Positions 1 through 64,000 of a stretch of 64,000 nucleotides of DNA are shown here, piece after piece. The stretch lies in assembly GCF_003051005.1 (NCBI RefSeq), contig NZ_QAOW01000001.1:1178001-1242000 (forward strand), given 5' to 3'. Under the pieces are notes generated by a model, which saw only the letters and a program-made list of their open reading frames with translations, searched no databases and was not told where the DNA came from. Source of the stretch: Rhodococcus sp. OK519. Its GTDB lineage: Bacteria; Actinomycetota; Actinomycetes; Mycobacteriales; Mycobacteriaceae. The position numbers were made by a program, and so were the translations under genes. Each line of letters begins with the position of its first letter. Positions within the stretch are counted from its first letter, which is position 1.

Positions 1-187
1 ATTCGAGCCACTCCGTGGTCTCGTCCGGATCGATGTCCGGCAGGTAGGACGCCACGCCCTCGCGGATGACGCGAACCCGGCCGTCGGCGCCGGGCTGCGC
101 GTTCGCAGCAGGTGGCTGGACCGCTCCGGAAACGCCCGGTGTGTCGGCGTTCGGTTGAGACGCGGGCCCCTGGATCAGGTCTGACAA
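1..187 (-). CDS. aceE: Pyruvate dehydrogenase E1 (AceE), N-terminal part only
   Basis: The reverse strand from a TTG start reads through an Ala/Pro-rich leader of about 35 residues into [16 protein letters not shown] and [10 protein letters not shown], the hallmark N-terminus of the homodimeric pyruvate dehydrogenase E1 of actinobacteria. Only about 62 codons lie in the window and the gene runs off the left edge. AceE decarboxylates pyruvate and passes acetyl groups to the lipoyl E2, which fits with dlaT, lipA and lipB further along this window. The TTG start was chosen because GAGGAG lies about seven bases upstream (194-199 on the reverse strand). Identity is based on the recognised N-terminal motif and on the neighbouring DUF3052 and ahpE genes, which sit beside aceE in mycobacteria too. 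Confidence 0.9.
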
Positions 188-576
188 GGTGTGCTCCTCA
201 TTGTGGTGGGACGCGCGGTGTCACGTCCGCTCCATCCGGACGGTCCTTGTTAGGGCCGGCCGACTTTCCATATGAATATGGCGCAGCCCTCATCTTTCAC
301 CATCCACAGCCGCGTGGCACCCCCGCTCCTGTTGTCCGGTACCCGGCGCGTCGTGGCGGCTCGACCTGCCCCGCGAACGTCCAGTTCGCGGCGATTCTCG
401 GGCATCCGGCGAGACTTTCTCGAGGTTTTCGGGGTCGTCGGCTTGCGCGAAAGCCTCCGACCATGTTCGCTTTCACCTATTGATCGACGGATGCTCGATC
501 GCCACCAGAGGTTTGCAGGCTCGCGCGAGGCATGAAGCGGGAGGCTGCGACCGACCGAACAGAGGAGGACACCACC
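188..576. other. Intergenic region between divergent aceE and the DUF3052 gene
   Basis: This 389-base stretch separates two divergent genes. No reading frame here has a plausible protein. The visible features are an AT-richer patch with the symmetric CCATATGAATATGG at 268-281, which may be part of the aceE promoter or an operator, and a Shine-Dalgarno sequence at each end. I cannot assign transcription start sites. Confidence 0.5.
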
Positions 577-999
577 GTGGTCGCCGCGGCGGACGCCCAG
601 AACTACGCTCAGAAGCTTGGCATTACCCCCGATATGGCGGTTCAGGAACTGGGCTGGGACGAGGACACCGACGATGAGTTGCGCGCGGAGGTGGAAGCGG
701 CCATCGGTGGGGAGATGGTCGACGAGGACTCCGACGAGGTCATGGACGTCGTGCTGCTGTGGTGGCGCGAGGGGGACGGTGATCTGGTCGACGCACTGAT
801 GGACGCCATCGGTCCGCTGTCCGATGACGGTTTTGTGTGGGTTCTCACCCCCAAGACCGGCCAGCCCGGACACGTCGAACCCAGCGAGATCGCCGAGTCC
901 GCACCCACAGCAGGTCTGACCCAGACCTCGGCTGCGAACCTCGGGATGTGGAGCGGCAGCCGGCTGGTACAGCCGAAGGCCCGCGCGCCCAAGCGCTGA
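577..999 (+). CDS. DUF3052 family protein (Rv2239c-like)
   Basis: The protein is about 140 residues, acidic, with the conserved core [17 protein letters not shown] and, later, a [16 protein letters not shown] segment; this matches the actinobacterial DUF3052 family next to aceE and ahpE in mycobacteria. Its biochemical role is unknown to me. A GTG start at 577 is preferred over the upstream ATG at 532 because GAGGAGG lies at 562-568 with ideal spacing, while the ATG has no ribosome site. There is no signal peptide or membrane segment, so it should be cytosolic. The tail (about residues 105-140) is low in complexity and basic at the end. The gene precedes ahpE by about 85 bases and may share its transcript. 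Confidence 0.8.
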
Positions 1000-1084
1000 C
1001 CTCCAGATCTCTCTTCCACTCACTTCCGCACGGCGTACGTTGGTCGTGACGGATGTGCTGCCGTACCCGACGTTAGGAACAGGC

Positions 1085-1549
1085 ATGCCTCTCGAGGTGG
1101 GCGCAGTCGCGCCCGATTTCACGCTCAAGGATCAGAACAACCAGGAAGTGACGCTGTCGGACTTCCGCGGTGAGAAGAACGTCCTTCTCGTGTTCTATCC
1201 GCTGGCGTTCACGGGTGTCTGCCAGGGCGAGTTGTGCCGCGTGCGCGACGAGCTTCCGAAGTTCCAGAACGACGATGCCGAGATTCTCGCGATCTCGGTG
1301 GGCCCCTCGCCGACCCACAAGATCTGGGCCGCCGAGCAGGGCTACACGTTCCCGCTGCTGTCGGATTTCTGGCCGCACGGAGCCGTCGCCGAGGCGTACG
1401 GGGTCTTCAACGACAAACTCGGATTCGCCAATCGCGGCACCTTCGCGATCGACAAGGAAGGCGTCATCCGGTTCGCCGAGATGAACGGCCCCGGCGAACC
1501 CCGTGACCAGGCAGCTTGGGAGAAAGCGCTCACCGCGCTAAAGTCCTGA
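1085..1549 (+). CDS. ahpE: Peroxiredoxin AhpE with an extra cysteine
   Basis: A 154-residue thioredoxin-fold peroxiredoxin that reduces hydroperoxides through a peroxidatic cysteine in [12 protein letters not shown] (Cys46). Length and sequence follow the M. tuberculosis AhpE family throughout ([31 protein letters not shown]). The ATG at 1085 was chosen because it begins exactly at the family N-terminus [14 protein letters not shown]; the longer frame adds residues with no similarity. The oddity is Cys51, five residues after Cys46, where the mycobacterial 1-Cys enzyme has Asp. The 46/51 spacing copies the Cys45/Cys50 pair of E. coli BCP, so this ortholog could work as an atypical 2-Cys enzyme. 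An 11-bp hairpin follows the stop. Confidence 0.93.
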
Positions 1550-1554
1550 ATGCG

Positions 1555-1581
1555 AATCCGGCGACATTGCGTCGCCGGATT
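1555..1581 (+). terminator. Hairpin after ahpE
   Basis: AATCCGGCGAC and its exact reverse complement GTCGCCGGATT form an 11-bp stem around a five-base loop, followed by TTC. It lies between the ahpE stop and the tRNA, so it probably ends ahpE transcription just before the tRNA. Confidence 0.65.
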
Positions 1582-1583
1582 TC

Positions 1584-1655
1584 GGGCGTGTAGCTCAGTG
1601 GTAGAGCTCTGGTTTTACACACCAGCGGTCGGGGGTTCGAAACCCTCCGCGCCCA
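1584..1655 (+). tRNA. tRNA-Val (anticodon TAC)
   Basis: A full cloverleaf: acceptor GGGCGTG pairs with CGCGCCC, the D-arm contains TAGCTCAGTGGTAGAG, the anticodon stem CTGGT/ACCAG encloses loop TTTACAC with anticodon TAC (reads GTA and other GTN codons), and the T-arm contains GGTTCGAAACC. The discriminator is A and no CCA is encoded. A strong terminator follows. Confidence 0.97.
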
Positions 1656-1661
1656 CATCGG

Positions 1662-1696
1662 AACCCCGCACTCGCGCATTGCGATGCGGGGTTTTT
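1662..1696 (+). terminator. Intrinsic terminator after tRNA-Val
   Basis: AACCCCGCA (1662-1670) pairs with TGCGGGGTT (1685-1693) and is followed by a T run (1692-1696). This is one of the few classic stem-plus-U-tract terminators in the window. Confidence 0.9.
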
Positions 1697-1766
1697 CACG
1701 TTCGTTCACACCGAATCCTGTCCCGGCCGAGCCGATACTGGAGGGACCACGACGGAACGGACGAAG

Positions 1767-2303
1767 ATGGCGACGGACCCCACCGTCGATCCGACAGCGA
1801 TCGACATCACACTGAACCCGATGCGGCAGCATCTTGTCGGGATCACCGCGCACAAACACCTGCCCTTCGACGTCCCGGTGATCAGCGAGATCGCCGACAA
1901 CCTGTGGCAGGGCGGTTGCCGGGAGGGGCTGGTGCTGCCGGATTTCGTCACGCACCTCGTCTCCCTCTATCCGTGGGAGCAGTACGACATCCGGCACACC
2001 GTCGACTCCGAGATGTACGTGCGCATGTACGACAGCGCCGAGCAGGGGTTCGAACAGGTGGACGCGCTCGCGGCGTGGGTGAACGTGTGCCGGCAGACCG
2101 GGCCGGTGCTGGTTCACTGCCAGGTGGGACTCAACCGCTCGAGCCTCGTGGCCGGGCGGGCGATGGTGCTGTCCGACGAGGCGGACCCGGCGGGGGCGAT
2201 CGCGGTACTGCGGGAGCGGCGGTCGCCGGCGTGCCTGTGCAACGAGACGTTCGAGGAATGGCTGCTCGGGGCGCCCGCGTCAGACGCCCGCGACGCCGAG
2301 TAG
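1767..2303 (+). CDS. Dual-specificity/tyrosine phosphatase-like protein
   Basis: 178 residues, predicted cytosolic. The signature HCQVGLNRSS holds the Cys-X5-Arg P-loop of cysteine-based phosphatases (nucleophile Cys118, Arg124), and an upstream YDS segment may supply the general-acid aspartate. The family hydrolyses phosphotyrosine and sometimes phosphoserine/threonine or nucleotides; the substrate here is unknown. The ATG start has GGACGAAG a few bases upstream. The last 24 bases overlap, tail to tail, with the VIT-family gene on the other strand, so the two genes share antisense 3' ends with no terminator between them. It has no counterpart in the equivalent M. tuberculosis interval that I can recall. 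Confidence 0.75.
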   Translation: MATDPTVDPTAIDITLNPMRQHLVGITAHKHLPFDVPVISEIADNLWQGGCREGLVLPDFVTHLVSLYPWEQYDIRHTVDSEMYVRMYDSAEQGFEQVDALAAWVNVCRQTGPVLVHCQVGLNRSSLVAGRAMVLSDEADPAGAIAVLRERRSPACLCNETFEEWLLGAPASDARDAE

Positions 2304-3026
2304 CTGCCCGATCCCATAGGTGACGGCCATCGCGAGCGCGCCGCCCGCCACCACCCGCAGCACGGCGCGGGACCGGCGTGCGCCGCCCAGCCGGGCGCTG
2401 AGGCTGCCCGTGATCGCCAGCGCGATGAGCACCGCCACGAACGTAACCGGGATCCGGGCAGTGGCCGGGGGTAGCAGGATCGCAAGCATCGGGAGGATCG
2501 CACCCACGGTGAACGAGATTGCCGACGCGCCGGCGGCCTGCCACGGATTGGTGAGCTCGTCCGGGTCGATGCCCAACTCGGCCTCGGCGTGCGCGGCGAA
2601 CGCGTCGTGCTCGGTCAGTTCCTCCGCGACCATCCGTGCCGTTTCGGGGGACAGCCCCTTCGCCTCGTAGAGCGACGCGAGTTCCTCGAGTTCGGCGTCG
2701 GGAATGGTCGACAGCTCGAGCTTCTCCTTGGCGAGCAGCGCCCGCTCGGTGTCGCGCTGGGTGCTCACCGAGACGTACTCGCCCAGCGCCATCGACACCG
2801 CGCCGGCCGCGAGACCGGCCAGGCCCGCGGTGAGGATCGGCCCCCGATCGGTGGTCGCGGCCGCCACACCGACCACCAGGCCGGCGACCGAGACGATGCC
2901 ATCGTTGGCGCCCAGCACGCCCGCCCGTAACCAGTTCAGGCGCGACGACAGGGAACCCAGGTGCGGTTCCGCGTCGTGGACGCCGACAGGACCGGTTTGA
3001 TCGGGCGACTCCTTGCGCGAGGTCAC
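2280..3026 (-). CDS. VIT1/CCC1-family membrane transporter
   Basis: 248 residues with the vacuolar-iron-transporter pattern: LRAGVLGANDGIVSVAGLVVGVA (first membrane segment, with its conserved Asn-Asp), then a Gly/Ala-rich second helix containing MALGEYVSVSTQRDTE, an acidic helical cytoplasmic domain (about residues 95-160) rich in Glu that binds metal in relatives, and three C-terminal helices. Family members move Fe2+ or Mn2+ out of the cytosol; the metal is not determinable here. The GTG start is supported by a TAGTCT -10 element seven bases upstream (3034-3039, reverse strand), pointing to a leaderless transcript. Convergent with the phosphatase gene. Confidence 0.88.
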   Translation of the reverse strand: MTSRKESPDQTGPVGVHDAEPHLGSLSSRLNWLRAGVLGANDGIVSVAGLVVGVAAATTDRGPILTAGLAGLAAGAVSMALGEYVSVSTQRDTERALLAKEKLELSTIPDAELEELASLYEAKGLSPETARMVAEELTEHDAFAAHAEAELGIDPDELTNPWQAAGASAISFTVGAILPMLAILLPPATARIPVTFVAVLIALAITGSLSARLGGARRSRAVLRVVAGGALAMAVTYGIGQLLGVAGV

Positions 3027-3157
3027 ATCTCGAAGACTATTGCGCTCGCGCGCGCTCGACCAGCAATGGAAGGCTGTCCGAAGTCGGGGCTGGAATGCGC
3101 CCGCGACGCGCAGGTAGGGTCGGCCCGGAACACTTCGAGTATGGGGGAAATGTCCGC

Positions 3158-3754
3158 ATGGGTGTGTTGATTCTGCTTGTCGTCCTGTTGATTCTGGTGC
3201 TGGTTGCCGGGATCTTCGTGTTCGTGCTGCGTACGAGGAAGCCGGCGACCCCTCGCCGCGTCGATCCGCTTGCCGACTACCCGGAGGTCTACGACCCGCA
3301 CAAGATCGGGGTCGGCGACATCGTCACCTACGCCGGCATCGACCATGTCGTGCGCGGCACCATCGTCCTCGACGAGGAGGGCTACCAGTGGCGCGAACAC
3401 CTGCTGGACGGCTCCACCGGGCGCCGCTGGCTCACCGTCGAGGACGACGAGGGCGAACTCGAGATGACGCTGTGGATGCGCCGCGAGGGGACCGGCCTGG
3501 AGCCGGGCGGCGACGTCGTCCTCGACGACCGCGTCTATCGGAAGATCGAGTCGGGCTCGGCCCGGTTCACCGCCGAGGGCACCACCGGCACGGCGCCGAC
3601 CGGGTCTATGGACTACGCCGACTACGAGACCGCAGACAAGACAGGCCTGCTCGCGTTCGAGCGGTGGGCCAAGACTTCCTCGTGGGAGGTCTCCACCGGC
3701 CGCGCTGTCACCCGCAGCGAACTGACGGTGATTCATTCCGGTCCCGCAGAATGA
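3158..3754 (+). CDS. DUF4178 protein with N-terminal membrane anchor
   Basis: 198 residues. A hydrophobic helix (about residues 2-24, MGVLILLVVLLILVLV) is followed by a soluble domain with YAGIDHVVRGTIVLDEEGYQW and LTVEDDEGELEMTLW, typical of DUF4178. The ATG at 3158 was chosen over an ATG-less longer frame because GGGGGAAA lies seven bases upstream and the protein then begins with its membrane helix. It is the first of five genes (3158-6723) in which each start overlaps the previous stop by four bases, so they should be one translationally coupled operon. M. tuberculosis has the same order at Rv2597-Rv2601. Function is unknown; domain partners suggest an envelope-linked role. Confidence 0.8.
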   Translation: MGVLILLVVLLILVLVAGIFVFVLRTRKPATPRRVDPLADYPEVYDPHKIGVGDIVTYAGIDHVVRGTIVLDEEGYQWREHLLDGSTGRRWLTVEDDEGELEMTLWMRREGTGLEPGGDVVLDDRVYRKIESGSARFTAEGTTGTAPTGSMDYADYETADKTGLLAFERWAKTSSWEVSTGRAVTRSELTVIHSGPAE

Positions 3755-4254
3755 GCGTGCATCTCCTCGACGTCGCACCGACGGATGTGGATGCCGGCGC
3801 GTTGGGCCTCGTGCTGGGCGCACCCGCGCCCGCGGCGCTGGCCGCGCTGTCCCTGCACGACGACATCGCGGGATCCGTGATGCTCGGTGTGCTGGGGGCG
3901 TCGCACGTGGTGGTCGCCGAATCGGGCGGACGGGTGCTGACCGAGCAGGTGTCGTGCGACGCCGTGCGGTCCGGCGGCACACGACTGCCGGAAGTGGAAG
4001 AGCAGCAGGGCTATCGGTTCGTCTCCCGCACCGAGCTGGTGGCGGAGGACGAGTTCCGGCGGCGCGCCGCGACCCTCCGCGACGAGGCTTCGGGGGAGCA
4101 GTGGGTGTGCGGCGCGTTCCCGGGAGATCGGGACGCGCTGACCGCCCTGACCGCCAGCGCGGATGCCGGCGAATGGCACTGGCGCACCTGGCATCTGTAT
4201 CCCGGCCCCGGCGGCGGAACCGTCGTCTCGACCGAGAGTCGGTGGCGGCCGTGA
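3751..4254 (+). CDS. DUF2617 family protein (Rv2598-like)
   Basis: 167 residues, soluble, no signal peptide. The start ATG at 3751 overlaps the DUF4178 stop as ATGA, which fixes the start. Recognisable blocks include a C-terminal EWHWRTWHLYPGPGGGTVVSTESRW segment (quoted in part: EWHWRTWHLYPG) typical of this actinobacterial family. No catalytic motif is evident. Function is unknown; it is always found with the DUF4247, DUF350 and spermidine-synthase-like genes that follow, so it probably works with them. Confidence 0.75.
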   Translation: MSVHLLDVAPTDVDAGALGLVLGAPAPAALAALSLHDDIAGSVMLGVLGASHVVVAESGGRVLTEQVSCDAVRSGGTRLPEVEEQQGYRFVSRTELVAEDEFRRRAATLRDEASGEQWVCGAFPGDRDALTALTASADAGEWHWRTWHLYPGPGGGTVVSTESRWRP

Positions 4255-4658
4255 GGCGGGCCGCGGCCGGCGCGGTCCTCACTGCCGTCGTGCTGCTCAC
4301 CGCCGGATGCGGCGGGAGCAGCAGCGTACGGGACCACCTGGCTGACAACTTCGAGAACCGTGGCTCGCAGGGCGACATCACCAACTACTGGTCGCCGGAC
4401 CCTGTCGGCACGGTGGCGACGCGCATCGTCGACGAGGACCAACCGTCGGCGCGAAAGGCCGACGGCGGCAACGAGTACCTGCGTTACAACGACGACATCG
4501 TCACCGTCGGCCCTGCCGCGGGCGGCGGCAGCAACATCTCCGTCGAGGACCTCGACGGCCGTTACCGCGGCGGGCATTTCGTCTATCTCGGGCCCGGATT
4601 CACGCCCGGATCGCCGGCCGCAGGCAACACCTCCGGGGGATCCGGGGACGCGAAATGA
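4251..4658 (+). CDS. DUF4247 lipoprotein
   Basis: 135 residues. It starts at GTG 4251, overlapping the previous stop by four bases. A short basic N-terminus and hydrophobic stretch end in the lipobox LLTAGC (Cys20), so the protein should be lipid-anchored outside the membrane. The mature part carries RYNDDIVTVGP and a Gly/Ser-rich tail. Family function is unknown. As the only exported soluble member of the operon it may be the extracytoplasmic sensor or partner of the DUF350 and SpeE-like membrane proteins. Confidence 0.75.
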   Translation: MRRAAAGAVLTAVVLLTAGCGGSSSVRDHLADNFENRGSQGDITNYWSPDPVGTVATRIVDEDQPSARKADGGNEYLRYNDDIVTVGPAAGGGSNISVEDLDGRYRGGHFVYLGPGFTPGSPAAGNTSGGSGDAK

Positions 4659-5161
4659 CCATCCTCACTCAGCAACCCGGGAGCGCGAACATGACCGTGA
4701 CGAACCTGGCCGCCGCCACCGAGATCGGAACCGTCGAGTTCCTGCCGATGGTCGGGGGCGTGCTCGCCACCCTCGCGTTCTTCGCGGTCGGGGTGGCCGT
4801 GTTGGCGGCGGGCTTCGCGATGCTCGACGCACTCACCCCGGGCAACCTGCGTCACCAGGTGTACGTCGAGAAGAACCCCAACGCGGCCCTGCTGCTCGGT
4901 GCGAACCATCTGTCGCTGGCGATCATCGTGGTCACCGCGATCATGACGAGCTCCGACGGGTTCGCGCAGGGGTTGGCCGATTCGCTGGTCTACGGCGTCG
5001 TGGGTGTGGTCCTGCAGGCCGCTGCGCTGGCGATCATGAACGTGCTGCTGCCCGGACGACTCGTCGCGCTGGTGGCCGAACCCCGCATGTGCGGCGCGGC
5101 ATGGGCCGTCGCGGTGACCCTGTTCTCGGTGGGCCTGGTCAACGCCGCCGCCCTGTCGTGA
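4655..5161 (+). CDS. DUF350 (YjfL-like) membrane protein
   Basis: 168 residues with four hydrophobic helices and an acidic/polar loop, as in DUF350 proteins (YjfL in E. coli). Two starts are possible: ATG 4655, overlapping the previous stop, and ATG 4691, preceded by CGGGAGCG. The second gives a protein closer to the usual length of about 130-150 residues. DUF350 genes commonly sit with spermidine-synthase-like, DUF4178 or ATP-grasp genes, in a group tentatively tied to envelope stress. Its role here is inferred from neighbours only. Confidence 0.75.
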   Translation: MTILTQQPGSANMTVTNLAAATEIGTVEFLPMVGGVLATLAFFAVGVAVLAAGFAMLDALTPGNLRHQVYVEKNPNAALLLGANHLSLAIIVVTAIMTSSDGFAQGLADSLVYGVVGVVLQAAALAIMNVLLPGRLVALVAEPRMCGAAWAVAVTLFSVGLVNAAALS

Positions 5162-6723
5162 CCGTGGCCGCTCCGCCGCAGGCCCCGGCGGCCGCCCCCG
5201 CGCTGGGGCGGAGGTCGCGGGTGCTGTTGCTCGCCGCCGTCGCCGCGTGCGCTGCGTGCGGGCTGGTGTACGAACTGGCGCTGCTGACGCTGTCGGCGAG
5301 CCTGACCGGCGGGGGGATCACCGAAACCTCGCTCATCGTCGCGGGATTCGTCGCGGCGTTGGGGCTGGGCGCGCTGGCGGCCAAGCCGCTGCTCTCGCGT
5401 GCCGCGCCGTCGTTCGTCGCGGTCGAGGTGGCGCTGGGCCTGGTCGGCGGAGTGAGCGCCGCGGCGCTGTACGTCGCGTTCACGTTCCTGGGATCGTCGA
5501 CGTGGGTCCTGGTGCTCGCGACTGCGGCCATCGGCATGCTGGTCGGCGCCGAGGTGCCGCTGCTCATGACGCTGTTGCAGACCGGCCGCGACACCGACGC
5601 GGCCGACACCGGCAAGGTGCTCGCCAATCTCAACGCCGCCGACTACGCGGGTGCCCTGATCGGCGGCCTCGCGTGGCCGTTCCTTCTACTGCCGGCGGCG
5701 GGACTGATCCGGGGGACCGCGCTCACCGGCATGGTGAACCTGGTGGCCGCGGCCGTCGCCGCGCTGTTCCTGCTGCGCGGACACCTGAAGCCGGTCGCAC
5801 GGGCCGCGGCGATGCTGGCGCTGTTGCTCGCCGCGGCGCTGCTCGGCACCCTGCTGGTGCGCGCGTCGGACATCGAGACGACGTCGCGCCAGCGCCTCTA
5901 CCCGGACCCGGTGGTGTACGCGCAGCGCTCGCAATATCAAGAGATCATCGTCACCGAGCGTTCCGGCGACGTCCGCCTCTACCTGGACGGCGATCTGCAG
6001 TTCTCGAGCCGCGACGAGCACCGCTACACCGAGACACTCGTGTACCCGGCACTCGCGCGCGATCCGCAGCGCGTGCTGATCCTCGGCGGCGGCGACGGCC
6101 TCGCGGCGCGAGAGGTGCTGCGTCAGGACGGGATCCGCGAGATCGTCCAGGTGGAGCTGGATCCCGCGGTGCTGGACCTGGCGAACACCCGACTTCGTGA
6201 TCTCAACGGCGGCGCGCTCGAGGACGACCGGGTGCAGGTGGTGACGGACGACGCGTTCCGGTGGCTGCGTGAGCGGCCCGGGGACGGGTTCGACGCCGTG
6301 ATCGTCGACCTGCCCGACCCCGACACCCCGACGCTGGGCCGCATGTACTCCACCGAGTTCTACGGGTTGGTCGGGGCCGCACTGAATCCCGGTGGGCTGA
6401 TGGTGGTGCAGTCGGGCAGCCCGTACTCGACCCCCGACGCCTACTGGCGCACGGTCAGCACCGTCGAATCGGTGGGTCTCGGCGTGACGCCGTACCACGC
6501 CTACGTGCCCAGCTTCGGCGACTGGGGTTACGTCCTCGCGCAGTCCGGACCGCCACCGGCCCTGGAACTCTCGCCGTCGGCGGCACCGCGCCGCTTCCTC
6601 GACGAGGCGACCCTCGCGGCGTCCGCCGTGTTCTCCCTCGATCGCCAGCGGCGCGACCTCGAGCCGTCGACCCTCGACCGGCCGCGCATCGTCGACGACA
6701 TGCGGCGGGGATACGAGCGGTAG
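5158..6723 (+). CDS. Membrane-anchored spermidine-synthase-like protein (Rv2601-like)
   Basis: 521 residues from GTG 5158, which overlaps the DUF350 stop. The N-terminal half (residues about 20-230) has seven or so membrane helices; the C-terminal half is a Rossmann aminopropyltransferase domain with the SAM-type motif LILGGGDGLAAREVLRQDG, acidic VELDPAVLDLA, and the DLPDPDTP motif at the active-site position. Soluble spermidine synthases transfer aminopropyl from decarboxylated SAM to putrescine. For this membrane-fused class the real acceptor is unknown, and M. tuberculosis Rv2601 carries the SpeE name by homology. Last gene of the operon. Confidence 0.82.
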   Translation: MTVAAPPQAPAAAPALGRRSRVLLLAAVAACAACGLVYELALLTLSASLTGGGITETSLIVAGFVAALGLGALAAKPLLSRAAPSFVAVEVALGLVGGVSAAALYVAFTFLGSSTWVLVLATAAIGMLVGAEVPLLMTLLQTGRDTDAADTGKVLANLNAADYAGALIGGLAWPFLLLPAAGLIRGTALTGMVNLVAAAVAALFLLRGHLKPVARAAAMLALLLAAALLGTLLVRASDIETTSRQRLYPDPVVYAQRSQYQEIIVTERSGDVRLYLDGDLQFSSRDEHRYTETLVYPALARDPQRVLILGGGDGLAAREVLRQDGIREIVQVELDPAVLDLANTRLRDLNGGALEDDRVQVVTDDAFRWLRERPGDGFDAVIVDLPDPDTPTLGRMYSTEFYGLVGAALNPGGLMVVQSGSPYSTPDAYWRTVSTVESVGLGVTPYHAYVPSFGDWGYVLAQSGPPPALELSPSAAPRRFLDEATLAASAVFSLDRQRRDLEPSTLDRPRIVDDMRRGYER

Positions 6724-6758
6724 CGCGACCGCGGAGAACACCTGTCGAATATCGGGGT

Positions 6759-7781
6759 GTGACGCGGTCGCCCGATGGCGCGGTTGATACAACTACCGAC
6801 GTGTCTCGCTCTCCACGCTCGCCGGTCCGTCGCCCCCGCCCCACGGCCCGTGCGGCGGGACTGCTGCTGGGGTACGCCGCCGATCGAGTATTCGGTGATC
6901 CGCGGCGCGGACATCCGGTCGCCGGCTTCGGCCGGACCGCGATGGCCGTCGAGAAGCGCACCTACGCCGACAGCAAGCTCTCGGGCGCCGCGCACACCGC
7001 GATCCTGGTCGGGGCGACAACCGCGGTAGGGGTGTGCGCCGAGCGTCTCGGACGTCGTGCAGGTTGGGCGGGGGAGGCTGCGGTGACCGCCGCTGCGACG
7101 TGGACCGTGCTGGGTGGCACCTCCCTCGCCGGCGCCGGTCGCACGATGGCGCGCCTCCTCGATGCCGGCGATCTGACGGCGGCGCGGGACCTGCTGCCGT
7201 CGCTGTGCGGCCGTGACCCCGGCGTGCTCGACGCCGACGGACTGGCCCGCGCCACCCTCGAATCGGTCGCGGAGAACACCTCCGACGCGACCGTCGGCGC
7301 GCTGTTCTGGGGCGCAGTCGGCGGTGTACCCGGACTGCTCGCGTACCGGGCGTCGAACACGCTCGACGCGATGATCGGCTACCGCAACGACAAGTACCTG
7401 CGGTTCGGGTGGGCCGCGGCTCGCTGGGACGACGTGGTCAACCTGGCGCCCGCGCGGCTCACCGGCGCCTTGACCGTCGCGGTCGCACCCCTGGTCGGGG
7501 GATCGGCTCGCGGCGCGTGGGACGCGTGGCGGCGGGACGCGGCGAAGCACCCGAGCCCCAACGCCGGCGTCGCCGAGGCATCGACGGCCGGCGCGCTGGG
7601 TGTGATGCTCGGCGGCCGGACCGACTACCCACACGGCGTGGAGATGCGTCCCGAACTGGGGTCGGGGCCGGCGCCCGTGACGGCCGATCTCGAACGCGCC
7701 GTCCGATTGTCGTCGGTGGTGCAGGCGGGTGCGGCGGTTACCGCCGCGGTCCTGGCGCTGGCCGTCGTCCGCCGTCGCTGA
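6759..7781 (+). CDS. cobD: Adenosylcobinamide-phosphate synthase CobD/CbiB
   Basis: 340 residues, membrane protein. Motifs LLLGYAADRVFGDPRRGHPVAGFG near the N-terminus, TLESVAENTSDATVGALFWGA in the middle and AKHPSPNAGVAEASTAGALGV near the end are diagnostic of CobD/CbiB, which attaches the aminopropanol arm to adenosylcobyric acid in cobalamin synthesis. The GTG start has no strong ribosome site; the first 25 residues vary in the family, so the exact start is uncertain. It lies near cobC and in the same window as cobS, cobT and cobU, giving much of the late cobalamin pathway. Same neighbourhood as Rv2236c. Confidence 0.92.
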   Translation: MTRSPDGAVDTTTDVSRSPRSPVRRPRPTARAAGLLLGYAADRVFGDPRRGHPVAGFGRTAMAVEKRTYADSKLSGAAHTAILVGATTAVGVCAERLGRRAGWAGEAAVTAAATWTVLGGTSLAGAGRTMARLLDAGDLTAARDLLPSLCGRDPGVLDADGLARATLESVAENTSDATVGALFWGAVGGVPGLLAYRASNTLDAMIGYRNDKYLRFGWAAARWDDVVNLAPARLTGALTVAVAPLVGGSARGAWDAWRRDAAKHPSPNAGVAEASTAGALGVMLGGRTDYPHGVEMRPELGSGPAPVTADLERAVRLSSVVQAGAAVTAAVLALAVVRRR

Positions 7782-7854
7782 GGAGGCCCGCGACGAGTTC
7801 GTGCCGCCGGCGGAGTCAGTACAGACAGACATCCTGACGAACGGAGCGCACACC

Positions 7855-8136
7855 ATGATCATCGTGGCGGGACACCTGACGGTGGCGGCGGAGGATCGCG
7901 CGGCCTACCTGGACTCGTGCCGGGACGTCGTCGAGCAGGCACGGTCGACGCCCGGCTGCGTCGACTTCGCGCTGGGGCCGGATCTGTTGCTCGCCGACCG
8001 CATCACCGTGCTCGAGGTGTGGAAGGACCGATCGTCACTCGACCGGTTCCGCGGCGCCGGACCCGACGACGCACTCGCGGACCGGATCATCGGGTTCGAT
8101 GTGAAGGAATTCGAGTGTCAGCGGTTCTTGCCGTAG
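7855..8136 (+). CDS. Antibiotic biosynthesis monooxygenase (ABM)-domain protein
   Basis: 93 residues forming one ferredoxin-like ABM domain: MIIVAGHLTVAAEDR, then STPGCVDFALGPDL, VLEVWKDRSSLDRF. Such small dimeric proteins include cofactor-free monooxygenases, heme-degrading enzymes and stress proteins; the substrate cannot be told. ATG 7855 was chosen because it begins the domain and CGGAGCG lies upstream. The 3' end overlaps the SURF1 gene on the other strand by 19 bases. Confidence 0.78.
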   Translation: MIIVAGHLTVAAEDRAAYLDSCRDVVEQARSTPGCVDFALGPDLLLADRITVLEVWKDRSSLDRFRGAGPDDALADRIIGFDVKEFECQRFLP

Positions 8137-9128
8137 CGGTCCGCGAGCTTGGCCTGTGACTCCGTCAGCGGTGCTTCCTCGGTCTTGTTCTTCTTGCGCA
8201 GCCCGCGCCGGGACGGAAGCTGGAAGTCGTCGACGGGGGCGCTCGCAGCCTCGGCGGGCGCGGGTGCCGGGCTCTCCGGAACCGACGGCTCCGGGATGGA
8301 AGGCTCGGGGATGGAAGGCTCGGGAACGGAAGGACGCGGTGCGGGTGCATCGGGAACCGGACCCGGAACCGCCGCCGCTGCCCGCTGTTGCTTCGACTTG
8401 CGGCGCTCGCGCAGTTCGGCGCGCACGAAGTACGCGAGACCGAGCGGGGCCATGATGCCGAACGCCAGCCACTGCAGGCCGTACGACAGGTACGGGCCCG
8501 CGTCCATCTGCGGCAGGGGGATGGTGCCGAGGCCGCCCGGTTGGGCGTCGTCCAACTGCAGGTAGCCGTTCAACAGATCGGTGCCGACGAACTGCCCGAT
8601 CTGACCGGAGTCGATGTAGTACACCTGCCGGGTACCGGACTCGGTGATCGGCTCCTTGCCGGGAACGGTGCCCTCCGACATTCGGATTCGGCCCTCGACG
8701 GTCACCTCGCCGGTGGGAGGTGCCGGAATGGGCGGCGCCTCGGTGCCCTGCTCGGGCCGGACGTAACCGCGGTTGACGAGCAGGGTGTCGCCGCCGTCGA
8801 GGCGCATCGGCGTGAGCACCTCGAAAGCGGGCTTGTCCTCGACCGAGCGCAGCCGCACGAGCAGGTCGCTGTCCGGGACGTAGGTGCCGGTCGCGAGGAC
8901 CTTGCGCCACTCGTCGTTCGCGACGGGACCGTTCGCGTCGAGCAGCGTGTCGATCGACACGGCTTCCGCATTCAGCGACTGCTCGAGCAGGCTGTTGCGC
9001 TCCTCGTTCCTGGTGTTCTTACCCAGCTGCCACGGGGCCAGCACGGTGAAACACATGAAGGCGAAACCGGCCACCACGGCTGCCAATGCCAGCCAGCCGG
9101 GTCGCAGCAGAAATGTCAGCCTTCGCAC
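8118..9128 (-). CDS. SURF1-family cytochrome oxidase assembly protein
   Basis: 336 residues. An N-terminal helix (RPGWLALAAVVAGFAFMC) is followed by the extracytoplasmic SURF1 domain with PWQLGKN, LLVNRGYVRPEQG and PYLSYGLQWLAFGIMAPLGLA, the last being the second helix. SURF1 proteins assist heme-a/cytochrome oxidase assembly. The GTG at 9128 is supported by TACCGT seven bases upstream (9136-9141, reverse), a leaderless promoter. Beyond the second helix there is an unusual tail of about 90 residues with tandem Pro-Glu-Pro-Ser-(Ile/Val) units (8280-8335 in DNA) and a basic end. Same position as Rv2235, next to ptpA. Confidence 0.88.
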   Translation of the reverse strand: MRRLTFLLRPGWLALAAVVAGFAFMCFTVLAPWQLGKNTRNEERNSLLEQSLNAEAVSIDTLLDANGPVANDEWRKVLATGTYVPDSDLLVRLRSVEDKPAFEVLTPMRLDGGDTLLVNRGYVRPEQGTEAPPIPAPPTGEVTVEGRIRMSEGTVPGKEPITESGTRQVYYIDSGQIGQFVGTDLLNGYLQLDDAQPGGLGTIPLPQMDAGPYLSYGLQWLAFGIMAPLGLAYFVRAELRERRKSKQQRAAAAVPGPVPDAPAPRPSVPEPSIPEPSIPEPSVPESPAPAPAEAASAPVDDFQLPSRRGLRKKNKTEEAPLTESQAKLADRYGKNR

Positions 9129-9157
9129 GGGTACCACGGTACTGGCTCGTGCGCAGG

Positions 9158-9619
9158 TCAGTTCTCCCGCACCCAGTCCAGCAGGCCCGGCACGGCGGCC
9201 TCGATCTGATCGCGCACGAGTTCGAAATCGGTCAGATCGCCGTAGTACGGGTCGGGGACCGAATCGCCGTCCGCATCGGGGTCGAAGCTGCGCAGCAGTC
9301 GACGCCGCTCGGTGGGCACACCGAGTCGGGCGAGGATCCGGTCGTGCCCGCGGTCGAGCGGAACCACCAGGTCGGCGGACAGATGATCGTCGTCGACCTG
9401 GGCGGCACGATGCCCGGTCGGGTACCCGGCGGCCTCGAGGATCTTGTCGGTGCGTGGGTCCGCGCCGTCGCCGACGTGATAGCCGTGGGTGCCGGCGCTC
9501 GTGACGCGGACCCGGTCGTCGAGGCCCGCACGGACTACGTGTTCGGCGAAGATCCGCTCCGCCATCGGCGACCGGCAGATGTTGCCGGTGCATACGAAGG
9601 TGACGTGAATCATGCTCAT
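9158..9619 (-). CDS. ptpA: Low-molecular-weight protein tyrosine phosphatase PtpA
   Basis: 153 residues. The P-loop VCTGNICRSPMAE gives nucleophile Cys10 and Arg16, and DPYYGD (Asp123, Tyr125, Tyr126) gives the general acid and the two tyrosines that PtkA phosphorylates in M. tuberculosis. In that pathogen PtpA is secreted into macrophages; whether that applies here is unknown. It follows ptkA with a one-base gap, so the kinase/phosphatase pair is one operon. A second in-frame ATG two codons in (MSM-) could also be used. Confidence 0.93.
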   Translation of the reverse strand: MSMIHVTFVCTGNICRSPMAERIFAEHVVRAGLDDRVRVTSAGTHGYHVGDGADPRTDKILEAAGYPTGHRAAQVDDDHLSADLVVPLDRGHDRILARLGVPTERRRLLRSFDPDADGDSVPDPYYGDLTDFELVRDQIEAAVPGLLDWVREN

Positions 9620-9620
9620 G

Positions 9621-10298
9621 TCATGCCGCCCGGGTCAGGATGCGCGTGAGGTCGGCCACCGTCGGGGCCGACCACCGAGCGGCCCGCGCCTCCTCGGCGG
9701 TGCCGTAGCCCCACTCGACGAACACCGTCGGAATGCCCCAGTGTCCGGCGCCGTGGACGTCGTGCTCACGGTCGCCGATCATCACGACGTCATGAGTGCT
9801 GCCGGGCGTCGCGGGCAGTCCCAGCCCGCCGAGGACGTGCTCGATGACGTCGGACTTGGCGCGTCGCGCGCCGTCGCTGCTGGCACCGCCGATCACCTCG
9901 AAGTAGCGGTCGAGCCCGAAGTGCTCGAGGATCCGGATGGCGAACTTCTCGGTCTTCGACGTCGCGACCGCCATCCGCGCCCCGGTGTCGCGGGCGGCCG
10001 CGAGCATCGGTTCGATCCCGTCGTAGACCTCGTTCTCGGACCAGCCGACCGCGTCGTAGCGCTCGAAGTACGCCGCCAGCGCACCGGCGGTGGCGGCGTC
10101 GTCCAGACCCATGCCGCGCATCGAGTCCATGAGCGGCGGGCCGATCACCGTCGCGAGCATGTCCGCCGTCGGCTCGGGACGGCCGACCGCCGTGAGGGCG
10201 TGCCGGAAGCCGTTGTGGATGCCGAGCGCGGAGTCGGTGAGGGTGCCGTCGAGGTCGAACAACAGGACGGGGGCGAGGGGTGAAGCGGAGGTTGTCAC
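9621..10298 (-). CDS. ptkA: HAD-family protein, PtkA ortholog by synteny
   Basis: 225 residues with HAD motifs: FDLDGTLTDSA (motif I, nucleophile Asp in DLDGT), VATSKTEKF (motif II Ser/Thr region), and VMIGDREHDVHGA (motif IV). By sequence it looks like a phosphoglycolate-phosphatase-type HAD enzyme. In M. tuberculosis the gene directly before ptpA, Rv2232, is a HAD-fold protein reported as the tyrosine kinase PtkA, and this is its positional ortholog. It lacks the long N-terminal extension I associate with Rv2232, so kinase activity is not assured. GTG start. Co-transcribed with ptpA. Confidence 0.8.
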   Translation of the reverse strand: MTTSASPLAPVLLFDLDGTLTDSALGIHNGFRHALTAVGRPEPTADMLATVIGPPLMDSMRGMGLDDAATAGALAAYFERYDAVGWSENEVYDGIEPMLAAARDTGARMAVATSKTEKFAIRILEHFGLDRYFEVIGGASSDGARRAKSDVIEHVLGGLGLPATPGSTHDVVMIGDREHDVHGAGHWGIPTVFVEWGYGTAEEARAARWSAPTVADLTRILTRAA

Positions 10299-10361
10299 TC
10301 GTTCATTGTGCTCAGACGCCCGCGGCGGCGCGCACCGGCTCGCGCCGTAGGCTCGACGGCT

Positions 10362-11405
10362 ATGGAATTCGGTTCGTCAGCGGTGGACACACTCGCGCGT
10401 CTGCGCCACCACGGCGACGCCGAGGCGAGCCCCGGTCTGCTCGACTTCGCGGTCAACGTGCAGGGTGACGGCCCGCCGGAGTGGCTGCGGCGCAGGCTCG
10501 CCGACGCACTGTCCGGGCTCGGCCGCTACCCGGCCGCGGAAGCCGACCTCCGGGCCCGCGAGCAGGTGGCGGCCCGGCACGGTCGCGAACCGCAGGAGGT
10601 GTTGCCGCTGGCCGGCGGCGCCGAGGGTTTCGCGATGCTGCCGCGGCTCGCGCCGCGTGAGGCCGCGCTGATCCACCCGTCGTTCACCGAACCCGAACTC
10701 GCGCTGCGTGAGGCCGGGGTCCCCGTCACGCACGTGACACTCGACGCCCCGTACGTGCTCGATCCGTCGGCGGTTCCCGAGTCCGCGGATCTCGTGGTGC
10801 TCGGCAACCCCACCAACCCGACGTCGGTGCTGCACCGCGCCGACGAGGTCCTCGCGCTGCGCCGCCCCGGTCGCATCCTCGTCGTCGACGAGGCGTTCAT
10901 GGACGCGGTGCCGGGGGAGAGCGAGTCGGTGGCGGGCCTGTCGCTGCCCGACGTCGTGGTGCTGCGGAGCCTGACGAAGACGTGGGCGCTGGCCGGCCTG
11001 CGCTGTGGGTACGCGCTGGGCCACCCCGACGTGCTGGACCGGCTGACGGTGGGCCGCCCGCACTGGCCGGTCGGCAGCCTGCAACTCGAGGCGATCACCG
11101 CGTGCAGCGAACCGGCGGCCGTCGCGCAGGCCGGCGAGATGGCGGCGAAGATCGAGCACCACCGCGACACGATGGTGGACCTGCTGCGGGCGGCGGGCGT
11201 GCACGCGCACACTCCGGCGATGGCACCGTTCCTGCTGCTGCGGTTGCCCGACGGCGAACGCATGCGCACCCACCTGCGCGCCCGGGGCGTCGCGGTGCGG
11301 CGCTGTGACACCTTCCCGGGACTGGGACCCGACTTCCTGCGGGTGGCGGTGCGACCGCGCCCGCTGGCCCAACAGCTGATCGCGACGATGAGGGAGATCC
11401 TGTGA
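10362..11405 (+). CDS. cobC: Rv2231c-type PLP aminotransferase CobC
   Basis: 347 residues, class I/II aminotransferase fold. The PLP lysine is Lys206 in [15 protein letters not shown]; Asp176 in VVDEAF and Asn149 in GNPTNPT are the cofactor-ring and substrate residues. Relatives are L-threonine-O-3-phosphate decarboxylases making the cobalamin aminopropanol arm or histidinol-phosphate-type aminotransferases; cobD nearby favours cobalamin. ATG 10362 has TAGGCT at 10348-10353, eight bases upstream, so the mRNA is probably leaderless. The stop overlaps the next start by four bases. Confidence 0.88.
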
Positions 11406-12547
11406 CTCGACCGACCACCACCCCGACGTTGGCCTCCGTGATCGCGGCGCTCGAGCAGGCCTATCCGCCCGCGCTCGCCGAGTCGTGGGATTCCGTCGGG
11501 CTGGTCGCCGGAGACCCCGCCGACGAGGTCCGGAAGGTGGTCGTCGCGGTCGACGCGACCGCCGCCGTCGTCGACGAGGCCCTCGCGACCGGCGCCCAGC
11601 TGCTGCTGGTGCACCACCCGCTGCTGCTGCGCGGCGTCGATACCGTCGGCGCGCACACCCCCAAGGGCGCGCTGCTGCACCGCCTGATCCGCGGCGGGTG
11701 TGCGCTCTACAGCGCCCACACCAACGCCGACCGCGCCGACCCGGGCGTGTCCGATGCGCTCGCCGGCGCACTGGGCCTGGTCGACACCCGTCCGCTGATC
11801 CCGATCCCCGACACGGTCACCGACAAGTGGGTGGTGATGGTCCCCACCACCGACACCGCTCGGGTGCGCGAAGCGCTGTTCGCGGCCGGTGCCGGCGAAC
11901 TCGGCGACTATCGCGAATGCAGTTGGACGGTGACCGGCGACGGCCAGTTCCGGCCGCTGCCGGGAGCGAACCCGGCGCTCGGCGCGGTCGGGGAGGTCGA
12001 GGCGGTGCGCGAGGACCGCCTCGAGGTGATCGCACCGCGCAAGGCCCGTGCCCGGATCCTGTCGGCGCTGCGGGCCGCGCACCCGTACGAGGAGCCGGCA
12101 TTCGACGTGTTCGAGACGGCGGACTTCCCCGGCAGCCGGGGTCTGGGCCGCATCGGCGCGCTGCCGCAGCCGCAGACCCTGCGCGAGTTCACGGCGCGGG
12201 TCGCCGCGGCGCTGCCGCGGACCGAGTGGGGTGTGCGTGCGGCGGGCGACCCCGACCGCGCCGTCCGCACCGTCGCGGTGTGCGGCGGCTCGGGTGATTC
12301 CCTACTCGACACGGTCACCGCACTGGGCGCCGACGTGTACGTCACGGCGGACCTGCGGCACCACCCCGCCGACGAGCACCTCCGCCGGGGCGGCCCGGCC
12401 CTGGTCGACGTGGCGCACTGGGCCAGCGAACAACCGTGGTGTGCGCAGGCCAAGGGTGTCCTCGACGACCGCTTCTCCGGCGTCGACGGATGGGACGTGC
12501 GCGTGACCGAACTGCGCACCGACCCGTGGACCGTCGCCTGCCACTGA
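11402..12547 (+). CDS. Nif3/DUF34-family metal-binding protein (YqfO type)
   Basis: 381 residues from GTG 11402, overlapping the cobC stop. The two Nif3 halves are present: N-terminal [13 protein letters not shown] and [13 protein letters not shown] (metal-binding His-His), and C-terminal [15 protein letters not shown] and [11 protein letters not shown], separated by an inserted domain (about residues 130-235) containing [13 protein letters not shown], as in long YqfO proteins. Often annotated as GTP cyclohydrolase 1 type 2, an assignment that is weakly supported. Position matches Rv2230c. Confidence 0.88.
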
Positions 12548-12669
12548 CGTGTGTCACAGCGGGTGCCCGATGTGGTCGGTGCGCCGCCCCGTCGGGGGTA
12601 CGGTTGACACCTGATCTCGGCCCGTTCGAGAACTCGTGACCAACAAGAACACAGCAGGAGCCTCCACGC

Positions 12670-13407
12670 GTGAACGTCGATCCCTCAGTGCAGTCCAAGC
12701 TTCTGCAGCTCGCCGGTGTGGACACCGAGCTGGCGCAGCTCGCGCATCGTCGCTCCACGCTGCCTGAGCAGCAGGAAGTGGAGCGGCTCGAGGCGGAGCG
12801 GCTCTCCCGTAAGGACGCGGCTGTGTCCGTGGAGATCGTGCTCGACGATCTGGATCGGGACATCAAGAAGCTCGAGGGCGAGGTGGACGCCGTCCGCCAG
12901 CGCGAGACGCGCGACCGAAAGCTGCTCGAGGGCGGCACCGTCGGCGCCAAGCAGCTGTCCGAGCTGCAGCACGAACTCGCCAGCCTGGAGCGCAGGCAGA
13001 GCGTGCTCGAGGACGAACTGCTCGAGGTGATGGAGCGTCGTGAGGCATCGGAGGCCGACCACGATCACGCGGGCGCACGCCTGACGCAGATCGAAGACGA
13101 ACTGATCGACGCCGAGCGTCGCCGCGACGACGCCGTCGCCGATCTGGACAAGGCGCAGCAGCGGTGCGACACCGATCGCGCCGGGCTGGTCGGACTGTTC
13201 CCGGACGACCTACTCGCGATCTACGAGAAGCAGCGTGGCGAGCGCGGTGTCGGTGCGGCTCTGCTGCAGGCCCGTCGCTGCGGTGCGTGCCGCATCGAGA
13301 TCGACCGCGGCGAGCTCGCCCGCATCGCCGCCACCCCTGCTGACGTCGTCGTCCGGTGCCCCGAGTGCAGCGCAATCATGGTGCGCACCAAGGAGTCCGG
13401 TCTGTGA
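12670..13407 (+). CDS. Coiled-coil zinc-ribbon protein (Rv2229c-like)
   Basis: 245 residues. About 170 residues of heptad-rich coiled coil (LEAERLSRKD, DDLDRDIKKLEGEVD, ELQHELASLERRQ) lead to a C4 zinc ribbon, RRCGACRIEI and VRCPECSAI. The architecture is that of the CT398/FlgZ-like family, whose members may tether RNA polymerase or nucleic-acid machinery; the role here is unknown. GTG start with AGGAGCC upstream. Immediately coupled to the RNase H gene (four-base overlap), which favours a nucleic-acid-related role. Confidence 0.85.
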   Translation: MNVDPSVQSKLLQLAGVDTELAQLAHRRSTLPEQQEVERLEAERLSRKDAAVSVEIVLDDLDRDIKKLEGEVDAVRQRETRDRKLLEGGTVGAKQLSELQHELASLERRQSVLEDELLEVMERREASEADHDHAGARLTQIEDELIDAERRRDDAVADLDKAQQRCDTDRAGLVGLFPDDLLAIYEKQRGERGVGAALLQARRCGACRIEIDRGELARIAATPADVVVRCPECSAIMVRTKESGL

Positions 13408-14525
13408 GCTCGGACCGGGTCGTCGTCGAGGCCGACGGCGGATCTCGGGGCAATCCGGGCCCGGCCGGATATGGCGCGGTGGTCTTCGACGCCGGCCGCA
13501 GCCGGGTGCTGGCCGAGCGTCGTGAGTTCCTCGGCGTCGCCACCAACAATGTCGCCGAGTATCGCGGACTCATCGCGGGACTGACCGCCGCCCGCGAACT
13601 CGGGGCGCACGAGGTGGACGTCCGCATGGACTCCAAGCTCGTCGTCGAGCAGATGTCCGGACGGTGGAAGATCAAGCACCCGGACATGATTCCGCTCGCG
13701 CAGCGGGCACAGGAACTGGCCGGCGGGTTCGCGCGGGTGACGTACACCTGGATCCCGCGCGCCGAGAACTCGGACGCCGATCGTCTCGCCAACCAAGCGA
13801 TGGACGGCGAGGATGCCATCACGTCCGGCGTCGCGCCAGGTGCGGACAGAACCGAGCCGCAGCCCGAACCGCAGCAGGCTGCGACCGCATCGCCCGGCTG
13901 GACCGGCGCGATGGGGGCGCCCACCCGCATGCTGCTGCTGCGACACGGCCAGACCGAACTGTCCGTCGAGCGGCGCTACTCGGGACACGGCAACCCGCCA
14001 CTCACCGCCCTCGGTCGCGCGCAGGCACGATCGTCGGCACAGCGCCTCGCCGACAAGGGCGCGATCGCCGCAGTGGTGTCGTCGCCGCTCGGCCGGGCCC
14101 GCGAAACCGCCGCGGCGGCTGCTGAGGCCCTCGGTCTGCCGGTCACCTTCCACGACGGACTGATCGAGACCGACTTCGGCAAGTGGGAGGGGCTGACGTT
14201 CGGCGAGGCCCAGCTGCGGGACCCCGACCTACACAGCCGCTGGCTGTCGGACACCTCGGTGCGCCCGCCGGAGGGCGAGAGCTTCGACGAGGTCCGCACC
14301 CGGATCCAGGCGGTCCGGGACGACCTGACCGCGTCGTATGCGGGCACGAACATCCTCGTCGTCACGCACGTGACGCCGATCAAGACGCTGCTGCAGTTGG
14401 CGCTCGACGTCGGGCCGTCACTGCTGTTCCGATTGCACCTGGACCTCGCGTCGCTCAGTGTCGCCGAGTTCTATCCGGACGGCGGCTCGTCGGTGCGGCT
14501 GGTCAACGATACGTCGCACTTGTAG
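13404..14525 (+). CDS. Bifunctional RNase H / histidine acid phosphatase (Rv2228c-like)
   Basis: 373 residues from GTG 13404. Residues 1-135 are a type I RNase H with VEADGGSRGNPGP (Asp11), NNVAEYRGLIAGL (Glu52), VRMDSKLVVEQ (Asp76) and NSDADRLAN. After a Pro/Gln linker, residues 172-373 are a histidine phosphatase with LLLRHGQTELS (His181), SPLGRARETA and VVTHVTPIK. In M. tuberculosis the fused Rv2228c cleaves RNA in RNA/DNA hybrids and its C-terminal domain has acid phosphatase activity resembling CobC (alpha-ribazole phosphatase), a link with the cobalamin genes around it. The 3' end overlaps the DUF4383 gene by 23 bases. Confidence 0.93.
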   Translation: MSSDRVVVEADGGSRGNPGPAGYGAVVFDAGRSRVLAERREFLGVATNNVAEYRGLIAGLTAARELGAHEVDVRMDSKLVVEQMSGRWKIKHPDMIPLAQRAQELAGGFARVTYTWIPRAENSDADRLANQAMDGEDAITSGVAPGADRTEPQPEPQQAATASPGWTGAMGAPTRMLLLRHGQTELSVERRYSGHGNPPLTALGRAQARSSAQRLADKGAIAAVVSSPLGRARETAAAAAEALGLPVTFHDGLIETDFGKWEGLTFGEAQLRDPDLHSRWLSDTSVRPPEGESFDEVRTRIQAVRDDLTASYAGTNILVVTHVTPIKTLLQLALDVGPSLLFRLHLDLASLSVAEFYPDGGSSVRLVNDTSHL

Positions 14526-14958
14526 GACCGTCGTCGCGGCGCGGTAGCGCGACTCCGAGGAACACCAGCGTGACCCCGGCGAGCAGATGGAGCCAGCTCG
14601 ACTCGTAATCGATGGGCATGAAGTTCGACCCCGTCTCGGCGTCGATCACCAGCCCGTAGACGGCCAGCAGCACCGCCAGCAGGCCGCTGCCGATGAGGAA
14701 CATCTCGGCGGCGGCCAGCGTGCGCGACATCGCGAGCCCGACGGCGCCGGCTGCGATGTGGGCGACATTGTGCAGTACCGACACGTCGATCCAGCCGAGC
14801 ATTCGGGCGTCGGTTCCGGGTCCGGCCCACGTGATGTCGCCGACACCGGTCGTGACGCCGGGGACGAAACCGAGAAGTCCGATCAAGAGCAGGGTGGCCG
14901 CGACGACGGTCGCGGCCAGTTGGGTCGTCGTCCGGGCGAGGCCCTCGGGCTCGTCCAT
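14503..14958 (-). CDS. DUF4383 membrane protein
   Basis: 151 residues with four predicted membrane helices: TLLLIGLLGFVPGVTTG, VSVLHNVAHIAAGAVGLAM, FLIGSGLLAVLLAVYGL and LHLLAGVTLVFLGVAL. The pattern with HNVAHIAAG and WLHLLAG is DUF4383. Function is unknown. ATG 14958 has GGAGGTGGAAT upstream on the reverse strand. It is convergent with the RNase H gene (23-base overlap). Confidence 0.82.
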   Translation of the reverse strand: MDEPEGLARTTTQLAATVVAATLLLIGLLGFVPGVTTGVGDITWAGPGTDARMLGWIDVSVLHNVAHIAAGAVGLAMSRTLAAAEMFLIGSGLLAVLLAVYGLVIDAETGSNFMPIDYESSWLHLLAGVTLVFLGVALPRRDDGPTSATYR

Positions 14959-15077
14959 CGATTCCACCTCCGGTGGCTGCACACGCGCTCGAATCCCGCC
15001 TACCCATTCTCCGCTGTTCCCACACGGTGGGTGCCCGATTGGATTACGGGTGGAGTTCGGGCGTAACCTGGCCCGCT

Positions 15078-15146
15078 GTGAACGCCCTGCTGACCTGTCG
15101 CCGCTACGTCGACAACTGTCTGCAGGCGAGCGCGGTCTGTCGCTGA
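15078..15146 (+). CDS. Cysteine-codon leader peptide, 22 residues
   Basis: A GTG-started ORF of 22 codons with Cys at positions 7, 14 and 21, all encoded by TGT although the genome strongly prefers C-ending codons. It contains the pieces LLTCRRYVDNC and ASAVCR, which resemble the RRHVD/VASAxCR leader peptides upstream of sulfur-assimilation and cysteine genes in actinobacteria. A TAACCT -10 element (15064-15069) eight bases upstream suggests a leaderless transcript starting at the GTG. Ribosome stalling at the Cys codons when cysteine is scarce would plausibly expose the downstream symporter start; this mechanism is known for cysteine leader ORFs of mycobacteria and is inferred here. Confidence 0.75.
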   Translation: MNALLTCRRYVDNCLQASAVCR

Positions 15147-15267
15147 CACCCGGTCGATCTCCCCGAGTCCCGGTACGGCTCCTTCTTCCGAGCCTCCGCG
15201 CGCCCTCTTCGGTCGCGCACGTGTCGTCGTGCGCCGCCGTCTCCACATCTCCACTCGAAAGGCCCTG
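15147..15267 (+). promoter_or_regulatory. Candidate attenuator between leader peptide and symporter
   Basis: This leader RNA segment holds two visible hairpins, GGCTC/GAGCC (15177-15194) and GCGCAC/GTGCGC (15215-15234), followed by CGAAAGG (15255-15261) as ribosome site for the symporter. The layout suits translational or transcriptional attenuation coupled to the leader ORF. The competing structures have not been computed. Confidence 0.5.
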
Positions 15268-16650
15268 ATGTCGGCCCCCACCCTCGACGCGCCCCGGCGC
15301 GCACTGCCCAAGTGGGCAACCTCGTTCGGCCCGCAGATCGTCGCCGGTCTGATCCTCGGCGTCGTGATCGGCCTCATCGCCCGCGCCATGCCCGACGCCG
15401 CCGACGGCAACGAGAACTGGCTCGTCGGCACTGTCAAGACGCTCGGCTCGAGTTATGTCGCGCTGCTGACCGTCGCCGTGATCCCGCTGATCTTCACGGC
15501 GATCGTGAGTTCCATCGCGAATCTGCGCAACGTCGCGAACGCCGCCCGACTCGCGGTCCAGACGTTGCTGTGGTTCGCGATCACCGCGTTCATTGCGGTG
15601 CTGGTCGGCATCGTCGTCGGCCTGATCACCCAGCCCGGATCCAACACGACCGTCGACGCCGACGCGGCGTCCGCGCCCAAGAGCGGCGGCTCGTGGTGGG
15701 CGTTCCTCACCGGACTGGTGCCGCAGAACTTCCTCGGACTGGGCGCGAAGACGAGCGTCACCGGTGACGCCGCCTCCGGCTTCTCGGCTACGACGTCGCT
15801 GAGCTTCAACGTCCTGCAGTTGCTCGTCGTCGCGATCGCGATCGGCATCGCCGCCCTCAAGGTGGGCGAGAAGGCCGAACCGTTCCTGAACTTCAACGCC
15901 GCGCTGCTCGCGATCGTGCAGAAGGTGCTGTGGTGGATCATCCGCCTCGCCCCGATCGGCACCGCGGCCCTGATCGCCAAGGCCGTCGCGACGTACGGCT
16001 GGGATGCGATCGGCCAGCTGGGCGTGTTCACCATCGCCGTCTACATCGGTCTGGCGATCGTGTTCTTCGTCGTGTACCCGATCATCATTCGCGTGCACGG
16101 GCTGTCGGTGAAGAACTTCTACTCCGGCGTGTGGCCCGCCACCCAGCTGGGCTTCGTCTCGCGTTCCTCGATCGGCACGCTGCCGCTCACCGAGCGCGTC
16201 ACCGAACGCAACCTGGGTGTGCCGCGCGAGTACGCGTCGTTCGCGGTGCCGCTGGGCGCCACCACCAAGATGGACGGCTGCGCGGCGGTCTACCCGGCGA
16301 TCGCGGCCATCTTCGTGGCCCAGTTCTACGGCATCGACCTGAGCGTCACCGACTACCTGCTCATCGTCGTGGTGTCGGTGATCGGTTCGGCCGCCACCGC
16401 CGGAACCACCGGCGCCACGGTGATGCTCACGCTCACGCTGTCGACGCTGGGGCTGCCGCTGGCCGGTGTCGGTCTGCTGCTCGCAGTCGAGCCGATCGTC
16501 GACATGGGCCGCACCGCGCTCAACGTCACGGGCCAGGCGCTGGTCCCGACGATCGTCGCAAAGCGGGAGGGCATCCTCGACGAGAAGCTGTACAACGCTC
16601 CGCGTCAGGGTGACCCGTTCGCCGACGAATCCCTCGAACCGACTCGCTGA
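15268..16650 (+). CDS. Dicarboxylate/amino acid:cation symporter, possibly L-cystine (TcyP-like)
   Basis: 460 residues, DAACS family. Typical blocks are KTLGSSYVALLTVAVIPLIFTAI, the HP1 Ser-rich motif LGFVSRSSIGTLPLTER, VPLGATTKMDGCAAVYPAIAAIF (transmembrane 7 NMDG-type region, here KMDGC), and MGRTALNVTGQALVPTIVAK (substrate-binding Asn/Asp helix). Members take up C4-dicarboxylates, glutamate or cystine with Na+ or H+. The upstream Cys-codon leader ORF argues for a sulfur amino acid, so TcyP-like cystine uptake is the favoured inference. ATG 15268 was chosen for its ribosome site. Only six bases separate its stop from the convergent ArsB-like gene. Confidence 0.87.
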   Translation: MSAPTLDAPRRALPKWATSFGPQIVAGLILGVVIGLIARAMPDAADGNENWLVGTVKTLGSSYVALLTVAVIPLIFTAIVSSIANLRNVANAARLAVQTLLWFAITAFIAVLVGIVVGLITQPGSNTTVDADAASAPKSGGSWWAFLTGLVPQNFLGLGAKTSVTGDAASGFSATTSLSFNVLQLLVVAIAIGIAALKVGEKAEPFLNFNAALLAIVQKVLWWIIRLAPIGTAALIAKAVATYGWDAIGQLGVFTIAVYIGLAIVFFVVYPIIIRVHGLSVKNFYSGVWPATQLGFVSRSSIGTLPLTERVTERNLGVPREYASFAVPLGATTKMDGCAAVYPAIAAIFVAQFYGIDLSVTDYLLIVVVSVIGSAATAGTTGATVMLTLTLSTLGLPLAGVGLLLAVEPIVDMGRTALNVTGQALVPTIVAKREGILDEKLYNAPRQGDPFADESLEPTR

Positions 16651-16656
16651 GCCGGC

Positions 16657-17907
16657 TCACAGGACCAGCCACAGCACGGTCGTCGCCGCGACGACCGTCA
16701 GGGGAGTGGTTGCCAGCCCGAGCTTGGTGAACGTGCCGAGCTCGGGCCGGCACCCGCCGGCGGTCGCGACGCGGCGCCACAGCATGGTCGCGAGCGATCC
16801 GACATAGGTGAGGTTGGGGCCGAGGTTGACCCCGATCAGTAGCGCCAGGACCAGCCCGGTCGGCGCACCCGCCCCGAGGACGGCGAGCAACAGCAGTGTC
16901 GCGGGGAGGTTGTTGAGGAGATTGGCTGCGACGGCCGCGATCACCGCGACCGTGAGCATGCCCGCGAGGCTCGCCTGCTCGGGCAGCAGACCGCCGAGCC
17001 AGTCGCCGATCGGTCCCGCCGCGACCCCGGCGACCACGACACCGAGCGCGAGCACGAACGCGCAGAACCAGAGGTCGGCCGCGAACAGCATCCGGCGGGG
17101 CGTCGTGTGGCCGCCCCGTAGCGCGGGGACCGCGAGCGCCAGTGCGCCCGCCGCGGCCACCCATCCGGGCGCGACGCCGACGAGGCCGCCGATCGTGAAT
17201 CCGACCAGCGTCGCCGCCAGCACCGACAGCGCTGCGATCGGGACGGGCGGCGGAACGTCGGACGACACCCGGGGCACCTCGATTGCCTCCGAGACGTCCG
17301 GCGGAGCCAGGTCGCGGCGGAAGATGATTCGGAACACCATCCACTCGAGCGCGATCGTCACCACCCACGGCAGCGCCATCACCGCGGTGAAGTGAACGAA
17401 CGTCAGACCGGTCGCGGAGAACGCGATCAGATTCGTCAGGTTCGACACCGGTAGCAGCGTCGACGCCGAATTCGACAGGTGCGCGGTGGCATACGCGTGC
17501 GGCCGGACCGGCATCCGCAGCGTGCGGGCGGCCCGGATCACGACGGGCGTCAGCAACACGACGGTGGCGTCGAGGCTCAGCACGGCGGTCGTCACGGACG
17601 CGATCGCGAACACCAGCGTGAGCAGGCGAACAGGCCCGCGGGTGCCGTCCCGCGTCAGGATGCCGGCCACCCACGTGAACACGCCCGACGCGTCCGCCAG
17701 GTGCGCGAGGACCAGGATCGCCGCGAGGAACCCGACTGTGGGAGCGAGCGCGGTGACCTCCGACCACGCTTGCTGCGGGGTCACGACGCCGATCGCCACG
17801 GCCACGAGCGCGGCCGGTCCGGCGACCACGATCTCCGGAAGCCCGCGCGGGCGGGCGATCGCGAAGACCAGCACCGCGGCCACCAGCAGGATCGCCGCGA
17901 CGCTCAC
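16657..17907 (-). CDS. ArsB/SLC13-like membrane permease
   Basis: 416 residues with about ten to twelve helices. Blocks such as VSNLTNLIAFSATGLTF, LLNNLPATLLLLAVLGAG and GVNLGPNLTYVGSLATMLW are those of the ArsB/CitM ion-transporter superfamily, including the paired Asn/Pro hairpins. ArsB exports arsenite; relatives handle citrate, sulfate, Na+/H+ or silicon. No arsenic operon genes (arsR, arsC) lie beside it, so arsenite is unproven. GTG start, overlapping the DUF1697 stop by four bases, so the two genes are probably co-transcribed. Confidence 0.82.
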   Translation of the reverse strand: MSVAAILLVAAVLVFAIARPRGLPEIVVAGPAALVAVAIGVVTPQQAWSEVTALAPTVGFLAAILVLAHLADASGVFTWVAGILTRDGTRGPVRLLTLVFAIASVTTAVLSLDATVVLLTPVVIRAARTLRMPVRPHAYATAHLSNSASTLLPVSNLTNLIAFSATGLTFVHFTAVMALPWVVTIALEWMVFRIIFRRDLAPPDVSEAIEVPRVSSDVPPPVPIAALSVLAATLVGFTIGGLVGVAPGWVAAAGALALAVPALRGGHTTPRRMLFAADLWFCAFVLALGVVVAGVAAGPIGDWLGGLLPEQASLAGMLTVAVIAAVAANLLNNLPATLLLLAVLGAGAPTGLVLALLIGVNLGPNLTYVGSLATMLWRRVATAGGCRPELGTFTKLGLATTPLTVVAATTVLWLVL

Positions 17908-18431
17908 TTCAGGAGCTTGACCAGGGTGCGCAGGTTGCGGGTGGTGGTAACGGCCTTGAGCTTCGGCTTACCGGTGTTCCTTCCGAAGCTGCTCTTCAAC
18001 GTCATCCCTCGCTCCACCTCCCAGTAGAGGACGCCATCGCCACCCGCGATCCGCTCGACCGCCGGGTCCAGTGCCTCCTGGACCGTGAGCAACCCGTCGA
18101 GCACCGACGGTTCCGCGGTGAACATGACATACGGGTGCCAGCCCTCGCGCTCCGGATCGAACGGGTACGACTCGACGATCCCGGCCAGAGTCGCCGTCTC
18201 GAGGACGAACACCCACGCCTCGTAGCCGAAGACGCTCCGGAGCGAGGCCTCGACAGTCGCCTTCAGGCTCGCCGTGTCCGTCGAGTCCGAGGAGAACAGG
18301 ACGTTGCCAGACGCGAGGACCGTCTTCACCTCGTCGAACCCGAGGTCGACGAATACCTGGCGTAGGTCGGCCATCTTGATGTTGATACCGCCGACGTTGA
18401 TTCCTCGCAGAAGGGCCACGTAACGCGTCAT
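17904..18431 (-). CDS. DUF1697 family protein
   Basis: 175 residues. The start MTRYVALLRGINVGG is diagnostic for DUF1697, with LGFDEVKTVLASGNVLF and a C-terminal TLKSSFGRNTGKPKL. The family is cytosolic and of unknown function, widespread in free-living bacteria. ATG 18431 has TATCGT six bases upstream (18438-18443, reverse), suggesting a leaderless mRNA that starts back-to-back with the RNase P RNA promoter on the other strand. Confidence 0.9.
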   Translation of the reverse strand: MTRYVALLRGINVGGINIKMADLRQVFVDLGFDEVKTVLASGNVLFSSDSTDTASLKATVEASLRSVFGYEAWVFVLETATLAGIVESYPFDPEREGWHPYVMFTAEPSVLDGLLTVQEALDPAVERIAGGDGVLYWEVERGMTLKSSFGRNTGKPKLKAVTTTRNLRTLVKLLK

Positions 18432-18502
18432 GGCGCGACGATAGTGCGGAGCACCGACACCGCGGGTTCGGACACGGCGTCGGCACCCAGTAGTCTTGTC
18501 GT

Positions 18503-18935
18503 GCGGACGAGTTGGCTGGGCGGCCGCGGCTGCGGGAACCGACACCCTCGAGGTGCCAGGCCCGGGGCCGAGGAAAGTCCGGACTCCACAGAGCAGGGCG
18601 GTTGCTAACGGCAACCCGAGGTGACTCGCGGGACAGTGCCACAGAAAACAGACCGCCGGCGCTCAGGCGTCGGTGAGGGTGAAAAGGTGCGGTAAGAGCG
18701 CACCAGCGCCCCGGGTGACCGGGGCGGCTAGGTAAACCCCGCCCGGAGCAAGGTCGAAGGCCGCACCGGTGTCCTCCGGGACAGCGTGTGCGGCTGCGCA
18801 GGTGTTCGAGGGCTGCTCGCCCGAGCCTGCGGGTGGACTGCTCGAGGTACCCGGCAACGGTGTGCCCAGATGGATGGTCGCCACCCGGTGCGTGAGCGCC
18901 GGGGACAGGATCCGGCTTACACGCCAACTCGTCCG
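18503..18935 (+). ncRNA. rnpB: RNase P RNA, bacterial class A
   Basis: The 5' segment CGGACGAGTTGGC pairs with 3' GCCAACTCGTCCG to form the P1 helix. Conserved cores are GAGGAAAGTCCGGACTCC near the 5' end, CAGAAAACAGACCGCC after P4-region sequence, GGTAAGAGCGCACC, GGTAAACCCC and, near the 3' end, GACAGGATCCGGCTTAC. RNase P trims tRNA 5' leaders. A TAGTCT -10 (18490-18495) lies seven bases upstream. About 433 bases, usual for high-GC actinobacteria. The exact ends are set by P1 pairing. Confidence 0.97.
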
Positions 18936-18947
18936 CCCATACGAAAG

Positions 18948-18973
18948 AGGCCCCCGGTTCACACCGGGGGCCT
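18948..18973 (+). terminator. Terminator after rnpB
   Basis: AGGCCCCCGGT (18948-18958) and ACCGGGGGCCT (18963-18973) form an 11-bp perfect stem with a four-base loop, followed by TCGTCGTCG and no U-tract. It lies 12 bases after the mature RNA end and also just beyond the small reverse-strand ORF at 18990-19097, so it can serve both. Confidence 0.88.
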
Positions 18974-18989
18974 TCGTCGTCGTCCAGTC

Positions 18990-19097
18990 CTACTGGAAGA
19001 AACCGCCGATCGGATTGATCATCAGGAGCTTGGCCCAGTACTCGGCGCCTGCCTGGCCGAGGTGGGGGAAGAGAGCATCGAAGATGATGTAGGACAT
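18990..19097 (-). CDS. Small hydrophobic protein, 35 residues
   Basis: On the reverse strand, an ATG preceded by GGAG at good spacing opens a 35-codon ORF with sequence pieces MSYIIFDALFPHLGQAG and EYWAKLLMINPIGGFF. It is short, mildly amphipathic and aromatic-rich, compatible with a small membrane-associated peptide. A good promoter lies upstream (see 19176-19203) and the rnpB terminator closes it. No homolog is recognised, but promoter, ribosome site, ORF and terminator together support a real gene. Confidence 0.62.
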   Translation of the reverse strand: MSYIIFDALFPHLGQAGAEYWAKLLMINPIGGFFQ

Positions 19098-19175
19098 GGG
19101 GGCTCCGATCTATGACGCCAGCGCGTCGAAACTGAGGTGACGCGAGGCGTCGGCGTGAATGCGCAGTACGCGCCG

Positions 19176-19203
19176 AGATTAGCAGTCCGGATCGGATTGT
19201 CAC
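19176..19203 (-). promoter_or_regulatory. Promoter of the 35-residue ORF
   Basis: Read on the reverse strand, GTGACA (19203-19198) and TAATCT (19181-19176) are separated by 16 bases, close to the SigA -35/-10 consensus. This gives a transcript start near 19169 and a 5' leader of about 70 bases ahead of the small ORF. Confidence 0.55.
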
Positions 19204-19301
19204 AGACTTACCTACACGACTTCACAGTGATGACACGCACCCGTCACGCGCCGATCGCGGATGCCGTGGTGGCGGCGCCCATTGCGGGGCACACTGATGG
19301 A

Positions 19302-19487
19302 ATGAGTGACGACGACAACCAGTGGTACTTCAGCCTCAGCGACGGATCGGTCAGCCAGGGCAAGGCGGCCAACGTCTTCGATCGGATGGGGCCCTACCCG
19401 GACCGTGAGAGCGCCGAGCGTGCGCTGCAGACCGCGGCGGACCGGAACAAGGCCGCGGACGACGCGGACGACGAGTGGAACGCCTGA
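19302..19487 (+). CDS. Small acidic protein, possibly SPOR-like
   Basis: 61 residues beginning MSDDDNQWYFSLSDGSVSQG, continuing with MGPYPDRESAERALQTAADRN and an acidic end. The WYF...G.. pattern and the PYPDRESAERAL phrase recall SPOR-type repeats, but one short copy is too little to assign. Cytosolic, no signal. ATG 19302 was chosen because the upstream residues of the longer frame look non-coding. Its last 13 bases overlap the start of the RNB ribonuclease gene, so the two are co-translated. Confidence 0.7.
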   Translation: MSDDDNQWYFSLSDGSVSQGKAANVFDRMGPYPDRESAERALQTAADRNKAADDADDEWNA

Positions 19488-20929
19488 CCGACACTCCTCG
19501 GACACCCGGGGCCTCTCGGACCGTCGGCCTGGCCCGGGTGACGGCCACGGATGTCGATTTCTGCTCGGTCCGAGCCGAATTCGCGCTCGAAGAGCAGTTC
19601 TCCGCAGCCGTGCTCGCCGAGGTGGCGGCGGCGGAGGACGTCTGTCGTGGCGAGCGGGTGGACCGGACCGCGTTGCCGTTGGTCACGATCGACCCGCCCG
19701 GCTCGATGGACCTGGACCAGGCGGTGCACCTAGAGCGGACCGCGACCGGGTTCGTTCTGCACTATGCGATCGCCGACGTCGGCGCGGTGGTTCGGCCGGG
19801 CGGCGCGCTGGACCTGGCCGCCCGGGGCCGCGGCCAGACGGTCTACCTTCCCGACGGCTCGGTGCCGCTGCATCCCCGGCCGCTGTCCGAGGGGTCGGCG
19901 AGTCTGCTGCCGGAGCTGATCCGGCCCGCCGCGCTGTGGCGGATCCGCCTCGACAGCGATGCCCACCCGATCGAGGCGACCGTGGTCCGGGCGCTGGTCC
20001 GCTCGGTTGCCCGGTTCGATTACGCCACCGTGCAGGCGGACTCGGAATCCGGGGCACTGCATCCGTCGATCGCGGCGCTGCCGGAGTTCGGCCGGCTGCG
20101 GGCGGCCGCGGCAGTGGCCCGGGGTGCCATCGAACTGCGCCTACCCGAGCAGCGCGTCGTCCCCGACGGTGACGGGTGGCGCGTGGAGATCGAACCGCGC
20201 ACCGAGGCCGACGACTGGAACGCCGAGGTGTCGCTACTCACCGGCATGTGTGCGGCGCGGATGATGCTGGACGCCGGCATCGGCGTACTCCGGACGATGC
20301 CGCCCGCGGCGGCGAGCGCCGTCGCATCGTTGCGCCGCACCGCGAGCGCACTGGGTGTCGTGTGGCCCGACGGCGCCGCGGTCGGCGACGTCCTCGCCGG
20401 ACTCGATCCGAACACTGCCGCATCCCTCGTGCTGATGACCGAGGCGACGACCCTGCTGCGCGGGGCGGACTACGTCGCGTTCGACGGCGACCTGCCCGAC
20501 GTGGTGAGCCACTCGGGCATCGGTGGTCCGTACGCGCACGTGACGGCTCCGCTACGGCGACTGTCGGACCGGTTCGCCGCCGAGGTGTGCCTGGCAGTCT
20601 CCGCGGGCAGGCAAGTCCCCGGCTGGGCCCGCGAGGCGCTGCCCGGCCTGCCGGCGCTGATGCGGGCCTCCGACACGCGGGCCAACCGCGTCGACCGGGC
20701 GTGCGTGGACCTCACCGAGGCCTCTCTGCTCGCGGGTCGCATCGGCGAGGTGTTCGACGCGACGGTCCTGCGAGCCGCGAACGGCAAGCGCGGAGCTGAG
20801 GTGTTCGTGCCCGCCGTGTCGGTGATCGCCAAGTGCGCGGGCGACCCGGCCGAGGGCGACGAGGTGAAGGTGCGCCTGACACAGGCGGACGTCATGGGCC
20901 GGTCCGTGCAGTTCGCATTCCCCGTCTGA
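19475..20929 (+). CDS. RNB-domain ribonuclease (RNase II/R family)
   Basis: 484 residues. The RNB catalytic stretch reads VTIDPPGSMDLDQAVHLE (Asp73, Asp79 and Asp81 as metal ligands; the fourth position of RNase II is Gln, as is common in actinobacterial members), followed by LHYAIADVGAVV, YLPDGSVPLHPRPLSEG and later GPYAHVTAPLRRLSDRF. It lacks the N-terminal cold-shock domains and the long S1 end of RNase II/R. It should be a 3'-5' exoribonuclease. The GTG start overlaps the preceding small gene by 13 bases. The stop lies two bases from the convergent CHAD gene. Confidence 0.88.
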   Translation: MERLTDTPRTPGASRTVGLARVTATDVDFCSVRAEFALEEQFSAAVLAEVAAAEDVCRGERVDRTALPLVTIDPPGSMDLDQAVHLERTATGFVLHYAIADVGAVVRPGGALDLAARGRGQTVYLPDGSVPLHPRPLSEGSASLLPELIRPAALWRIRLDSDAHPIEATVVRALVRSVARFDYATVQADSESGALHPSIAALPEFGRLRAAAAVARGAIELRLPEQRVVPDGDGWRVEIEPRTEADDWNAEVSLLTGMCAARMMLDAGIGVLRTMPPAAASAVASLRRTASALGVVWPDGAAVGDVLAGLDPNTAASLVLMTEATTLLRGADYVAFDGDLPDVVSHSGIGGPYAHVTAPLRRLSDRFAAEVCLAVSAGRQVPGWAREALPGLPALMRASDTRANRVDRACVDLTEASLLAGRIGEVFDATVLRAANGKRGAEVFVPAVSVIAKCAGDPAEGDEVKVRLTQADVMGRSVQFAFPV

Positions 20930-20931
20930 CG

Positions 20932-21831
20932 TCAGCGCCGTTCGTCGAGATGTCGGTGAGCTCGGCGGACCGTCTTGACGTGCCGCGGTAGCGCGTCCAC
21001 GGCGCGGTGGGCCCGCTGCTCCTCGGCGGCGTACAGCAGGCCGTACGTGAAGGTGTCCTCGTCGTCGTCCCGGGCCTGCGCGGTCGTGTCGAGGATCCAC
21101 CCGCGGGCGAGGACGCCGTCCTGGTGGTCACCGAGCAGTGTCTGCAGCGACTTCGCGGCCTTCGCCAGTTTGCCCGCCGACGGTTCCGTCGTCGCGACGG
21201 CCTCCGCCGCGTACCGCAGCTTCTTGGCGCGCTTGCGGACTCGGTGCAGCGCGGGACCGAGGTCGGCGCCGTCCTGCTCCTGAAGTCCGCTGACCTTGCG
21301 GGCGGCCTTGCGTAACTGCTTGTAGGCCTTGTCGAGCCCGCTGCGCAGCGTCAGGCCCGGCGGCGGATCACTCCGGCCGGCGGTGACCTCGTCGAGCAAC
21401 GCGCACAGTGCCGCATACCGAGGCCCGTCGAGGACCTCGACCGCGTGCGTGTGTGCGGCGCGGTACAGATCCTCCTGCGTCCCGACCAGTCGCTGGTGCA
21501 CAGATCCGACGACGAGATCGCCGGGCTGGGCGTCGATGAGGTCGCAGAAGCGGGCCGCGAGAACCTCGGCGTCGCGGGCCTTCCCGAGGACCGATCCCAG
21601 CCAGCGAAGTTCGGCCCGCGCGTCGTCGGTCGCGCCCGGGGGAAAGGCGTGGCGGTACGAGCCGAGCAGGCTGCGGAGCCGACGCGTCGATACCCGCATC
21701 TGGTGCACGGCGTCGTCGGCGTCCGCTCGCACGTCGGGGGCGAGCGAGACCAGTCGCTCGTAATGTCCTCGCGCCGCGGGGACGATCGTCACGGAGACCG
21801 AGTCCCCGGCACGGTGCTTGTGTGCGGCCAC
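20932..21831 (-). CDS. CHAD-domain protein
   Basis: 299 residues, alpha-helical, with conserved His and basic residues: VHQMRVSTRRLRSLLGSYRHAF, LRWLGSVLGKARDAEVLAARF, HRVRKRAKKLRYAAEA and LQTLLGDHQDGVLARGWI. CHAD domains bind polyphosphate and often accompany CYTH triphosphatases; no CYTH domain is fused here. Probably associates with polyphosphate granules, inferred from the family. GTG start. Confidence 0.92.
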   Translation of the reverse strand: MAAHKHRAGDSVSVTIVPAARGHYERLVSLAPDVRADADDAVHQMRVSTRRLRSLLGSYRHAFPPGATDDARAELRWLGSVLGKARDAEVLAARFCDLIDAQPGDLVVGSVHQRLVGTQEDLYRAAHTHAVEVLDGPRYAALCALLDEVTAGRSDPPPGLTLRSGLDKAYKQLRKAARKVSGLQEQDGADLGPALHRVRKRAKKLRYAAEAVATTEPSAGKLAKAAKSLQTLLGDHQDGVLARGWILDTTAQARDDDEDTFTYGLLYAAEEQRAHRAVDALPRHVKTVRRAHRHLDERR

Positions 21832-21875
21832 GATTCAGGTCTACCAGTGCGGATCGCGCACGTCGACCGAAACCG

Positions 21876-22832
21876 TCACGCGCGGAAGCGGTCCGTGGCC
21901 TCCACCAGGTGATGGGTGATGCCCGGCTCCGCGGCCGCGTGTCCGGCGTCGTCGACGATGTGCAGTTCCGACGTGGGCCACGCGCGGTGCAACTGCCACG
22001 CGCTGGTGGCGGGACAGACGACGTCGTAGCGTCCCTGCGCGATCACGCCCGGGATCGATGCCAGCGCGGACGCGTCCCGCAGCAGCTGACCCTCGTCGAT
22101 GAATCCGCGGTTGTGGAAGTAGTGGTTCTCGATCCGGGCGAACGCCAACGCGAATCGCGGGTCGGCCGTCTCCTCGACGCGCTCGGGCTTGGGGAGCAGC
22201 GCGCTCGTCGCACCCTCCCACGTGGACCACGCGATGGCAGCGCGCAGCGCGACGTCGGGATCGTCGGCGTGCAGCAGGCGGTGGTACGCCTCGACCAGAT
22301 CGCCCGAACGCTGTGCCATCGGCACCGGCGCGAGGAACTGCTCCCACCGCTCGGGGAACAGGTTTCCGGCCCCGCCGTTGTAGTACCAGTCGATCTCGCT
22401 GCGGCGCAGCAGGAAGATTCCGCGCAGCACCAGTTCGGTGACGCGCTGCGGAAAGCGCTGGGCGTACGTCAGTGCCAGCGTCGAACCCCACGATCCGCCG
22501 AACACCTGCCAGCGGTCGACGGCGAGATGCTCACGGAGCGCTTCGATGTCGGCGACGAGGTGGTCGGTGGTGTTGACCGACAGGTCGGCGCCGTCCGCGA
22601 CGTGCGGCGTGGAGCGTCCGCAGCCGCGCTGGTCGAACAGCACGATGCGGTACGCGTCGGGATCGAAGAACTGCCGATGGGCGGGAGCGGTGCCGCCGCC
22701 CGGACCACCGTGCAGGAACACCACCGGCTTACCGTGCGGGTTTCCGCTGACCTCCCAGTAGAGGTGCTGGTCGTCGCCGACGGAGAGAAATCCCGTCTGG
22801 TGCGGTGAGATCGGCGGATACAGCGTCCGCAC
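21876..22832 (-). CDS. pip: Proline iminopeptidase
   Basis: 318 residues, alpha/beta hydrolase. HGGPGGGTAP gives the oxyanion loop, FDQRGCGRSTPH is the family signature, the nucleophile Ser lies in VFGGSWGSTLALTYA, and the catalytic Asp and His follow in YDVVCP and DDAGHAAAEPG. It removes N-terminal proline from peptides. Cytosolic. GTG start; it follows the lipoprotein gene by three bases, forming a two-gene operon. Confidence 0.93.
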   Translation of the reverse strand: MRTLYPPISPHQTGFLSVGDDQHLYWEVSGNPHGKPVVFLHGGPGGGTAPAHRQFFDPDAYRIVLFDQRGCGRSTPHVADGADLSVNTTDHLVADIEALREHLAVDRWQVFGGSWGSTLALTYAQRFPQRVTELVLRGIFLLRRSEIDWYYNGGAGNLFPERWEQFLAPVPMAQRSGDLVEAYHRLLHADDPDVALRAAIAWSTWEGATSALLPKPERVEETADPRFALAFARIENHYFHNRGFIDEGQLLRDASALASIPGVIAQGRYDVVCPATSAWQLHRAWPTSELHIVDDAGHAAAEPGITHHLVEATDRFRA

Positions 22833-22835
22833 GGC

Positions 22836-23285
22836 TCAGAACCCGATCAGTGCGGACGCGAGGTTCGGGATCTCGAGCGCGTACAGCGCGCCGTCCCGCA
22901 CCTGCGGGCACTGGGCCGACGTGATCGTGTCGATCTGCCCGCGGTCGCCCGCGAGCTTCAGCAGGTCGACCCCGTTCGCGGTTGCCCACGAGATCACGAC
23001 GGTGTTGAGCCCGCCCTTGCCGATGGTGGGGGTGTATGTGCGCCAGTTCTGCAACTGCTCGTCGATGTCGGAGCACAGCTGCGCGGCCTGCGCGTCGGTC
23101 ACCCCGGCGAGGGCCGACCCGGAGCCGGCGGATGTCGTCGGCGCCTTCGTGGACGTGGTCTGGTCCGCTGTGTGGGCGCTGTTGCCGGGCGTCGGGGACT
23201 CAGTGCTGCTGCAGCCGGTGATCACGGCGGCGGTCGCAGCGGTCGCGGCGAGTGTTGCCGCGAGGCGTCCTCGGCGTGCGGTCAT
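22836..23285 (-). CDS. Small secreted lipoprotein
   Basis: 149 residues. The signal peptide (basic start MTARRGRLAA, Ala/Thr-rich core) ends in the lipobox VITGC (Cys25). A Thr/Ser-rich spacer of about 40 residues leads to a small domain with DAQAAQLCSDIDEQLQNW and two further Cys that may pair. Similar short lipoproteins are common in Rhodococcus and mycobacteria; function is unknown. Operon with the iminopeptidase. Confidence 0.78.
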   Translation of the reverse strand: MTARRGRLAATLAATAATAAVITGCSSTESPTPGNSAHTADQTTSTKAPTTSAGSGSALAGVTDAQAAQLCSDIDEQLQNWRTYTPTIGKGGLNTVVISWATANGVDLLKLAGDRGQIDTITSAQCPQVRDGALYALEIPNLASALIGF

Positions 23286-23350
23286 GGTGCACCTCGGGTT
23301 CCTGTGGAGACCGGCTCCGGGTGAGCCGGACCTGTCGAGTGTGCCAAAGA

Positions 23351-23389
23351 ACGGGTAGGTCGTCCGATTTTGTCGGCCGACCTACCCGT
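23351..23389 (-). terminator. Long hairpin after panB
   Basis: ACGGGTAGGTCG and CGACCTACCCGT form a 12-bp stem, extended by CCGA/TCGG around a TTTTG loop. It lies 21 bases after the panB stop and before the lipoprotein gene, so it probably ends panB. There is no clear U-tract. Confidence 0.7.
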
Positions 23390-23410
23390 CGATCTGTGGA
23401 ACCAGGTGCG

Positions 23411-24250
23411 TCAGAAGCTGTGCTCGGGGGCGGGGAACGCCCCGGTCTGCACCTCGGACGCGTAGGCGGCAGCGGCGTCGCGCAGTGCGGTGCCCACCTC
23501 GCCGAAACGCTTGACGAACTTGGCGGTCTTGCCGCTGGTGAAACCGGCCATGTCCTGCCACACCAGTACCTGGGCGTCGCACTCGTTGCCTGCGCCGATG
23601 CCGACGGTCGGAATCGTGAGCTTGCGGGTCACCTGGCCGGCGATGTCGGCGGGCACCATCTCCATGACGACGGAGAAAGCGCCGGCCTCCTGGACCGCGA
23701 TGGCATCGGCGACGAGTTGCTCGGCGCCGTCGCCGCGGCCCTGGACGCGGAAGCCGCCGAGGCTGTTCACGGACTGCGGGGTGAAACCGATGTGAGCCTG
23801 TACCGGGATGCCGGCCGCGGTGAGCGCGGCGATCTGCGGGGCCACCCGCTCGCCGCCCTCGAGCTTGACGGCCTGCGCCTGGCCTTCCTTCATGAAGCGG
23901 AAGGCGGTCTCGAGAGCCTGCTGCGGGGAGGCCTCGTATGTGCCGAACGGCAGGTCGGCGATCACCAGAGCGTGCGGTGCGCCGCGCACGACGCCACGCA
24001 CCAGCGGAAGCATCTCGTCGATCGTGACGGGCACGGTGGTGTCGTAGCCGTAGACGACGTTCGCGGCCGAGTCACCGACGAGGAGCACGGGGATCCCGGC
24101 CTCCTCGAACAGTCGGGCGCTCGAGTAGTCGTATGCCGTGAGTTCGGCCCAGCGGGTGCCCTCGGTCTTCATCGCCTGCAGGTGATGGATCCGGGTCTTG
24201 CGCTTGGGCGTCGAAGGAGCGGAGGAACCGTAGACAGCGTGTTCGGACAT
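23411..24250 (-). CDS. panB: Ketopantoate hydroxymethyltransferase PanB
   Basis: 279 residues, TIM-barrel enzyme that makes ketopantoate from 2-oxoisovalerate and methylene-THF in pantothenate/CoA synthesis. Signatures: [26 protein letters not shown] (metal Asp and substrate site), [43 protein letters not shown] 24250 with AAAGGGACAACG upstream. Divergent from the Hip1-like protease, with a 23-bp inverted repeat between them. Confidence 0.96.
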
Positions 24251-24375
24251 CGTTGTCCCTTTCTGGCCTCGAGGCCCGCGTGTGCGGGTCCCCGGGTGGG
24301 ATGCTGACGGTCTCAGTCTGCCACCGCGCCGGGGGACCGCGAAGGTGAGGACCAGTGCGGTTCATCACACCGATT

Positions 24376-24440
24376 CCGCGTTTTGCGCACTTGTCGCGCC
24401 CGGGATGTCCGCGTCGTCGCGACAAGTGCGCAAAACGCGG
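24376..24440. repeat. 23-bp perfect inverted repeat upstream of the Hip1-like gene
   Basis: CCGCGTTTTGCGCACTTGTCGCG (arm 24376-24398; key core TTTTGCGCACTTGTC) is exactly complementary to the arm at 24418-24440, with a 19-base spacer. The right arm ends 40 bases before the protease ATG. It sits in a divergent promoter region, so it is not a simple terminator. It may be an operator, a 5' RNA structure or a palindromic repeat element. Confidence 0.9.
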
Positions 24441-24480
24441 GTCAACTGCGGGTTCAGGGTCGCGTGGCACGATCGTAGGT

Positions 24481-26055
24481 ATGCAGTCCAGACCCCGCTT
24501 GCTCTCGGCCGCTGCGATCGGGACGGTCATTGTTCTGGCAGGTGGGTGCAGTTCCACGGACAGATCCGAGACGGTGGCCGGCACCCCCGTCGCGGCCGAG
24601 GCGGTCGCGGGAGCCGGGGAGGTGCCGCCCGGACTCGAGTCGTTCTACACGCAGCAGATCTCGTGGGGTTCGTGCGACGGGTTCGCAACCGACGGCGACG
24701 AACTGGATTCGTCGCTCGAATGCGCCAAGGTCACCGTGCCCCTCGACTACGCGGCGCCGGGCGGTGACACCGCGCAGATCGCGATCTCCCGCGCTCCCGC
24801 GACCGGCGCGCGGCTGGGTTCGATCCTCGTCAACCCGGGAGGTCCGGGCGCGTCCGGATTGAGCTCGGCCTCGATCGCCGACGGCACGGAACTGGCAGAG
24901 CGCTTCGACATGATCGGTTTCGATCCGCGCGGGATCGGGGCGTCGACGCCGCAGGTGCGATGTCAGACACCGCAGGAGAGCGATGCCGAGCGGCGCGATC
25001 CGGACATCGACATGAGCCCGGCCGGTATCGCGTACGCGGAGGGCAAGAACCGGACGTACGCGGCCAGGTGCGCGGACCGGTCGGGGCTGCCGCTGCTCAC
25101 CCACGTCGGTACGCGAGAAGTGGTGCGGGACATGGACGTCATTCGGTCGGTGCTGGGTGAGGCGGAGCTGAACTACCTCGGGTTCTCGTACGGCACCCGG
25201 ATCGGAACCCTCTACGCCGAGACGTTCCCGCGGAATGTGCGGGCGATGGTCCTCGACGGTGCACTCGATCCCGAGCAGGACCCGGTCGAGGAGATGGTGT
25301 TGCAGGGCGCCGGCTTCCAGCAGGCGTTCGACGCGTTCGCCGCAGAGTGTGCCCAGACGTCTAACTGTCCACTCGGTACCGATCCGAGTCGGGCGAACGC
25401 CCGCTTCCGGGCCCTGGTCGATCCGCTCGTCGCGCGGCCCGCCGCCACGACGGATCCGCGGGGGCTCAGTTATTCGGACGCGATCACCGGGGTGACGCAG
25501 GCGCTGTACTCGCCGAGCCTGTGGAGTTCGCTCCGCGGCGGCCTGACCCAGCTGGCCGAGGGGCGGGGGGACACGCTGCTGCTGCTCGCGGATCTCTACG
25601 AGGGTCGCGCCGACGACGGTAGCTACTCGAACATCAACGACGCGTTCAACGCGGTCCGGTGCGTCGACGATCCGCCGATCACCGATCGCGCTGTGGTGGG
25701 GGAGGCCGACACCCGGTATCGGCAGGCAGCGCCGTTCCTCGACGACGGACGCGGCACCGGCGATGCGCCGCTCGACGTGTGCGCGTTCTGGCCCGTACCG
25801 AACACCGGGGCGCCGCACACCATCGACGGAGCGGCCCTCGACGGGTTGCCGACGCTGGTGGTGGTGTCGACGACGGAGGACCCCGCGACGCCGTACCAGG
25901 CGGGCGTGGACCTGGCGAAGCAGTTGAACGCCGCGCTCGTGACGTACCGCGGCGCACAGCACACCGCGTCGTTCGACGGGGTTGCGTGCATCGACGATCC
26001 GTTGACGGCCTACTTCGTGGACCTCACCATTCCGGACCCGGACCTGACGTGCTGA
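24481..26055 (+). CDS. Secreted lipoprotein serine protease, Hip1/CaeA (SlpD) type
   Basis: 524 residues. The signal peptide ends in the lipobox VLAGGC (Cys23). The alpha/beta-hydrolase body has VNPGGPGASGL (oxyanion), the nucleophile Ser236 in YLGFSYGTRIGTLYAE, a C-terminal VVVSTTEDPATPY region for the Asp and AQHTASFDG for the His; Cys pairs are spread through the mature part. Relatives are tripeptidyl aminopeptidases, including M. tuberculosis Hip1/CaeA (Rv2224c), a cell-envelope protease that processes GroEL2. Position beside panB and glnA2 matches Rv2224c. Confidence 0.92.
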   Translation: MQSRPRLLSAAAIGTVIVLAGGCSSTDRSETVAGTPVAAEAVAGAGEVPPGLESFYTQQISWGSCDGFATDGDELDSSLECAKVTVPLDYAAPGGDTAQIAISRAPATGARLGSILVNPGGPGASGLSSASIADGTELAERFDMIGFDPRGIGASTPQVRCQTPQESDAERRDPDIDMSPAGIAYAEGKNRTYAARCADRSGLPLLTHVGTREVVRDMDVIRSVLGEAELNYLGFSYGTRIGTLYAETFPRNVRAMVLDGALDPEQDPVEEMVLQGAGFQQAFDAFAAECAQTSNCPLGTDPSRANARFRALVDPLVARPAATTDPRGLSYSDAITGVTQALYSPSLWSSLRGGLTQLAEGRGDTLLLLADLYEGRADDGSYSNINDAFNAVRCVDDPPITDRAVVGEADTRYRQAAPFLDDGRGTGDAPLDVCAFWPVPNTGAPHTIDGAALDGLPTLVVVSTTEDPATPYQAGVDLAKQLNAALVTYRGAQHTASFDGVACIDDPLTAYFVDLTIPDPDLTC

Positions 26056-26083
26056 GCTGGACAGACGAGACCGATTTCACGAT

Positions 26084-26115
26084 GTAACACAGATTTAACG
26101 CGATGTGCTTAGTCT
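26084..26115 (+). promoter_or_regulatory. Promoter of glnA2 with weak GlnR-like box
   Basis: GTAAC (26084-26088), six bases, then TTAAC (26095-26099) partly fits the GlnR operator pattern GTNAC-N6-GAAAC. TAGTCT (26110-26115) is a -10 element seven bases from the ATG, indicating leaderless glnA2 mRNA. The GlnR match is suggestive only. Confidence 0.45.
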
Positions 26116-26122
26116 CGCGAGC

Positions 26123-27463
26123 ATGGATCGCCAAAAGGAGTTCGTGCTTCGTACCCTCGAAGAGCGCGATATTCGGTTCGTGCGACTGTGGTTCACCGAC
26201 GTGCTCGGGTACCTCAAATCGGTGGCGATCGCGCCCGCCGAACTGGAGGGTGCCTTCGAGGAAGGCATCGGATTCGACGGCTCCGCGATCGAAGGTTTCT
26301 CGCGGGTGTCGGAGGCTGACACCGTCGCCAAGCCGGACGCCTCGACATTCCAGATCCTGCCGTGGGCTCACAAGGACGGCGCGCAGCATTCGGCGCGTAT
26401 GTTCTGCGACATCGCGATGCCCGACGGCACGCCGTCGTGGGCCGATCCCCGGCACGTGCTGCGCCGCCAGTTGAGCAAGGCCAGCGATCTCGGCTTCTCG
26501 TGCTACGTGCACCCCGAGATCGAGTTCTTCCTGCTGGAGAACGGCCCGATCGACGGCAGCCCGCCGATCCCCGCGGACAGCGGCGGCTACTTCGACCAGG
26601 CCGTGCACGACCGCGCCCCGAACTTCCGTCGCCACGCGATCGACGCTCTCGAGTCGATGGGCATCTCGGTGGAGTTCAGCCACCACGAGGCCGCGCCCGG
26701 GCAGCAGGAGATCGACCTGCGCTACGCCGACGCGCTGTCGATGGCCGACAACGTGATGACCTTCCGATACGTCGTCAAGGAGGTCGCGATCGACGAGGGT
26801 GTGCGGGCCTCGTTCATGCCCAAGCCGTTCGGTGATCAGGCCGGCTCCGCGATGCACACCCACATGAGCCTGTTCGAGGGCGACACCAACGCCTTCCACA
26901 ACCCGGACGATCCCAACCAGTTGTCGGCGACCGGCAAGGCGTTCATCGCCGGAATCCTCGAACACGCCAACGAGATCAGCGCCGTCACCAACCAGTGGGT
27001 GAACTCCTACAAGCGTCTCGTGCACGGCGGCGAGGCGCCCACCGCCGCGACGTGGGGGCCGTCCAACCGGTCCGCGCTGATCCGCGTCCCGATGTACACG
27101 CCCAACAAGGCGTCGTCGCGACGTGTCGAGGTCCGCAGCCCCGACTCGGCCTGCAACCCGTACCTGACGTTCGCGGTCCTTCTCGCCGCGGGCCTGCGCG
27201 GCATCGAGAAGGGCTACGAACTGCCCGCCGAGGCCGAGGACGACGTGTGGGCACTCACCGGCGCCGAGCGTCGCGCGATGGGCTACAAGCCGCTGCCCGG
27301 CAGTCTGGCGGAGGCCCTGGCCGAGATGGAGAAGTCCGAGCTGGTCGCCGAGGCACTCGGCGAGCATGTGTTCGACTTCTTCCTGCGCAACAAGCGGCGC
27401 GAGTGGGAGGAGTACCGCAGTCAGGTCACTCCCTTCGAGCTGAAGGCCTACCTCGGCCTGTAG
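26123..27463 (+). CDS. glnA2: Glutamine synthetase GlnA2
   Basis: 446 residues, the exact length of M. tuberculosis GlnA2. Type I GS motifs: IGFDGSAIEGFSRVSEAD, HPEIEFFLLE (metal Glu), HHEAAPGQQEIDLRYADAL, GSAMHTHMSLFEGD, and PNKASSRRVEVRSPDSACNPYL. The usual adenylylation motif [10 protein letters not shown] of GlnA1 is replaced by KGYELPAEAEDDVW, so regulation by GlnE is doubtful. ATG 26123 fits the leaderless promoter and the family N-terminus MDRQKEFVLR; an upstream GTG is less likely. Followed by glnE after about 100 bases. Confidence 0.95.
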   Translation: MDRQKEFVLRTLEERDIRFVRLWFTDVLGYLKSVAIAPAELEGAFEEGIGFDGSAIEGFSRVSEADTVAKPDASTFQILPWAHKDGAQHSARMFCDIAMPDGTPSWADPRHVLRRQLSKASDLGFSCYVHPEIEFFLLENGPIDGSPPIPADSGGYFDQAVHDRAPNFRRHAIDALESMGISVEFSHHEAAPGQQEIDLRYADALSMADNVMTFRYVVKEVAIDEGVRASFMPKPFGDQAGSAMHTHMSLFEGDTNAFHNPDDPNQLSATGKAFIAGILEHANEISAVTNQWVNSYKRLVHGGEAPTAATWGPSNRSALIRVPMYTPNKASSRRVEVRSPDSACNPYLTFAVLLAAGLRGIEKGYELPAEAEDDVWALTGAERRAMGYKPLPGSLAEALAEMEKSELVAEALGEHVFDFFLRNKRREWEEYRSQVTPFELKAYLGL

Positions 27464-27561
27464 GGCCGATCCGACCAGGTAAATCCCGAAGAGGTGACGC
27501 GCGTGCCCCGTCCGGCCAGTCCACGTTCCGCTGGTGACGACGTCCGGATCGGGGTGATCCG

Positions 27562-30500
27562 GTGAAGCCTCCGTACGCGCGTTCGGCCGTGCCCGGCGTC
27601 GGTCGGCTCGGCCTCGTCGAGCCCACCGCGCCGGACGAGTTGAAGGCGCTCGGGTGGTCCAACCTCGACGGCGTCGAGTTGCTGTGGTCGCTGTCGCGTG
27701 CCGCGAACGCGGATCTCGCGCTGCGGACGCTGGTGCGGATGCAGGAGGGACTGGGCGACGGGTGGGCCGAGTTCGACGCGGCACTGCACACCGACAAGGC
27801 ACTGCGCGGCAGGCTCTTCGGCCTGATCGGCGCCTCCAGCGCTTTCGGTGACCATCTGGTCGCCGATCCGTCGTCATGGAAGCTGCTGGCAGGCGAGGTG
27901 CCGTTGCCGTCGAGGGCGGAGTTGACGAGGCGACTGCTGGCGTCCGTCGGCGCGGTGCCCGAGACCGGTCCCAACGCGTCGGACATGCTCTATCGGGCCA
28001 CCCTCACCGGTCCCGACGCAGTTGCGGCACTGCGGAAGTGCTACCGCGACCAGATGATGGTGCTGGCCGCCGCCGACCTTGCGGCGACCGTCGAGAACGA
28101 GCCGGTCGTCCCGTATCAGACGGTGGGACACCAGCTTTCCGACATGGCCGACGCCGCTCTCACGGCGGCGCTCGCGGTCGCGCTCGCGGTGGTGTGCCCC
28201 GACGAGCCGTGCCCGGCCCGGATCGCGGTCATCGCGATGGGCAAGTGCGGTGCGCGCGAACTCAACTACGTGAGCGACGTCGACGTCGTGTTCGTCGCCG
28301 AGCCGTCCAACTCGATTTCCAGCCGCATCGCCGGAGAGATGATGCGGGTCGGCTCGGCCGCGTTCTTCGAGGTCGACGCCGCCCTGCGCCCCGAGGGCAA
28401 GCGCGGAGAACTCGTCCGCACCCTCGACTCGCACATCGCGTACTACAAGCGGTGGGCCAAGACGTGGGAGTTCCAGGCGCTGCTCAAGGCCCGTCCGATG
28501 ACCGGCGACCTCGACCTGGGCCGGCAGTACACGGAGGCGCTGGGCCCGATGGTGTGGACGGCGTCCGAGCGCGAGGACTTCGTGCCCGAGGTGCAGGCCA
28601 TGCGCCGTCGCGTCGAGAACTCGGTTCCGCCCGAACTGCGTGAACGCGAGCTCAAGCTCGGTCGGGGCAGCCTGCGTGACGTCGAATTCGCGGTCCAGCT
28701 TCTGCAGTTGGTGCACGGCCGTGCGGACACGTCGCTGCGCGTCAAGAGCACCGTCGACGCGCTCACGGCCCTGGCGGCCGGTGGGTATGTGGGACGCGAC
28801 GACGCCGCGAATCTGACGGCGTCGTACGAGTTCCTGCGCCTGCTCGAACATCGACTGCAGTTGCAGAAGCTCAGGCGTACCCACACGCTGCCGCCGCCGG
28901 ACGACGAGGAGGCGCTGCGCTGGCTGGCTCGCGCCGCGCACATGCGCCCGGACGGTCGCAACGACGCGCTCGGCGTATTGAACTCCGAGATCAAGCGCAA
29001 TTCGCATCGCGTGCGGCGCTTGCACGCCAAGCTGTTCTATCGGCCGCTGCTCGAGTCGGTGGCCCGGCTCGACAAGGAGGCGATGCGGCTGAGCCCGGAC
29101 GCCGCAGTTCGGCAGTTGGCGGCTCTCGGCTATTCGGCACCGGAGAACGCCCTGGGCCACCTCACTGCACTCACCAGCGGCGCGTCCCGGAAGGGGCGCA
29201 TCCAGGCGCTGCTGCTGCCGACGCTGCTCGAATGGCTCGGGGATACACCGGATCCCGACGCGGGCCTGCTGGCGTACCGGCGGTTGTCGGATGCGCTGGT
29301 CGACGCCACGTGGTTCCTGCGCCTGCTGCGGGACGAGGCCTCGGTGGCGCAGCGGCTCATGACGGTGCTCGGCTCGTCGGCGTACATCCCGGACCTGCTG
29401 ATCAAGGCGCCCGACGTCATCCGCCTGTTCGCGGACGGCCCGTCCGGCCCGCGGTTGCTCGATCCGCAGCCCGAGGACGTGGCGCGCGGAATCCTGTCGT
29501 CGTCGGCGCGGTACGTCGACTCGGTGCGCGCCGTCAATGCCGCCCGCTCGTTGCGCCGCCACGAACTGGCCCGCGTCGCGAGCGCCGACATCCTCGGCAT
29601 GCTCGACGTCCCGCAAGTCTGCACGGCGCTGTCGTCGGTGTGGGCCGCAGTGCTCAACGCCTCGCTGGCGGCGGTGATCCGTGCCGACGAGGCGGAGGCG
29701 GGGGAGCCCGCCCCCGCACGGTTCGCGGTGATCGGCATGGGTCGCCTCGGTGGCGGGGAACTCGGCTACGGCTCCGACGCGGACGTGCTGTTCGTGTGCG
29801 AGCCACGCGAGGGTGCCGACGAGACACGAGCGATCAAGTGGGCCAACCTCGTCGGCGATCGGGTGCGCAAGCTCCTCGGAGCCCCGAGTACCGATCCGCC
29901 ACTCGAGGTCGACATCGGGCTGCGGCCCGAAGGCCGCAGCGGTCCGCTGGTGCGGACGCTGACGGCGTACGAGGCGTACTACGCGCAGTGGGCGCAGGCG
30001 TGGGAGGTGCAGGCGCTGCTGCGGGCGCACGCCGTCGCGGGCGACGCGGACCTGGGGTTGCGGTTCCTCCACATGATCGACAAGACCCGCTACCCCGAGG
30101 GTGGGGTGTCGGAGCAGGCGGTCCGCGAGATCCGGCGGATCAAGGCCCGCGTCGACTCCGAGCGTCTGCCGCGGGGTGCCGACCCGGCCACTCACACCAA
30201 GCTGGGCCGCGGCGGCCTCGCCGACATCGAGTGGACCGTCCAGCTCATCCAGTTGCGGCACGCGCACGAGATCCCGTCGCTGCACAATACGTCGACCCTC
30301 GAGACACTCGACGCGATCGGTGCGGCGGAGTTGTTGAGCGAGACGGACATCGAACTGCTGCGTGACGCGTGGCTGCTGGCGACCAAGGCGCGCAACGCGC
30401 TGGTCCTGGTCCGCGGCAAGCCCACCGATCAGCTGCCCGGTCCGGGCAAGGTGCTCTCGGCCGTTGCGCAGGTGGCCGGGTGGCCGGGCGGCGACGCCAA

Positions 30501-30576
30501 CGAGTTCCTGGACAACTATCTGCGCGTGACGCGCCGGGCGAAGGCCGTGGTGCAGCGCGTGTTCGGAGGAGAGTGA
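27562..30576 (+). CDS. glnE: Glutamine synthetase adenylyltransferase/deadenylylase GlnE
   Basis: 1004 residues with two nucleotidyltransferase domains. The N-terminal one has [22 protein letters not shown] (about residues 225-245), the C-terminal one [22 protein letters not shown] (about 725-745), each followed by its Asp-X-Asp-containing [12 protein letters not shown] helical domain. The two halves add and remove AMP from the GlnA1 tyrosine according to nitrogen status. GTG 27562 has GGGGTGA upstream. In M. tuberculosis glnE directly abuts glnA1; here glnA1 lies 16 kb away (46291-47727). Confidence 0.96.
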
Positions 30577-30578
30577 CC

Positions 30579-31082
30579 GTGCATTCCGAGGTATCGGTCG
30601 TCGAGGGCGGTACGCCGCTGGTCTACACGTTCGACGACGTGATGAAGTACCACGGCCCCAACGCACCGGGCGGCGTCGCTCACGCACTCAAGGTGCTCGA
30701 ACGGGTACTGCCGCTGCTCGATGGTGGTCGACCGGTCGAACGCCGCGAAATCGAGATCGCCACGGCGCACGGGGGGCCGGGTGTGCGAGACACTTTCGAG
30801 ATGGTGACTCGCGCCGTCACCGAGGGCCGGTATGTCGTGGATGCGGCACTGGCGCGGCCCGAGCGCGGAACGACGTTGGCCAACTACGTCTTCCGGCTCA
30901 CCTATCGCGGTAGGACGGTGACCGTCCAGGTGCGCGACGGCTTCGTGGCCGACGAGTTCATCGCACTGGTGAACAAGAGCGACCGTACCGGCACGGACGA
31001 GGCGCGCCTGGTCGTGCTCAAGCGGGAGATGACCGACCGATTGCTGGCGGTGCCGGCCACCGAGGTCTACGACGCCGACTGA
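30579..31082 (+). CDS. Unrecognised conserved-looking protein after glnE
   Basis: 167 residues, soluble. It opens with YTFDDVMKYHGPNAPGGVAHAL after a short leader, has HGGPGVRDTFEMVTRAVTEGRY in the middle and LVVLKREMTDRLLAVP at the end. The TFDD-X-HG-X-PGG phrase faintly recalls FmdE-type domains, but key Cys are absent and I do not assign it. GTG 30579 is preferred to GTG 30573, because GGAGGAGA then has proper spacing. It begins three bases after glnE and should be translated from the glnE transcript. Confidence 0.7.
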   Translation: MHSEVSVVEGGTPLVYTFDDVMKYHGPNAPGGVAHALKVLERVLPLLDGGRPVERREIEIATAHGGPGVRDTFEMVTRAVTEGRYVVDAALARPERGTTLANYVFRLTYRGRTVTVQVRDGFVADEFIALVNKSDRTGTDEARLVVLKREMTDRLLAVPATEVYDAD

Positions 31083-31098
31083 CGTTCCGCGGCCCCCC

Positions 31099-31176
31099 GA
31101 TCAGTGGAAGGGACCCTTCAGTGCCTGCGAACGCACGAAGGGTCCCTTCAACTGGAGCGGTCGACGTCAGCTGCCG
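31099..31176 (+). repeat. Left copy of the 77-78 bp islet-flanking direct repeat
   Basis: The copy matches 36594-36670 with about six mismatches and one single-base gap. Its core is a hairpin whose arms GAAGGGACCCTTC (31107-31119) and GAAGGGTCCCTTC (31137-31149) are complementary, with an inner GTGC/GCAC. It ends with GACGTCAGCTGCCG, which contains the stop codon and last codons of the reverse-strand RCC1-like gene. It lies between convergent genes and can act as a two-way terminator. Confidence 0.9.
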
Positions 31177-32207
31177 AAAAGGCTTCCCAGCGAACCGGTT
31201 CCGGGATCGGTAGGATCTCCACCTCCGGGGCCGAGCGTGCGGACCGCGAGGGAGAAGTCCTCACCGGCGGCGATCGCCGAGTATCGCGTGCCCACGGGCG
31301 CCGGAGGCACGAGCAGCTGGCCCTCCGCGGCTCTGCCGAAGGCGACGATCTCACCGTCGGATCGCAACGCGACCGAGTGGTTCATCCCCGCGGCAATTGC
31401 GGTGTAGGAAACACCCTCCGGCAGAACGGGAACCGTCGTCTGGTTGAGGTCGTTGCGGCCGAAGGCGATGATCGTCCCGTCGGACCGCAGTGCCAGGGAG
31501 TGTCCGCCGCCCGCGGCGATGTCGGTGTACGTCATGCCCACCGGGAGCGGTGGAACGGTGACTTTCCCGAAGCCGTTGTATCCGAACCCCACGGCCTCGC
31601 CGTCCGAGCGGAGTGCGAGAGAGGCGCCGGGTCCTGCCGAGATCGCCGTGTAGGCGACGCCCGTAGGCAACGCCGGCGGGCTGGTCTCACCTTGATTGTC
31701 GGTACCGAAGCCCACGATCGTGCCATCCGACCGCAGCGCCAGCGAGTGCGTCATCGCGGCGGAGACCGCGGTGTAGGTCAGTCCGGACGGCAGCGGGGGA
31801 ACCACGGTCTCGCCGCCGCTGTCGTACCCGAACGCAGCGATATTCCCGTCGGATCGCAGGGCAAGCGAATGGTGCTGTCCCGCAGCGATTGCCGTGTAGG
31901 TCACGCCCGAGGGGAGGGTGGGGACGTCCGTCTGGCCGGACAATCCGTTGCCGAATCCGACGACGGTGCCGTCCGACCGCAGCGCCAGTGCGTGCTGGGA
32001 TCCGGCCGCGACAGCGGTGTAGGTCAGCCCGCGCGGTAGCGCGGGCGCCGTGGTCTGGCCGCCGCTGTCGCCGCGACCGACCCCGACGACCTCGCCGCCT
32101 GGGGGCACAGGTACTCCGACGGGTGCGGCGGCGCCGACTGTGGCCACCGCCGTCACGAGGGCGACCGCCAGCGCGGACGTGGTGAGTACTCGTCTGATCA
32201 AGGGCAT
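31167..32207 (-). CDS. Secreted RCC1-like beta-propeller protein A
   Basis: 346 residues. Signal peptide about 1-29 (MPLIRRVLTTSALAVAL, cleavage after VGAAA). The mature chain is six full repeats of about 41 residues with consensus G.TYTAIAAG..HSLALRSDG.IVGFG....G.T.VPPLP, preceded by a C-terminal half-repeat (EVVGVGRGDSGGQTTAPALP) and followed by an N-terminal half-repeat (GTRYSAIAAGEDFSLAVRT). The two halves complete a seventh blade, giving a closed seven-bladed RCC1-like propeller. The end GDPTDPGTGSLGSLFGS is shared with the paralog at 35488. ATG 32207 was chosen over a TTG four codons upstream. Ligand is unknown. Divergent from the LuxR-type regulator. Confidence 0.85.
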   Translation of the reverse strand: MPLIRRVLTTSALAVALVTAVATVGAAAPVGVPVPPGGEVVGVGRGDSGGQTTAPALPRGLTYTAVAAGSQHALALRSDGTVVGFGNGLSGQTDVPTLPSGVTYTAIAAGQHHSLALRSDGNIAAFGYDSGGETVVPPLPSGLTYTAVSAAMTHSLALRSDGTIVGFGTDNQGETSPPALPTGVAYTAISAGPGASLALRSDGEAVGFGYNGFGKVTVPPLPVGMTYTDIAAGGGHSLALRSDGTIIAFGRNDLNQTTVPVLPEGVSYTAIAAGMNHSVALRSDGEIVAFGRAAEGQLLVPPAPVGTRYSAIAAGEDFSLAVRTLGPGGGDPTDPGTGSLGSLFGS

Positions 32208-32336
32208 GACCGAGATCAAACCGCAATCGTGAGGCCCTGTCCCCGGTGAAAGCTACCGGGATGCGCTGCCGGGGTACCAGGGTGGATTCTGCCGATTCGT
32301 CGTGATTCGGCGAGCGTCTGCAATAGCGTTCGGCCC

Positions 32337-35273
32337 ATGGGCAGTGCCTTCGGGGCCTCCCGGATCTCGTCCGAGATCCGGCGCGACGCACGAGTCGTCG
32401 GCAGGGAACAACACCTCGCCGACCTGGCTGCGTGTGCCGAGCGTGCGCGGGGCGGGGACGGTCAGGTCGTGGTCGTCGAGGGCGATTCGGGGTTCGGGAA
32501 AACCGCCCTCGTCCACGCCTTTCTCGGCCGGGAATCGGGCTGGTTCGTCGCGTCGGCGTTAGCCGACGACAGTGCATTCGCCGCGCCGTACGGTGTGGTC
32601 GATCAGATCCTGGGTGAGCTCGAACATGGCTCGGATGCGGTGTCTTCGGCTGGCGCTGTCATCCTGTGGGGCAAAGGGATACGAGGAATCGCTGACGCCG
32701 TCATCGCGGCGGTCGATGCCGTTGATCGCCCGGTGTGCATCGTGGTCGATGACGCGCAGTGGGTCGACGACGATTCGGCCGGCGTTCTCATGCTCGTGGC
32801 GCAGGCCGTTCGCCACCGTGCCGTGCTGGTGGTTCTCTCGGCGCGGCGGGACCGCACCGCGCTGCTCAACCGTGCACGACGCATTGCGGAGGATCCTGCG
32901 CGGGGCGCGGTCGTGGAGGTCGATGCGCTGCGGCCGACGGATGTGCGTGCCCTGGTGGAGACGGCGCTCGACATCGATTATCCGCTGCGGGCGGCTACGG
33001 TCCTCGCTGACTACGCGCAGGGATGTCCACTCGATCTCATCACGGCGATCGAAGCCGTCGCCGTTCATCCGACCGCCGCGGCCGATCAGTTGATGCGCCA
33101 TGTCCCCGACCTCGTGGGGTCCGTGCGTGCGGTGTTGCTGCAGGTCACCGCGTCATGTCGGCGGTGCATCGAGTTGATGGCCGTGCTCGATGCGCCGACG
33201 CCGGTCACGGAGCTCGACTCCGTCGCTACGCGGCTGGGCAGTCCGGTCGACGTTCCGGCCGCGTTGAGTGTCGATCTGATCGAACTCGAGAACGCGAGGG
33301 GTGTCCTGACGGTGCGGCCCCTCCACGTGCGGGTGCGCGATGCGGTGCTGGCGACGATGGACGGCGACGTGGTCCGGCTGGTTCATGCGGCGATCGCCGA
33401 TGTCGCGACGGGGCATCGGGCTCTCCTGCACCGGGCGGCCTCGTGTGCAGACAGAGACGAGGAATTTGCCGCCTATCTGGAGGATCAGGCGGCCGACGCG
33501 CGTGCGTACGGCGATCTCGATCGGGCCGTCGGATACGGGGTCTGGTCGACGCGGTTGAGTGCAGATCGGCTTGCTCGCCGGCGCCGCCTGGTTGCATCTG
33601 CCGCCACTGCAGTCGCGGGTCGGCACATGAGGGTGTTCGACGAGCTCGTCGAGGGGCTCGAGGCACTCGACTCCGACCCCGAACGGGATCTCTTGCTGGC
33701 ATATTCGCAGCTCAGGAGGGGCGATGCAGTAGCTGCCCACGGATATGCGTCGGTCGCCCTGTCGGCCGACCTGGACGGCGAACGCCCGGCCGTCGCGCTG
33801 CGGATCGTCGTGACGTGCGAGCTTGCTTCAGCGCTGGCCGCAGGCGGAAACATGGGTGCCGTGGCGACCCTGTGCAACGTTCTCGACCGCGACTTGGCAG
33901 CGCTGGGAGCAGCGCACCCGTCTCGTCGGGCGGGCGACGGAATTCCCATCGATCTCGTCGGACGGGAAATCGAACTGTCCGCCCTGCGCAGCGCCGTCGC
34001 GCACTACACCGAGGGCATCGCGGTGCGCCTCTCGCCCGTCGCCGTGCTGCTAGGTCACGTCGCGCCGGATCGTTGGGACAACCGGCACGCCATTGCGCTG
34101 ATCACACGGGGAACTCTGCTGCACAAGGACGGCCAGTTGCATTCGGCGGTCGATGATCTGGTTTCGGGACTGAGCCTGGTCGACGACGAATCGTCGTGGA
34201 TCGCGCAGCAGGGGCGTATCGAGCTGGCGATGGTGCAGTTCAGGCTGGGTGCGTGGGACGACGCGGAGAGGACGGCTGCCGAAGCCCTCGATATCGCGCT
34301 CGATCTCGGCGATCCATGGTCGACCGCGCCCTCCTACGCGGTTGCGTCGCTCGTGCCGGTCGGCCGGGGACAACTCGCGGTCGCGGAGCGGAGGCTCGGA
34401 CTTGCAAAGACCGCGTTGTCGCAGGCAGGAACGCTGCTGGCATACCGGACGATTGCGCTCGTCGATACGCTGATCGCGGTGGCGCAACATCGTCCGGATC
34501 GTGCGCTGAGCGCGATGCGAACCCACCGTGTCCACGCGGATGTGGGCGACCGGGTGGGTAACTGGGATGCCGCAGAAGCGGTCGCGTTGCTCGAATTGGG
34601 TCGTGCGGACGAGGCGCTGGTGGCGCTCGATCGACGGGAGCGAACGGAAACCGAATATTTGTTGGTTCGTGGCGCGGTGTTGTTTGTCGTCGGCGAAAGG
34701 CGCGAAGCCGCAGGTCTGTTGCGTGCAGCTCTCGCGGCTCTCACCGACGACACTTCGGTGATCGTGAAGGGTGTGACCTGGCATCGCGTCGGGATGTTCT
34801 TGACCGTCGACGGCGAACCCGAGGCCGGTGAGGTGATGATCCGTCAGGCGCGTGACCTGTACGTCAGGCTCGGGGCGGCGCAGTGGCTCGAGGCCTGTGA
34901 GGCCGATCTGGCGGCCGTCCTCCGGCGGGCGGCATCTGCCTCCGCGGTGCGTGGTGGGGGAGAACACGACAAGCGGTTGACGGCGCGCGAGCATGAGATT
35001 GCGCTGCTGGTCGGGGACGGTTTCACGAACCGTGAAGTAGCCGAGCGGCTGACCCTGTCGATCAGGACCGTCGACTTCCATCTGCGCAACGTCCTGCACA
35101 AGCTCGGGTTCGTGTCGCGGAGGCAACTGCGGGGGTGGTTGGGCCTGCAGCGGACGCCTCGTGGTCCCGCGGATGCAGGCGTCGAGACACGCTCGCCGAA
35201 CCCGAAACGGTGGCAGTTTCGCGCGCATGTCCTGCGCGCAGACGGTGTCGACGAACCGCGTGCCGAGAAGTGA
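32337..35273 (+). CDS. Large ATP-binding LuxR-type regulator (LAL/MalT-like)
   Basis: 978 residues. Residues about 20-270 are an AAA/STAND ATPase with Walker A EGDSGFGKTALV (Lys55) and Walker B VCIVVDDAQWVDD (Asp138-139). A long helical, TPR-like middle follows. A C-terminal LuxR helix-turn-helix (about 880-935: RLTAREHEIALLVGDGF, TNREVAERLTLSIRTVDFHL) ends in a basic 40-residue tail. ATG 32337 has TAGCGT seven bases upstream (32324-32329), so it is leaderless. It sits between two RCC1-like genes, which are its likely targets; the inducer is unknown. Confidence 0.9.
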   Translation: MGSAFGASRISSEIRRDARVVGREQHLADLAACAERARGGDGQVVVVEGDSGFGKTALVHAFLGRESGWFVASALADDSAFAAPYGVVDQILGELEHGSDAVSSAGAVILWGKGIRGIADAVIAAVDAVDRPVCIVVDDAQWVDDDSAGVLMLVAQAVRHRAVLVVLSARRDRTALLNRARRIAEDPARGAVVEVDALRPTDVRALVETALDIDYPLRAATVLADYAQGCPLDLITAIEAVAVHPTAAADQLMRHVPDLVGSVRAVLLQVTASCRRCIELMAVLDAPTPVTELDSVATRLGSPVDVPAALSVDLIELENARGVLTVRPLHVRVRDAVLATMDGDVVRLVHAAIADVATGHRALLHRAASCADRDEEFAAYLEDQAADARAYGDLDRAVGYGVWSTRLSADRLARRRRLVASAATAVAGRHMRVFDELVEGLEALDSDPERDLLLAYSQLRRGDAVAAHGYASVALSADLDGERPAVALRIVVTCELASALAAGGNMGAVATLCNVLDRDLAALGAAHPSRRAGDGIPIDLVGREIELSALRSAVAHYTEGIAVRLSPVAVLLGHVAPDRWDNRHAIALITRGTLLHKDGQLHSAVDDLVSGLSLVDDESSWIAQQGRIELAMVQFRLGAWDDAERTAAEALDIALDLGDPWSTAPSYAVASLVPVGRGQLAVAERRLGLAKTALSQAGTLLAYRTIALVDTLIAVAQHRPDRALSAMRTHRVHADVGDRVGNWDAAEAVALLELGRADEALVALDRRERTETEYLLVRGAVLFVVGERREAAGLLRAALAALTDDTSVIVKGVTWHRVGMFLTVDGEPEAGEVMIRQARDLYVRLGAAQWLEACEADLAAVLRRAASASAVRGGGEHDKRLTAREHEIALLVGDGFTNREVAERLTLSIRTVDFHLRNVLHKLGFVSRRQLRGWLGLQRTPRGPADAGVETRSPNPKRWQFRAHVLRADGVDEPRAEK

Positions 35274-35487
35274 TTCGGTAAGGGTGTCGAAAGAGCTTTT
35301 ACGGCAACGAATTTCGTAGCGCTTTTCTGCTGGTCACAAGGGGAATCCGGAAACCTCGGCGGCAGTGGACTTTTCGATTCCGCTGACAGGGCCGGGTAGG
35401 CCGGTGTCATCATGTCTGCATTCCCGCCCCCCGACATCGCCGGCGGCTTCTCGCGGGAATTCGAGTCCGACTGGATAGGAGACTTCT

Positions 35488-36579
35488 GTGAAGATCGATC
35501 CGAATCGAAGACGTGGACATGCAGGTACCCGCCCCGGATGGATGCGCCGAGCCGTGGTGACACCGCTCTTCGTGATGACCGCGATGCTCGGGCTGGTTGC
35601 GACGGCGGGGGCCGCCCCCGTCGGTGTACCGGTGCTGCCCGGAGGGGACATCGTCGGTGCCGGTGACGATCGCCACGGTGCCGCGATTCCGCCTGTCGCC
35701 CCCGACGGGCAGACGTTCACCGCGGTGGCGGCCGGGCCTATGCATTCCCTGGCGTTGACCTCGGGCGGGCAGGTTCTCGGATTCGGCCTCGGCCAACTGG
35801 GGAGGCTCGATATCCCGCCGTTGCCCGCTGGGCAGAAGTACACGGCCGTCGCCGCGGGTGGTTCGGCGTCCCTGATGCTGACATCGGCGGGGCAGATCGT
35901 GGGGGTCGGCGACGGCGGCTCCGGGGAGACCGTCGCGCCGCCGCTGCCCGTCGGACAGACATATACCGCTGTGGCGGCCGGCTCCTCGCACTCTCTGGCG
36001 CTGACCTCGGCGGGCCAGGTGGTCGGGTTCGGAGACAACGGCAGTGGGCAGACCGACGTCCCGCTCCCTCCGAGCGGTGAAACGTACACCGCGGTTGCCG
36101 CTGGTACGTGGCATTCCCTCGCGCTCACGTCGGGCGGGCAAGTTGTCTCCTGGGGCTCTGACCCCGGCGGCCAGGCCGTTCCGGCACCGCCCACCGGCGA
36201 GACCTACACGGCGATCGCCGCGGGCGCGTTCAACTCGCTCGCGCTGACGTCCGCGGGCAAGGTCGTCTCCTGGGGGTCGAGCGGCGGCCAGTACGATTTC
36301 GGGATCGTGGCGGGGGGCCGGACCTTCACCGCTGTCGCGATGGGCGCGTTCTTTGCGGCCGCGCTGACGTCGACGGGTGAGGTCGTGACCGTCGGTAGCA
36401 ACGAGTTCGGACAGCGCGACGTCCCGGCGGCGCCGGAGGGTCGCCGGTACACCGCACTGGCGGCCGGTGGCCAGCACACTCTCGCCATCCACAGCCCGAT
36501 TCCGGACCCGGATCCGGGCACCGGTTCTCTCGGTTCTCTCGGTCCCCTGTTCGGCCTGGTGAGTGGTTCGCTGGGCTGA
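35488..36579 (+). CDS. Secreted RCC1-like beta-propeller protein B
   Basis: 363 residues from GTG, with AGGAGACTTCT upstream. An extended N-terminus (KIDPNRRRGHAGTRPGW) leads into the signal helix VVTPLFVMTAMLGLVATAGA. As in protein A, a half-repeat (GGDIVGAGDD...) plus six full repeats (G.TYTAVAAG..HSLALTSGGQVVGFGD) plus a closing half-repeat (GRRYTALAAGGQHTLAIHS) would close a seven-bladed propeller. It shares GAAPVGVPVLPGG after the signal and PDPGTGSLGSLG at the end with protein A, yet the repeat bodies differ (ALTSGGQ versus ALRSDGT), so the duplication is old. Same strand as the regulator, 214 bases downstream. Confidence 0.85.
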   Translation: MKIDPNRRRGHAGTRPGWMRRAVVTPLFVMTAMLGLVATAGAAPVGVPVLPGGDIVGAGDDRHGAAIPPVAPDGQTFTAVAAGPMHSLALTSGGQVLGFGLGQLGRLDIPPLPAGQKYTAVAAGGSASLMLTSAGQIVGVGDGGSGETVAPPLPVGQTYTAVAAGSSHSLALTSAGQVVGFGDNGSGQTDVPLPPSGETYTAVAAGTWHSLALTSGGQVVSWGSDPGGQAVPAPPTGETYTAIAAGAFNSLALTSAGKVVSWGSSGGQYDFGIVAGGRTFTAVAMGAFFAAALTSTGEVVTVGSNEFGQRDVPAAPEGRRYTALAAGGQHTLAIHSPIPDPDPGTGSLGSLGPLFGLVSGSLG

Positions 36580-36593
36580 CTACCGGGATTCCT

Positions 36594-36670
36594 GATCAGC
36601 TGAAGGGACCCTTCAGCGCCTGCGAGCGCACGAAGGGTCCCTTCAGCCGGAGCGGTGACGTCAGCTGCCG
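36594..36670 (+). repeat. Right copy of the islet-flanking direct repeat
   Basis: Same orientation as 31099-31176. Arms GAAGGGACCCTTC (36602-36614) and GAAGGGTCCCTTC (36632-36644) form the hairpin. The copy ends with GACGTCAGCTGCCG, again including the stop codon (36661-36663) and last codons of a reverse-strand gene. It lies between convergent genes. Confidence 0.9.
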
Positions 36671-37341
36671 GTGTTGTCCAGCCAGCGCAGCAGCGCGTAG
36701 AGGAAGCGCGTCGAGCCGGGCATGAAGTTGTTGCCGTGGTGGTAGGTCGGGTCCAGCGTGGTCGCGATGATCCGGCCGGGCGTCGAGGCGGTGTCCTCGA
36801 ACAGCATCATCCCGGCATCGCGCGGGTCGCCGTTCTCGTCCGGCTCCTCGGACACCAGCAGCGGGACGACGTCGGCGTCGGTGTGCAGCAGGCCGTGGTG
36901 GTGCCAGATCACCGACTTCGTCGAAAGGTATTCCCACGCCTCGTGTTCGGGGCTTCGGGTGCGGATCAACGGATCCTCGCCCTCGAGCCACCACCAGAAG
37001 TTGGTGGGCCGCGCCGTCCACGAGACGCCGGGCAGCCACGTGTGCGCGGCGTTCTCACCGAGGACGACGAGAGTCCCGCCGCGATGGGCCACCGCGAGGA
37101 GCTGGGCGGTGTGCCGGCGCAGCAACTCCGGGTGCAGGCGGTCCGCGAGGATCACGGTGTCGAACTCTTCGAGGTCGCCGTCGGACAGGTCGGCCAGGTA
37201 GCGGAACTCGGGCTGGTGCGCGATGACTGCCGGGTCCTTCAGCGTCTGCAGGTGGAAGTGGGATCCGCCGTGCACCAACGCGAGTTGGCGGCGCGACCGC
37301 GGTGCGCGGTCGGTGCGGGCGAAGGGTTCGATAGTGGTCAT
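36661..37341 (-). CDS. Glutamine-amidotransferase-fold protein, second of pair
   Basis: 226 residues, no signal peptide. Alternating beta/alpha pattern with EFDTVILADRLHPELLRRHTAQ, GGTLVVLGENAAHTWLPGV, SVIWHHHGLLHTDADVVPLL and GRIIATTLDPTYHHGNNFMPGS. This resembles class I glutamine-amidotransferase/ThuA-like domains, but no catalytic Cys is evident, so it is probably non-enzymatic or binds a ligand. ATG 37341 overlaps the stop of the paired gene at 37338 (ATGA). Being in an ABC importer operon, it may process or sense the imported chelate. Function is unrecognised. Confidence 0.68.
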   Translation of the reverse strand: MTTIEPFARTDRAPRSRRQLALVHGGSHFHLQTLKDPAVIAHQPEFRYLADLSDGDLEEFDTVILADRLHPELLRRHTAQLLAVAHRGGTLVVLGENAAHTWLPGVSWTARPTNFWWWLEGEDPLIRTRSPEHEAWEYLSTKSVIWHHHGLLHTDADVVPLLVSEEPDENGDPRDAGMMLFEDTASTPGRIIATTLDPTYHHGNNFMPGSTRFLYALLRWLDNTGS

Positions 37342-37982
37342 GCCTGTGCCTCCGGGTCGAGCTGGGCCAGCCATGCCAGCAGCTGTGGGAAGATGCGCGC
37401 GGAGGTGTTCGGATCCTCCTGGTACACAGCCAGATCGATGCCTCCGTGTACCAGCACCTCACCGGCGCCGAGCGGATAGACGTAGTCGACGGGCAGTGCG
37501 TGGCGGCCGATGCGGTTGGTGACGACTGCGCCGTCGGGCAGCTTCTGGCTGTAACCGCGGCCGTAGAAGCCGGAGACGCCACGTCGGAAGCTGACGTCGG
37601 CGGCATCGACGCCCTCCCACACGGGGTGCGGCTCGCCGGCGGTGATGGCGAGATCCTTGGGGCCCGAATACTGCAGCTTGCGCCACTGACCCAGTCCCGG
37701 CAGAAAGTCCGTGAGCGGGTGGCCCATGATCGCGATCCGGCCACCGTCGGTGACGAACTCGGCGAGCAGATCGCGGCGACGCTCGAGGAAGATCTGGTCG
37801 CAGTTGCCGTTGATCAGCAGGCCGCGGATCTCGGCGAGATCCAGTGTGTCGAGGTCGTAGAGGTCGACGGGCCGCACCCGCTTGCCGGCGGTGGTGCCGC
37901 CGGACATGCCGGTGTTCGTGCCCATAACCAGGTGCAGGACCGGTGAAAGTGACTGCGGTGCAGCCGTATCGGCGGATGTCAT
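37338..37982 (-). CDS. Glutamine-amidotransferase-fold protein, first of pair
   Basis: 214 residues. Blocks: HLVMGTNTGMSGGTTAGKRVRPVDLYD, LAEIRGLLINGNCDQIFLERRRDLLAEF, GGRIAIMGHPLTDFLPGL and VPLGAGEVLVHGGIDLAVY-type segments near the end. Its secondary-structure rhythm resembles the gene that follows, so the two may be distant paralogs or subunits of a heteromer. Cytosolic. ATG overlaps the ABC ATPase stop (ATGA), so expression is coupled to the transporter. I know no characterised homolog. Confidence 0.68.
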   Translation of the reverse strand: MTSADTAAPQSLSPVLHLVMGTNTGMSGGTTAGKRVRPVDLYDLDTLDLAEIRGLLINGNCDQIFLERRRDLLAEFVTDGGRIAIMGHPLTDFLPGLGQWRKLQYSGPKDLAITAGEPHPVWEGVDAADVSFRRGVSGFYGRGYSQKLPDGAVVTNRIGRHALPVDYVYPLGAGEVLVHGGIDLAVYQEDPNTSARIFPQLLAWLAQLDPEAQA

Positions 37983-38782
37983 TGTGAAGCCTTTTCGAGA
38001 GTGGCCGCGGGCTGCGCGACCGTGAATTTGTCGTAGCGGGTGTAGAGGACGGTGCGCGGGACGCCTCGGTCGTCGACCGTGGCGCTCACGACCTCGATGC
38101 CGTACAGGTCGGTGAGCATGTCGTCGGTGACGAGTTCGCTGACGGGACCGAAGCGGATGTCCTCGGCCGAGCGCATCACGATCGCGTGCCCGCCCAGATG
38201 CAGCGCGTGGTCGGGGTGATGCGTCGTGAGCAGGATGCCCATGCCGTCCGCGGCGAGGTCACGCAGCAACTCCAGGACCCGTGCCTGGTTGCGCAGATCC
38301 AGTGCCGAGACGGGTTCGTCGAGGATCATGAATGTGGCGTCCGACGCCAGTGCCCGCGCGATCAGCACGAGTTGTCTTTGGCCGCCGGATAGTTCGGCAA
38401 AGCTGCGCGCGGCCAGGTCGGCGATGCCGACGCGGTCGAGGACGTCCCGGGTGCGGGCGATGTCGGCCCGGCCCGGAGTTGCGAATGCGGAGACCTTCTT
38501 CGCCCGGCCCATGAGGACCATGTCGAACACCGAGTACGCGAAGCTGGACAGACTGGCCTGTGGGACGTAACCGATCGCGGTGTCCCGCTCGACCCGTCCC
38601 TCGCGCAGCGGCGTGAGCCCCGCGATGCACCGCAGCAACGTCGTCTTGCCCTGACCGTTGGGGCCCAGGATCGAGGTGATGCCGCCGTCGATCCGCAGAT
38701 TCGCGTGCCGGAACACCCAGTCGCGCCGCGGGTAGTGGAATCCGGCGTCCCGCAGTTCGAGTCGGGCATTGCTCTCAAGCAT
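37979..38782 (-). CDS. ABC transporter ATPase, iron-chelate/B12 type (FecE-like)
   Basis: 267 residues. Walker A GPNGQGKTTLLRCIAGL, signature LSGGQRQLVLIARALA, Walker B ATFMILDEPVSALD, and H-loop LLTTHHPDHAL. Closest in pattern to FecE/BtuD-type ATPases of siderophore or cobalamin importers. Its start overlaps the permease stop by eight bases. The C-terminal 50 residues carry an extra segment (VEVVSATVDDRGVPRTVLYTRYD, seen in part) typical of this group. Confidence 0.92.
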   Translation of the reverse strand: MLESNARLELRDAGFHYPRRDWVFRHANLRIDGGITSILGPNGQGKTTLLRCIAGLTPLREGRVERDTAIGYVPQASLSSFAYSVFDMVLMGRAKKVSAFATPGRADIARTRDVLDRVGIADLAARSFAELSGGQRQLVLIARALASDATFMILDEPVSALDLRNQARVLELLRDLAADGMGILLTTHHPDHALHLGGHAIVMRSAEDIRFGPVSELVTDDMLTDLYGIEVVSATVDDRGVPRTVLYTRYDKFTVAQPAATLEKASQ

Positions 38783-39833
38783 CGATGAAGGCCTGTCTGC
38801 GCGAATTCCGAAGAAGCAGAACGAACACCGGGGCGCCGATGATCGCGGTAAGGATCCCGAGCGGGATCTCCCCGGAGCTGACGGTGCGCGAAAGGGTGTC
38901 GATGATCGTCAGGTACGCGGCACCGAGGACGAACGTCGTCGGCATGGAGATCCGATGATCAGGGCCCACCCACAGACGGGCTATGTGCGGGACCACCAGG
39001 CCCACCCAGCCGATGACACCCGACACCGCGACGGCGCCGGCGGTCATGAGCGCCACCATCGTCAGCAGCACCGCCCGCAGCCGTCCCGGGTTCACCCCGA
39101 GCGAGGCGGCGTCGTCGTCTCCCAGGGAGAGGATGTTGATTCGCCAGCGCAGACCGATGATGACGGCGGAGCCGAGGAGGATCGGGACCGCTGCGATCAG
39201 TACCTTCGCCATGTCCGCGGTGGCCAGGGAGCCCATGAGCCAGAACACGATCGACGGCAGCGTCGAGTACGGATCGGCGACGTAGGTGATGAACGACACC
39301 AGCGCCGAGAAGAAGGCACTCGTGACCACGCCGCCCAGCACGATCATCAGGATCGCGCCGCCCGAGCGGGTCCGACCGATGAGCAGCACCATGCCGAGCG
39401 CGGCGAGTCCGAACAGGAACGCGCCGCCGACGAGGAACGTCGAACCCAGCCCGAACATCAGCGCCAGCACGCCGCCGAACGACGCGCCGGACGAGACACC
39501 CAGGATCTGCGGGCTCACCAGAGGATTGCGGAACGCGGCCTGCAGTGCCGCGCCACCCAGCGCGAGTCCGCCTCCGACGAGCATTCCGAGCAGCACTCGC
39601 GGAAGGCGCACGCCCAGTACGACGTTGGACTCGGCATCGGTCCAGGTGCGGGGGAGCGAGACGACCTGGTCGACGAGGATGCGGGCGACCTCGTTGACCG
39701 GGACCGTGTAGCGGCCCACGGACAGCGAGATCAGGCCCACCGCGATGATTCCGACGGTCAGGACCACCGGCACCAGGATCCGCGACGACCGCCGCGTCTG
39801 CTGCTCGGTGGCCGTCTCAAGCGCGGAAGGCAC
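38775..39833 (-). CDS. FecCD-family ABC permease
   Basis: 352 residues with about ten membrane helices and the FecCD signatures RLPRVLLGMLVGGGLALGGAALQAAFRNPLVSPQILGVSSGASFG (positions about 75-120) and AVSGVIGWVGLVVPHIARLWVGPDHR, where the Gly-rich coupling helix meets the ATPase. One permease gene implies a homodimer, as in BtuC. GTG start, overlapping the binding-protein stop by 17 bases. Confidence 0.94.
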   Translation of the reverse strand: MPSALETATEQQTRRSSRILVPVVLTVGIIAVGLISLSVGRYTVPVNEVARILVDQVVSLPRTWTDAESNVVLGVRLPRVLLGMLVGGGLALGGAALQAAFRNPLVSPQILGVSSGASFGGVLALMFGLGSTFLVGGAFLFGLAALGMVLLIGRTRSGGAILMIVLGGVVTSAFFSALVSFITYVADPYSTLPSIVFWLMGSLATADMAKVLIAAVPILLGSAVIIGLRWRINILSLGDDDAASLGVNPGRLRAVLLTMVALMTAGAVAVSGVIGWVGLVVPHIARLWVGPDHRISMPTTFVLGAAYLTIIDTLSRTVSSGEIPLGILTAIIGAPVFVLLLRNSRRQAFIDA

Positions 39834-40974
39834 CGTAGCCCGCGCTACCCGAGTTGGCCGGCATCTGCAGGATCCGGTCGACGTCCGCGTCGGTGACGTC
39901 GTACGCGTACAGCGTGCGGTAGGTCTCGCGGATACGCTCGCGCAGTTCGTGGTTCACGTCGGGGAAGAAGACGGAGTTCACCCACAGCCACATCAGATTC
40001 GACTCGTTGCACGGCGGATCCCACGAGAAGCCACCGATCGGGGCCTTGTAGACCCGTTTGTTCTTCACCGCCGACAGCGACGCCCACTTGGGGTCGGCGT
40101 AGACGTCCGCGGGGGTGGTCGGCTCGAAGTTGCCGAGGATCAGGACCTCGGGGTCCCAGCCGAGAACCTGCTCGCGGGTGACACCGAGGCTCGATCCGCT
40201 GCCGGCGCCCGACGCTACGTTGTTGCCGCCGGCGAGGTCGATCCAGAAGTCCATGTAGCTGTTGTCGGCGCCGACCTTGATCTCCGGCGCGTTGTACAGG
40301 TACATCACCCGCGGTGCGGTCGACGCGTGCGCGGCGGCCGTCTTCTCGACCAGCGCGCGGTCGGCGGCCATCTTCGCGAGAACGGCGTCCGCCTCGGTCT
40401 TCTTGCCGAGCAGGTCGCCGAAGATCTTGATCCAGGCCTCGAGGTCGTCCTGCGTGCCGTACTTGAGCAGGATCACCTTCAGGCCGGCGTTGCGCAGCGG
40501 CGCGACGATGTCGTCACCCTTGTCGCCCCACTGGATCACGACGTCCGGGTCGAGGCTCAGGATGTGCTCGACGTTCGGCACGAAGTCGTTGCCTGCCACC
40601 ACCGGGGTGTCGAGGAACTGCGGGAACATCGTGCCCAGCATGCCCTTCGACGCCATCGAGATCGCGACCTGGTTGACGCCGACGTTGCGTGCGGTGGACT
40701 GGTCCGAACCGATGATCATCGACGGCACCGGGATGATGGCCGACGCGATCCGGCCCACCGGGGTGTCGAAGGTGACGGTGTTCCGGTACTGGTCGACGAT
40801 CGTGATCGGGCCGCCGGCGGCGGTGTCTGCGGCCGTCTCGGTGACGGTCTCGCGGCTCGAGCACGCGGTGATGCCGAGGGCGCCGAGAGCGAGCGCCGCG
40901 ACCCCCATCGAGCGCATGAGGTCTCGGCGCGTCAGCGCGGCGGTGGGATTCGGGGTGCAGGGAGGGGTCGGCAT
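39817..40974 (-). CDS. Iron-chelate-type ABC substrate-binding lipoprotein (Tat signal)
   Basis: 385 residues. The N-terminus has the twin-arginine phrase LTRRDLMRSMG and a lipobox ITAC, so it is a Tat-exported lipoprotein. The class III binding-protein fold follows: ITIVDQYRNTVTFDTPVGRI, ILSLDPDVVIQWGDKG, VYKAPIGGFSWDPPCNESNLMWLW. Such proteins bind ferric siderophores, heme, B12 or oxyanion chelates. ATG 40974 has GGAG upstream and gives the Tat motif a normal position. IdeR-like half sites lie upstream, favouring an iron ligand. First gene of the five-gene reverse-strand operon ending at 36661. Confidence 0.9.
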   Translation of the reverse strand: MPTPPCTPNPTAALTRRDLMRSMGVAALALGALGITACSSRETVTETAADTAAGGPITIVDQYRNTVTFDTPVGRIASAIIPVPSMIIGSDQSTARNVGVNQVAISMASKGMLGTMFPQFLDTPVVAGNDFVPNVEHILSLDPDVVIQWGDKGDDIVAPLRNAGLKVILLKYGTQDDLEAWIKIFGDLLGKKTEADAVLAKMAADRALVEKTAAAHASTAPRVMYLYNAPEIKVGADNSYMDFWIDLAGGNNVASGAGSGSSLGVTREQVLGWDPEVLILGNFEPTTPADVYADPKWASLSAVKNKRVYKAPIGGFSWDPPCNESNLMWLWVNSVFFPDVNHELRERIRETYRTLYAYDVTDADVDRILQMPANSGSAGYGAFRA

Positions 40975-41045
40975 GGGGCTCCGGAAGCAAAGTCGTTGGC
41001 ACGGTCGCCGTTCGGGAACGGCAGCAACCACCCGAGGTCGAATGG

Positions 41046-41084
41046 TTAGGTGAGCATACAGTAACTAATGCAAGGCTTACCTGC
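41046..41084 (-). promoter_or_regulatory. Possible iron-responsive (IdeR/DtxR) operator
   Basis: TTAGGTGAGC at 41046 and TAATGCAAGGCTTACCTGC at 41066-41084 resemble halves of the IdeR box TTAGGTTAGGCTAACCTAA; the second matches at about 14 of 19 positions by eye. They lie 70-110 bases upstream of the binding-protein gene, in its promoter region. Consistent with iron repression of the importer, but not proof. Confidence 0.4.
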
Positions 41085-41106
41085 GTACCCTTTGTCCGGT
41101 TCGAAT

Positions 41107-41147
41107 CGACGAGGTCCGCGGGCGAAACTCGCCCGCGGACCTCGTCG
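41107..41147 (-). terminator. 19-bp perfect hairpin after the FCD regulator
   Basis: CGACGAGGTCCGCGGGCGA (41107-41125) pairs fully with 41129-41147 around a three-base loop. It lies 18 bases past the regulator stop and just upstream of the importer promoter, so it insulates the two genes. No U-tract follows in either direction. Confidence 0.85.
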
Positions 41148-41165
41148 CGTGAAGCAGTGGCTGCG

Positions 41166-41852
41166 TCAGCCGTTGGCAAAGAGCCGGATGCGCTGCTCGC
41201 GGCTGTGTTCGAGGTGGGTGCGCATGTGCTCGCGCGCGGCCCTCTCGTCGCGGGCGCGCAGAGCTTCCAGGATCTGCTCGTGCTCGTTGTTGAGCAGGTC
41301 GGGTTCGCCGTAGTTCGACGGCGGGCCGCTGTCGTAGATCCGCAACTGGGTCGTGAGCCGCACCAGCAGCGTCATGATCGTCGTGTTGTGTGCGGCCTGC
41401 CACAGCGCCTCGTGGAAGCGGAAGTTGTCGGTGCGTGCCACGGTGTCGTCGTCGGCCCCGCAGCACGAGTTGTGCAGGCGTTCGAGCCGGGCCATGTCGA
41501 GGTCGGTGTGACGGATCGCCGCCGCACCCGCCGCCTCCGACTCGAGCGCGACGCGCGCGGCGTAGATCTCGATGACGTCCTCGGGGGTGCCGGAGCGGAC
41601 CCGGAATCCGCGCGCGGCGCGTTCGAGCAGGCCGTCGTGCGCCAGCCAGTTCAGCGCCTCGCGGATCGGTGTGCGGGACGCGCCGTACTTCTCGCTCAGC
41701 TGGGTCTCGTGCAGTGCCGCACCCTGTGGGAACTTGCCCGCGAGAATGTCGGCGCGCAGGTGCAGGTACTGCCTGGACGTCTGGTCGGAGCGGCCGACGG
41801 CGTCGGTGGGTATGAGCGCGCCGAGTTCCGTCAGGTCGTCCCCGTGTGTCAT
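41166..41852 (-). CDS. GntR/FCD-family transcriptional regulator
   Basis: 228 residues. N-terminal winged helix: LRADILAGKFPQGAALHETQLSEKYGASRTPIREALNWLAHDGLLE; C-terminal FCD ligand domain with metal-binding pattern IEIYAARVALESEAAG, NFRFHEALWQAAHN, NEHEQILEALRARDERAAREHMRTHL. FCD ligands are usually small carboxylates with bound metal. ATG 41852 (MTHGDDLTEL) was chosen; a longer GTG frame would put the -10 (CATAAT, 41895-41890 reverse) and the operator-like palindrome inside the gene. Divergent from the sulfurtransferase operon, its probable target. Confidence 0.88.
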   Translation of the reverse strand: MTHGDDLTELGALIPTDAVGRSDQTSRQYLHLRADILAGKFPQGAALHETQLSEKYGASRTPIREALNWLAHDGLLERAARGFRVRSGTPEDVIEIYAARVALESEAAGAAAIRHTDLDMARLERLHNSCCGADDDTVARTDNFRFHEALWQAAHNTTIMTLLVRLTTQLRIYDSGPPSNYGEPDLLNNEHEQILEALRARDERAAREHMRTHLEHSREQRIRLFANG

Positions 41853-41917
41853 CGGTGCCCCATCTGTCGTTTCTGCCTCGGACCCGCTGATTATGCCACC
41901 GACGCCATTCGAATACT

Positions 41918-41929
41918 TGCGTATACGCA
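41918..41929. promoter_or_regulatory. TGCGTATACGCA palindrome, likely FCD operator
   Basis: A perfect 12-bp palindrome in the 119-base gap between the regulator and the sulfurtransferase gene. GntR/FCD proteins typically bind palindromes with a GTATAC-like core, so this is the natural candidate site for controlling both directions. Confidence 0.6.
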
Positions 41930-41971
41930 CGTAGTCATTTACGTTCGTGTCCGTTGGTAGTCGGAGTGAGG

Positions 41972-42874
41972 ATGTGGAAGTTGCGTAGCGCTGTGTGGCC
42001 CCTGATCCAGGCGGAGGAACTCGCTCCCCGTATCGGAGCGGAGGGGGCGCCGCTTGTGTTCGATGTCACCGTTCAGCTCGCGCCGGCCAGGTTCGACGGC
42101 GACTACCGGCCCGAGTCGGGTGCCGCGGCCTGGCGGGAAGCGCACGTCCCGGGATCCCGGCACATCGACCTGCTCTCCGCGCTCTCGGATACCGACAAGC
42201 GCCTGCACTTCTCGCGCCCGCCCGTCAGCAGGCTCGTCGACGACCTGGCTGAACTGGGCATCTCGCGCGACACAGACGTCGTGCTCTACGACCATGGATC
42301 GATGACGTGGGCGTCGCGCGTCTGGTGGCTGCTCCGCAGCATCGGATTCCACGCCCGCGTCCTCGACGGCGGGCTCGCGCGGTGGTGCACGCTGGACCTG
42401 CCGGTCGAGAGCGGGGCGTCGGATCCGGCACGTCCGGTCGCCGCGGCCGACGCGGTGTCGGGGTACCGGCCGCTGTGGGCGGACCGCGACGACATCGTGG
42501 CGATCGTCGACGGACGGGCACCCGGAACCCTCGTCTGCGCCCTGGCGCCCGCGCAGTTCTCCGGCGCCGAGAAGACCCGCTACTCGCGTCGCGGCCACAT
42601 TCCCGGAAGCCGCAATCTGTCGGCGAAGAGTCTGCTCGACGACACCGGCCGGGTCCGCGACCTCGACGAAGTCCGGGCCCTCGCGTCGACGGCGCTGCCC
42701 GGCAGCGGCGTTCCGGTGGTCGTCTACTGCGGAGGCGGCATCTCCGCATGCCTGTCTGCGCTCGGCCTGGTGCTCGCCGGCTACGACGACATCAAGATCT
42801 ACGACGGATCCCTCGAGGAGTGGACCGCCGACCCGGCGCTGCCGCTCGTGACCCTGCCCGGCGGTGAACCGTGA
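41972..42874 (+). CDS. Tandem-rhodanese sulfurtransferase (SseA/MST-like)
   Basis: 300 residues with two rhodanese domains. The inactive N-terminal one carries VLYDHGSMTWASRVWWLLRSIG; the active C-terminal one has HIPGSRNLSAKS and the active-site loop VVYCGGGISACLSAL with Cys253. The CGGGISA loop is nearer to 3-mercaptopyruvate sulfurtransferase (CGSGVTA) than to thiosulfate rhodanese (CRKGVTA). It would transfer sulfane sulfur to a thiol acceptor. ATG 41972 has AGTGAGG upstream. First gene of a three-gene operon with thiM and a flavin monooxygenase. Confidence 0.88.
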   Translation: MWKLRSAVWPLIQAEELAPRIGAEGAPLVFDVTVQLAPARFDGDYRPESGAAAWREAHVPGSRHIDLLSALSDTDKRLHFSRPPVSRLVDDLAELGISRDTDVVLYDHGSMTWASRVWWLLRSIGFHARVLDGGLARWCTLDLPVESGASDPARPVAAADAVSGYRPLWADRDDIVAIVDGRAPGTLVCALAPAQFSGAEKTRYSRRGHIPGSRNLSAKSLLDDTGRVRDLDEVRALASTALPGSGVPVVVYCGGGISACLSALGLVLAGYDDIKIYDGSLEEWTADPALPLVTLPGGEP

Positions 42875-42933
42875 CCCGATGTCGTAGGTCCTGACTCCGT
42901 CTCCCCGAACTCGCTCTTCTCCCAAGGATTTCC

Positions 42934-43782
42934 ATGACCCGCACCGTCACCGGCGACGACCTCGCCGGCGCCTTGGACGCGCTGCGCACCCAGGTGCCGC
43001 TCGTCCACTCGCTCACCAACATCGTCTCCGCGAACTTCCTCACCAATGTGGTGCTCGCGGCCGGTGCCAGCAACGCGCACATCGACAACGTCCACGAGGC
43101 GGCCGGATTCGCCCGCATCGCCGGCGGCGTGCTCGTCAACCTCGGCACCCCCGACGACGGCACCGCGGCGGCGTTCATGCTCGCGGCCGAGGCGGCACAC
43201 GACGCCGGCACCCCGTGGGTGCTCGACCCCGTCGGTGTCGGCGGATTGCCGTGGCGCAGCGGCCTGGCGCTCGATCTGCTGAAACATCGGCCCACCGCGA
43301 TCCGCGGCAACGCATCCGAGATCATCGCGCTGGCCGGACTCGGTGGCGACACCCGCGGTGTCGACAGCGCCGACGATTCGGCGGCGGCCGTGCCCGCCGC
43401 GCTGGCCCTGCTGGACCACGCCGACGCGGTGTCCGCGTCCGGTCCCGTCGACCATCTGGTCGGGCGCGACTCCGACGGCACCGTGATCGGTGTGCGGATC
43501 GCCGGCGGCAGCGACATGCTGCCGCGCGTCACCTCCACCGGGTGCTCGCTCGGTGGCCTCGTCGCCGCCTATCTCGCCGTGTCGCCGACGCCGCTGATCG
43601 GGCTCGCCGCCGCGCACGCCCACGTCGCGGTCGCGTCGGAGATCGCGGAGGCCACCTCCTCGGGTCCCGGATCGTTTGCCGTCGCGTACCTCGACGCGCT
43701 GCACTCGGTCGACCCCTCGACCCTCGCGGACCGCGCCCGCCTCGAGACCCTCGAGCTGTCCGGAGTGGGTGGAACCCGATGA
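42934..43782 (+). CDS. thiM: Hydroxyethylthiazole kinase ThiM
   Basis: 282 residues, ribokinase-like fold. Signatures: VPLVHSLTNIVSANFLTNVVLAAGAS, DPVGVGG, GNASEIIALAG and the phosphoryl-transfer loop RVTSTGCSLGGL. It phosphorylates 4-methyl-5-hydroxyethylthiazole, salvaging it into thiamin. ATG with AAGGATTTCC upstream. Thiazole is a sulfur heterocycle, in keeping with the sulfur genes around it. No TPP riboswitch is recognisable upstream of the operon. Overlaps the next gene by four bases. Confidence 0.93.
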   Translation: MTRTVTGDDLAGALDALRTQVPLVHSLTNIVSANFLTNVVLAAGASNAHIDNVHEAAGFARIAGGVLVNLGTPDDGTAAAFMLAAEAAHDAGTPWVLDPVGVGGLPWRSGLALDLLKHRPTAIRGNASEIIALAGLGGDTRGVDSADDSAAAVPAALALLDHADAVSASGPVDHLVGRDSDGTVIGVRIAGGSDMLPRVTSTGCSLGGLVAAYLAVSPTPLIGLAAAHAHVAVASEIAEATSSGPGSFAVAYLDALHSVDPSTLADRARLETLELSGVGGTR

Positions 43783-44888
43783 GCGTCAAGACCTTCTGGT
43801 ATCTCACTCAGGCCGACGGCGACTATCCCTGGAGCCCCGGCGGGCTGTTCCCCGTGGACGGGCAGCGGCAGATCGAACTCGCGAAGACCATCGACGACGG
43901 CGGCTTCGAGGGCGCGCTGGTCGCCACGTGGCCCAACGACCCGTTCATCTCCGCGACGTGGGCAGCCGCCCACACGACTCGCATGAAGTTCCTGGTGGCG
44001 GTGTACGCCAACATGACTCCGGCCCGACTGCTCGCCGAGAAGGCGCTCACGTTCGACGCTTTCAGCGGCGGACGTCTGATGATCAACTCGGTCAACGGCC
44101 GCGACAACATCCTCACCAAGTACGACATGAACGTCCCGCACGACCGGCGTTACGAACTGGGGGAGCAGTACTGGGCGGACTTCCGGCGCTACTACCGCGA
44201 GGGCACCGAGTCGAACTTTCCGAACACGCCGCTGCGCATCGACCCCATCTCGGATCAGGAAGTTCCGCTGTGGGGCACCGGTGATTCGCCTGCGGGACTG
44301 GAGAACTCGGGCAAGGTGCTCGACGCCTACCTCGCGATGCTGCGGGAGACCTCGTTCATCGAGGACAAGTTCGACGGTGCCCGCAAGGCCGCCGCGGCGG
44401 CGGGCCGCGAGTTCACGGACTTCGGCGCGCTGACCGGCGTCATCGTCCGGTCGAATCGCGACGAGGCCATGGACCGCTTCCGATCGCTGTTCGAGAAGAC
44501 CGGCATCGACCGGATTGCCGACATCCTCGACAAGGCCGTGCGCCGCCGCACCGGCGGGGAGCAGGACCTGAAGACGTTCACCGCCCGCGACGCGCAGCGG
44601 CAGGGCTGGGTCGACACCATCGTCGCCGGCAAGATCCCCGAACCCGACGACCTCTACCTCGGCGACGGCCTGTACGCCGGGATCACCGCGTGGTCACCGC
44701 TCGACATCTTCGCGACGGGGTCGTCGGCCGTCTACTACGTGGGTGCGCCGGATGAGATCACCGGGCACGTCCGCACACTGCGCGAGCGCACGGGCCTCAC
44801 CAGCCTCATTCTCGCGGGCTGGCCGCTGATCGACGAGGCGAAGCACGTCGCCGAACACCTGATTCCGCGATTCGCCGCGCTCGACTGA
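43779..44888 (+). CDS. LLM-class flavin-dependent monooxygenase (SsuD-like)
   Basis: 369 residues, luciferase-like TIM barrel. FWYLTQADGDYPWSPGG, ALVATWPNDPFISATWAAAHTTRMKFLVAV, FDAFSGGRLMINSVNGRDN and VYYVGAPDEITGHVRTLRERTG match the alkanesulfonate monooxygenase branch, which uses FMNH2 from a partner reductase to cleave C-S bonds. No reductase gene is adjacent. Translationally coupled to thiM (ATGA), so the oxygenase may act on a thiazole- or sulfonate-type substrate. Followed by a terminator-like hairpin. Confidence 0.9.
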   Translation: MSVKTFWYLTQADGDYPWSPGGLFPVDGQRQIELAKTIDDGGFEGALVATWPNDPFISATWAAAHTTRMKFLVAVYANMTPARLLAEKALTFDAFSGGRLMINSVNGRDNILTKYDMNVPHDRRYELGEQYWADFRRYYREGTESNFPNTPLRIDPISDQEVPLWGTGDSPAGLENSGKVLDAYLAMLRETSFIEDKFDGARKAAAAAGREFTDFGALTGVIVRSNRDEAMDRFRSLFEKTGIDRIADILDKAVRRRTGGEQDLKTFTARDAQRQGWVDTIVAGKIPEPDDLYLGDGLYAGITAWSPLDIFATGSSAVYYVGAPDEITGHVRTLRERTGLTSLILAGWPLIDEAKHVAEHLIPRFAALD

Positions 44889-44900
44889 CCTGGGTCGAGA

Positions 44901-44937
44901 GCAGGGGCCACGACGATCGCCGTCGCGGCCCCTGCTC
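44901..44937 (+). terminator. Hairpin after the sulfur operon
   Basis: AGCAGGGGCC pairs with GGCCCCTGCT and the stem is extended by CGACG/CGTCG with one mismatch; TCGTTG follows. It begins 12 bases after the stop of the flavin monooxygenase gene. Confidence 0.8.
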
Positions 44938-44998
44938 GTTGACGCCGCCGGTGTCCACGAGAACAGTGAGACATACCGGTTCTACTCGGAGGTGTCCG

Positions 44999-45301
44999 AT
45001 GGTCAGCGCAGCACTATTGGTTCGCGTCGAGGCGAAACGAGGCAAGGAGGCCGAGGTGGCGCAGTTCCTCGAGGGTGCGCTGGCGCTCGTGCAGGAGGAA
45101 CCCGACACCACCGCCTGGTTCGCGCTGCGCTTCGGCCCGGCCACGTTCGGGATCTTCGACGCCTTCCCCGACGACGTCGGACGTCAGGCGCATCTCGCCG
45201 GCAAGGTCGCCGAGGCCCTGATGGCGCGCGCGGACGAACTGTTCGTCGGCCATCCCACCATCACCAGGGTGGACGTGCTGGCGAGTAAGTTGCCGGGCTG
45301 A
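44999..45301 (+). CDS. ABM-domain (antibiotic biosynthesis monooxygenase) protein
   Basis: 100 residues. VSAALLVRVEAKRGKEAEVAQFLEGA, TTAWFALRFGPATFGIFDAFPD and GQAHLAGKVAEALM-like segments form one ABM ferredoxin fold of the putative quinol monooxygenase type. ATG 44999 has CGGAGGTGTCCG upstream; the frame upstream of it is not conserved in character. Substrate unknown. Separate from the operon before it, judging by the hairpin at 44901. Confidence 0.8.
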   Translation: MVSAALLVRVEAKRGKEAEVAQFLEGALALVQEEPDTTAWFALRFGPATFGIFDAFPDDVGRQAHLAGKVAEALMARADELFVGHPTITRVDVLASKLPG

Positions 45302-45679
45302 TTGCCGTCGCGAATTCGTGACCGAGGACCCGATTTCGTAGACATGACCGTGACTTTCGGCGGCTGATCCTGCAGTCGAGGCCTGCTCGCGTGCCACGTC
45401 ACACCGCCCCAATTGTCGCGCGGATCACGAACCGTGCGGTCGTGACCGTCCGCGCCCCCTCCTCGGGATTCCAGCCGTATCCGCTGTTCAGAGCCAATAT
45501 TCGTCGCTGACGAGTGTCGTCACCTCCGGACGGCCACGTATACCCGCACCTCCGAACAGGTACCCCTACGCGTAGATCTACGGATGTTTCGATCCGATAA
45601 CAACGGAACTCTGGGTTGTGCCCGAACACCGATGCCAGACCAAGTGTCGGACCACAGCAAGACACCCGGAGGACCTCTA
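45302..45679 (+). other. Upstream region of the NlpC/P60 gene
   Basis: 378 bases without a convincing ORF. I looked for a ydaO-type c-di-AMP riboswitch, common ahead of cell-wall hydrolase genes, and did not find its conserved sequence blocks. A perfect palindrome CGTAGATCTACG is at 45571-45582 and GATAAC at 45595-45600 could be a -10. The region is otherwise unexplained. Confidence 0.5.
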
Positions 45680-46183
45680 ATGGCTCTGAAGAACACCCGC
45701 CTGAACCGCACCACCCGTGGCCTGCTCCTCGGCGCCGTCGCCGCCGGCGCCATCATGATTCCCGCAGCCCCCGCTATGGCGCAGCCGTTCTCGGCGCCCA
45801 GCGTCGGCAGCAGCTCCGTCCAGGCCACCCCGGTCGCCAGCTCCACCGGCCAGGCAGCCGCGAACGCCGCCCAGTCCAAGGTCGGCTCGCCGTACGTGTG
45901 GGGCGCAACCGGCCCCAGCTCCTTCGACTGCTCCGGCCTGATCCAGTGGTCCTACAAGCAGGCCGGCAAGTCCGTCCCGCGCACCAGCTACGACCAGGTC
46001 TCCGGCGGTACCTCCGTCTCCAAGAGCAACCTGCAGCCCGGTGACGTCGTCGCCTTCTACGGCGCCGAGCACGTCGGCATCTACATCGGTGGCGGCAGCG
46101 TCGTCCACGCTCCTACCGAGGGTGATGTCGTGAAGGTCTCGCCGCTCGACTCGATGACCTTCTCCGGCGCGAGCCGCTACTGA
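45680..46183 (+). CDS. Secreted NlpC/P60 peptidoglycan endopeptidase
   Basis: 167 residues. Signal peptide about 1-34 (TTRGLLLGAVAAGAIMIP, cut after APAMA). A short Ser/Thr/Gln linker leads to an NlpC/P60 domain of about 105 residues with catalytic Cys84 in SSFDCSGLIQWSY, His131 in AEHVGIYIGGG and His143 in VVHAP. It cleaves D-glutamyl-meso-DAP bonds, like RipA/RipB catalytic domains. ATG 45680 has GGAGGACCTCT upstream; longer frames are unlikely. Unlike RipA there is no coiled-coil inhibitory domain. Confidence 0.94.
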   Translation: MALKNTRLNRTTRGLLLGAVAAGAIMIPAAPAMAQPFSAPSVGSSSVQATPVASSTGQAAANAAQSKVGSPYVWGATGPSSFDCSGLIQWSYKQAGKSVPRTSYDQVSGGTSVSKSNLQPGDVVAFYGAEHVGIYIGGGSVVHAPTEGDVVKVSPLDSMTFSGASRY

Positions 46184-46206
46184 GCCACCGGCTCGACACC
46201 GACACG

Positions 46207-46244
46207 AACGAGCCCGTCACTCCGAATGGAGTGACGGGCTCGTT
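46207..46244. terminator. Bidirectional terminator between NlpC/P60 gene and glnA1
   Basis: AACGAGCCCGTCACTCC (46207-46223) and its complement at 46228-46244 form a perfect 17-bp stem with a four-base loop, between convergent genes. Confidence 0.88.
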
Positions 46245-46290
46245 GCTGTTCAAGCCTGGTCGGCCGGGACTTCAGTCCGGCCGAGACGAC

Positions 46291-47727
46291 TCAGCAGTCG
46301 TAGTACAGCGAGAACTCGTACGGGTGCGGGCGCAGGTTGACCGGAGCAATCTCCTGCTCGCGCTTGATCGCGATCCAGGTCTCGATCAGGTCGCTCGTGA
46401 ACACGCCGCCCTCGGTGAGGTAGTCGTGATCCTGCTCGAGGCGGTCGATGACGGCGGACAGGCTGGTGGGGGCCTGCGGGATGTTGCGGGCCTCCTCCGG
46501 CGGGAGCTCGTAGAGGTCCTTGTCGACCGGAGCCATCGGCTCGATCTTGTTCTTGATGCCGTCGAGGCCGGCCATCATCTGAGCCGCGAAGTTCAGGTAC
46601 GGGTTGCCCGAGGAGTCCGGCGCGCGGAACTCGATGCGCTTGGCCTTGGGGTTGTTGCCCGTGATCGGGATGCGGACCGCAGCGGAGCGGTTGCGCTGGC
46701 TGTACACCAGGTTGATGGGGGCCTCGTAGCCCGGCACCAGACGGTGGTACGAGTTGACCGTCGGGTTCGTGAACGCCAGCAGCGACGGCGCGTGGTGCAG
46801 GATGCCGCCGATGTACCAGCGAGCGAGGTCCGACAGACCCGCGTAACCGGCCTCGTCGTGGAACAGCGGCTTGCCGTCCTTCCACAGCGACTGGTGCACG
46901 TGCATGCCTGAGCCGTTGTCGCCGAACAGCGGCTTCGGCATGAAGGTGGCCGACTTGCCGTACTGCCAGCAGGTGTTCTTCACGATGTACTTGAACAGCT
47001 GCAGGTCGTCGGCAGCGGCAAGCAGGGTGTTGAACTTGTAGTTGATCTCCTGCTGACCGCCGGTGCCCACCTCGTGGTGGCCGCGCTCGAGCTCGAAGCC
47101 GGCGTTGGCCAGGTTCGTGGAGATCGCGTCACGCAGGTCGACGTAGTGGTCGTACGGTGCGACGGGGAAGTAGCCACCCTTGGCGCGGACCTTGTAGCCC
47201 AGGTTGGGGGAGCCGTCGGCGTTGACCTCGTTGCCGGTGTTCCAGGAGCCGGAGATCGAGTCCAGCTCGTAGAACGCACCGTTCATCGCCGAGTCGTAGC
47301 GGACGGAGTCGAAGATGTAGAACTCGGCCTCGGCACCGAAGAACGCGGTGTCGGCGATGCCGGTCGACTTCAAGTACTCCTCGGCCTTGCGCGCGACGTT
47401 GCGGGGATCGCGGCTGTAGGACTCACGGGTGAACGGATCGTGGACGAAGAAGTCCATGTTCAGCGTGCGGGCCTTGCGGAAGGGATCGATCCGCGCGGTC
47501 GAGACGTCGGGGAGCAGCATCATGTCGGACTCGTGGATCGACTGGAAGCCGCGGACCGAGGAACCATCGAACGCGAGGCCGTCCTCGAACACGTCCTGGT
47601 TGAACGCGGAGGCCGGGATCGAGAAGTGCTGCTGGACGCCCGGCAGGTCGCTGAACCGGATGTCGACGTACTCGATGTCCTGCTCGGCGATGTATTTGAT
47701 GACCTCATCGGCCGTGGTGAACGCCAC
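46291..47727 (-). CDS. glnA1: Glutamine synthetase GlnA1
   Basis: 478 residues, as M. tuberculosis GlnA1. Motifs: [33 protein letters not shown] (metal Glu), [61 protein letters not shown] and the adenylylation motif [11 protein letters not shown] with the target tyrosine near residue 406. This is the GlnE-regulated housekeeping enzyme, exported in pathogenic mycobacteria. GTG start with AAGGAGCACC upstream. A GlnR-type box lies about 100 bases upstream. Confidence 0.97.
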
Positions 47728-47825
47728 GTTGGTGCTCCTTAAGTCGGTTACCTGCCGGTCGGGTTGCGGCGGCTTCGTCGAGGCAAGACGGTAGAGAGCT
47801 GGTGTTGCCCGCTAATCAAGCCTAT

Positions 47826-47841
47826 GTTTCGCCAGTGTTAC
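47826..47841 (-). promoter_or_regulatory. GlnR-type nitrogen-control box upstream of glnA1
   Basis: On the reverse strand the sequence is GTAAC-ACTGGC-GAAAC, an exact fit to the actinobacterial GlnR operator GTNAC-N6-GAAAC. It lies about 100-115 bases before the glnA1 start. It supports nitrogen-limited activation of glnA1. Confidence 0.7.
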
Positions 47842-47978
47842 ACGTCGGCGTTCGGGGCGCGTACGCGCGGTGAGTGTGACCATTCCCACCGGTCTTCGCG
47901 GTTTCGGGAGTGTGACGAACGGCACGGTGGCCGCTCCGGCCGGTCGGTTGCCGCACGTCGACGCCTATCCTGGACGGC

Positions 47979-48452
47979 ATGGCACGAATGATGGGTTCCT
48001 GGCTTTCCGGACCGTCCGCGGCGCTGCCGAAGGACCAGACCGAAGCGCAGGCGTACCGAGGCGAACTGCTCGGGCTTCCGGCCGACGGCCCCGGATCGCT
48101 GGCGACCACCGGTCGTCGCATCGGGGCCATCGTGATCGACTGGTTCATGTCCGCGGGCGTCGTCATGCTGTTCCTGCAGCAGGCACCGTGGGACTCGTAC
48201 GTCTCGACCTACACGCTCGCGGCGTGGTTCGTCGTCGGCGTCGCCTGCGTCACGCTGTTCTCGTTCACTCCGGGGCAGTACGCGGTGGGACTCCAGGTGG
48301 CCCGCATCGACGGACCGGTCCCCGTCGGGTTCCTGCGCGCCCTGGCCCGTCAGGCGCTGATCGTATTCATCGCGCCGGCCGTCATCACCGACGTCGACGG
48401 TCGCGGCATGCACGATCGCGCCACCGGCACAGCGCTGGTACGCACCCGCTGA
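47979..48452 (+). CDS. RDD-family membrane protein
   Basis: 157 residues with three helices: GRRIGAIVIDWFMSAGVVMLF (the Arg-Asp of the RDD motif), AWFVVGVACVTLFSF and, at the C-terminus, LIVFIAPAVITDVDGRGMHDRATGTALVR (second Asp-rich motif). RDD proteins are of uncertain function; some are Na+/H+ transporters. ATG 47979 has TATCCT seven bases upstream (47966-47971), so leaderless. Same place as Rv2219A. Divergent from glnA1. Confidence 0.88.
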   Translation: MARMMGSWLSGPSAALPKDQTEAQAYRGELLGLPADGPGSLATTGRRIGAIVIDWFMSAGVVMLFLQQAPWDSYVSTYTLAAWFVVGVACVTLFSFTPGQYAVGLQVARIDGPVPVGFLRALARQALIVFIAPAVITDVDGRGMHDRATGTALVRTR

Positions 48453-48487
48453 CCGGTCACCGAAGCCCGTGGAACGAACCCGTGAAC

Positions 48488-48536
48488 GCCGAATGTCACA
48501 TCGATTCAGTCCAGCTGAACCGATGTGACATTCGGC
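48488..48536. terminator. Long two-part hairpin between convergent genes
   Basis: GCCGAATGTCACATCG (48488-48503) pairs with 48521-48536, and inside it TTCAG/CTGAA form a second stem around TCCAG. It lies between the RDD gene and the DUF4191 gene, whose 3' ends face each other. Confidence 0.82.
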
Positions 48537-48553
48537 TTTGGGCAGGGGGAGGG

Positions 48554-49309
48554 TCAGCGGCGGCGGATGGTGCGCTGCATGCCCTTCATCTTCGCGCCGG
48601 GAGGCAGCGGGCCCTTCGGCATCGCTGTTCCGGTCCGGCCGCCGATCGCCGCGAGACGGGACTCGATGGAGTCCATCCGCTTGGTGTCGATGTTGCGGGG
48701 CAGCTTGTTGAGGTACTTGACCAGCTGCGAGAGCGGGACCTGTCCCTCGTCGTTGCCGACGACGATGTCGTAGATCGGCGTGTCGCCCACCAGGCGGGCG
48801 GTCTTCTTCTTCTCCTGCGCGAGCAGTCCCTTGACGCGCTGCGGTGAGCCCTCGGCAACCAGGATGATGCCGGGGCGGCCGATCACGCGGTGGACGGCGT
48901 CGAGTTGGGTGGTGCCGGTGACGGCGTTCTTCACACGCCACGCGCCCTGCATGTTCTCGAGCGCCCACGCGGCGGCTCCGGCCTGACCCTCGGCCTTGCC
49001 GTACACCGTCTTCTGGACGCGCTTGCCGAAGATGATGAAGGCCAGCAGCACGCCGATGAGGATGCCGATCGGCAGCAGGAACCACTGGATGCCGAAGATG
49101 AGGCCTACCAGGAAGAACACGACCGCGCTTGCGACCAGCACGCCGATCATCAGCGGCAGCAGCAGGTTGTCTTCCTTGCGCTGCATCTGGAACGCCTGCC
49201 AGAGCTGAGTCCGGCGCTCCTTGGACGCCTGCTTGCGTGCCGCCTTCGCCGCAGCCTTCGCTTCCTTGCTGGGTTTGCCCGCTTTACCGGACTTACTGCC
49301 GTTCGCCAT
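48554..49309 (-). CDS. DUF4191 membrane protein (Rv2219-like)
   Basis: 251 residues. A Lys/Ala-rich basic start (KAGKPSKEAKAAAKAARKQA) precedes two adjacent helices (LMIGVLVASAVVFFLVGL and FLLPIGILIGVLLAFIIF) and a cytoplasmic domain with WALENMQGAWRVKNAVTGTTQLDAVHRVIGRPGIILV (seen in part) and KKKTARLVGDTPIYDIVVG. DUF4191 has no known activity; its steady location beside lipA and glnA1 across mycobacteria is the main clue. ATG start. Confidence 0.9.
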   Translation of the reverse strand: MANGSKSGKAGKPSKEAKAAAKAARKQASKERRTQLWQAFQMQRKEDNLLLPLMIGVLVASAVVFFLVGLIFGIQWFLLPIGILIGVLLAFIIFGKRVQKTVYGKAEGQAGAAAWALENMQGAWRVKNAVTGTTQLDAVHRVIGRPGIILVAEGSPQRVKGLLAQEKKKTARLVGDTPIYDIVVGNDEGQVPLSQLVKYLNKLPRNIDTKRMDSIESRLAAIGGRTGTAMPKGPLPPGAKMKGMQRTIRRR

Positions 49310-49326
49310 ACCTCACAGGATACGAC

Positions 49327-49358
49327 CCTCACCGCGCACTATCGCGCGCGCGGTGAGG
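49327..49358 (-). terminator. Hairpin after lipA
   Basis: CCTCACCGCGC pairs with GCGCGGTGAGG (11 bp), 13 bases beyond the lipA stop and before the DUF4191 start on the same strand. Confidence 0.7.
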
Positions 49359-49370
49359 CGGTCGATCACG

Positions 49371-50387
49371 TCAGGCGCGGGCGGCGAGGCGCTCGAGTAC
49401 CGAGCTGGCCTCCTGGGAGGCGCTGCCACCCTCGGCGAGATGGGCCTGACCCTCCGGGAGGGCGCGGCCGTGACGTGCCATCGCCTGCGCGTAGAGACGT
49501 CCGGCGCGGTACGACGAGCGCACCAGCGGACCGGCCATGACGCCGGCGAAACCGATCTCCTCGGCGGCCTTCGAGTGTTCGACGAATTCCTCCGGCTTGA
49601 CCCAGCGCTCTACCGGATGGTGTCGCGGCGACGGGCGGAGGTACTGCGTGATGGTGATGATGTCGCAGCCTGCCTCGTGGAGGTCGACCATCGCCTGCTG
49701 CACCTCCTCGGGGGTCTCGCCCATGCCGAGGATGAGGTTGGACTTTGTCACCAGGCCGAACTCGCGGGCGGCGGTGATGACGCTCAGCGACCGCTCGTAC
49801 CGGAACGCCGGACGGATCCTCTTGAAGATGCGCGGCACGGTCTCGAGGTTGTGCGCGAGCACCTCGGGGCGGGACTCGAACACCTCGGCCAGCAGGTCCG
49901 GCTTGCCGTTGAAGTCGGGGACCAGGTTCTCGACGCCGGTGCCCGGGTTCATCGCGTGGATCTGCCGGACCGTCTCCGCGTACAGCCAGGCGCCGCCGTC
50001 GGGCAGGTCGTCGCGGGCGACACCGGTGATGGTCGAGTAGCGCAGCCCCATCGACTTGACGCTCTCGGCGACTCGGCGCGGCTCGTCACGATCGAGCGCG
50101 GACGGCTTGCCGGTGTCGATCTGGCAGAAATCGCAACGGCGCGTGCACTGTTCACCACCGATGAGGAACGTGGCCTCGCGGTCTTCCCAGCATTCGTAGA
50201 TGTTGGGGCAGCCCGCTTCCTCGCAGACCGTGTGCAGGCCTTCGTTTTTCACCAAACCCTTGAGTTCGGTGTACTCGGGCCCCATCTTCGCGCGGGTCCG
50301 AATCCAATTGGGCTTGCGTTCGATCGGCGTTTCCGCGTTTCGGGTCTCGATGCGGAGAAGCTTCCGTCCTTCTGGGGCGACAGTCAC
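49371..50387 (-). CDS. lipA: Lipoyl synthase LipA
   Basis: 338 residues, radical SAM enzyme inserting two sulfurs into octanoyl domains. Auxiliary cluster cysteines in [12 protein letters not shown], the SAM-cluster motif CTRRCDFC, later GETPEEVQQ and the C-terminal VRSSYRAG with its conserved RSSYRA. GTG 50387 has TACCAT seven bases upstream (50395-50400, reverse), a leaderless promoter, so lipA is transcribed apart from lipB although they are neighbours. It supplies lipoate for DlaT just downstream. Confidence 0.97.
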
Positions 50388-50436
50388 GCACCCGATGGTA
50401 CGCCTGACCGAACCGTCGCTCCGGCCTGGGCGGGCC

Positions 50437-51210
50437 TCAGCCGAACCGCACGGTCGTGAACTCGGGGGCCGCCACGGCGGTGTCGAACGTCACGCGTTCG
50501 ATGTCGTGGGCCGCCACCGGCAGCGCACCCGCGAGCGCGGCCTGCACCGCGGCGACCACCGCGGGGACGACGTCGTCGATGCTCACGTCGCGCCCGAGTT
50601 CGCGTGACAGCGTCGTCACCCCGGCGTCCTTGATTCCGCACGGCACGATGTTGTCGAATCCGTCCAGTGCGGCATTGCAGTTGAGCGAGAACCCGTGCAT
50701 CGTCACGCCGCGCTGCACCCGCACACCGATAGCGGCAACCTTGCGTTCGGGCAACCAGTTGCCGTCGACCAGCGCGGCCGGCAGCCACACCCCCGACCGG
50801 CCCTCGACCCGCCCACACACCAGGCCCAGCTCCGTGCACACCGTGATGAGTGCCTGCTCGATGCGTCGGACGTAGCCGACGACATCGACCGGCTCGGCGA
50901 GCTTGACGATCGGGTAGCCGACCAGCTGACCGGGGCCGTGCCAGGTGATCTTTCCGCCGCGGTCGACGTCGATCACAGGAGTGCCGTCGACGGGGCGGTC
51001 CTCGGGGGCGGTGCGTCGGCCCGCGGTGTAGACGGCGGGATGCTCGAGCAGCAGCAGCGTGTCCGCGCCCTCGTCGTCGGCACGCGCGGTGGCGAGGACA
51101 CGCTGGCGATCCCACGCCTCCATGTAGTCGATGCGGCCGAGATGTTCGACGACCATCGGCTCGGTGCCGAACCGGGCCGATCCGGTGGCCGCCGGGAAAA
51201 CGCTGCTCAT
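50437..51210 (-). CDS. lipB: Octanoyltransferase LipB
   Basis: 257 residues. [37 protein letters not shown] (substrate loop), [20 protein letters not shown] with the catalytic Lys in ERKVAAIG, and the catalytic Cys in [15 protein letters not shown]. It moves octanoyl from ACP to E2 lysines for LipA to complete. ATG 51210 was chosen ([10 protein letters not shown]); a start at [10 protein letters not shown] would match the mycobacterial enzyme length better, so the N-terminus is uncertain. Confidence 0.95.
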
Positions 51211-51269
51211 GATCGGAGACGTTACGCCTGGCTCGGCAGTGCTCCTCGCGCTGTCGGTCCGGCGATCGG

Positions 51270-52160
51270 TCAGCGCGTGATCGCGTAGGAGAGGGCGTCC
51301 TCGACAGTGCGGTGCCGGAACTGGAAACCGGCGTCGGTCAGCACCTTCGGGACGGCGCGCTGGCCAGTGAGGACGGCCTCCTCGGCGAACTCGCCGATCA
51401 GCGCCTTCACCGCGAACCCCGGGACGATCCACGGCGTCGGCCGGTGCAGGGCGCGGCCCATCGCGGAGGTGAAGTGGGCGTTGGTGACCGGTTCGGGCGC
51501 ACAGAGGTCGACCGGCCCGCTCACGTCGTCGTGGGTGAGTGCGAACTCGATCGCGGCCACCTCGTCGGGTAGGGAGATCCACGACAGATACTGACGTCCG
51601 CTGCCCAGACGCCCACCGAGACCGAGCGAGAACAGCGGACGCAACTTGCCCAGCATGCCGCCGGTCGGCGACAGCACGGTCGCGGTGCGCAGCGACACGA
51701 CGCGCGCCCCCGCCTTGCTCGCCGGCGTGGTCGCAGCTTCCCAGTCCCGGCACAGCGCGGAAAGAAATCCCGCACCGGAGGGCGATTGCTCGTCGACGAT
51801 CCGATCACCGGTGTCGCCGTAGAAGCCGACCGCGCTGCCGTTGACGAGCACCGGGACGCCCGCCTCGGCGACCGCGTGGGCGAGGACGTCGGTCGTGGTG
51901 AGGCGACTGTCGCGCAGCGCCTGCTTGTACGCGCCCGACCAGCGCTTGTCGCCGATCCCGGCGCCACACAGATTGATGACCGCGCCCACGCCGCGCAGCA
52001 CCGCGTCGTCGATCTGTCCGCGGCCGGGATCCCATTGGGACTCGTCGGCCTTCGTGGGCTGTCTGCGCACCAGTCGGGTCACCTCGTGGCCATCGCCTCG
52101 CAACGATGTGACGAGCTCGTTCCCGATCAGGCCGGACGATCCGGCGACGACGATCCGCAT
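51270..52160 (-). CDS. TIGR01777-family sugar-nucleotide epimerase-like protein
   Basis: 296 residues, atypical short-chain reductase fold. N-terminal Rossmann motif [52 protein letters not shown] (YXXXK-like region changed) and a C-terminal DUF1731-type end [16 protein letters not shown]. The substrate is unknown; the E. coli relative is YfcH. ATG with AGGAGGACAGCAC upstream. Position matches Rv2216, between lipB and dlaT. Confidence 0.9.
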
Positions 52161-52193
52161 GTGCTGTCCTCCTTCGACGACTTCTCCGGATAC

Positions 52194-52234
52194 GCCGACG
52201 GGCACCACTTCTCGTGGAAGTGGTGCCCGTCGGC
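52194..52234 (-). terminator. 18-bp perfect hairpin after dlaT
   Basis: GCCGACGGGCACCACTTC (52194-52211) pairs with 52217-52234 around TCGTG. It lies 36 bases after the dlaT stop on the reverse strand and before the next gene. No U-tract. Confidence 0.85.
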
Positions 52235-52269
52235 GGTCATTCGTGTCGCGTTCGCGATCCGCGGGACCC

Positions 52270-54006
52270 CTAGAGGCCCAGATCGGCCTCGAACGACGCA
52301 TCCTCGAGGCGCTGCTTGATGGTGGTCAGGAAGCGACCCGCATCCGCACCGTCGACCAGGCGGTGATCGTAGGTGAGCGGCAGGTAGCACATCGAGCGGA
52401 CGCCGATGGACTCGTTGCCGTTCTCGTCCTGGACCACGACCGGGCGCTTGACGATAGCGCCGGTACCCAGCATCGCCGCCTGCGGCGGAACCAGGATCGG
52501 GGTGTCGAACAACGCACCCTGGCTGCCGATGTTGGTGATGGTGAAGGTGCCACCGGACAGCTCGTCCGGCTTGAGGCCACCGGTGCGGGCGCGCTTGGCG
52601 ATGTCGGCGATCGCGCGGGCGAGGCCGGCCAGCGACAGGTCGCCTGCGTTGTGGATCACCGGCGAGAGCAGACCCTGCTCGGTGTCGACCGCGATGCCCA
52701 GGTGCTCGGCAGCGTGGTAGGTGATCTCCTTGGCGCCCTCGTTGTAGCTCGCGTTCACGTTGGGGTGAACCTTGAGCGCCTCGACGACGGCCTTCGCGAA
52801 GAACGGCAGGAACGTCAGGTTGACGCCCTCACGCTCGGCGAAGTCGGCCTTCGCCTGTGCGCGCAGTGCCGCGATCCTGGTGACGTCGACCTCGAAGGTC
52901 TGGGTCAGCTGCGCGGTGCTCTGCAGCGACTCACGGGTCTTGACGGCCGTGATCTGGCGGATCCGGTTGACCTTCTGCGTGGTGCCACGCAGGTGGGCCA
53001 GCTCGGGGCGCACGCCGGCGGTGGCGGCGGGAGCCGGTGCGGCAGCCGCGGGTGCAGCGGCGGCCGGTGCGGCTGCCGGGGCCTTCGCAGCGTCTGCGGC
53101 GGCGAGGACGTCCTGCTTGCGGATGCGTCCACCGACACCGGTGCCGGCGACCTTCGACAGGTCGACGTTGTTGTCCGCGGCGAGCTTGCGCACCAGCGGA
53201 GTCACGTACGGTGCGGCGTCACCCGACGGTGCGGCGGCAGGCGCAGCCGGTGCAGCAGCCGGAGCCGGAGCCGGAGCGGCGGCGGGGGCCGGAGCGGCGG
53301 CGGGAGCCGGTGCAGCGGGTGCGGGTGCGGGAGCCGGAGCCGCGGGTGCGGGAGCCGGTGCAGCGGGTGCGGGAGCCGGTGCAGCAGGCGCCGCGGCAGC
53401 AGGAGCGCCGGAGCCGATGACGGCGAGCTGGCCGCCGACGTCGACGGTGTCGTCTTCTTGCGCGCTGATCTCGAGGAGAGTGCCGGCGACGGGCGACGGG
53501 ATCTCGGTGTCGACCTTGTCGGTGGAGACCTCGAGCAGCGGCTCGTCCACGGCGACCTCGTCACCGACGGCCTTGAGCCAGCGGGTGACGGTGCCCTCGG
53601 TGACGGATTCGCCGAGCTCGGGCATCGTGACCGGGGTGCCGGACGCGGAACCGGTGGCGGGCGCAGCGGCGGCGGGAGCCGGCGCAGCGGCAGGCTCGGG
53701 AGCCGACTCGGCAGCGGGCTCGGCAGCGGGCTCGGCGGCGGGAGCATCTGCGGGAGCGGGAGCCTCTCCGGCGTCACCGATGACGGCGAGCTCTCCACCG
53801 ATCTCGACGGTGTCGTCCTCCTGAGCCACGATCTTGGTCAGGACGCCGGCCACGGGGGAAGGGATCTCGGTATCGACTTTGTCGGTGGAGACTTCGAGCA
53901 AAGGCTCGTCAACCTCGACCGTGTCCCCTTCCTGCTTGAGCCACCGCGTGACAGTTCCCTCGGTGACGGACTCACCCAGGGCTGGCATCTGGACGGAGAA
54001 GGCCAT
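52270..54006 (-). CDS. dlaT: Dihydrolipoamide acyltransferase E2 with two lipoyl domains (DlaT/SucB)
   Basis: 578 residues. Two lipoyl domains (about 1-75 and 125-200), each with [15 protein letters not shown] and the lipoylated Lys (Lys43 in the first), are followed by an Ala/Pro linker of about 60 residues, a peripheral-subunit binding domain ([28 protein letters not shown]) and the catalytic domain ending in [17 protein letters not shown] with the HRXXDG motif. In M. tuberculosis DlaT serves pyruvate dehydrogenase and the peroxidase system with AhpC; aceE at the left edge and ahpE fit that wiring. The linker is coded by GC-rich repeats prone to copy-number change. Confidence 0.95.
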
Positions 54007-54311
54007 TTCGTTTGACTCCTCGAAGGTTGTGTTCGGGTTGTTGAGTTTTGTCGACTTGTGGTCGAAAACCATTGTGCTCGAGATGCACGGGTCGCGCGGC
54101 TGGGTACGACGATTCCGAGGCGCCTCACTCCGGTGGTGTGGGGCGCTTCGGAACCGTCGTGCGACGCGCTCCGCCCATCCTTTCATTGATGCCCAGAGCG
54201 TGTCGTGCGAGGGGCGCGTCATGCGAATTTCCTCGTCGTCAGCGCTGTCTGCTGGCAAAATCGGACAGATCGTTGCGGAGCGGTCCGCGATGTACAGGGA
54301 GGAGAGTTCAC
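54007..54311. other. Divergent region between dlaT and a small gene, with imperfect palindrome
   Basis: The 305-base gap contains an imperfect inverted repeat, 54106-54130 against 54136-54160, with 21 of 25 positions pairing around a short loop. It is upstream of dlaT on the reverse strand and could form a large hairpin in its leader RNA. The dlaT ribosome site GAGGAG lies at its left end. Confidence 0.55.
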
Positions 54312-54671
54312 GTGGGGTTGTTCGATCGATTCACGCGCCGGGGGTCGTCGGGTTCGACGGCGGCCGAATCCGACGCGCGCCACCTGGCGGACTGGGCGCG
54401 TTCGCACCGGGGCGTCGAGGGCTACATCGAACCCCAGACCACCGTGACCGAACTGACCGTGGTGCTCGTTGCGTACGACGGCGAGTGGACGCGGCGCAAA
54501 GTCGGCGGCGAGCGCGGTGCCCGCAGGCTCGGCCAGGACCTGAAGATCCCCGTCTACGACGTCCACAAGACCGGGTATCCGCAGCGCATGCGCGACTACG
54601 ACAACAAGCGCCGGATCGAGCGCAAGCGTGAACTGCAGCGGGAGTTGTTGCAGCGCGACCGCGACCTGTGA
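54312..54671 (+). CDS. Hypothetical basic protein, 119 residues
   Basis: The protein begins [15 protein letters not shown], continues with [39 protein letters not shown] (seen in part) and ends in a highly basic helix [17 protein letters not shown]. The LFDRF start is common in actinobacterial membrane-proximal proteins, but no family is assigned. GTG 54312 with AGGAGAGTTCAC upstream. A perfect hairpin follows the stop by one base. Confidence 0.72.
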
Positions 54672-54672
54672 C

Positions 54673-54714
54673 CGGTGCACGTCCGAGGGGCCGTAATCCC
54701 TCGGACGTGCACCG
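54673..54714. terminator. 17-bp perfect hairpin between convergent genes
   Basis: CGGTGCACGTCCGAGGG (54673-54689) pairs with 54698-54714 around an eight-base loop, between the small gene and pepA whose 3' ends face each other. Confidence 0.85.
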
Positions 54715-54727
54715 CGTTCGCGGTGGG

Positions 54728-56254
54728 TCAGCCGTTGGCGGCGATGTCCTCGAGCACGGAGATCATGGTGCGGACCGGGATACCCGTGCCGCCCTTGCCG
54801 GTGTAGCCGAACGGGCCGCCGGTGTTGAACGCCGGGCCCGCGACGTCGATGTGCGCCCACTGCACGCCGTCGGCGACGAACTCCTTCAGGAAGATCGCGG
54901 CCGCGAGCATGCCGCCCCAGCGGTGGGGGGTGACGTTCGCGAGGTCCGCGACTCGCGAGTTGAGGTCGCCGCGCAGTTCGGCGGGCAGTGGCATGGGCCA
55001 CGCGTTCTCGCCGATGTCCTGCGAGCGTGCCGCGACGCGGTCGCGGAACTCGTCGGTTCCCATGACGCCGGGCGTCCGGTTGCCGAGCGCCACCATCTGC
55101 GCACCCGTCAGCGTCGCCGTGTCGATCAGGTAGTCGGGCTTGTCCTCGCAGGCCCGCGCGATCGCGTCGGCCAGGATCAGACGGCCCTCGGCGTCGGTGT
55201 TGATGACCTCGACGGTGGTGCCGCCGTACTGGGTGAGCACATCGCCCGGGCGCTGCGCCGTGGAGGAGGGCATGTTCTCGGCCATAGGAACCCACGCGGT
55301 GACATCGACGGGCAGGCCGAGCTTGGCGGCGAGCACGACCGTCGCGACGACCGCGGCGGCACCGCCCATGTCGGAGGTCATATTCTCCATGCCGGCGGCC
55401 GGCTTGATCGAGATGCCGCCGGTGTCGAAAGTGACGCCCTTGCCGACCAGCGCGACCTTCTTGACGCCGCGACGCTTGCCGGACGAGTACGTCATCTGCA
55501 CCAGGCGCGGCGGCCGCGATGAGCCCTGGCCGACGCCGACGATGCCGCCGAAACCGGCCTTCGCGAGTGCCTTTTCGTCGAGCACCTTCACGGTGAGACC
55601 GGCCGCGGTGCCGAGTGCCTTGGCGCGGGCCGCGAACTCGGCCGGGAACAGGTGGCTCGGCGGTGTGTTGACCAGCTCACGGGCGGTGGCGACGGACTCG
55701 GCGATCGCCGACGAGCGGGCCAACGCGTCCTTCGACGCCTTCGTGCGCGGCGACTCGACGAGCAGTTCGACGCGGGCCAGCGGGCGGGCGCCGGCGCCGG
55801 GCGCGGACTTGGCCTTGAACTCGCTGAACGTGTAGGCGCCCAGGTAGAAGCCCTCAGCAGCGGCGCCGAGGTCCACGCCGGACAGCGTGGTGGCCGCGGT
55901 CGCGACACCGGACAGCGCGCGTGCGGCGACGCCTGCAGACCTGCGGACCTGCTCGGCGTCGATCTTGTCGGCGGCGCCGAGGCCGACCGCGAGGACGCTC
56001 GACACGGGCAGCGCGGCGGGCGCGGGGACCCGGGTGAGTTCCTCCGCCTTGCCGGTCGCGCCGACGGCCTGCAGGTCGTCGAGCAGACCCGCCAGCACCG
56101 CCTCGCCCACCCCGGCGCCGACGAGCGCCTCGGGGCCGTCGGATCCGGTCGTGAGACCGATCACGAGCACGTCGACCCGCTTGCCGAGAGAACCGGCGAG
56201 CGCCAGTTCGGGTCCCAGGGGGCGGATGGGGGAAGAGGTAACGGGCACGGGCAT
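54728..56254 (-). CDS. pepA: Leucyl aminopeptidase PepA
   Basis: 508 residues, M17 family. C-terminal catalytic domain: [31 protein letters not shown] and [19 protein letters not shown] hold the two-metal ligands; the N-terminal domain is variable. Cytosolic hexameric peptidase. ATG 56254 touches its own CAGGAG directly, so the GTG two codons later (56248), with six-base spacing, is a likely real start. Position matches Rv2213. Confidence 0.94.
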
Positions 56255-56355
56255 CTCCTGCGGTGGGAAAGGGGGAAAAGGGATTGCCGAACTCCGATGT
56301 TAGTGCCCGGAATGCTGTGCGGGGGCCCGGCCGACGTCCGCTAGCGTTGTCGCCC

Positions 56356-57471
56356 ATGAGCGATGCGCAGCTGCTGCAGGGCCCCATCCATTCCGTTCAC
56401 GTCGACCTCGGCGCCACTTTCGCCCCGTTCGGTGGGTGGGAGATGCCGGTCTCGTACGCCGGCACCGTCGCCGAGCACACCGCCGTGCGTGAGTCGGCCG
56501 GCCTGTTCGATGTGAGCCACCTGGGCAAGGCTCTGGTGAAGGGTGCCGGTGCTGCGGACTTCGTCAACGCGACCCTCACGGCCGACCTCGGCAAGATCGG
56601 TCCGGGCCAGGCCCAGTACACGCTCTGCTGCACCGAGAGTGGCGGGGTGGTCGACGACCTCATCGCCTACTACGTCGCCGACGACGAGGTCTTCCTCGTG
56701 CCGAATGCGGCCAACACCGCCGACGTCGTCGCCCGCCTGCAGGCCGCGGCACCGGCCGGGGTGGAGATCACCGACCTGCACCGCGAGTACGCCGTGTTCG
56801 CGGTGCAGGGACCGAAGTCCGCCGACGTTCTCGCGGCGCTGGGCCTTCGCGGTGACATCGAGATCGCGGACATCGACTACATGGGCTTCGCGGACATGGA
56901 CTGGAACGGCGTCCCGGTCCGGGTCTGCCGCAGCGGCTACACCGGCGAGCGCGGCTTCGAGTTGCTGCCCCGATGGGCGGATTCCGAGGCGCTGTTCCTG
57001 GCCCTGCTCGACGCCGTCCGCGCACAGGGCGGCCAGGCTGCGGGACTGGGTGCCCGCGACACCCTCCGGACCGAGGCCGGCTACCCGCTGCACGGTCACG
57101 AACTCGGGCTCGACATCTCGCCGTTGCAGGCACGTTGCGGCTGGGCGATCGGCTGGGCCAAGCCGCGCTTCTGGGGCCGCGACGCGCTCACCGCGGAGAA
57201 GGCCACCGGCCCGGCACGGCGGATGTGGGGCATCAAGGCACTAGACCGTGGCGTCCTGCGCCAGGGACAGGTCGTGTCGAAGGAGGGCGCCGCGATCGGC
57301 GAGACCACGTCGGGCACGTTCTCGCCGACCCTCAAGGTCGGCATCGCTCTGGCGCTGCTGGACACGGCGTCCGGTGTCGCGGCGGGCGACGAGATCACCG
57401 TCGACGTGCGCGGGCGTAGCCTCCGATGCGAGGTCGTCACGCCGCCGTTCGTGCCGGTCCACACCAAGTAA
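56356..57471 (+). CDS. gcvT: Glycine cleavage system T protein
   Basis: 371 residues, aminomethyltransferase. [34 protein letters not shown] at the N-terminus, [29 protein letters not shown] and [12 protein letters not shown] for the tetrahydrofolate site, [18 protein letters not shown], and the C-terminal barrel with [17 protein letters not shown]. It releases methylene-THF from the H-protein arm, and depends on lipoylated H protein, hence lipA/lipB. ATG 56356 with TAGCGT eight bases upstream (56342-56347): leaderless. Confidence 0.95.
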
Positions 57472-57524
57472 TGCTCGATACCAGGGAAAAAGCGGCGACA
57501 CTCCGTTAGATAGGATCACGGCTT

Positions 57525-58628
57525 ATGACAGACGGCCTCGAATTCGCGCGTACCCAGCATCCTTCTCCCGCGACCGAAGAGGCGCGGCGTGAGATTCTGG
57601 AGGCGCCCGGGTTCGGTCGGTTCTTCACCGATCACATGGTCTCGATCATGTACACCGAGGGTCGCGGCTGGCACGACGCCGAGGTGCTGCCCTACGGTCC
57701 GATCGAACTCGACCCGGCCGGGATGGTGTTGCACTACGGCCAGGCCATCTTCGAGGGTCTCAAGGCCTACCGCCAGCCGGGCGGTGGCATCGCATCGTTC
57801 CGCCTCACCGCGAACGCAGAGCGTCTGCGGCAGTCCGCCCGCCGTCTCGCGATGCCGGAACTGCCCGACGACCTGTTCGTCCGCTCGATCGACGCGCTCC
57901 TCGACGTCGACGAGGCGTGGGTTCCCGCCGCCGGCGGCGAGGACTCGCTCTACCTGCGGCCGTTCCTGTTCTCCACCGAGGCCGGGCTGGGCGTCCGCCC
58001 GGCCAAGGAATATCGCTACCTGCTGATCGCGTCCCCGGCCGGCGCGTACTTCCCGCGTGGTGTCAAGCCCGTGAGCGTGTGGCTCTCACGCGAGTACGTG
58101 CGCGCCGCACCGGGCGGCACCGGCGCCGCGAAGTTCGCCGGCAACTACGCCGCGTCGCTGCTCGCGCAGGCGCAAGCGTCGGACGAGGGCTGCGACCAGG
58201 TGGTGTGGCTCGACGCGATCGAGCGTAAGTACGTCGAGGAGATGGGCGGGATGAACCTGTTCTTCGTCTTCGGCTCGGGTCCCGACGCCCGCCTGGTGAC
58301 GCCGTCGCTGTCCGGTTCGTTGCTGCCGGGCATTACCCGCGACTCGCTGCTGGCCCTCGCGACCGACGCCGGCTTCGCCGTCGAGGAGCGCAAGATCAGC
58401 ACCGACGAGTGGCGTGAGAAGGCCGCATCCGGTGAGATCACCGAGGTGTTCGCGTGCGGTACCGCCGCTGTCATCACGCCGGTCGGCCGCGTCAAGTCTG
58501 CCGAGGGCGAGTTCACCGTCGCCGACGGCGAGCCGGGCAAGATCACGATGGCGCTGCGCGACACCCTCACCGGAATCCAGCGCGGCACCTTCGCCGACAC
58601 GCACGGCTGGATGACCAAGCTGCGCTGA
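57525..58628 (+). CDS. ilvE: Branched-chain amino acid aminotransferase
   Basis: 367 residues, fold type IV PLP enzyme. [67 protein letters not shown] (Lys of the Schiff base in the usual IlvE position), [13 protein letters not shown] and [15 protein letters not shown]. Last step of Val, Leu and Ile synthesis. ATG 57525 with TAGGAT eight bases upstream (57511-57516): leaderless. Follows gcvT by about 50 bases. Confidence 0.96.
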
Positions 58629-58642
58629 GCGCGCCGACGAAT

Positions 58643-58682
58643 CCACATCGGGCCTTCCGCTTCGGCGGGGGGCCCGATGTGG
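58643..58682. terminator. Bidirectional terminator between ilvE and cobS
   Basis: CCACATCGGGCC pairs with GGCCCGATGTGG, with an inner CCGC-TTCG-GCGG stem and the stable TTCG tetraloop. Confidence 0.85.
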
Positions 58683-58690
58683 TTCACAGG

Positions 58691-59452
58691 TCAGTTGCCG
58701 AGCAGGAACCCCACCGCGGTCGCCGCGACGGTGAACTCGATCGCGGCGCCGAGCACGTCACCGTTGATGCCGTCGAATCGGCGGACACAGTGCCGGACCA
58801 CGAGGGCCGCACCGAGGAGGGCGACGACGATCACCACCGGCCCCTGCCACCACCTGCCGGGAACCACCCACAGGGAAGCGGCGACGGCAGCCAGCGCCCA
58901 CAGAGCGGCCAGCCACGGCGGCTGCGAATCGGCGACGAGAGCGCCGAAACCGCGAGGACTCGACGCGGGAATGCCTCGGCGGCACGCGAAGACCGCCGCG
59001 ATACGGCCCGACGCCACGGCGACGGCCACCGCGATCCACGCGCCGCTCGCGCCCAGCGACCCGAACGCGAGGGCCTGCACGCCGATCGTGACGACGAGGG
59101 CGGCAACGCCGAACGGCCCGGCACCGCCGCTGCGCATCACCTCCCGGGCCCGCTCCGGATCGCCGTAACATCCCAGGCCGTCCGCGGTGTCGGCCAGACC
59201 GTCGATGTGCATCCCACGGGTCGACAGCGCCAGGGCGCCGACGGTCAGCAGACCGGCCAGCGCCGGATCGAGACCGGCCCACAGCAGCACCCAGAGCGCT
59301 CCGGGCGCGGCGGCCCCGAGCAGCGCGCCGACCACGGGCGCCGCGCCGATGGCCCGGCGGCCCTCGGTGCGGCCGATGTCCTGCGGGCCGCGGACCGGTA
59401 GGACCGTCAGCCAGGACAATGCCAGCGACAGGCCGGTGACCGCGGCGCGCAC
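58691..59452 (-). CDS. cobS: Adenosylcobinamide-GDP ribazoletransferase CobS
   Basis: 253 residues, membrane enzyme joining GDP-cobinamide with alpha-ribazole. LTVLPVRGPQDIGRTEGRRAIGAAPVVGALLGA, GMHIDGLADTADGLGCYGDPERAREVMRSGGAGPFGV (the DGLADT motif) and RRFDGINGDVLGAAIE. About six helices. GTG 59452 begins two bases after the cobT stop, so the two are translationally linked. Confidence 0.95.
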   Translation of the reverse strand: MRAAVTGLSLALSWLTVLPVRGPQDIGRTEGRRAIGAAPVVGALLGAAAPGALWVLLWAGLDPALAGLLTVGALALSTRGMHIDGLADTADGLGCYGDPERAREVMRSGGAGPFGVAALVVTIGVQALAFGSLGASGAWIAVAVAVASGRIAAVFACRRGIPASSPRGFGALVADSQPPWLAALWALAAVAASLWVVPGRWWQGPVVIVVALLGAALVVRHCVRRFDGINGDVLGAAIEFTVAATAVGFLLGN

Positions 59453-59454
59453 GA

Positions 59455-60561
59455 TCAGTCCGTTTCCGGTGCGGGTTCGGCGTCCGACTCGGGCTCGGTG
59501 TTGTTGCTCACGCCCGCAGAATCGAAGGTCGCCATGTGCGCGAGTGTCGCGACCGCGCCCTGCAGGATCGGCAGAGCCGCAACGGCTCCCGAACCCTCGC
59601 CCAGGCGCATGTCGAGCCCGAGGATCGGGTCGAGGCCCAGGTGTCGCAGCGCGATGGAATGCGCCGGTTCGGTGGAGCGATGACCGGCCACCCACCACTC
59701 GCGCGCGCCCGGCGCGAGTTCCTCGGCGACGAGTGCGGATGCGGTGACGACGAGACCGTCGACGATCACCGGTGTCTTCCGCGCGGACGCCTGGGCCAGG
59801 AAGCCTGCCATGGCCGCCAGGTCGGCGCCCGACACGGTACGGAGCAGTCCCACCGCGTCGCGGATATGGGGGCGGGCCCGGCGCAGGGCGTCGCGGATCG
59901 CGGCGGTCTTGCGCATCCATCCGGCATCGTCGATGCCGGTGCCGCGGCCCACCGCGGCGACGGGCTCGGTGTCGGTCAGGGCGGCAATGAGAACGGTTGC
60001 GGGAGTGGTATTCCCGATGCCCATCTCGCCCGCGATGAGCAGGTCCGCGCCGGAGTCGATCTCCTCGTCGGCGATCGCCCGTCCGGCCGCGACGGCACGT
60101 AGCGTCTCCTCATGGGTGAGCGCGTCTTCCCGATCGATCGACCCCGACGAGCGACGGATCTTGAAGGCCGACACCACCGGATCGGTCTCGACGTCGACCG
60201 CCATGTCGACGACGCGGACGCTCGCACCCATCACGTCCGCGAGCACGTTCACCGCCGCGCCGCCGCCCTGGATGTTGGCGACCATCTGCGCGGTCACCTC
60301 GGGCGGGTACGCCGAGACGCCGTTGCGCGCGATGCCGTGGTCGCCTGCGAACACGACGACGCGGGGGCGGGCAAAGATCCGCGGCGGGCAGATACCCTGG
60401 CAGGCCGCGGCCCACACCGACAGTTCCTCGAGTCGGCCGAGCGCGCCGGTCGGCTTGGTCAGCATCGACTGGCGAGTCATGGCCTGCTCCCGCGCATCCG
60501 CGTCCGGCGGAGTGAGTGGCTCGAAGAAGGGAGCGGACGGACTCACGGGTTCGCTTGTCAC
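59455..60561 (-). CDS. cobT: DMB phosphoribosyltransferase CobT
   Basis: 368 residues. Motifs: [49 protein letters not shown] (active site), [22 protein letters not shown] and [21 protein letters not shown]. It activates 5,6-dimethylbenzimidazole as the lower ligand of cobalamin. The C-terminus adds an acidic Asn/Pro/Glu tail. GTG start. The gap to cobU is 25 bases, so cobU-cobT-cobS is one operon. Confidence 0.96.
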
Positions 60562-60586
60562 GCTAGGCCTTTCGTGTCTGCACGGA

Positions 60587-61153
60587 TCATTTGAGGGTCA
60601 GGGGGATGCCCGCGACCACGAGGATTACGTCGTCGCACACGTCGGCCAGGCGGGAGTTGAGGGCGCCGATCTCGTCGCGGAACAACCGGCCCGAGCGATG
60701 CTCCGGGATCACGCCCATGCCCACCTCGGGACTCACCAGCAGCAACCGGCCCGGATACGACGCCACCGCGCCGACGAGTCCGTCCGTGCGTGCCGCGATC
60801 GTGCCGCGTGGCGCGTCCCAGGCGTCGGCGTCGTCGAGTTCACCGGTGATCCAGGTGCCCAGGTCGTCGACGAGGGTCGGGGGATGCGGGCCGGGCGCCG
60901 ACAACAGATCGACGAGGCTGCCGTCGTGCCCGGTCTCGACCGTCGACCACGATGTGGGTCGGCGCCGGCGGTGCTGGTCGATCCGGGCGTCCCAGTCGCG
61001 GTCGTCCGGATAGCGGCGCGCGGTGGCCACGTATCGGACCGGGGCCTCGGGGGTGAGACCGTCGAGCAGGCCCTCGGCGTGCGCCGACTTGCCGGACCGG
61101 GCGCCACCGAGCACGAGCGTGCGGCGGGCACGGGGTGAGTCGGGGGAGAGCAC
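60587..61153 (-). CDS. cobU: Adenosylcobinamide kinase/guanylyltransferase CobU
   Basis: 188 residues. The P-loop [14 protein letters not shown], the [27 protein letters not shown] segment with the guanylylated His, and LVDDLGTWI are diagnostic. It phosphorylates and GMP-loads cobinamide ahead of CobS. GTG 61153 has TAGCGT eight bases upstream (61162-61167), so the operon message is leaderless. In M. tuberculosis cobU sits elsewhere (Rv0254c), so this joined cobU-cobT-cobS operon is a local feature. Confidence 0.95.
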
Positions 61154-61178
61154 GGGGATAGACGCTACCAACCGCGTC

Positions 61179-61209
61179 GGGCCGGTCCTCGAGGTGCGAG
61201 GACCGGCCC
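61179..61209 (-). terminator. 13-bp hairpin after the DUF3043 gene
   Basis: GGGCCGGTCCTCG (61179-61191) pairs with CGAGGACCGGCCC (61197-61209). It lies downstream of the DUF3043 gene and overlaps the expected -35 position of the cobU promoter. Confidence 0.82.
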
Positions 61210-61223
61210 GATTCGGGAGTGGG

Positions 61224-61895
61224 TCAGACGGCGTCGCCCGGCTTGACGCGGGGCGCGGGCGCGCGCATCTTGCGGATCTGCGAGGCGCGGACGAAGGCGT
61301 ACCAGCCCAGCTTGAATCCACCGTCGACGCTGTCGGGGAAGCGTGCGCGAATCTTGTTGTTGATCATCCGGCCGAGGAAGTAGCCCTCGCCGGCCATGAA
61401 CAGCATCATCACGAGCATCGCCAGCGTGACGTAGTTCTGGATGATCGGGCTCAGGAACATCGCCATGATGAGGACCAGCGCCAGCGGCATGAACAGGCCG
61501 ACCAGGTTGCGGCGGCTGTCGACCAGGTCGCGGGCGTAGGCGCGGACCGGGCCCTTGTCGCGCGGCAGCAGGTACTTGTCCTCGCCGGCGAGCATCCGGG
61601 CGCGGCGGTCCGCCGACTCGGCGCGACGCTCGGCGGCGGCGACCTTGCGTTCCGCCTTGTTGCCGCGATTGGCCTTGCGGCGGGCGCGGGCTTCCTTGGA
61701 GGTGAGGGGAGCGGGCGCCACCGGGCCACGCTTCTTGGCCTCGGCCTCGCGACGCTTGGGGGTAGGACGGCCCTTGCCCGGCGTCGACGATCCGTAGGTC
61801 TCGGTCGTCTCCTCGGAGGTATCCGCGGTCGACTCGATGACCTCGACGTCGCGCTTGTCGGAATTGTCGGAGTCGCCTCGGCGTAGCAGCTTCAC
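61224..61895 (-). CDS. DUF3043 membrane protein (Rv2206-like)
   Basis: 223 residues. The N-terminal 110 residues are charged (Lys/Arg/Glu-rich, TPKRREAEAKKRGPV, SKEARARRKANRGNK), followed by GEDKYLLPRDKGPVRAYARDLVDSRRN and two helices (LVGLFMPLALVLIMAMFL, VTLAMLVMMLFMAGEGYF). DUF3043 is actinobacterial and of unknown function. GTG 61895 with TAGCCT six bases upstream (61902-61907, reverse): leaderless. Divergent from glycerate kinase. Confidence 0.9.
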   Translation of the reverse strand: MKLLRRGDSDNSDKRDVEVIESTADTSEETTETYGSSTPGKGRPTPKRREAEAKKRGPVAPAPLTSKEARARRKANRGNKAERKVAAAERRAESADRRARMLAGEDKYLLPRDKGPVRAYARDLVDSRRNLVGLFMPLALVLIMAMFLSPIIQNYVTLAMLVMMLFMAGEGYFLGRMINNKIRARFPDSVDGGFKLGWYAFVRASQIRKMRAPAPRVKPGDAV

Positions 61896-62003
61896 ATCCC
61901 CAGGCTATGGGATGAATGGCGTGCAGTCGAAACCGACCACCGATGGAACCCGCAGGACCCGGCTCGAAATGCCGAGGTCGGGACTGGGTCATACACTCCG
62001 CAG

Positions 62004-63095
62004 ATGCGTGTGCTCATCGCCCCCGACTCGTTCGGTGAAACCCTCACTGCTGTAGAGGCGGCCGAGGCGATGGCGGCGGGTTGGTCGGCCGCGCGACCCG
62101 GTGACGTCGTGGTTCGCGCGCCGCAGTCCGACGGCGGCCCAGGGTTCGCCGATGTGATTTCCACCACGACCGGTGGGATGAGGTCGACGCACGTCGCGGG
62201 CCCACTCGGGCGGGACGCCGACGCGCAGTGGGTTCTCGCCGACGGCACCGCGTACATCGAATCGGCGCAGGCCGTCGGGCTGGGGCTGCTCGGCGGCCCG
62301 CCGAGCCGGATCAGTTCTCTCGACGCACACAGCCGCGGCGTCGGCGAACTGATCGGTGCGGCGATCGATGCCGGTGCCCGGCGGCTCGTAGTCGGGCTCG
62401 GCGGCTCGTGCTGCACCGACGGCGGTCGAGGGATGATCGAGGCCCTGGGCGGGTTCGAACGGGCGCGGGAGCGGCTCGACGGTGTGACACTCGTCGCCGC
62501 CACCGACGTCGAGAACCCGCTGCTCGGCGAGCATGGCGCGGCGCACGTGTTCGGCCGGCAGAAGGGCGCCGACGCGTCGGCCATCGACATCCTCGAGCGG
62601 CGCAACGTCGCGTGGGCGGACGAACTGGAGCGCCAGTGCGGGGGTCCCGTCTCGGACAGGCCCGGCGCCGGCGCGGCGGGCGGACTCGGTGCGGCCCTGC
62701 TCGCGCTCGGCGCGATCCGGGAGTCGGGTGCGGAGGTCGTCGCCGAGTGCACGGGCCAGGCCACTCAACTGGCGGAGTCGGACATCGTCGTCACCGGTGA
62801 GGGCCGGTTCGACCGCCAGTCGTTGCGCGGCAAGCTCGTGACCACGCTCGCCGCGGCGGCCGGCCGCCTCGGGGTTCCGACCGTCGTCGTGGCCGGGCAG
62901 GTGGTGGTGGACCGCGACACCGCGCGCGCGGCGGGCATCGTCGCGGCCTTCTCCGTTGCGGAGTTCGCGGGGTCGGTCGAGCGCGCCATGTCGGATGCGG
63001 CCGGTCGCCTCGAGGCGCTGACGTCGTGCGTCGCCGACGGCTGGCGCGGCGCGGCGGGCTTCGCGGCGTCCGGTTCCGTGCATCCCGATACATGA
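62004..63095 (+). CDS. Glycerate kinase (GlxK-type)
   Basis: 363 residues, type 2 glycerate 2-kinase family. PDSFGETLTAVEAAEAMAAGW, VGLGGSCCTDGGRGMIEALG, RPGAGAAGGLGAALLALGA (phosphate-binding loop) and VTGEGRFDRQSLRGK, the family signature. It phosphorylates glycerate in glyoxylate or glycerate use. ATG 62004 with TACACT six bases upstream (61992-61997): leaderless. Position matches Rv2205c. Confidence 0.93.
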   Translation: MRVLIAPDSFGETLTAVEAAEAMAAGWSAARPGDVVVRAPQSDGGPGFADVISTTTGGMRSTHVAGPLGRDADAQWVLADGTAYIESAQAVGLGLLGGPPSRISSLDAHSRGVGELIGAAIDAGARRLVVGLGGSCCTDGGRGMIEALGGFERARERLDGVTLVAATDVENPLLGEHGAAHVFGRQKGADASAIDILERRNVAWADELERQCGGPVSDRPGAGAAGGLGAALLALGAIRESGAEVVAECTGQATQLAESDIVVTGEGRFDRQSLRGKLVTTLAAAAGRLGVPTVVVAGQVVVDRDTARAAGIVAAFSVAEFAGSVERAMSDAAGRLEALTSCVADGWRGAAGFAASGSVHPDT

Positions 63096-63161
63096 GGAAT
63101 AGCGGAGCGCGGAGTACCGTTGAAGCGATCACGGGTTTGGTACGAGCGACAGGGAGAGCCC

Positions 63162-63512
63162 ATGACTGTGCAGAACGAGACGGCCACACACGGCGTCACG
63201 ATGACCGAGGCCGCGTCCTCCAAGGCGAAGGCGCTGCTCGATCAGGAGGGACGCGAGGATCTCGCGCTGCGCATCGCAGTGCAGCCGGGCGGTTGCGCTG
63301 GACTGCGCTACCAGCTCTTCTTCGACGACCGGAACCTCGACGGTGACCTGATCGTCGATTTCGCCGGCGTCAGTCTCGCCGTGGACCGGATGAGTGCTCC
63401 ATACGTGGAGGGCGCTTCCATCGACTTCGTCGACACCATCGAGAAGCAGGGCTTCACGATCGACAACCCGAACGCGACGGGGTCCTGCGCCTGCGGCGAC
63501 TCGTTCAACTGA
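63162..63512 (+). CDS. HesB/IscA-type Fe-S assembly protein (ErpA-like)
   Basis: 116 residues. A-type carrier with the three conserved cysteines: Cys45 in GGCAGLRYQLFF, and Cys109 and Cys111 in GSCACGDSF. ATG 63162 has AGGGAGAGCCC upstream. It should pass Fe-S clusters to apo-enzymes such as LipA (radical SAM) in this region. Equivalent to Rv2204c. Confidence 0.94.
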   Translation: MTVQNETATHGVTMTEAASSKAKALLDQEGREDLALRIAVQPGGCAGLRYQLFFDDRNLDGDLIVDFAGVSLAVDRMSAPYVEGASIDFVDTIEKQGFTIDNPNATGSCACGDSFN

Positions 63513-63532
63513 GTCCCCGAACAACCTTCTCG

Positions 63533-64000
<468 letters not shown>

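Follow-up and report, generated by a model that had tools for sequence, protein, structure and literature searches.

Results

The leader ORF and its surroundings

In the window, the whole 64,000-nucleotide stretch of Rhodococcus sp. OK519 DNA that was analyzed, a short ORF precedes the gene of an SDF-family symporter (Table 1). The earlier note had described a 22-codon ORF with cysteines at codons 7, 14, and 21, all written as TGT, and a TAACCT element 8 nt upstream; coordinates and sequence confirmed this description. The TTGGAT hexamer sits 19 nt upstream of TAACCT, and a TA...T-like element stays at the same distance from the leader start in the genus alignment. A strict sigma-70 scan of the leader region returned no promoter. 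Because TAACCT ends so close to the GTG, the transcript is probably leaderless. In the leader family described below, 68/121 leaders have TANNNT 4–10 nt ahead of the start codon, with a spacing of exactly 7 nt in 53; a control position shifted by 45 nt gave 12/121.

Table 1. Features of the leader–symporter locus (window coordinates)
Feature	Position	Strand	Details
Putative promoter, TTGGAT + TAACCT	15039..15069	+	TTGGAT 15039-15044, TAACCT 15064-15069; 8 nt before GTG
Leader ORF, VNALLTCRRYVDNCLQASAVCR	15078..15146	+	GTG start 15078-15080, 22 codons, stop TGA 15144-15146
Universal Cys21 codon TGT, then C	15138..15140	+	family codon counts
C-rich, G-poor untranslated spacer	15147..15256	+	two local hairpins, 15177-15194 and 15210-15239; folding, base composition
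Symporter ribosome-binding site, GAAAGG	15257..15262	+	sequence; invariant in 12-genome alignment
SDF (PF00375) symporter, own subfamily, some TcyP-like residues	15268..16650	+	Pfam, tree, alignment

The leader stop is separated from the symporter ATG at 15268 by 121 nt. Two hairpins followed by the symporter ribosome site had been proposed for this interval. Both hairpins fold and GAAAGG is present, but the post-leader stretch was no more stable than shuffled sequences (z = –0.80 and –1.23). The first hairpin is deleted in genus member L008. The symporter start codon lies inside a short inverted repeat (GGCC, start codon, GGCC; 15261-15276), which is kept in the 12-genome alignment. The Rfam scan of the window yielded RNase P RNA and one tRNA only; the RNase P RNA is of bacterial class A and lies at 18508-18935 (256.6 bits). 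An ORF for an ArsB/CitMHS-type transporter (16657-17907, minus strand) is convergent with the symporter.

Across 48 window genes, called roughly, TGT accounted for 21/142 Cys codons. At this usage, the chance of TGT at three of three Cys codons is ~0.003; the chance of three Cys in 21 codons is ~0.0007. Both figures are weak alone, since a single ORF was picked by eye.

Conservation and linkage to the symporter

PF00375 matches at E 0.001 were obtained in 39 of the 61 genomes searched. All 14 genus genomes carry an ortholog of the symporter with an identity of at least 88%, and the leader lies ahead of it in 14/14. The leader peptide is kept across the genus while the flanks diverge. Outside the genus, the same sample contained a leader of the same type at 7 of 9 further orthologs (L015–L023) and at 0 of 7 other SDF loci (L024–L030). 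L018 and L020 are the symporter orthologs with no recognizable leader.

From 582 confirmed loci, the 80 best named ones were kept, and 23 of these had the motif, including 15/15 from Rhodococcus/Prescottella. Controls on these 80 loci gave 0/80 for the reversed strand and 0/400 for shuffles. The motif was not found at the remaining 57, many of them Micrococcales and one with too little upstream sequence; the symporter can thus live without the leader. A class-wide sample, comprising 40 high-scoring and 20 low-scoring SDF places hand-chosen from a listing and hence non-random, showed the motif upstream of 24 of the 40 symporter orthologs (25 with a weaker pattern) and of 0/20 other SDF symporters. 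This conserved linkage supports a tie between the leader and the symporter. Conservation of the peptide in all 14 genus genomes, together with the motif at the 15 Rhodococcus/Prescottella loci among these 80, establishes the leader ORF as real.

Twelve Arthrobacter-type orthologs (L090, L091, L096–L098, L101, L103, L109, L111, L114, L123, and L127) have no leader motif. Common to them, in the 300 nt ahead of the symporter, are other blocks (GGAATAA and GTAAYATTTCTCAA-like). The symporter GTG in these loci looks near a possible promoter, and control may be different there.

The leader family and its sulfur context

The window leader fits the core L-T/V-x-R-R/L-x-V-D-x8-C. It scored 14.6 bits (E 0.02) against NCBIfam NF042933 (Ms5788A), below the cut-off of 45, and NF042934 and NF042936 did not report it at E up to 10. 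Our own family model A3, which contains a genus sibling, found it at E 9e-10. Judged by this core and these profiles, the window leader is a divergent relative of the catalogued actinobacterial leaders. The cut-off of NF042934, named 'putative leader peptide', is 27 bits and was reached by 7 of 10 other family leaders scanned; the other three scored 25.1, 25.8, and 17.7 bits. As NCBIfam models take leaders of this family, this kind of leader is already known. A broader leader profile hit 126/148 class genomes (E 0.01). A sample of 119 genomes from the phylum contained 9 with a match at E 0.001, 8 of them within the class, and the lone match outside it was weak (7.2e-5).

Pfam domains were assigned to 60 ORFs downstream of family leaders, picked by coding score and including some wrong frames. 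We found DUF4395 in 11, sulfite reductase domains in 10, rhodanese in 8, NMT1 in 5, SBP_bac_5 in 4, PALP, ThiS, and FMN_red in 3 each, Flavin_Reduct in 2, and one each of sulfatase, luciferase, and SDF. The earlier note had stressed that the leader sits on a transporter. That linkage is conserved, but a transporter as target is not exceptional, since family leaders elsewhere also lie ahead of genes for solute binding and ABC transport.

Polycysteine leaderless short ORFs of mycobacteria were reportedly described by Canestrari in 2020. The Ms5788A type and these polycysteine ORFs share with the window leader a probable leaderless start, the LTxRRxVD core, the Cys register, and probably the sulfur context. 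The window leader differs by having no Cys run, with its three Cys spread over 15 codons, and by its target, an SDF symporter. The resemblance to actinobacterial cysteine-responsive leaders noticed earlier holds at the levels of the family motif, the leaderless-type –10 spacing, and the conserved symporter linkage. Leaderless ORFs with contiguous cysteines are reported as cysteine-responsive attenuators (Canestrari 2020, via PMC9031893 and PMC13236596).

The family profile gave seven places in the own genome at E 0.01. One of them (G000:C9:171342) was rejected as a leader, having no Cys at the expected place, and the accepted set leaves out G000:C1:1132280. Four further leaders were accepted, before OsmC, SCO4226-like, luciferase-like monooxygenase, and DUF4395 genes; the first three were found with a profile of ten symporter leaders. 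These targets form a candidate cysteine regulon. The four leaders lie outside the window (L067, L068/L260, L069, and L049). By reading only, the SCO4226-like gene is followed by acyl-CoA-dehydrogenase-like and ABC-ATPase-like ORFs. The leader before DUF4395 is a polycysteine copy of the Ms5788A type, which the genus has as a separate leader; in the own genome it is ELMLTRRRAVDLCRLGGCCCPCC and scores 41.1 bits, just below the cut-off of 45. Again by reading, the ORF after this copy is rhodanese-like in several relatives within the genus. Searched at E up to 1, Ms5788A had matches in 6/14 control genomes as well, none above the cut-off.

The leader motif offers a sequence-based way to search for cysteine-regulated genes in the class, and an SDF symporter subfamily is likely to be under cysteine control in many members of that class.

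Symporter identity and substrate

The symporter has 460 residues, exceeds the PF00375 cut-off of 27.9 with 345.6 bits, and is the only PF00375 match in its own genome. Its clade is distinct from TcyP, GltP, and DctA in the tree, where the window symporter clade and TcyP form two separate 100/99 groups and the root is not fixed. Orthology with TcyP found no support in the tree, in which SstT has a very long branch that may pull TcyP. Sequence identity was 31.8% to TcyP (E. coli b1729) and 30.1% to GltP.

Near the presumed substrate site, the symporter and TcyP have SRSS, a one-residue GCA insertion, YPA, and [E/D]P..DM.RTA (EP.IDMGRTA) in common. These shared residues and the leader association speak for cystine. 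It is possible, although we hold it to be the less probable case, that the symporter imports something else, namely a C4-dicarboxylate, an acidic amino acid, or another sulfur compound, and that the leader links it to sulfur supply. Such a substrate would agree with the separate clade, with the 11 alignment columns shared exclusively with the GltP/DctA rows compared with 8 for the TcyP rows (counted at slightly different thresholds), and with the best solved-structure match, which is named an aspartate transporter. The TcyP-like residues listed above and the leader association stand against it. The leader would place the symporter in a cysteine/sulfur regulon, and it speaks more strongly for cystine, or for a different source of cysteine, than the symporter sequence does. 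Cystine is the likely substrate on this prediction.

Ensifer plasmids carry a symporter ~65% identical to that of the window (L308), perhaps by horizontal transfer.

Codon usage at the universal cysteine

Of 123 leaders, 121 write the last Cys as TGT. Broken down by set, TGT was found at the universal Cys in 58/60 chosen class hits, 30/30 best class hits, 30/30 Ms5788A-type leaders, and 3/3 other own-genome leaders; at the other Cys codons of the same sets, the counts were 6/54, 3/28, 35/114, and 0/2, respectively. The 60 class places were hand-chosen and non-random, whereas the 30 further class loci and the 30 Ms5788A-type loci were the best of their searches. Common descent links the rows, and P values on these counts therefore overstate independence. 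Residues R0, D4, and C13 were partly built into the extraction pattern, which all 123 profile hits contained; the codon count is unaffected by it, because the leader searches worked at the protein level. Among unique nucleotide cores, TGT occupied the universal Cys in 155/157. The third base was G or C in 2/157 at this codon and in 64–100% at the other codons. In 43 downstream ORFs, TGT made up 8 of 136 Cys codons. The base after the universal TGT was C in 103/113 leaders, against a background of 35/136 after Cys codons.

UGU at the last Cys in nearly every leader examined, mostly followed by C, is a new observation. The open-access papers that matched on UGU, including PMC8632094, do not describe this leader family in their accessible text. 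UGU-C at one fixed place is a codon-level rule, and an attenuation model that considers the amino acid only does not predict it.

One tRNA-Cys presumably reads both Cys codons. We infer that UGU before C may be a slowly decoded sensor codon. A role of TGT at codon 21 in RNA pairing or protein binding, with no part in decoding, seems less likely to us, although the constraint does reach the nucleotide level: the next base is C in the 103/113 leaders even though the amino acid after the Cys is variable (R, P, H, Q, L). TGACA, the complement of TGTC, occurred 4–30 nt downstream in 8/113 leaders as compared with 2.7 expected, whereas GACA at the same distance showed no excess (10/113 versus 9.6). 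At 90–200 nt, GACA was rarer than expected (21/113 versus 33.0, sd 2.7, in dinucleotide shuffles of L243–L302). With U changed to C in silico, the mean shift in ensemble energy was small, –0.02 to –0.27 kcal/mol. A downstream pairing partner for UGUC was rejected, as TGACA nearby was alone in excess and GACA was not. GACAC at 90–200 nt after UGU is depleted further, with 4 occurrences against 16.5 expected.

Spacing of the cysteines

In the aligned family, Cys7 is replaced by Ser or others and Cys14 by Arg or others, and Cys21 is kept in every row. Most other Rhodococcus loci retain the last Cys alone, as in VNPLLTSRRYVDLRLQASATC. Since only Cys21 is kept across the family, the exact spacing of seven codons is particular to this genus; with Ser and Arg at Cys7 and Cys14 in most other Rhodococcus loci, it finds no support as the working feature. 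A plain multi-codon attenuator, implied by the earlier note, in which the TGT codons 7, 14, and 21 are equal cysteine sensors and the remaining peptide is filler, is improbable for similar reasons. Three TGT codons in 14/14 genus genomes, against 21/142 in window genes, would fit it. Set against this are the single Cys at most other Rhodococcus loci and between positions –3 and 13 in 51 of 133 unique peptide cores, and the higher information carried by L, T/V, R1, V/I, and R7 than by the Cys14 position. A chance ORF in conserved non-coding DNA can practically be dismissed: the leader DNA itself is strongly conserved inside the genus, but synonymous third positions vary across the family (G/C 64–100% per codon) while the residues hold, and the reversed strand and shuffles yield no motif.

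Proposed expression control

Cysteine control of the symporter is predicted with good support from these results. We consider it quite likely that the ORF is a cysteine-responsive leader, in which a pause, above all at UGU 21, raises expression of a symporter that takes up cystine or a different source of cysteine. The leader would be translated from an mRNA that is probably leaderless. Under a shortage of charged tRNA-Cys, the ribosome would pause on the leader, chiefly at the UGU of codon 21, and the pause would lead to higher symporter expression, either by keeping Rho off the C-rich spacer or by freeing the ribosome site. The symporter would then bring in cystine or another cysteine source. 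The pause, its sign, its link to expression, and the substrate are all steps that we infer.

The RNA after the leaders is rich in C: over 97 nt, C outnumbered G in 94% of 90 leaders, and for the 123 stretches upstream of leaders the figure was 41%. Ahead of 20 other SDF genes, C is in excess as well, but less so (0.363 versus 0.299). The composition would fit Rho loading. The intrinsic terminator scan of the leader region found none. For the symporter ribosome site, the RNA was refolded for a ribosome at each Cys codon, excluding the part that the ribosome covers or has already passed; the site was found in 16 of 20 folded sequences (missing in L014, L017, L019, and L022). With the ribosome at Cys21, no consistent opening was seen. 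In the window, the unpaired value of the site was 0.62 free, 0.60 with the ribosome at Cys21, and 0.62 at the stop, and in L002 and L010 the site even closed with the ribosome at Cys21. Sequestration of the ribosome site was rejected, as no ribosome position at a Cys codon had a consistent effect. Given neither a consistent opening nor an intrinsic terminator, no expression platform is demonstrated. Pairing of codons 18–20 (GCGCGG) with a downstream CCGYGC, present in the window fold, was likewise rejected; it is broken without compensation in L011 and L013 (alignment by reading).

Comparison with known systems

Conserved residues upstream of the universal Cys were counted in the 133 unique cores. 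L–3 was present in 132, T/V at –2 in 130, V/I at 3 in 130, and R7 in 117. With UGU in the A site, the distances from R0, D4, and R7 to the residue in the P site are 12, 8, and 5. In PMC8429421, TnaC has the same spacing of 0, 4, 7, and 12, formed by W12, D16, I19, and P24, where the leader has R0, D4, R7, and the residue before UGU. TnaC is also a short ORF with a possible Rho loading region after it, and its stall is described there as blocking Rho. It differs in the residues at 0 and 7, in having a stop codon rather than a sense codon in the A site, and in its ligand. The likeness is an analogy and implies no homology.

The UGU rule, combined with conserved upstream residues at TnaC-like distances, suggests by this analogy that the leader stall may be nascent-chain-assisted and codon-specific. 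A broader version is put forward tentatively, as something we regard as possible but not probable: a cysteine-gated arrest peptide throughout the Actinomycetes, in which the chain (L, T/V, R0, V-D4, R7) and UGU-C would together read charged tRNA-Cys and the stalled ribosome would block Rho. If this is true, a single codon does the work of the codon runs in other attenuators, and the codon itself, beyond the amino acid, is part of the sensor.

The uORFC-8-2 leader of cysS in Rhodobacterales, as presented in PMC8632094, also has Cys codons in a uORF. It differs in its tandem Cys with UGC dominant, its intrinsic terminator, and its phylum.
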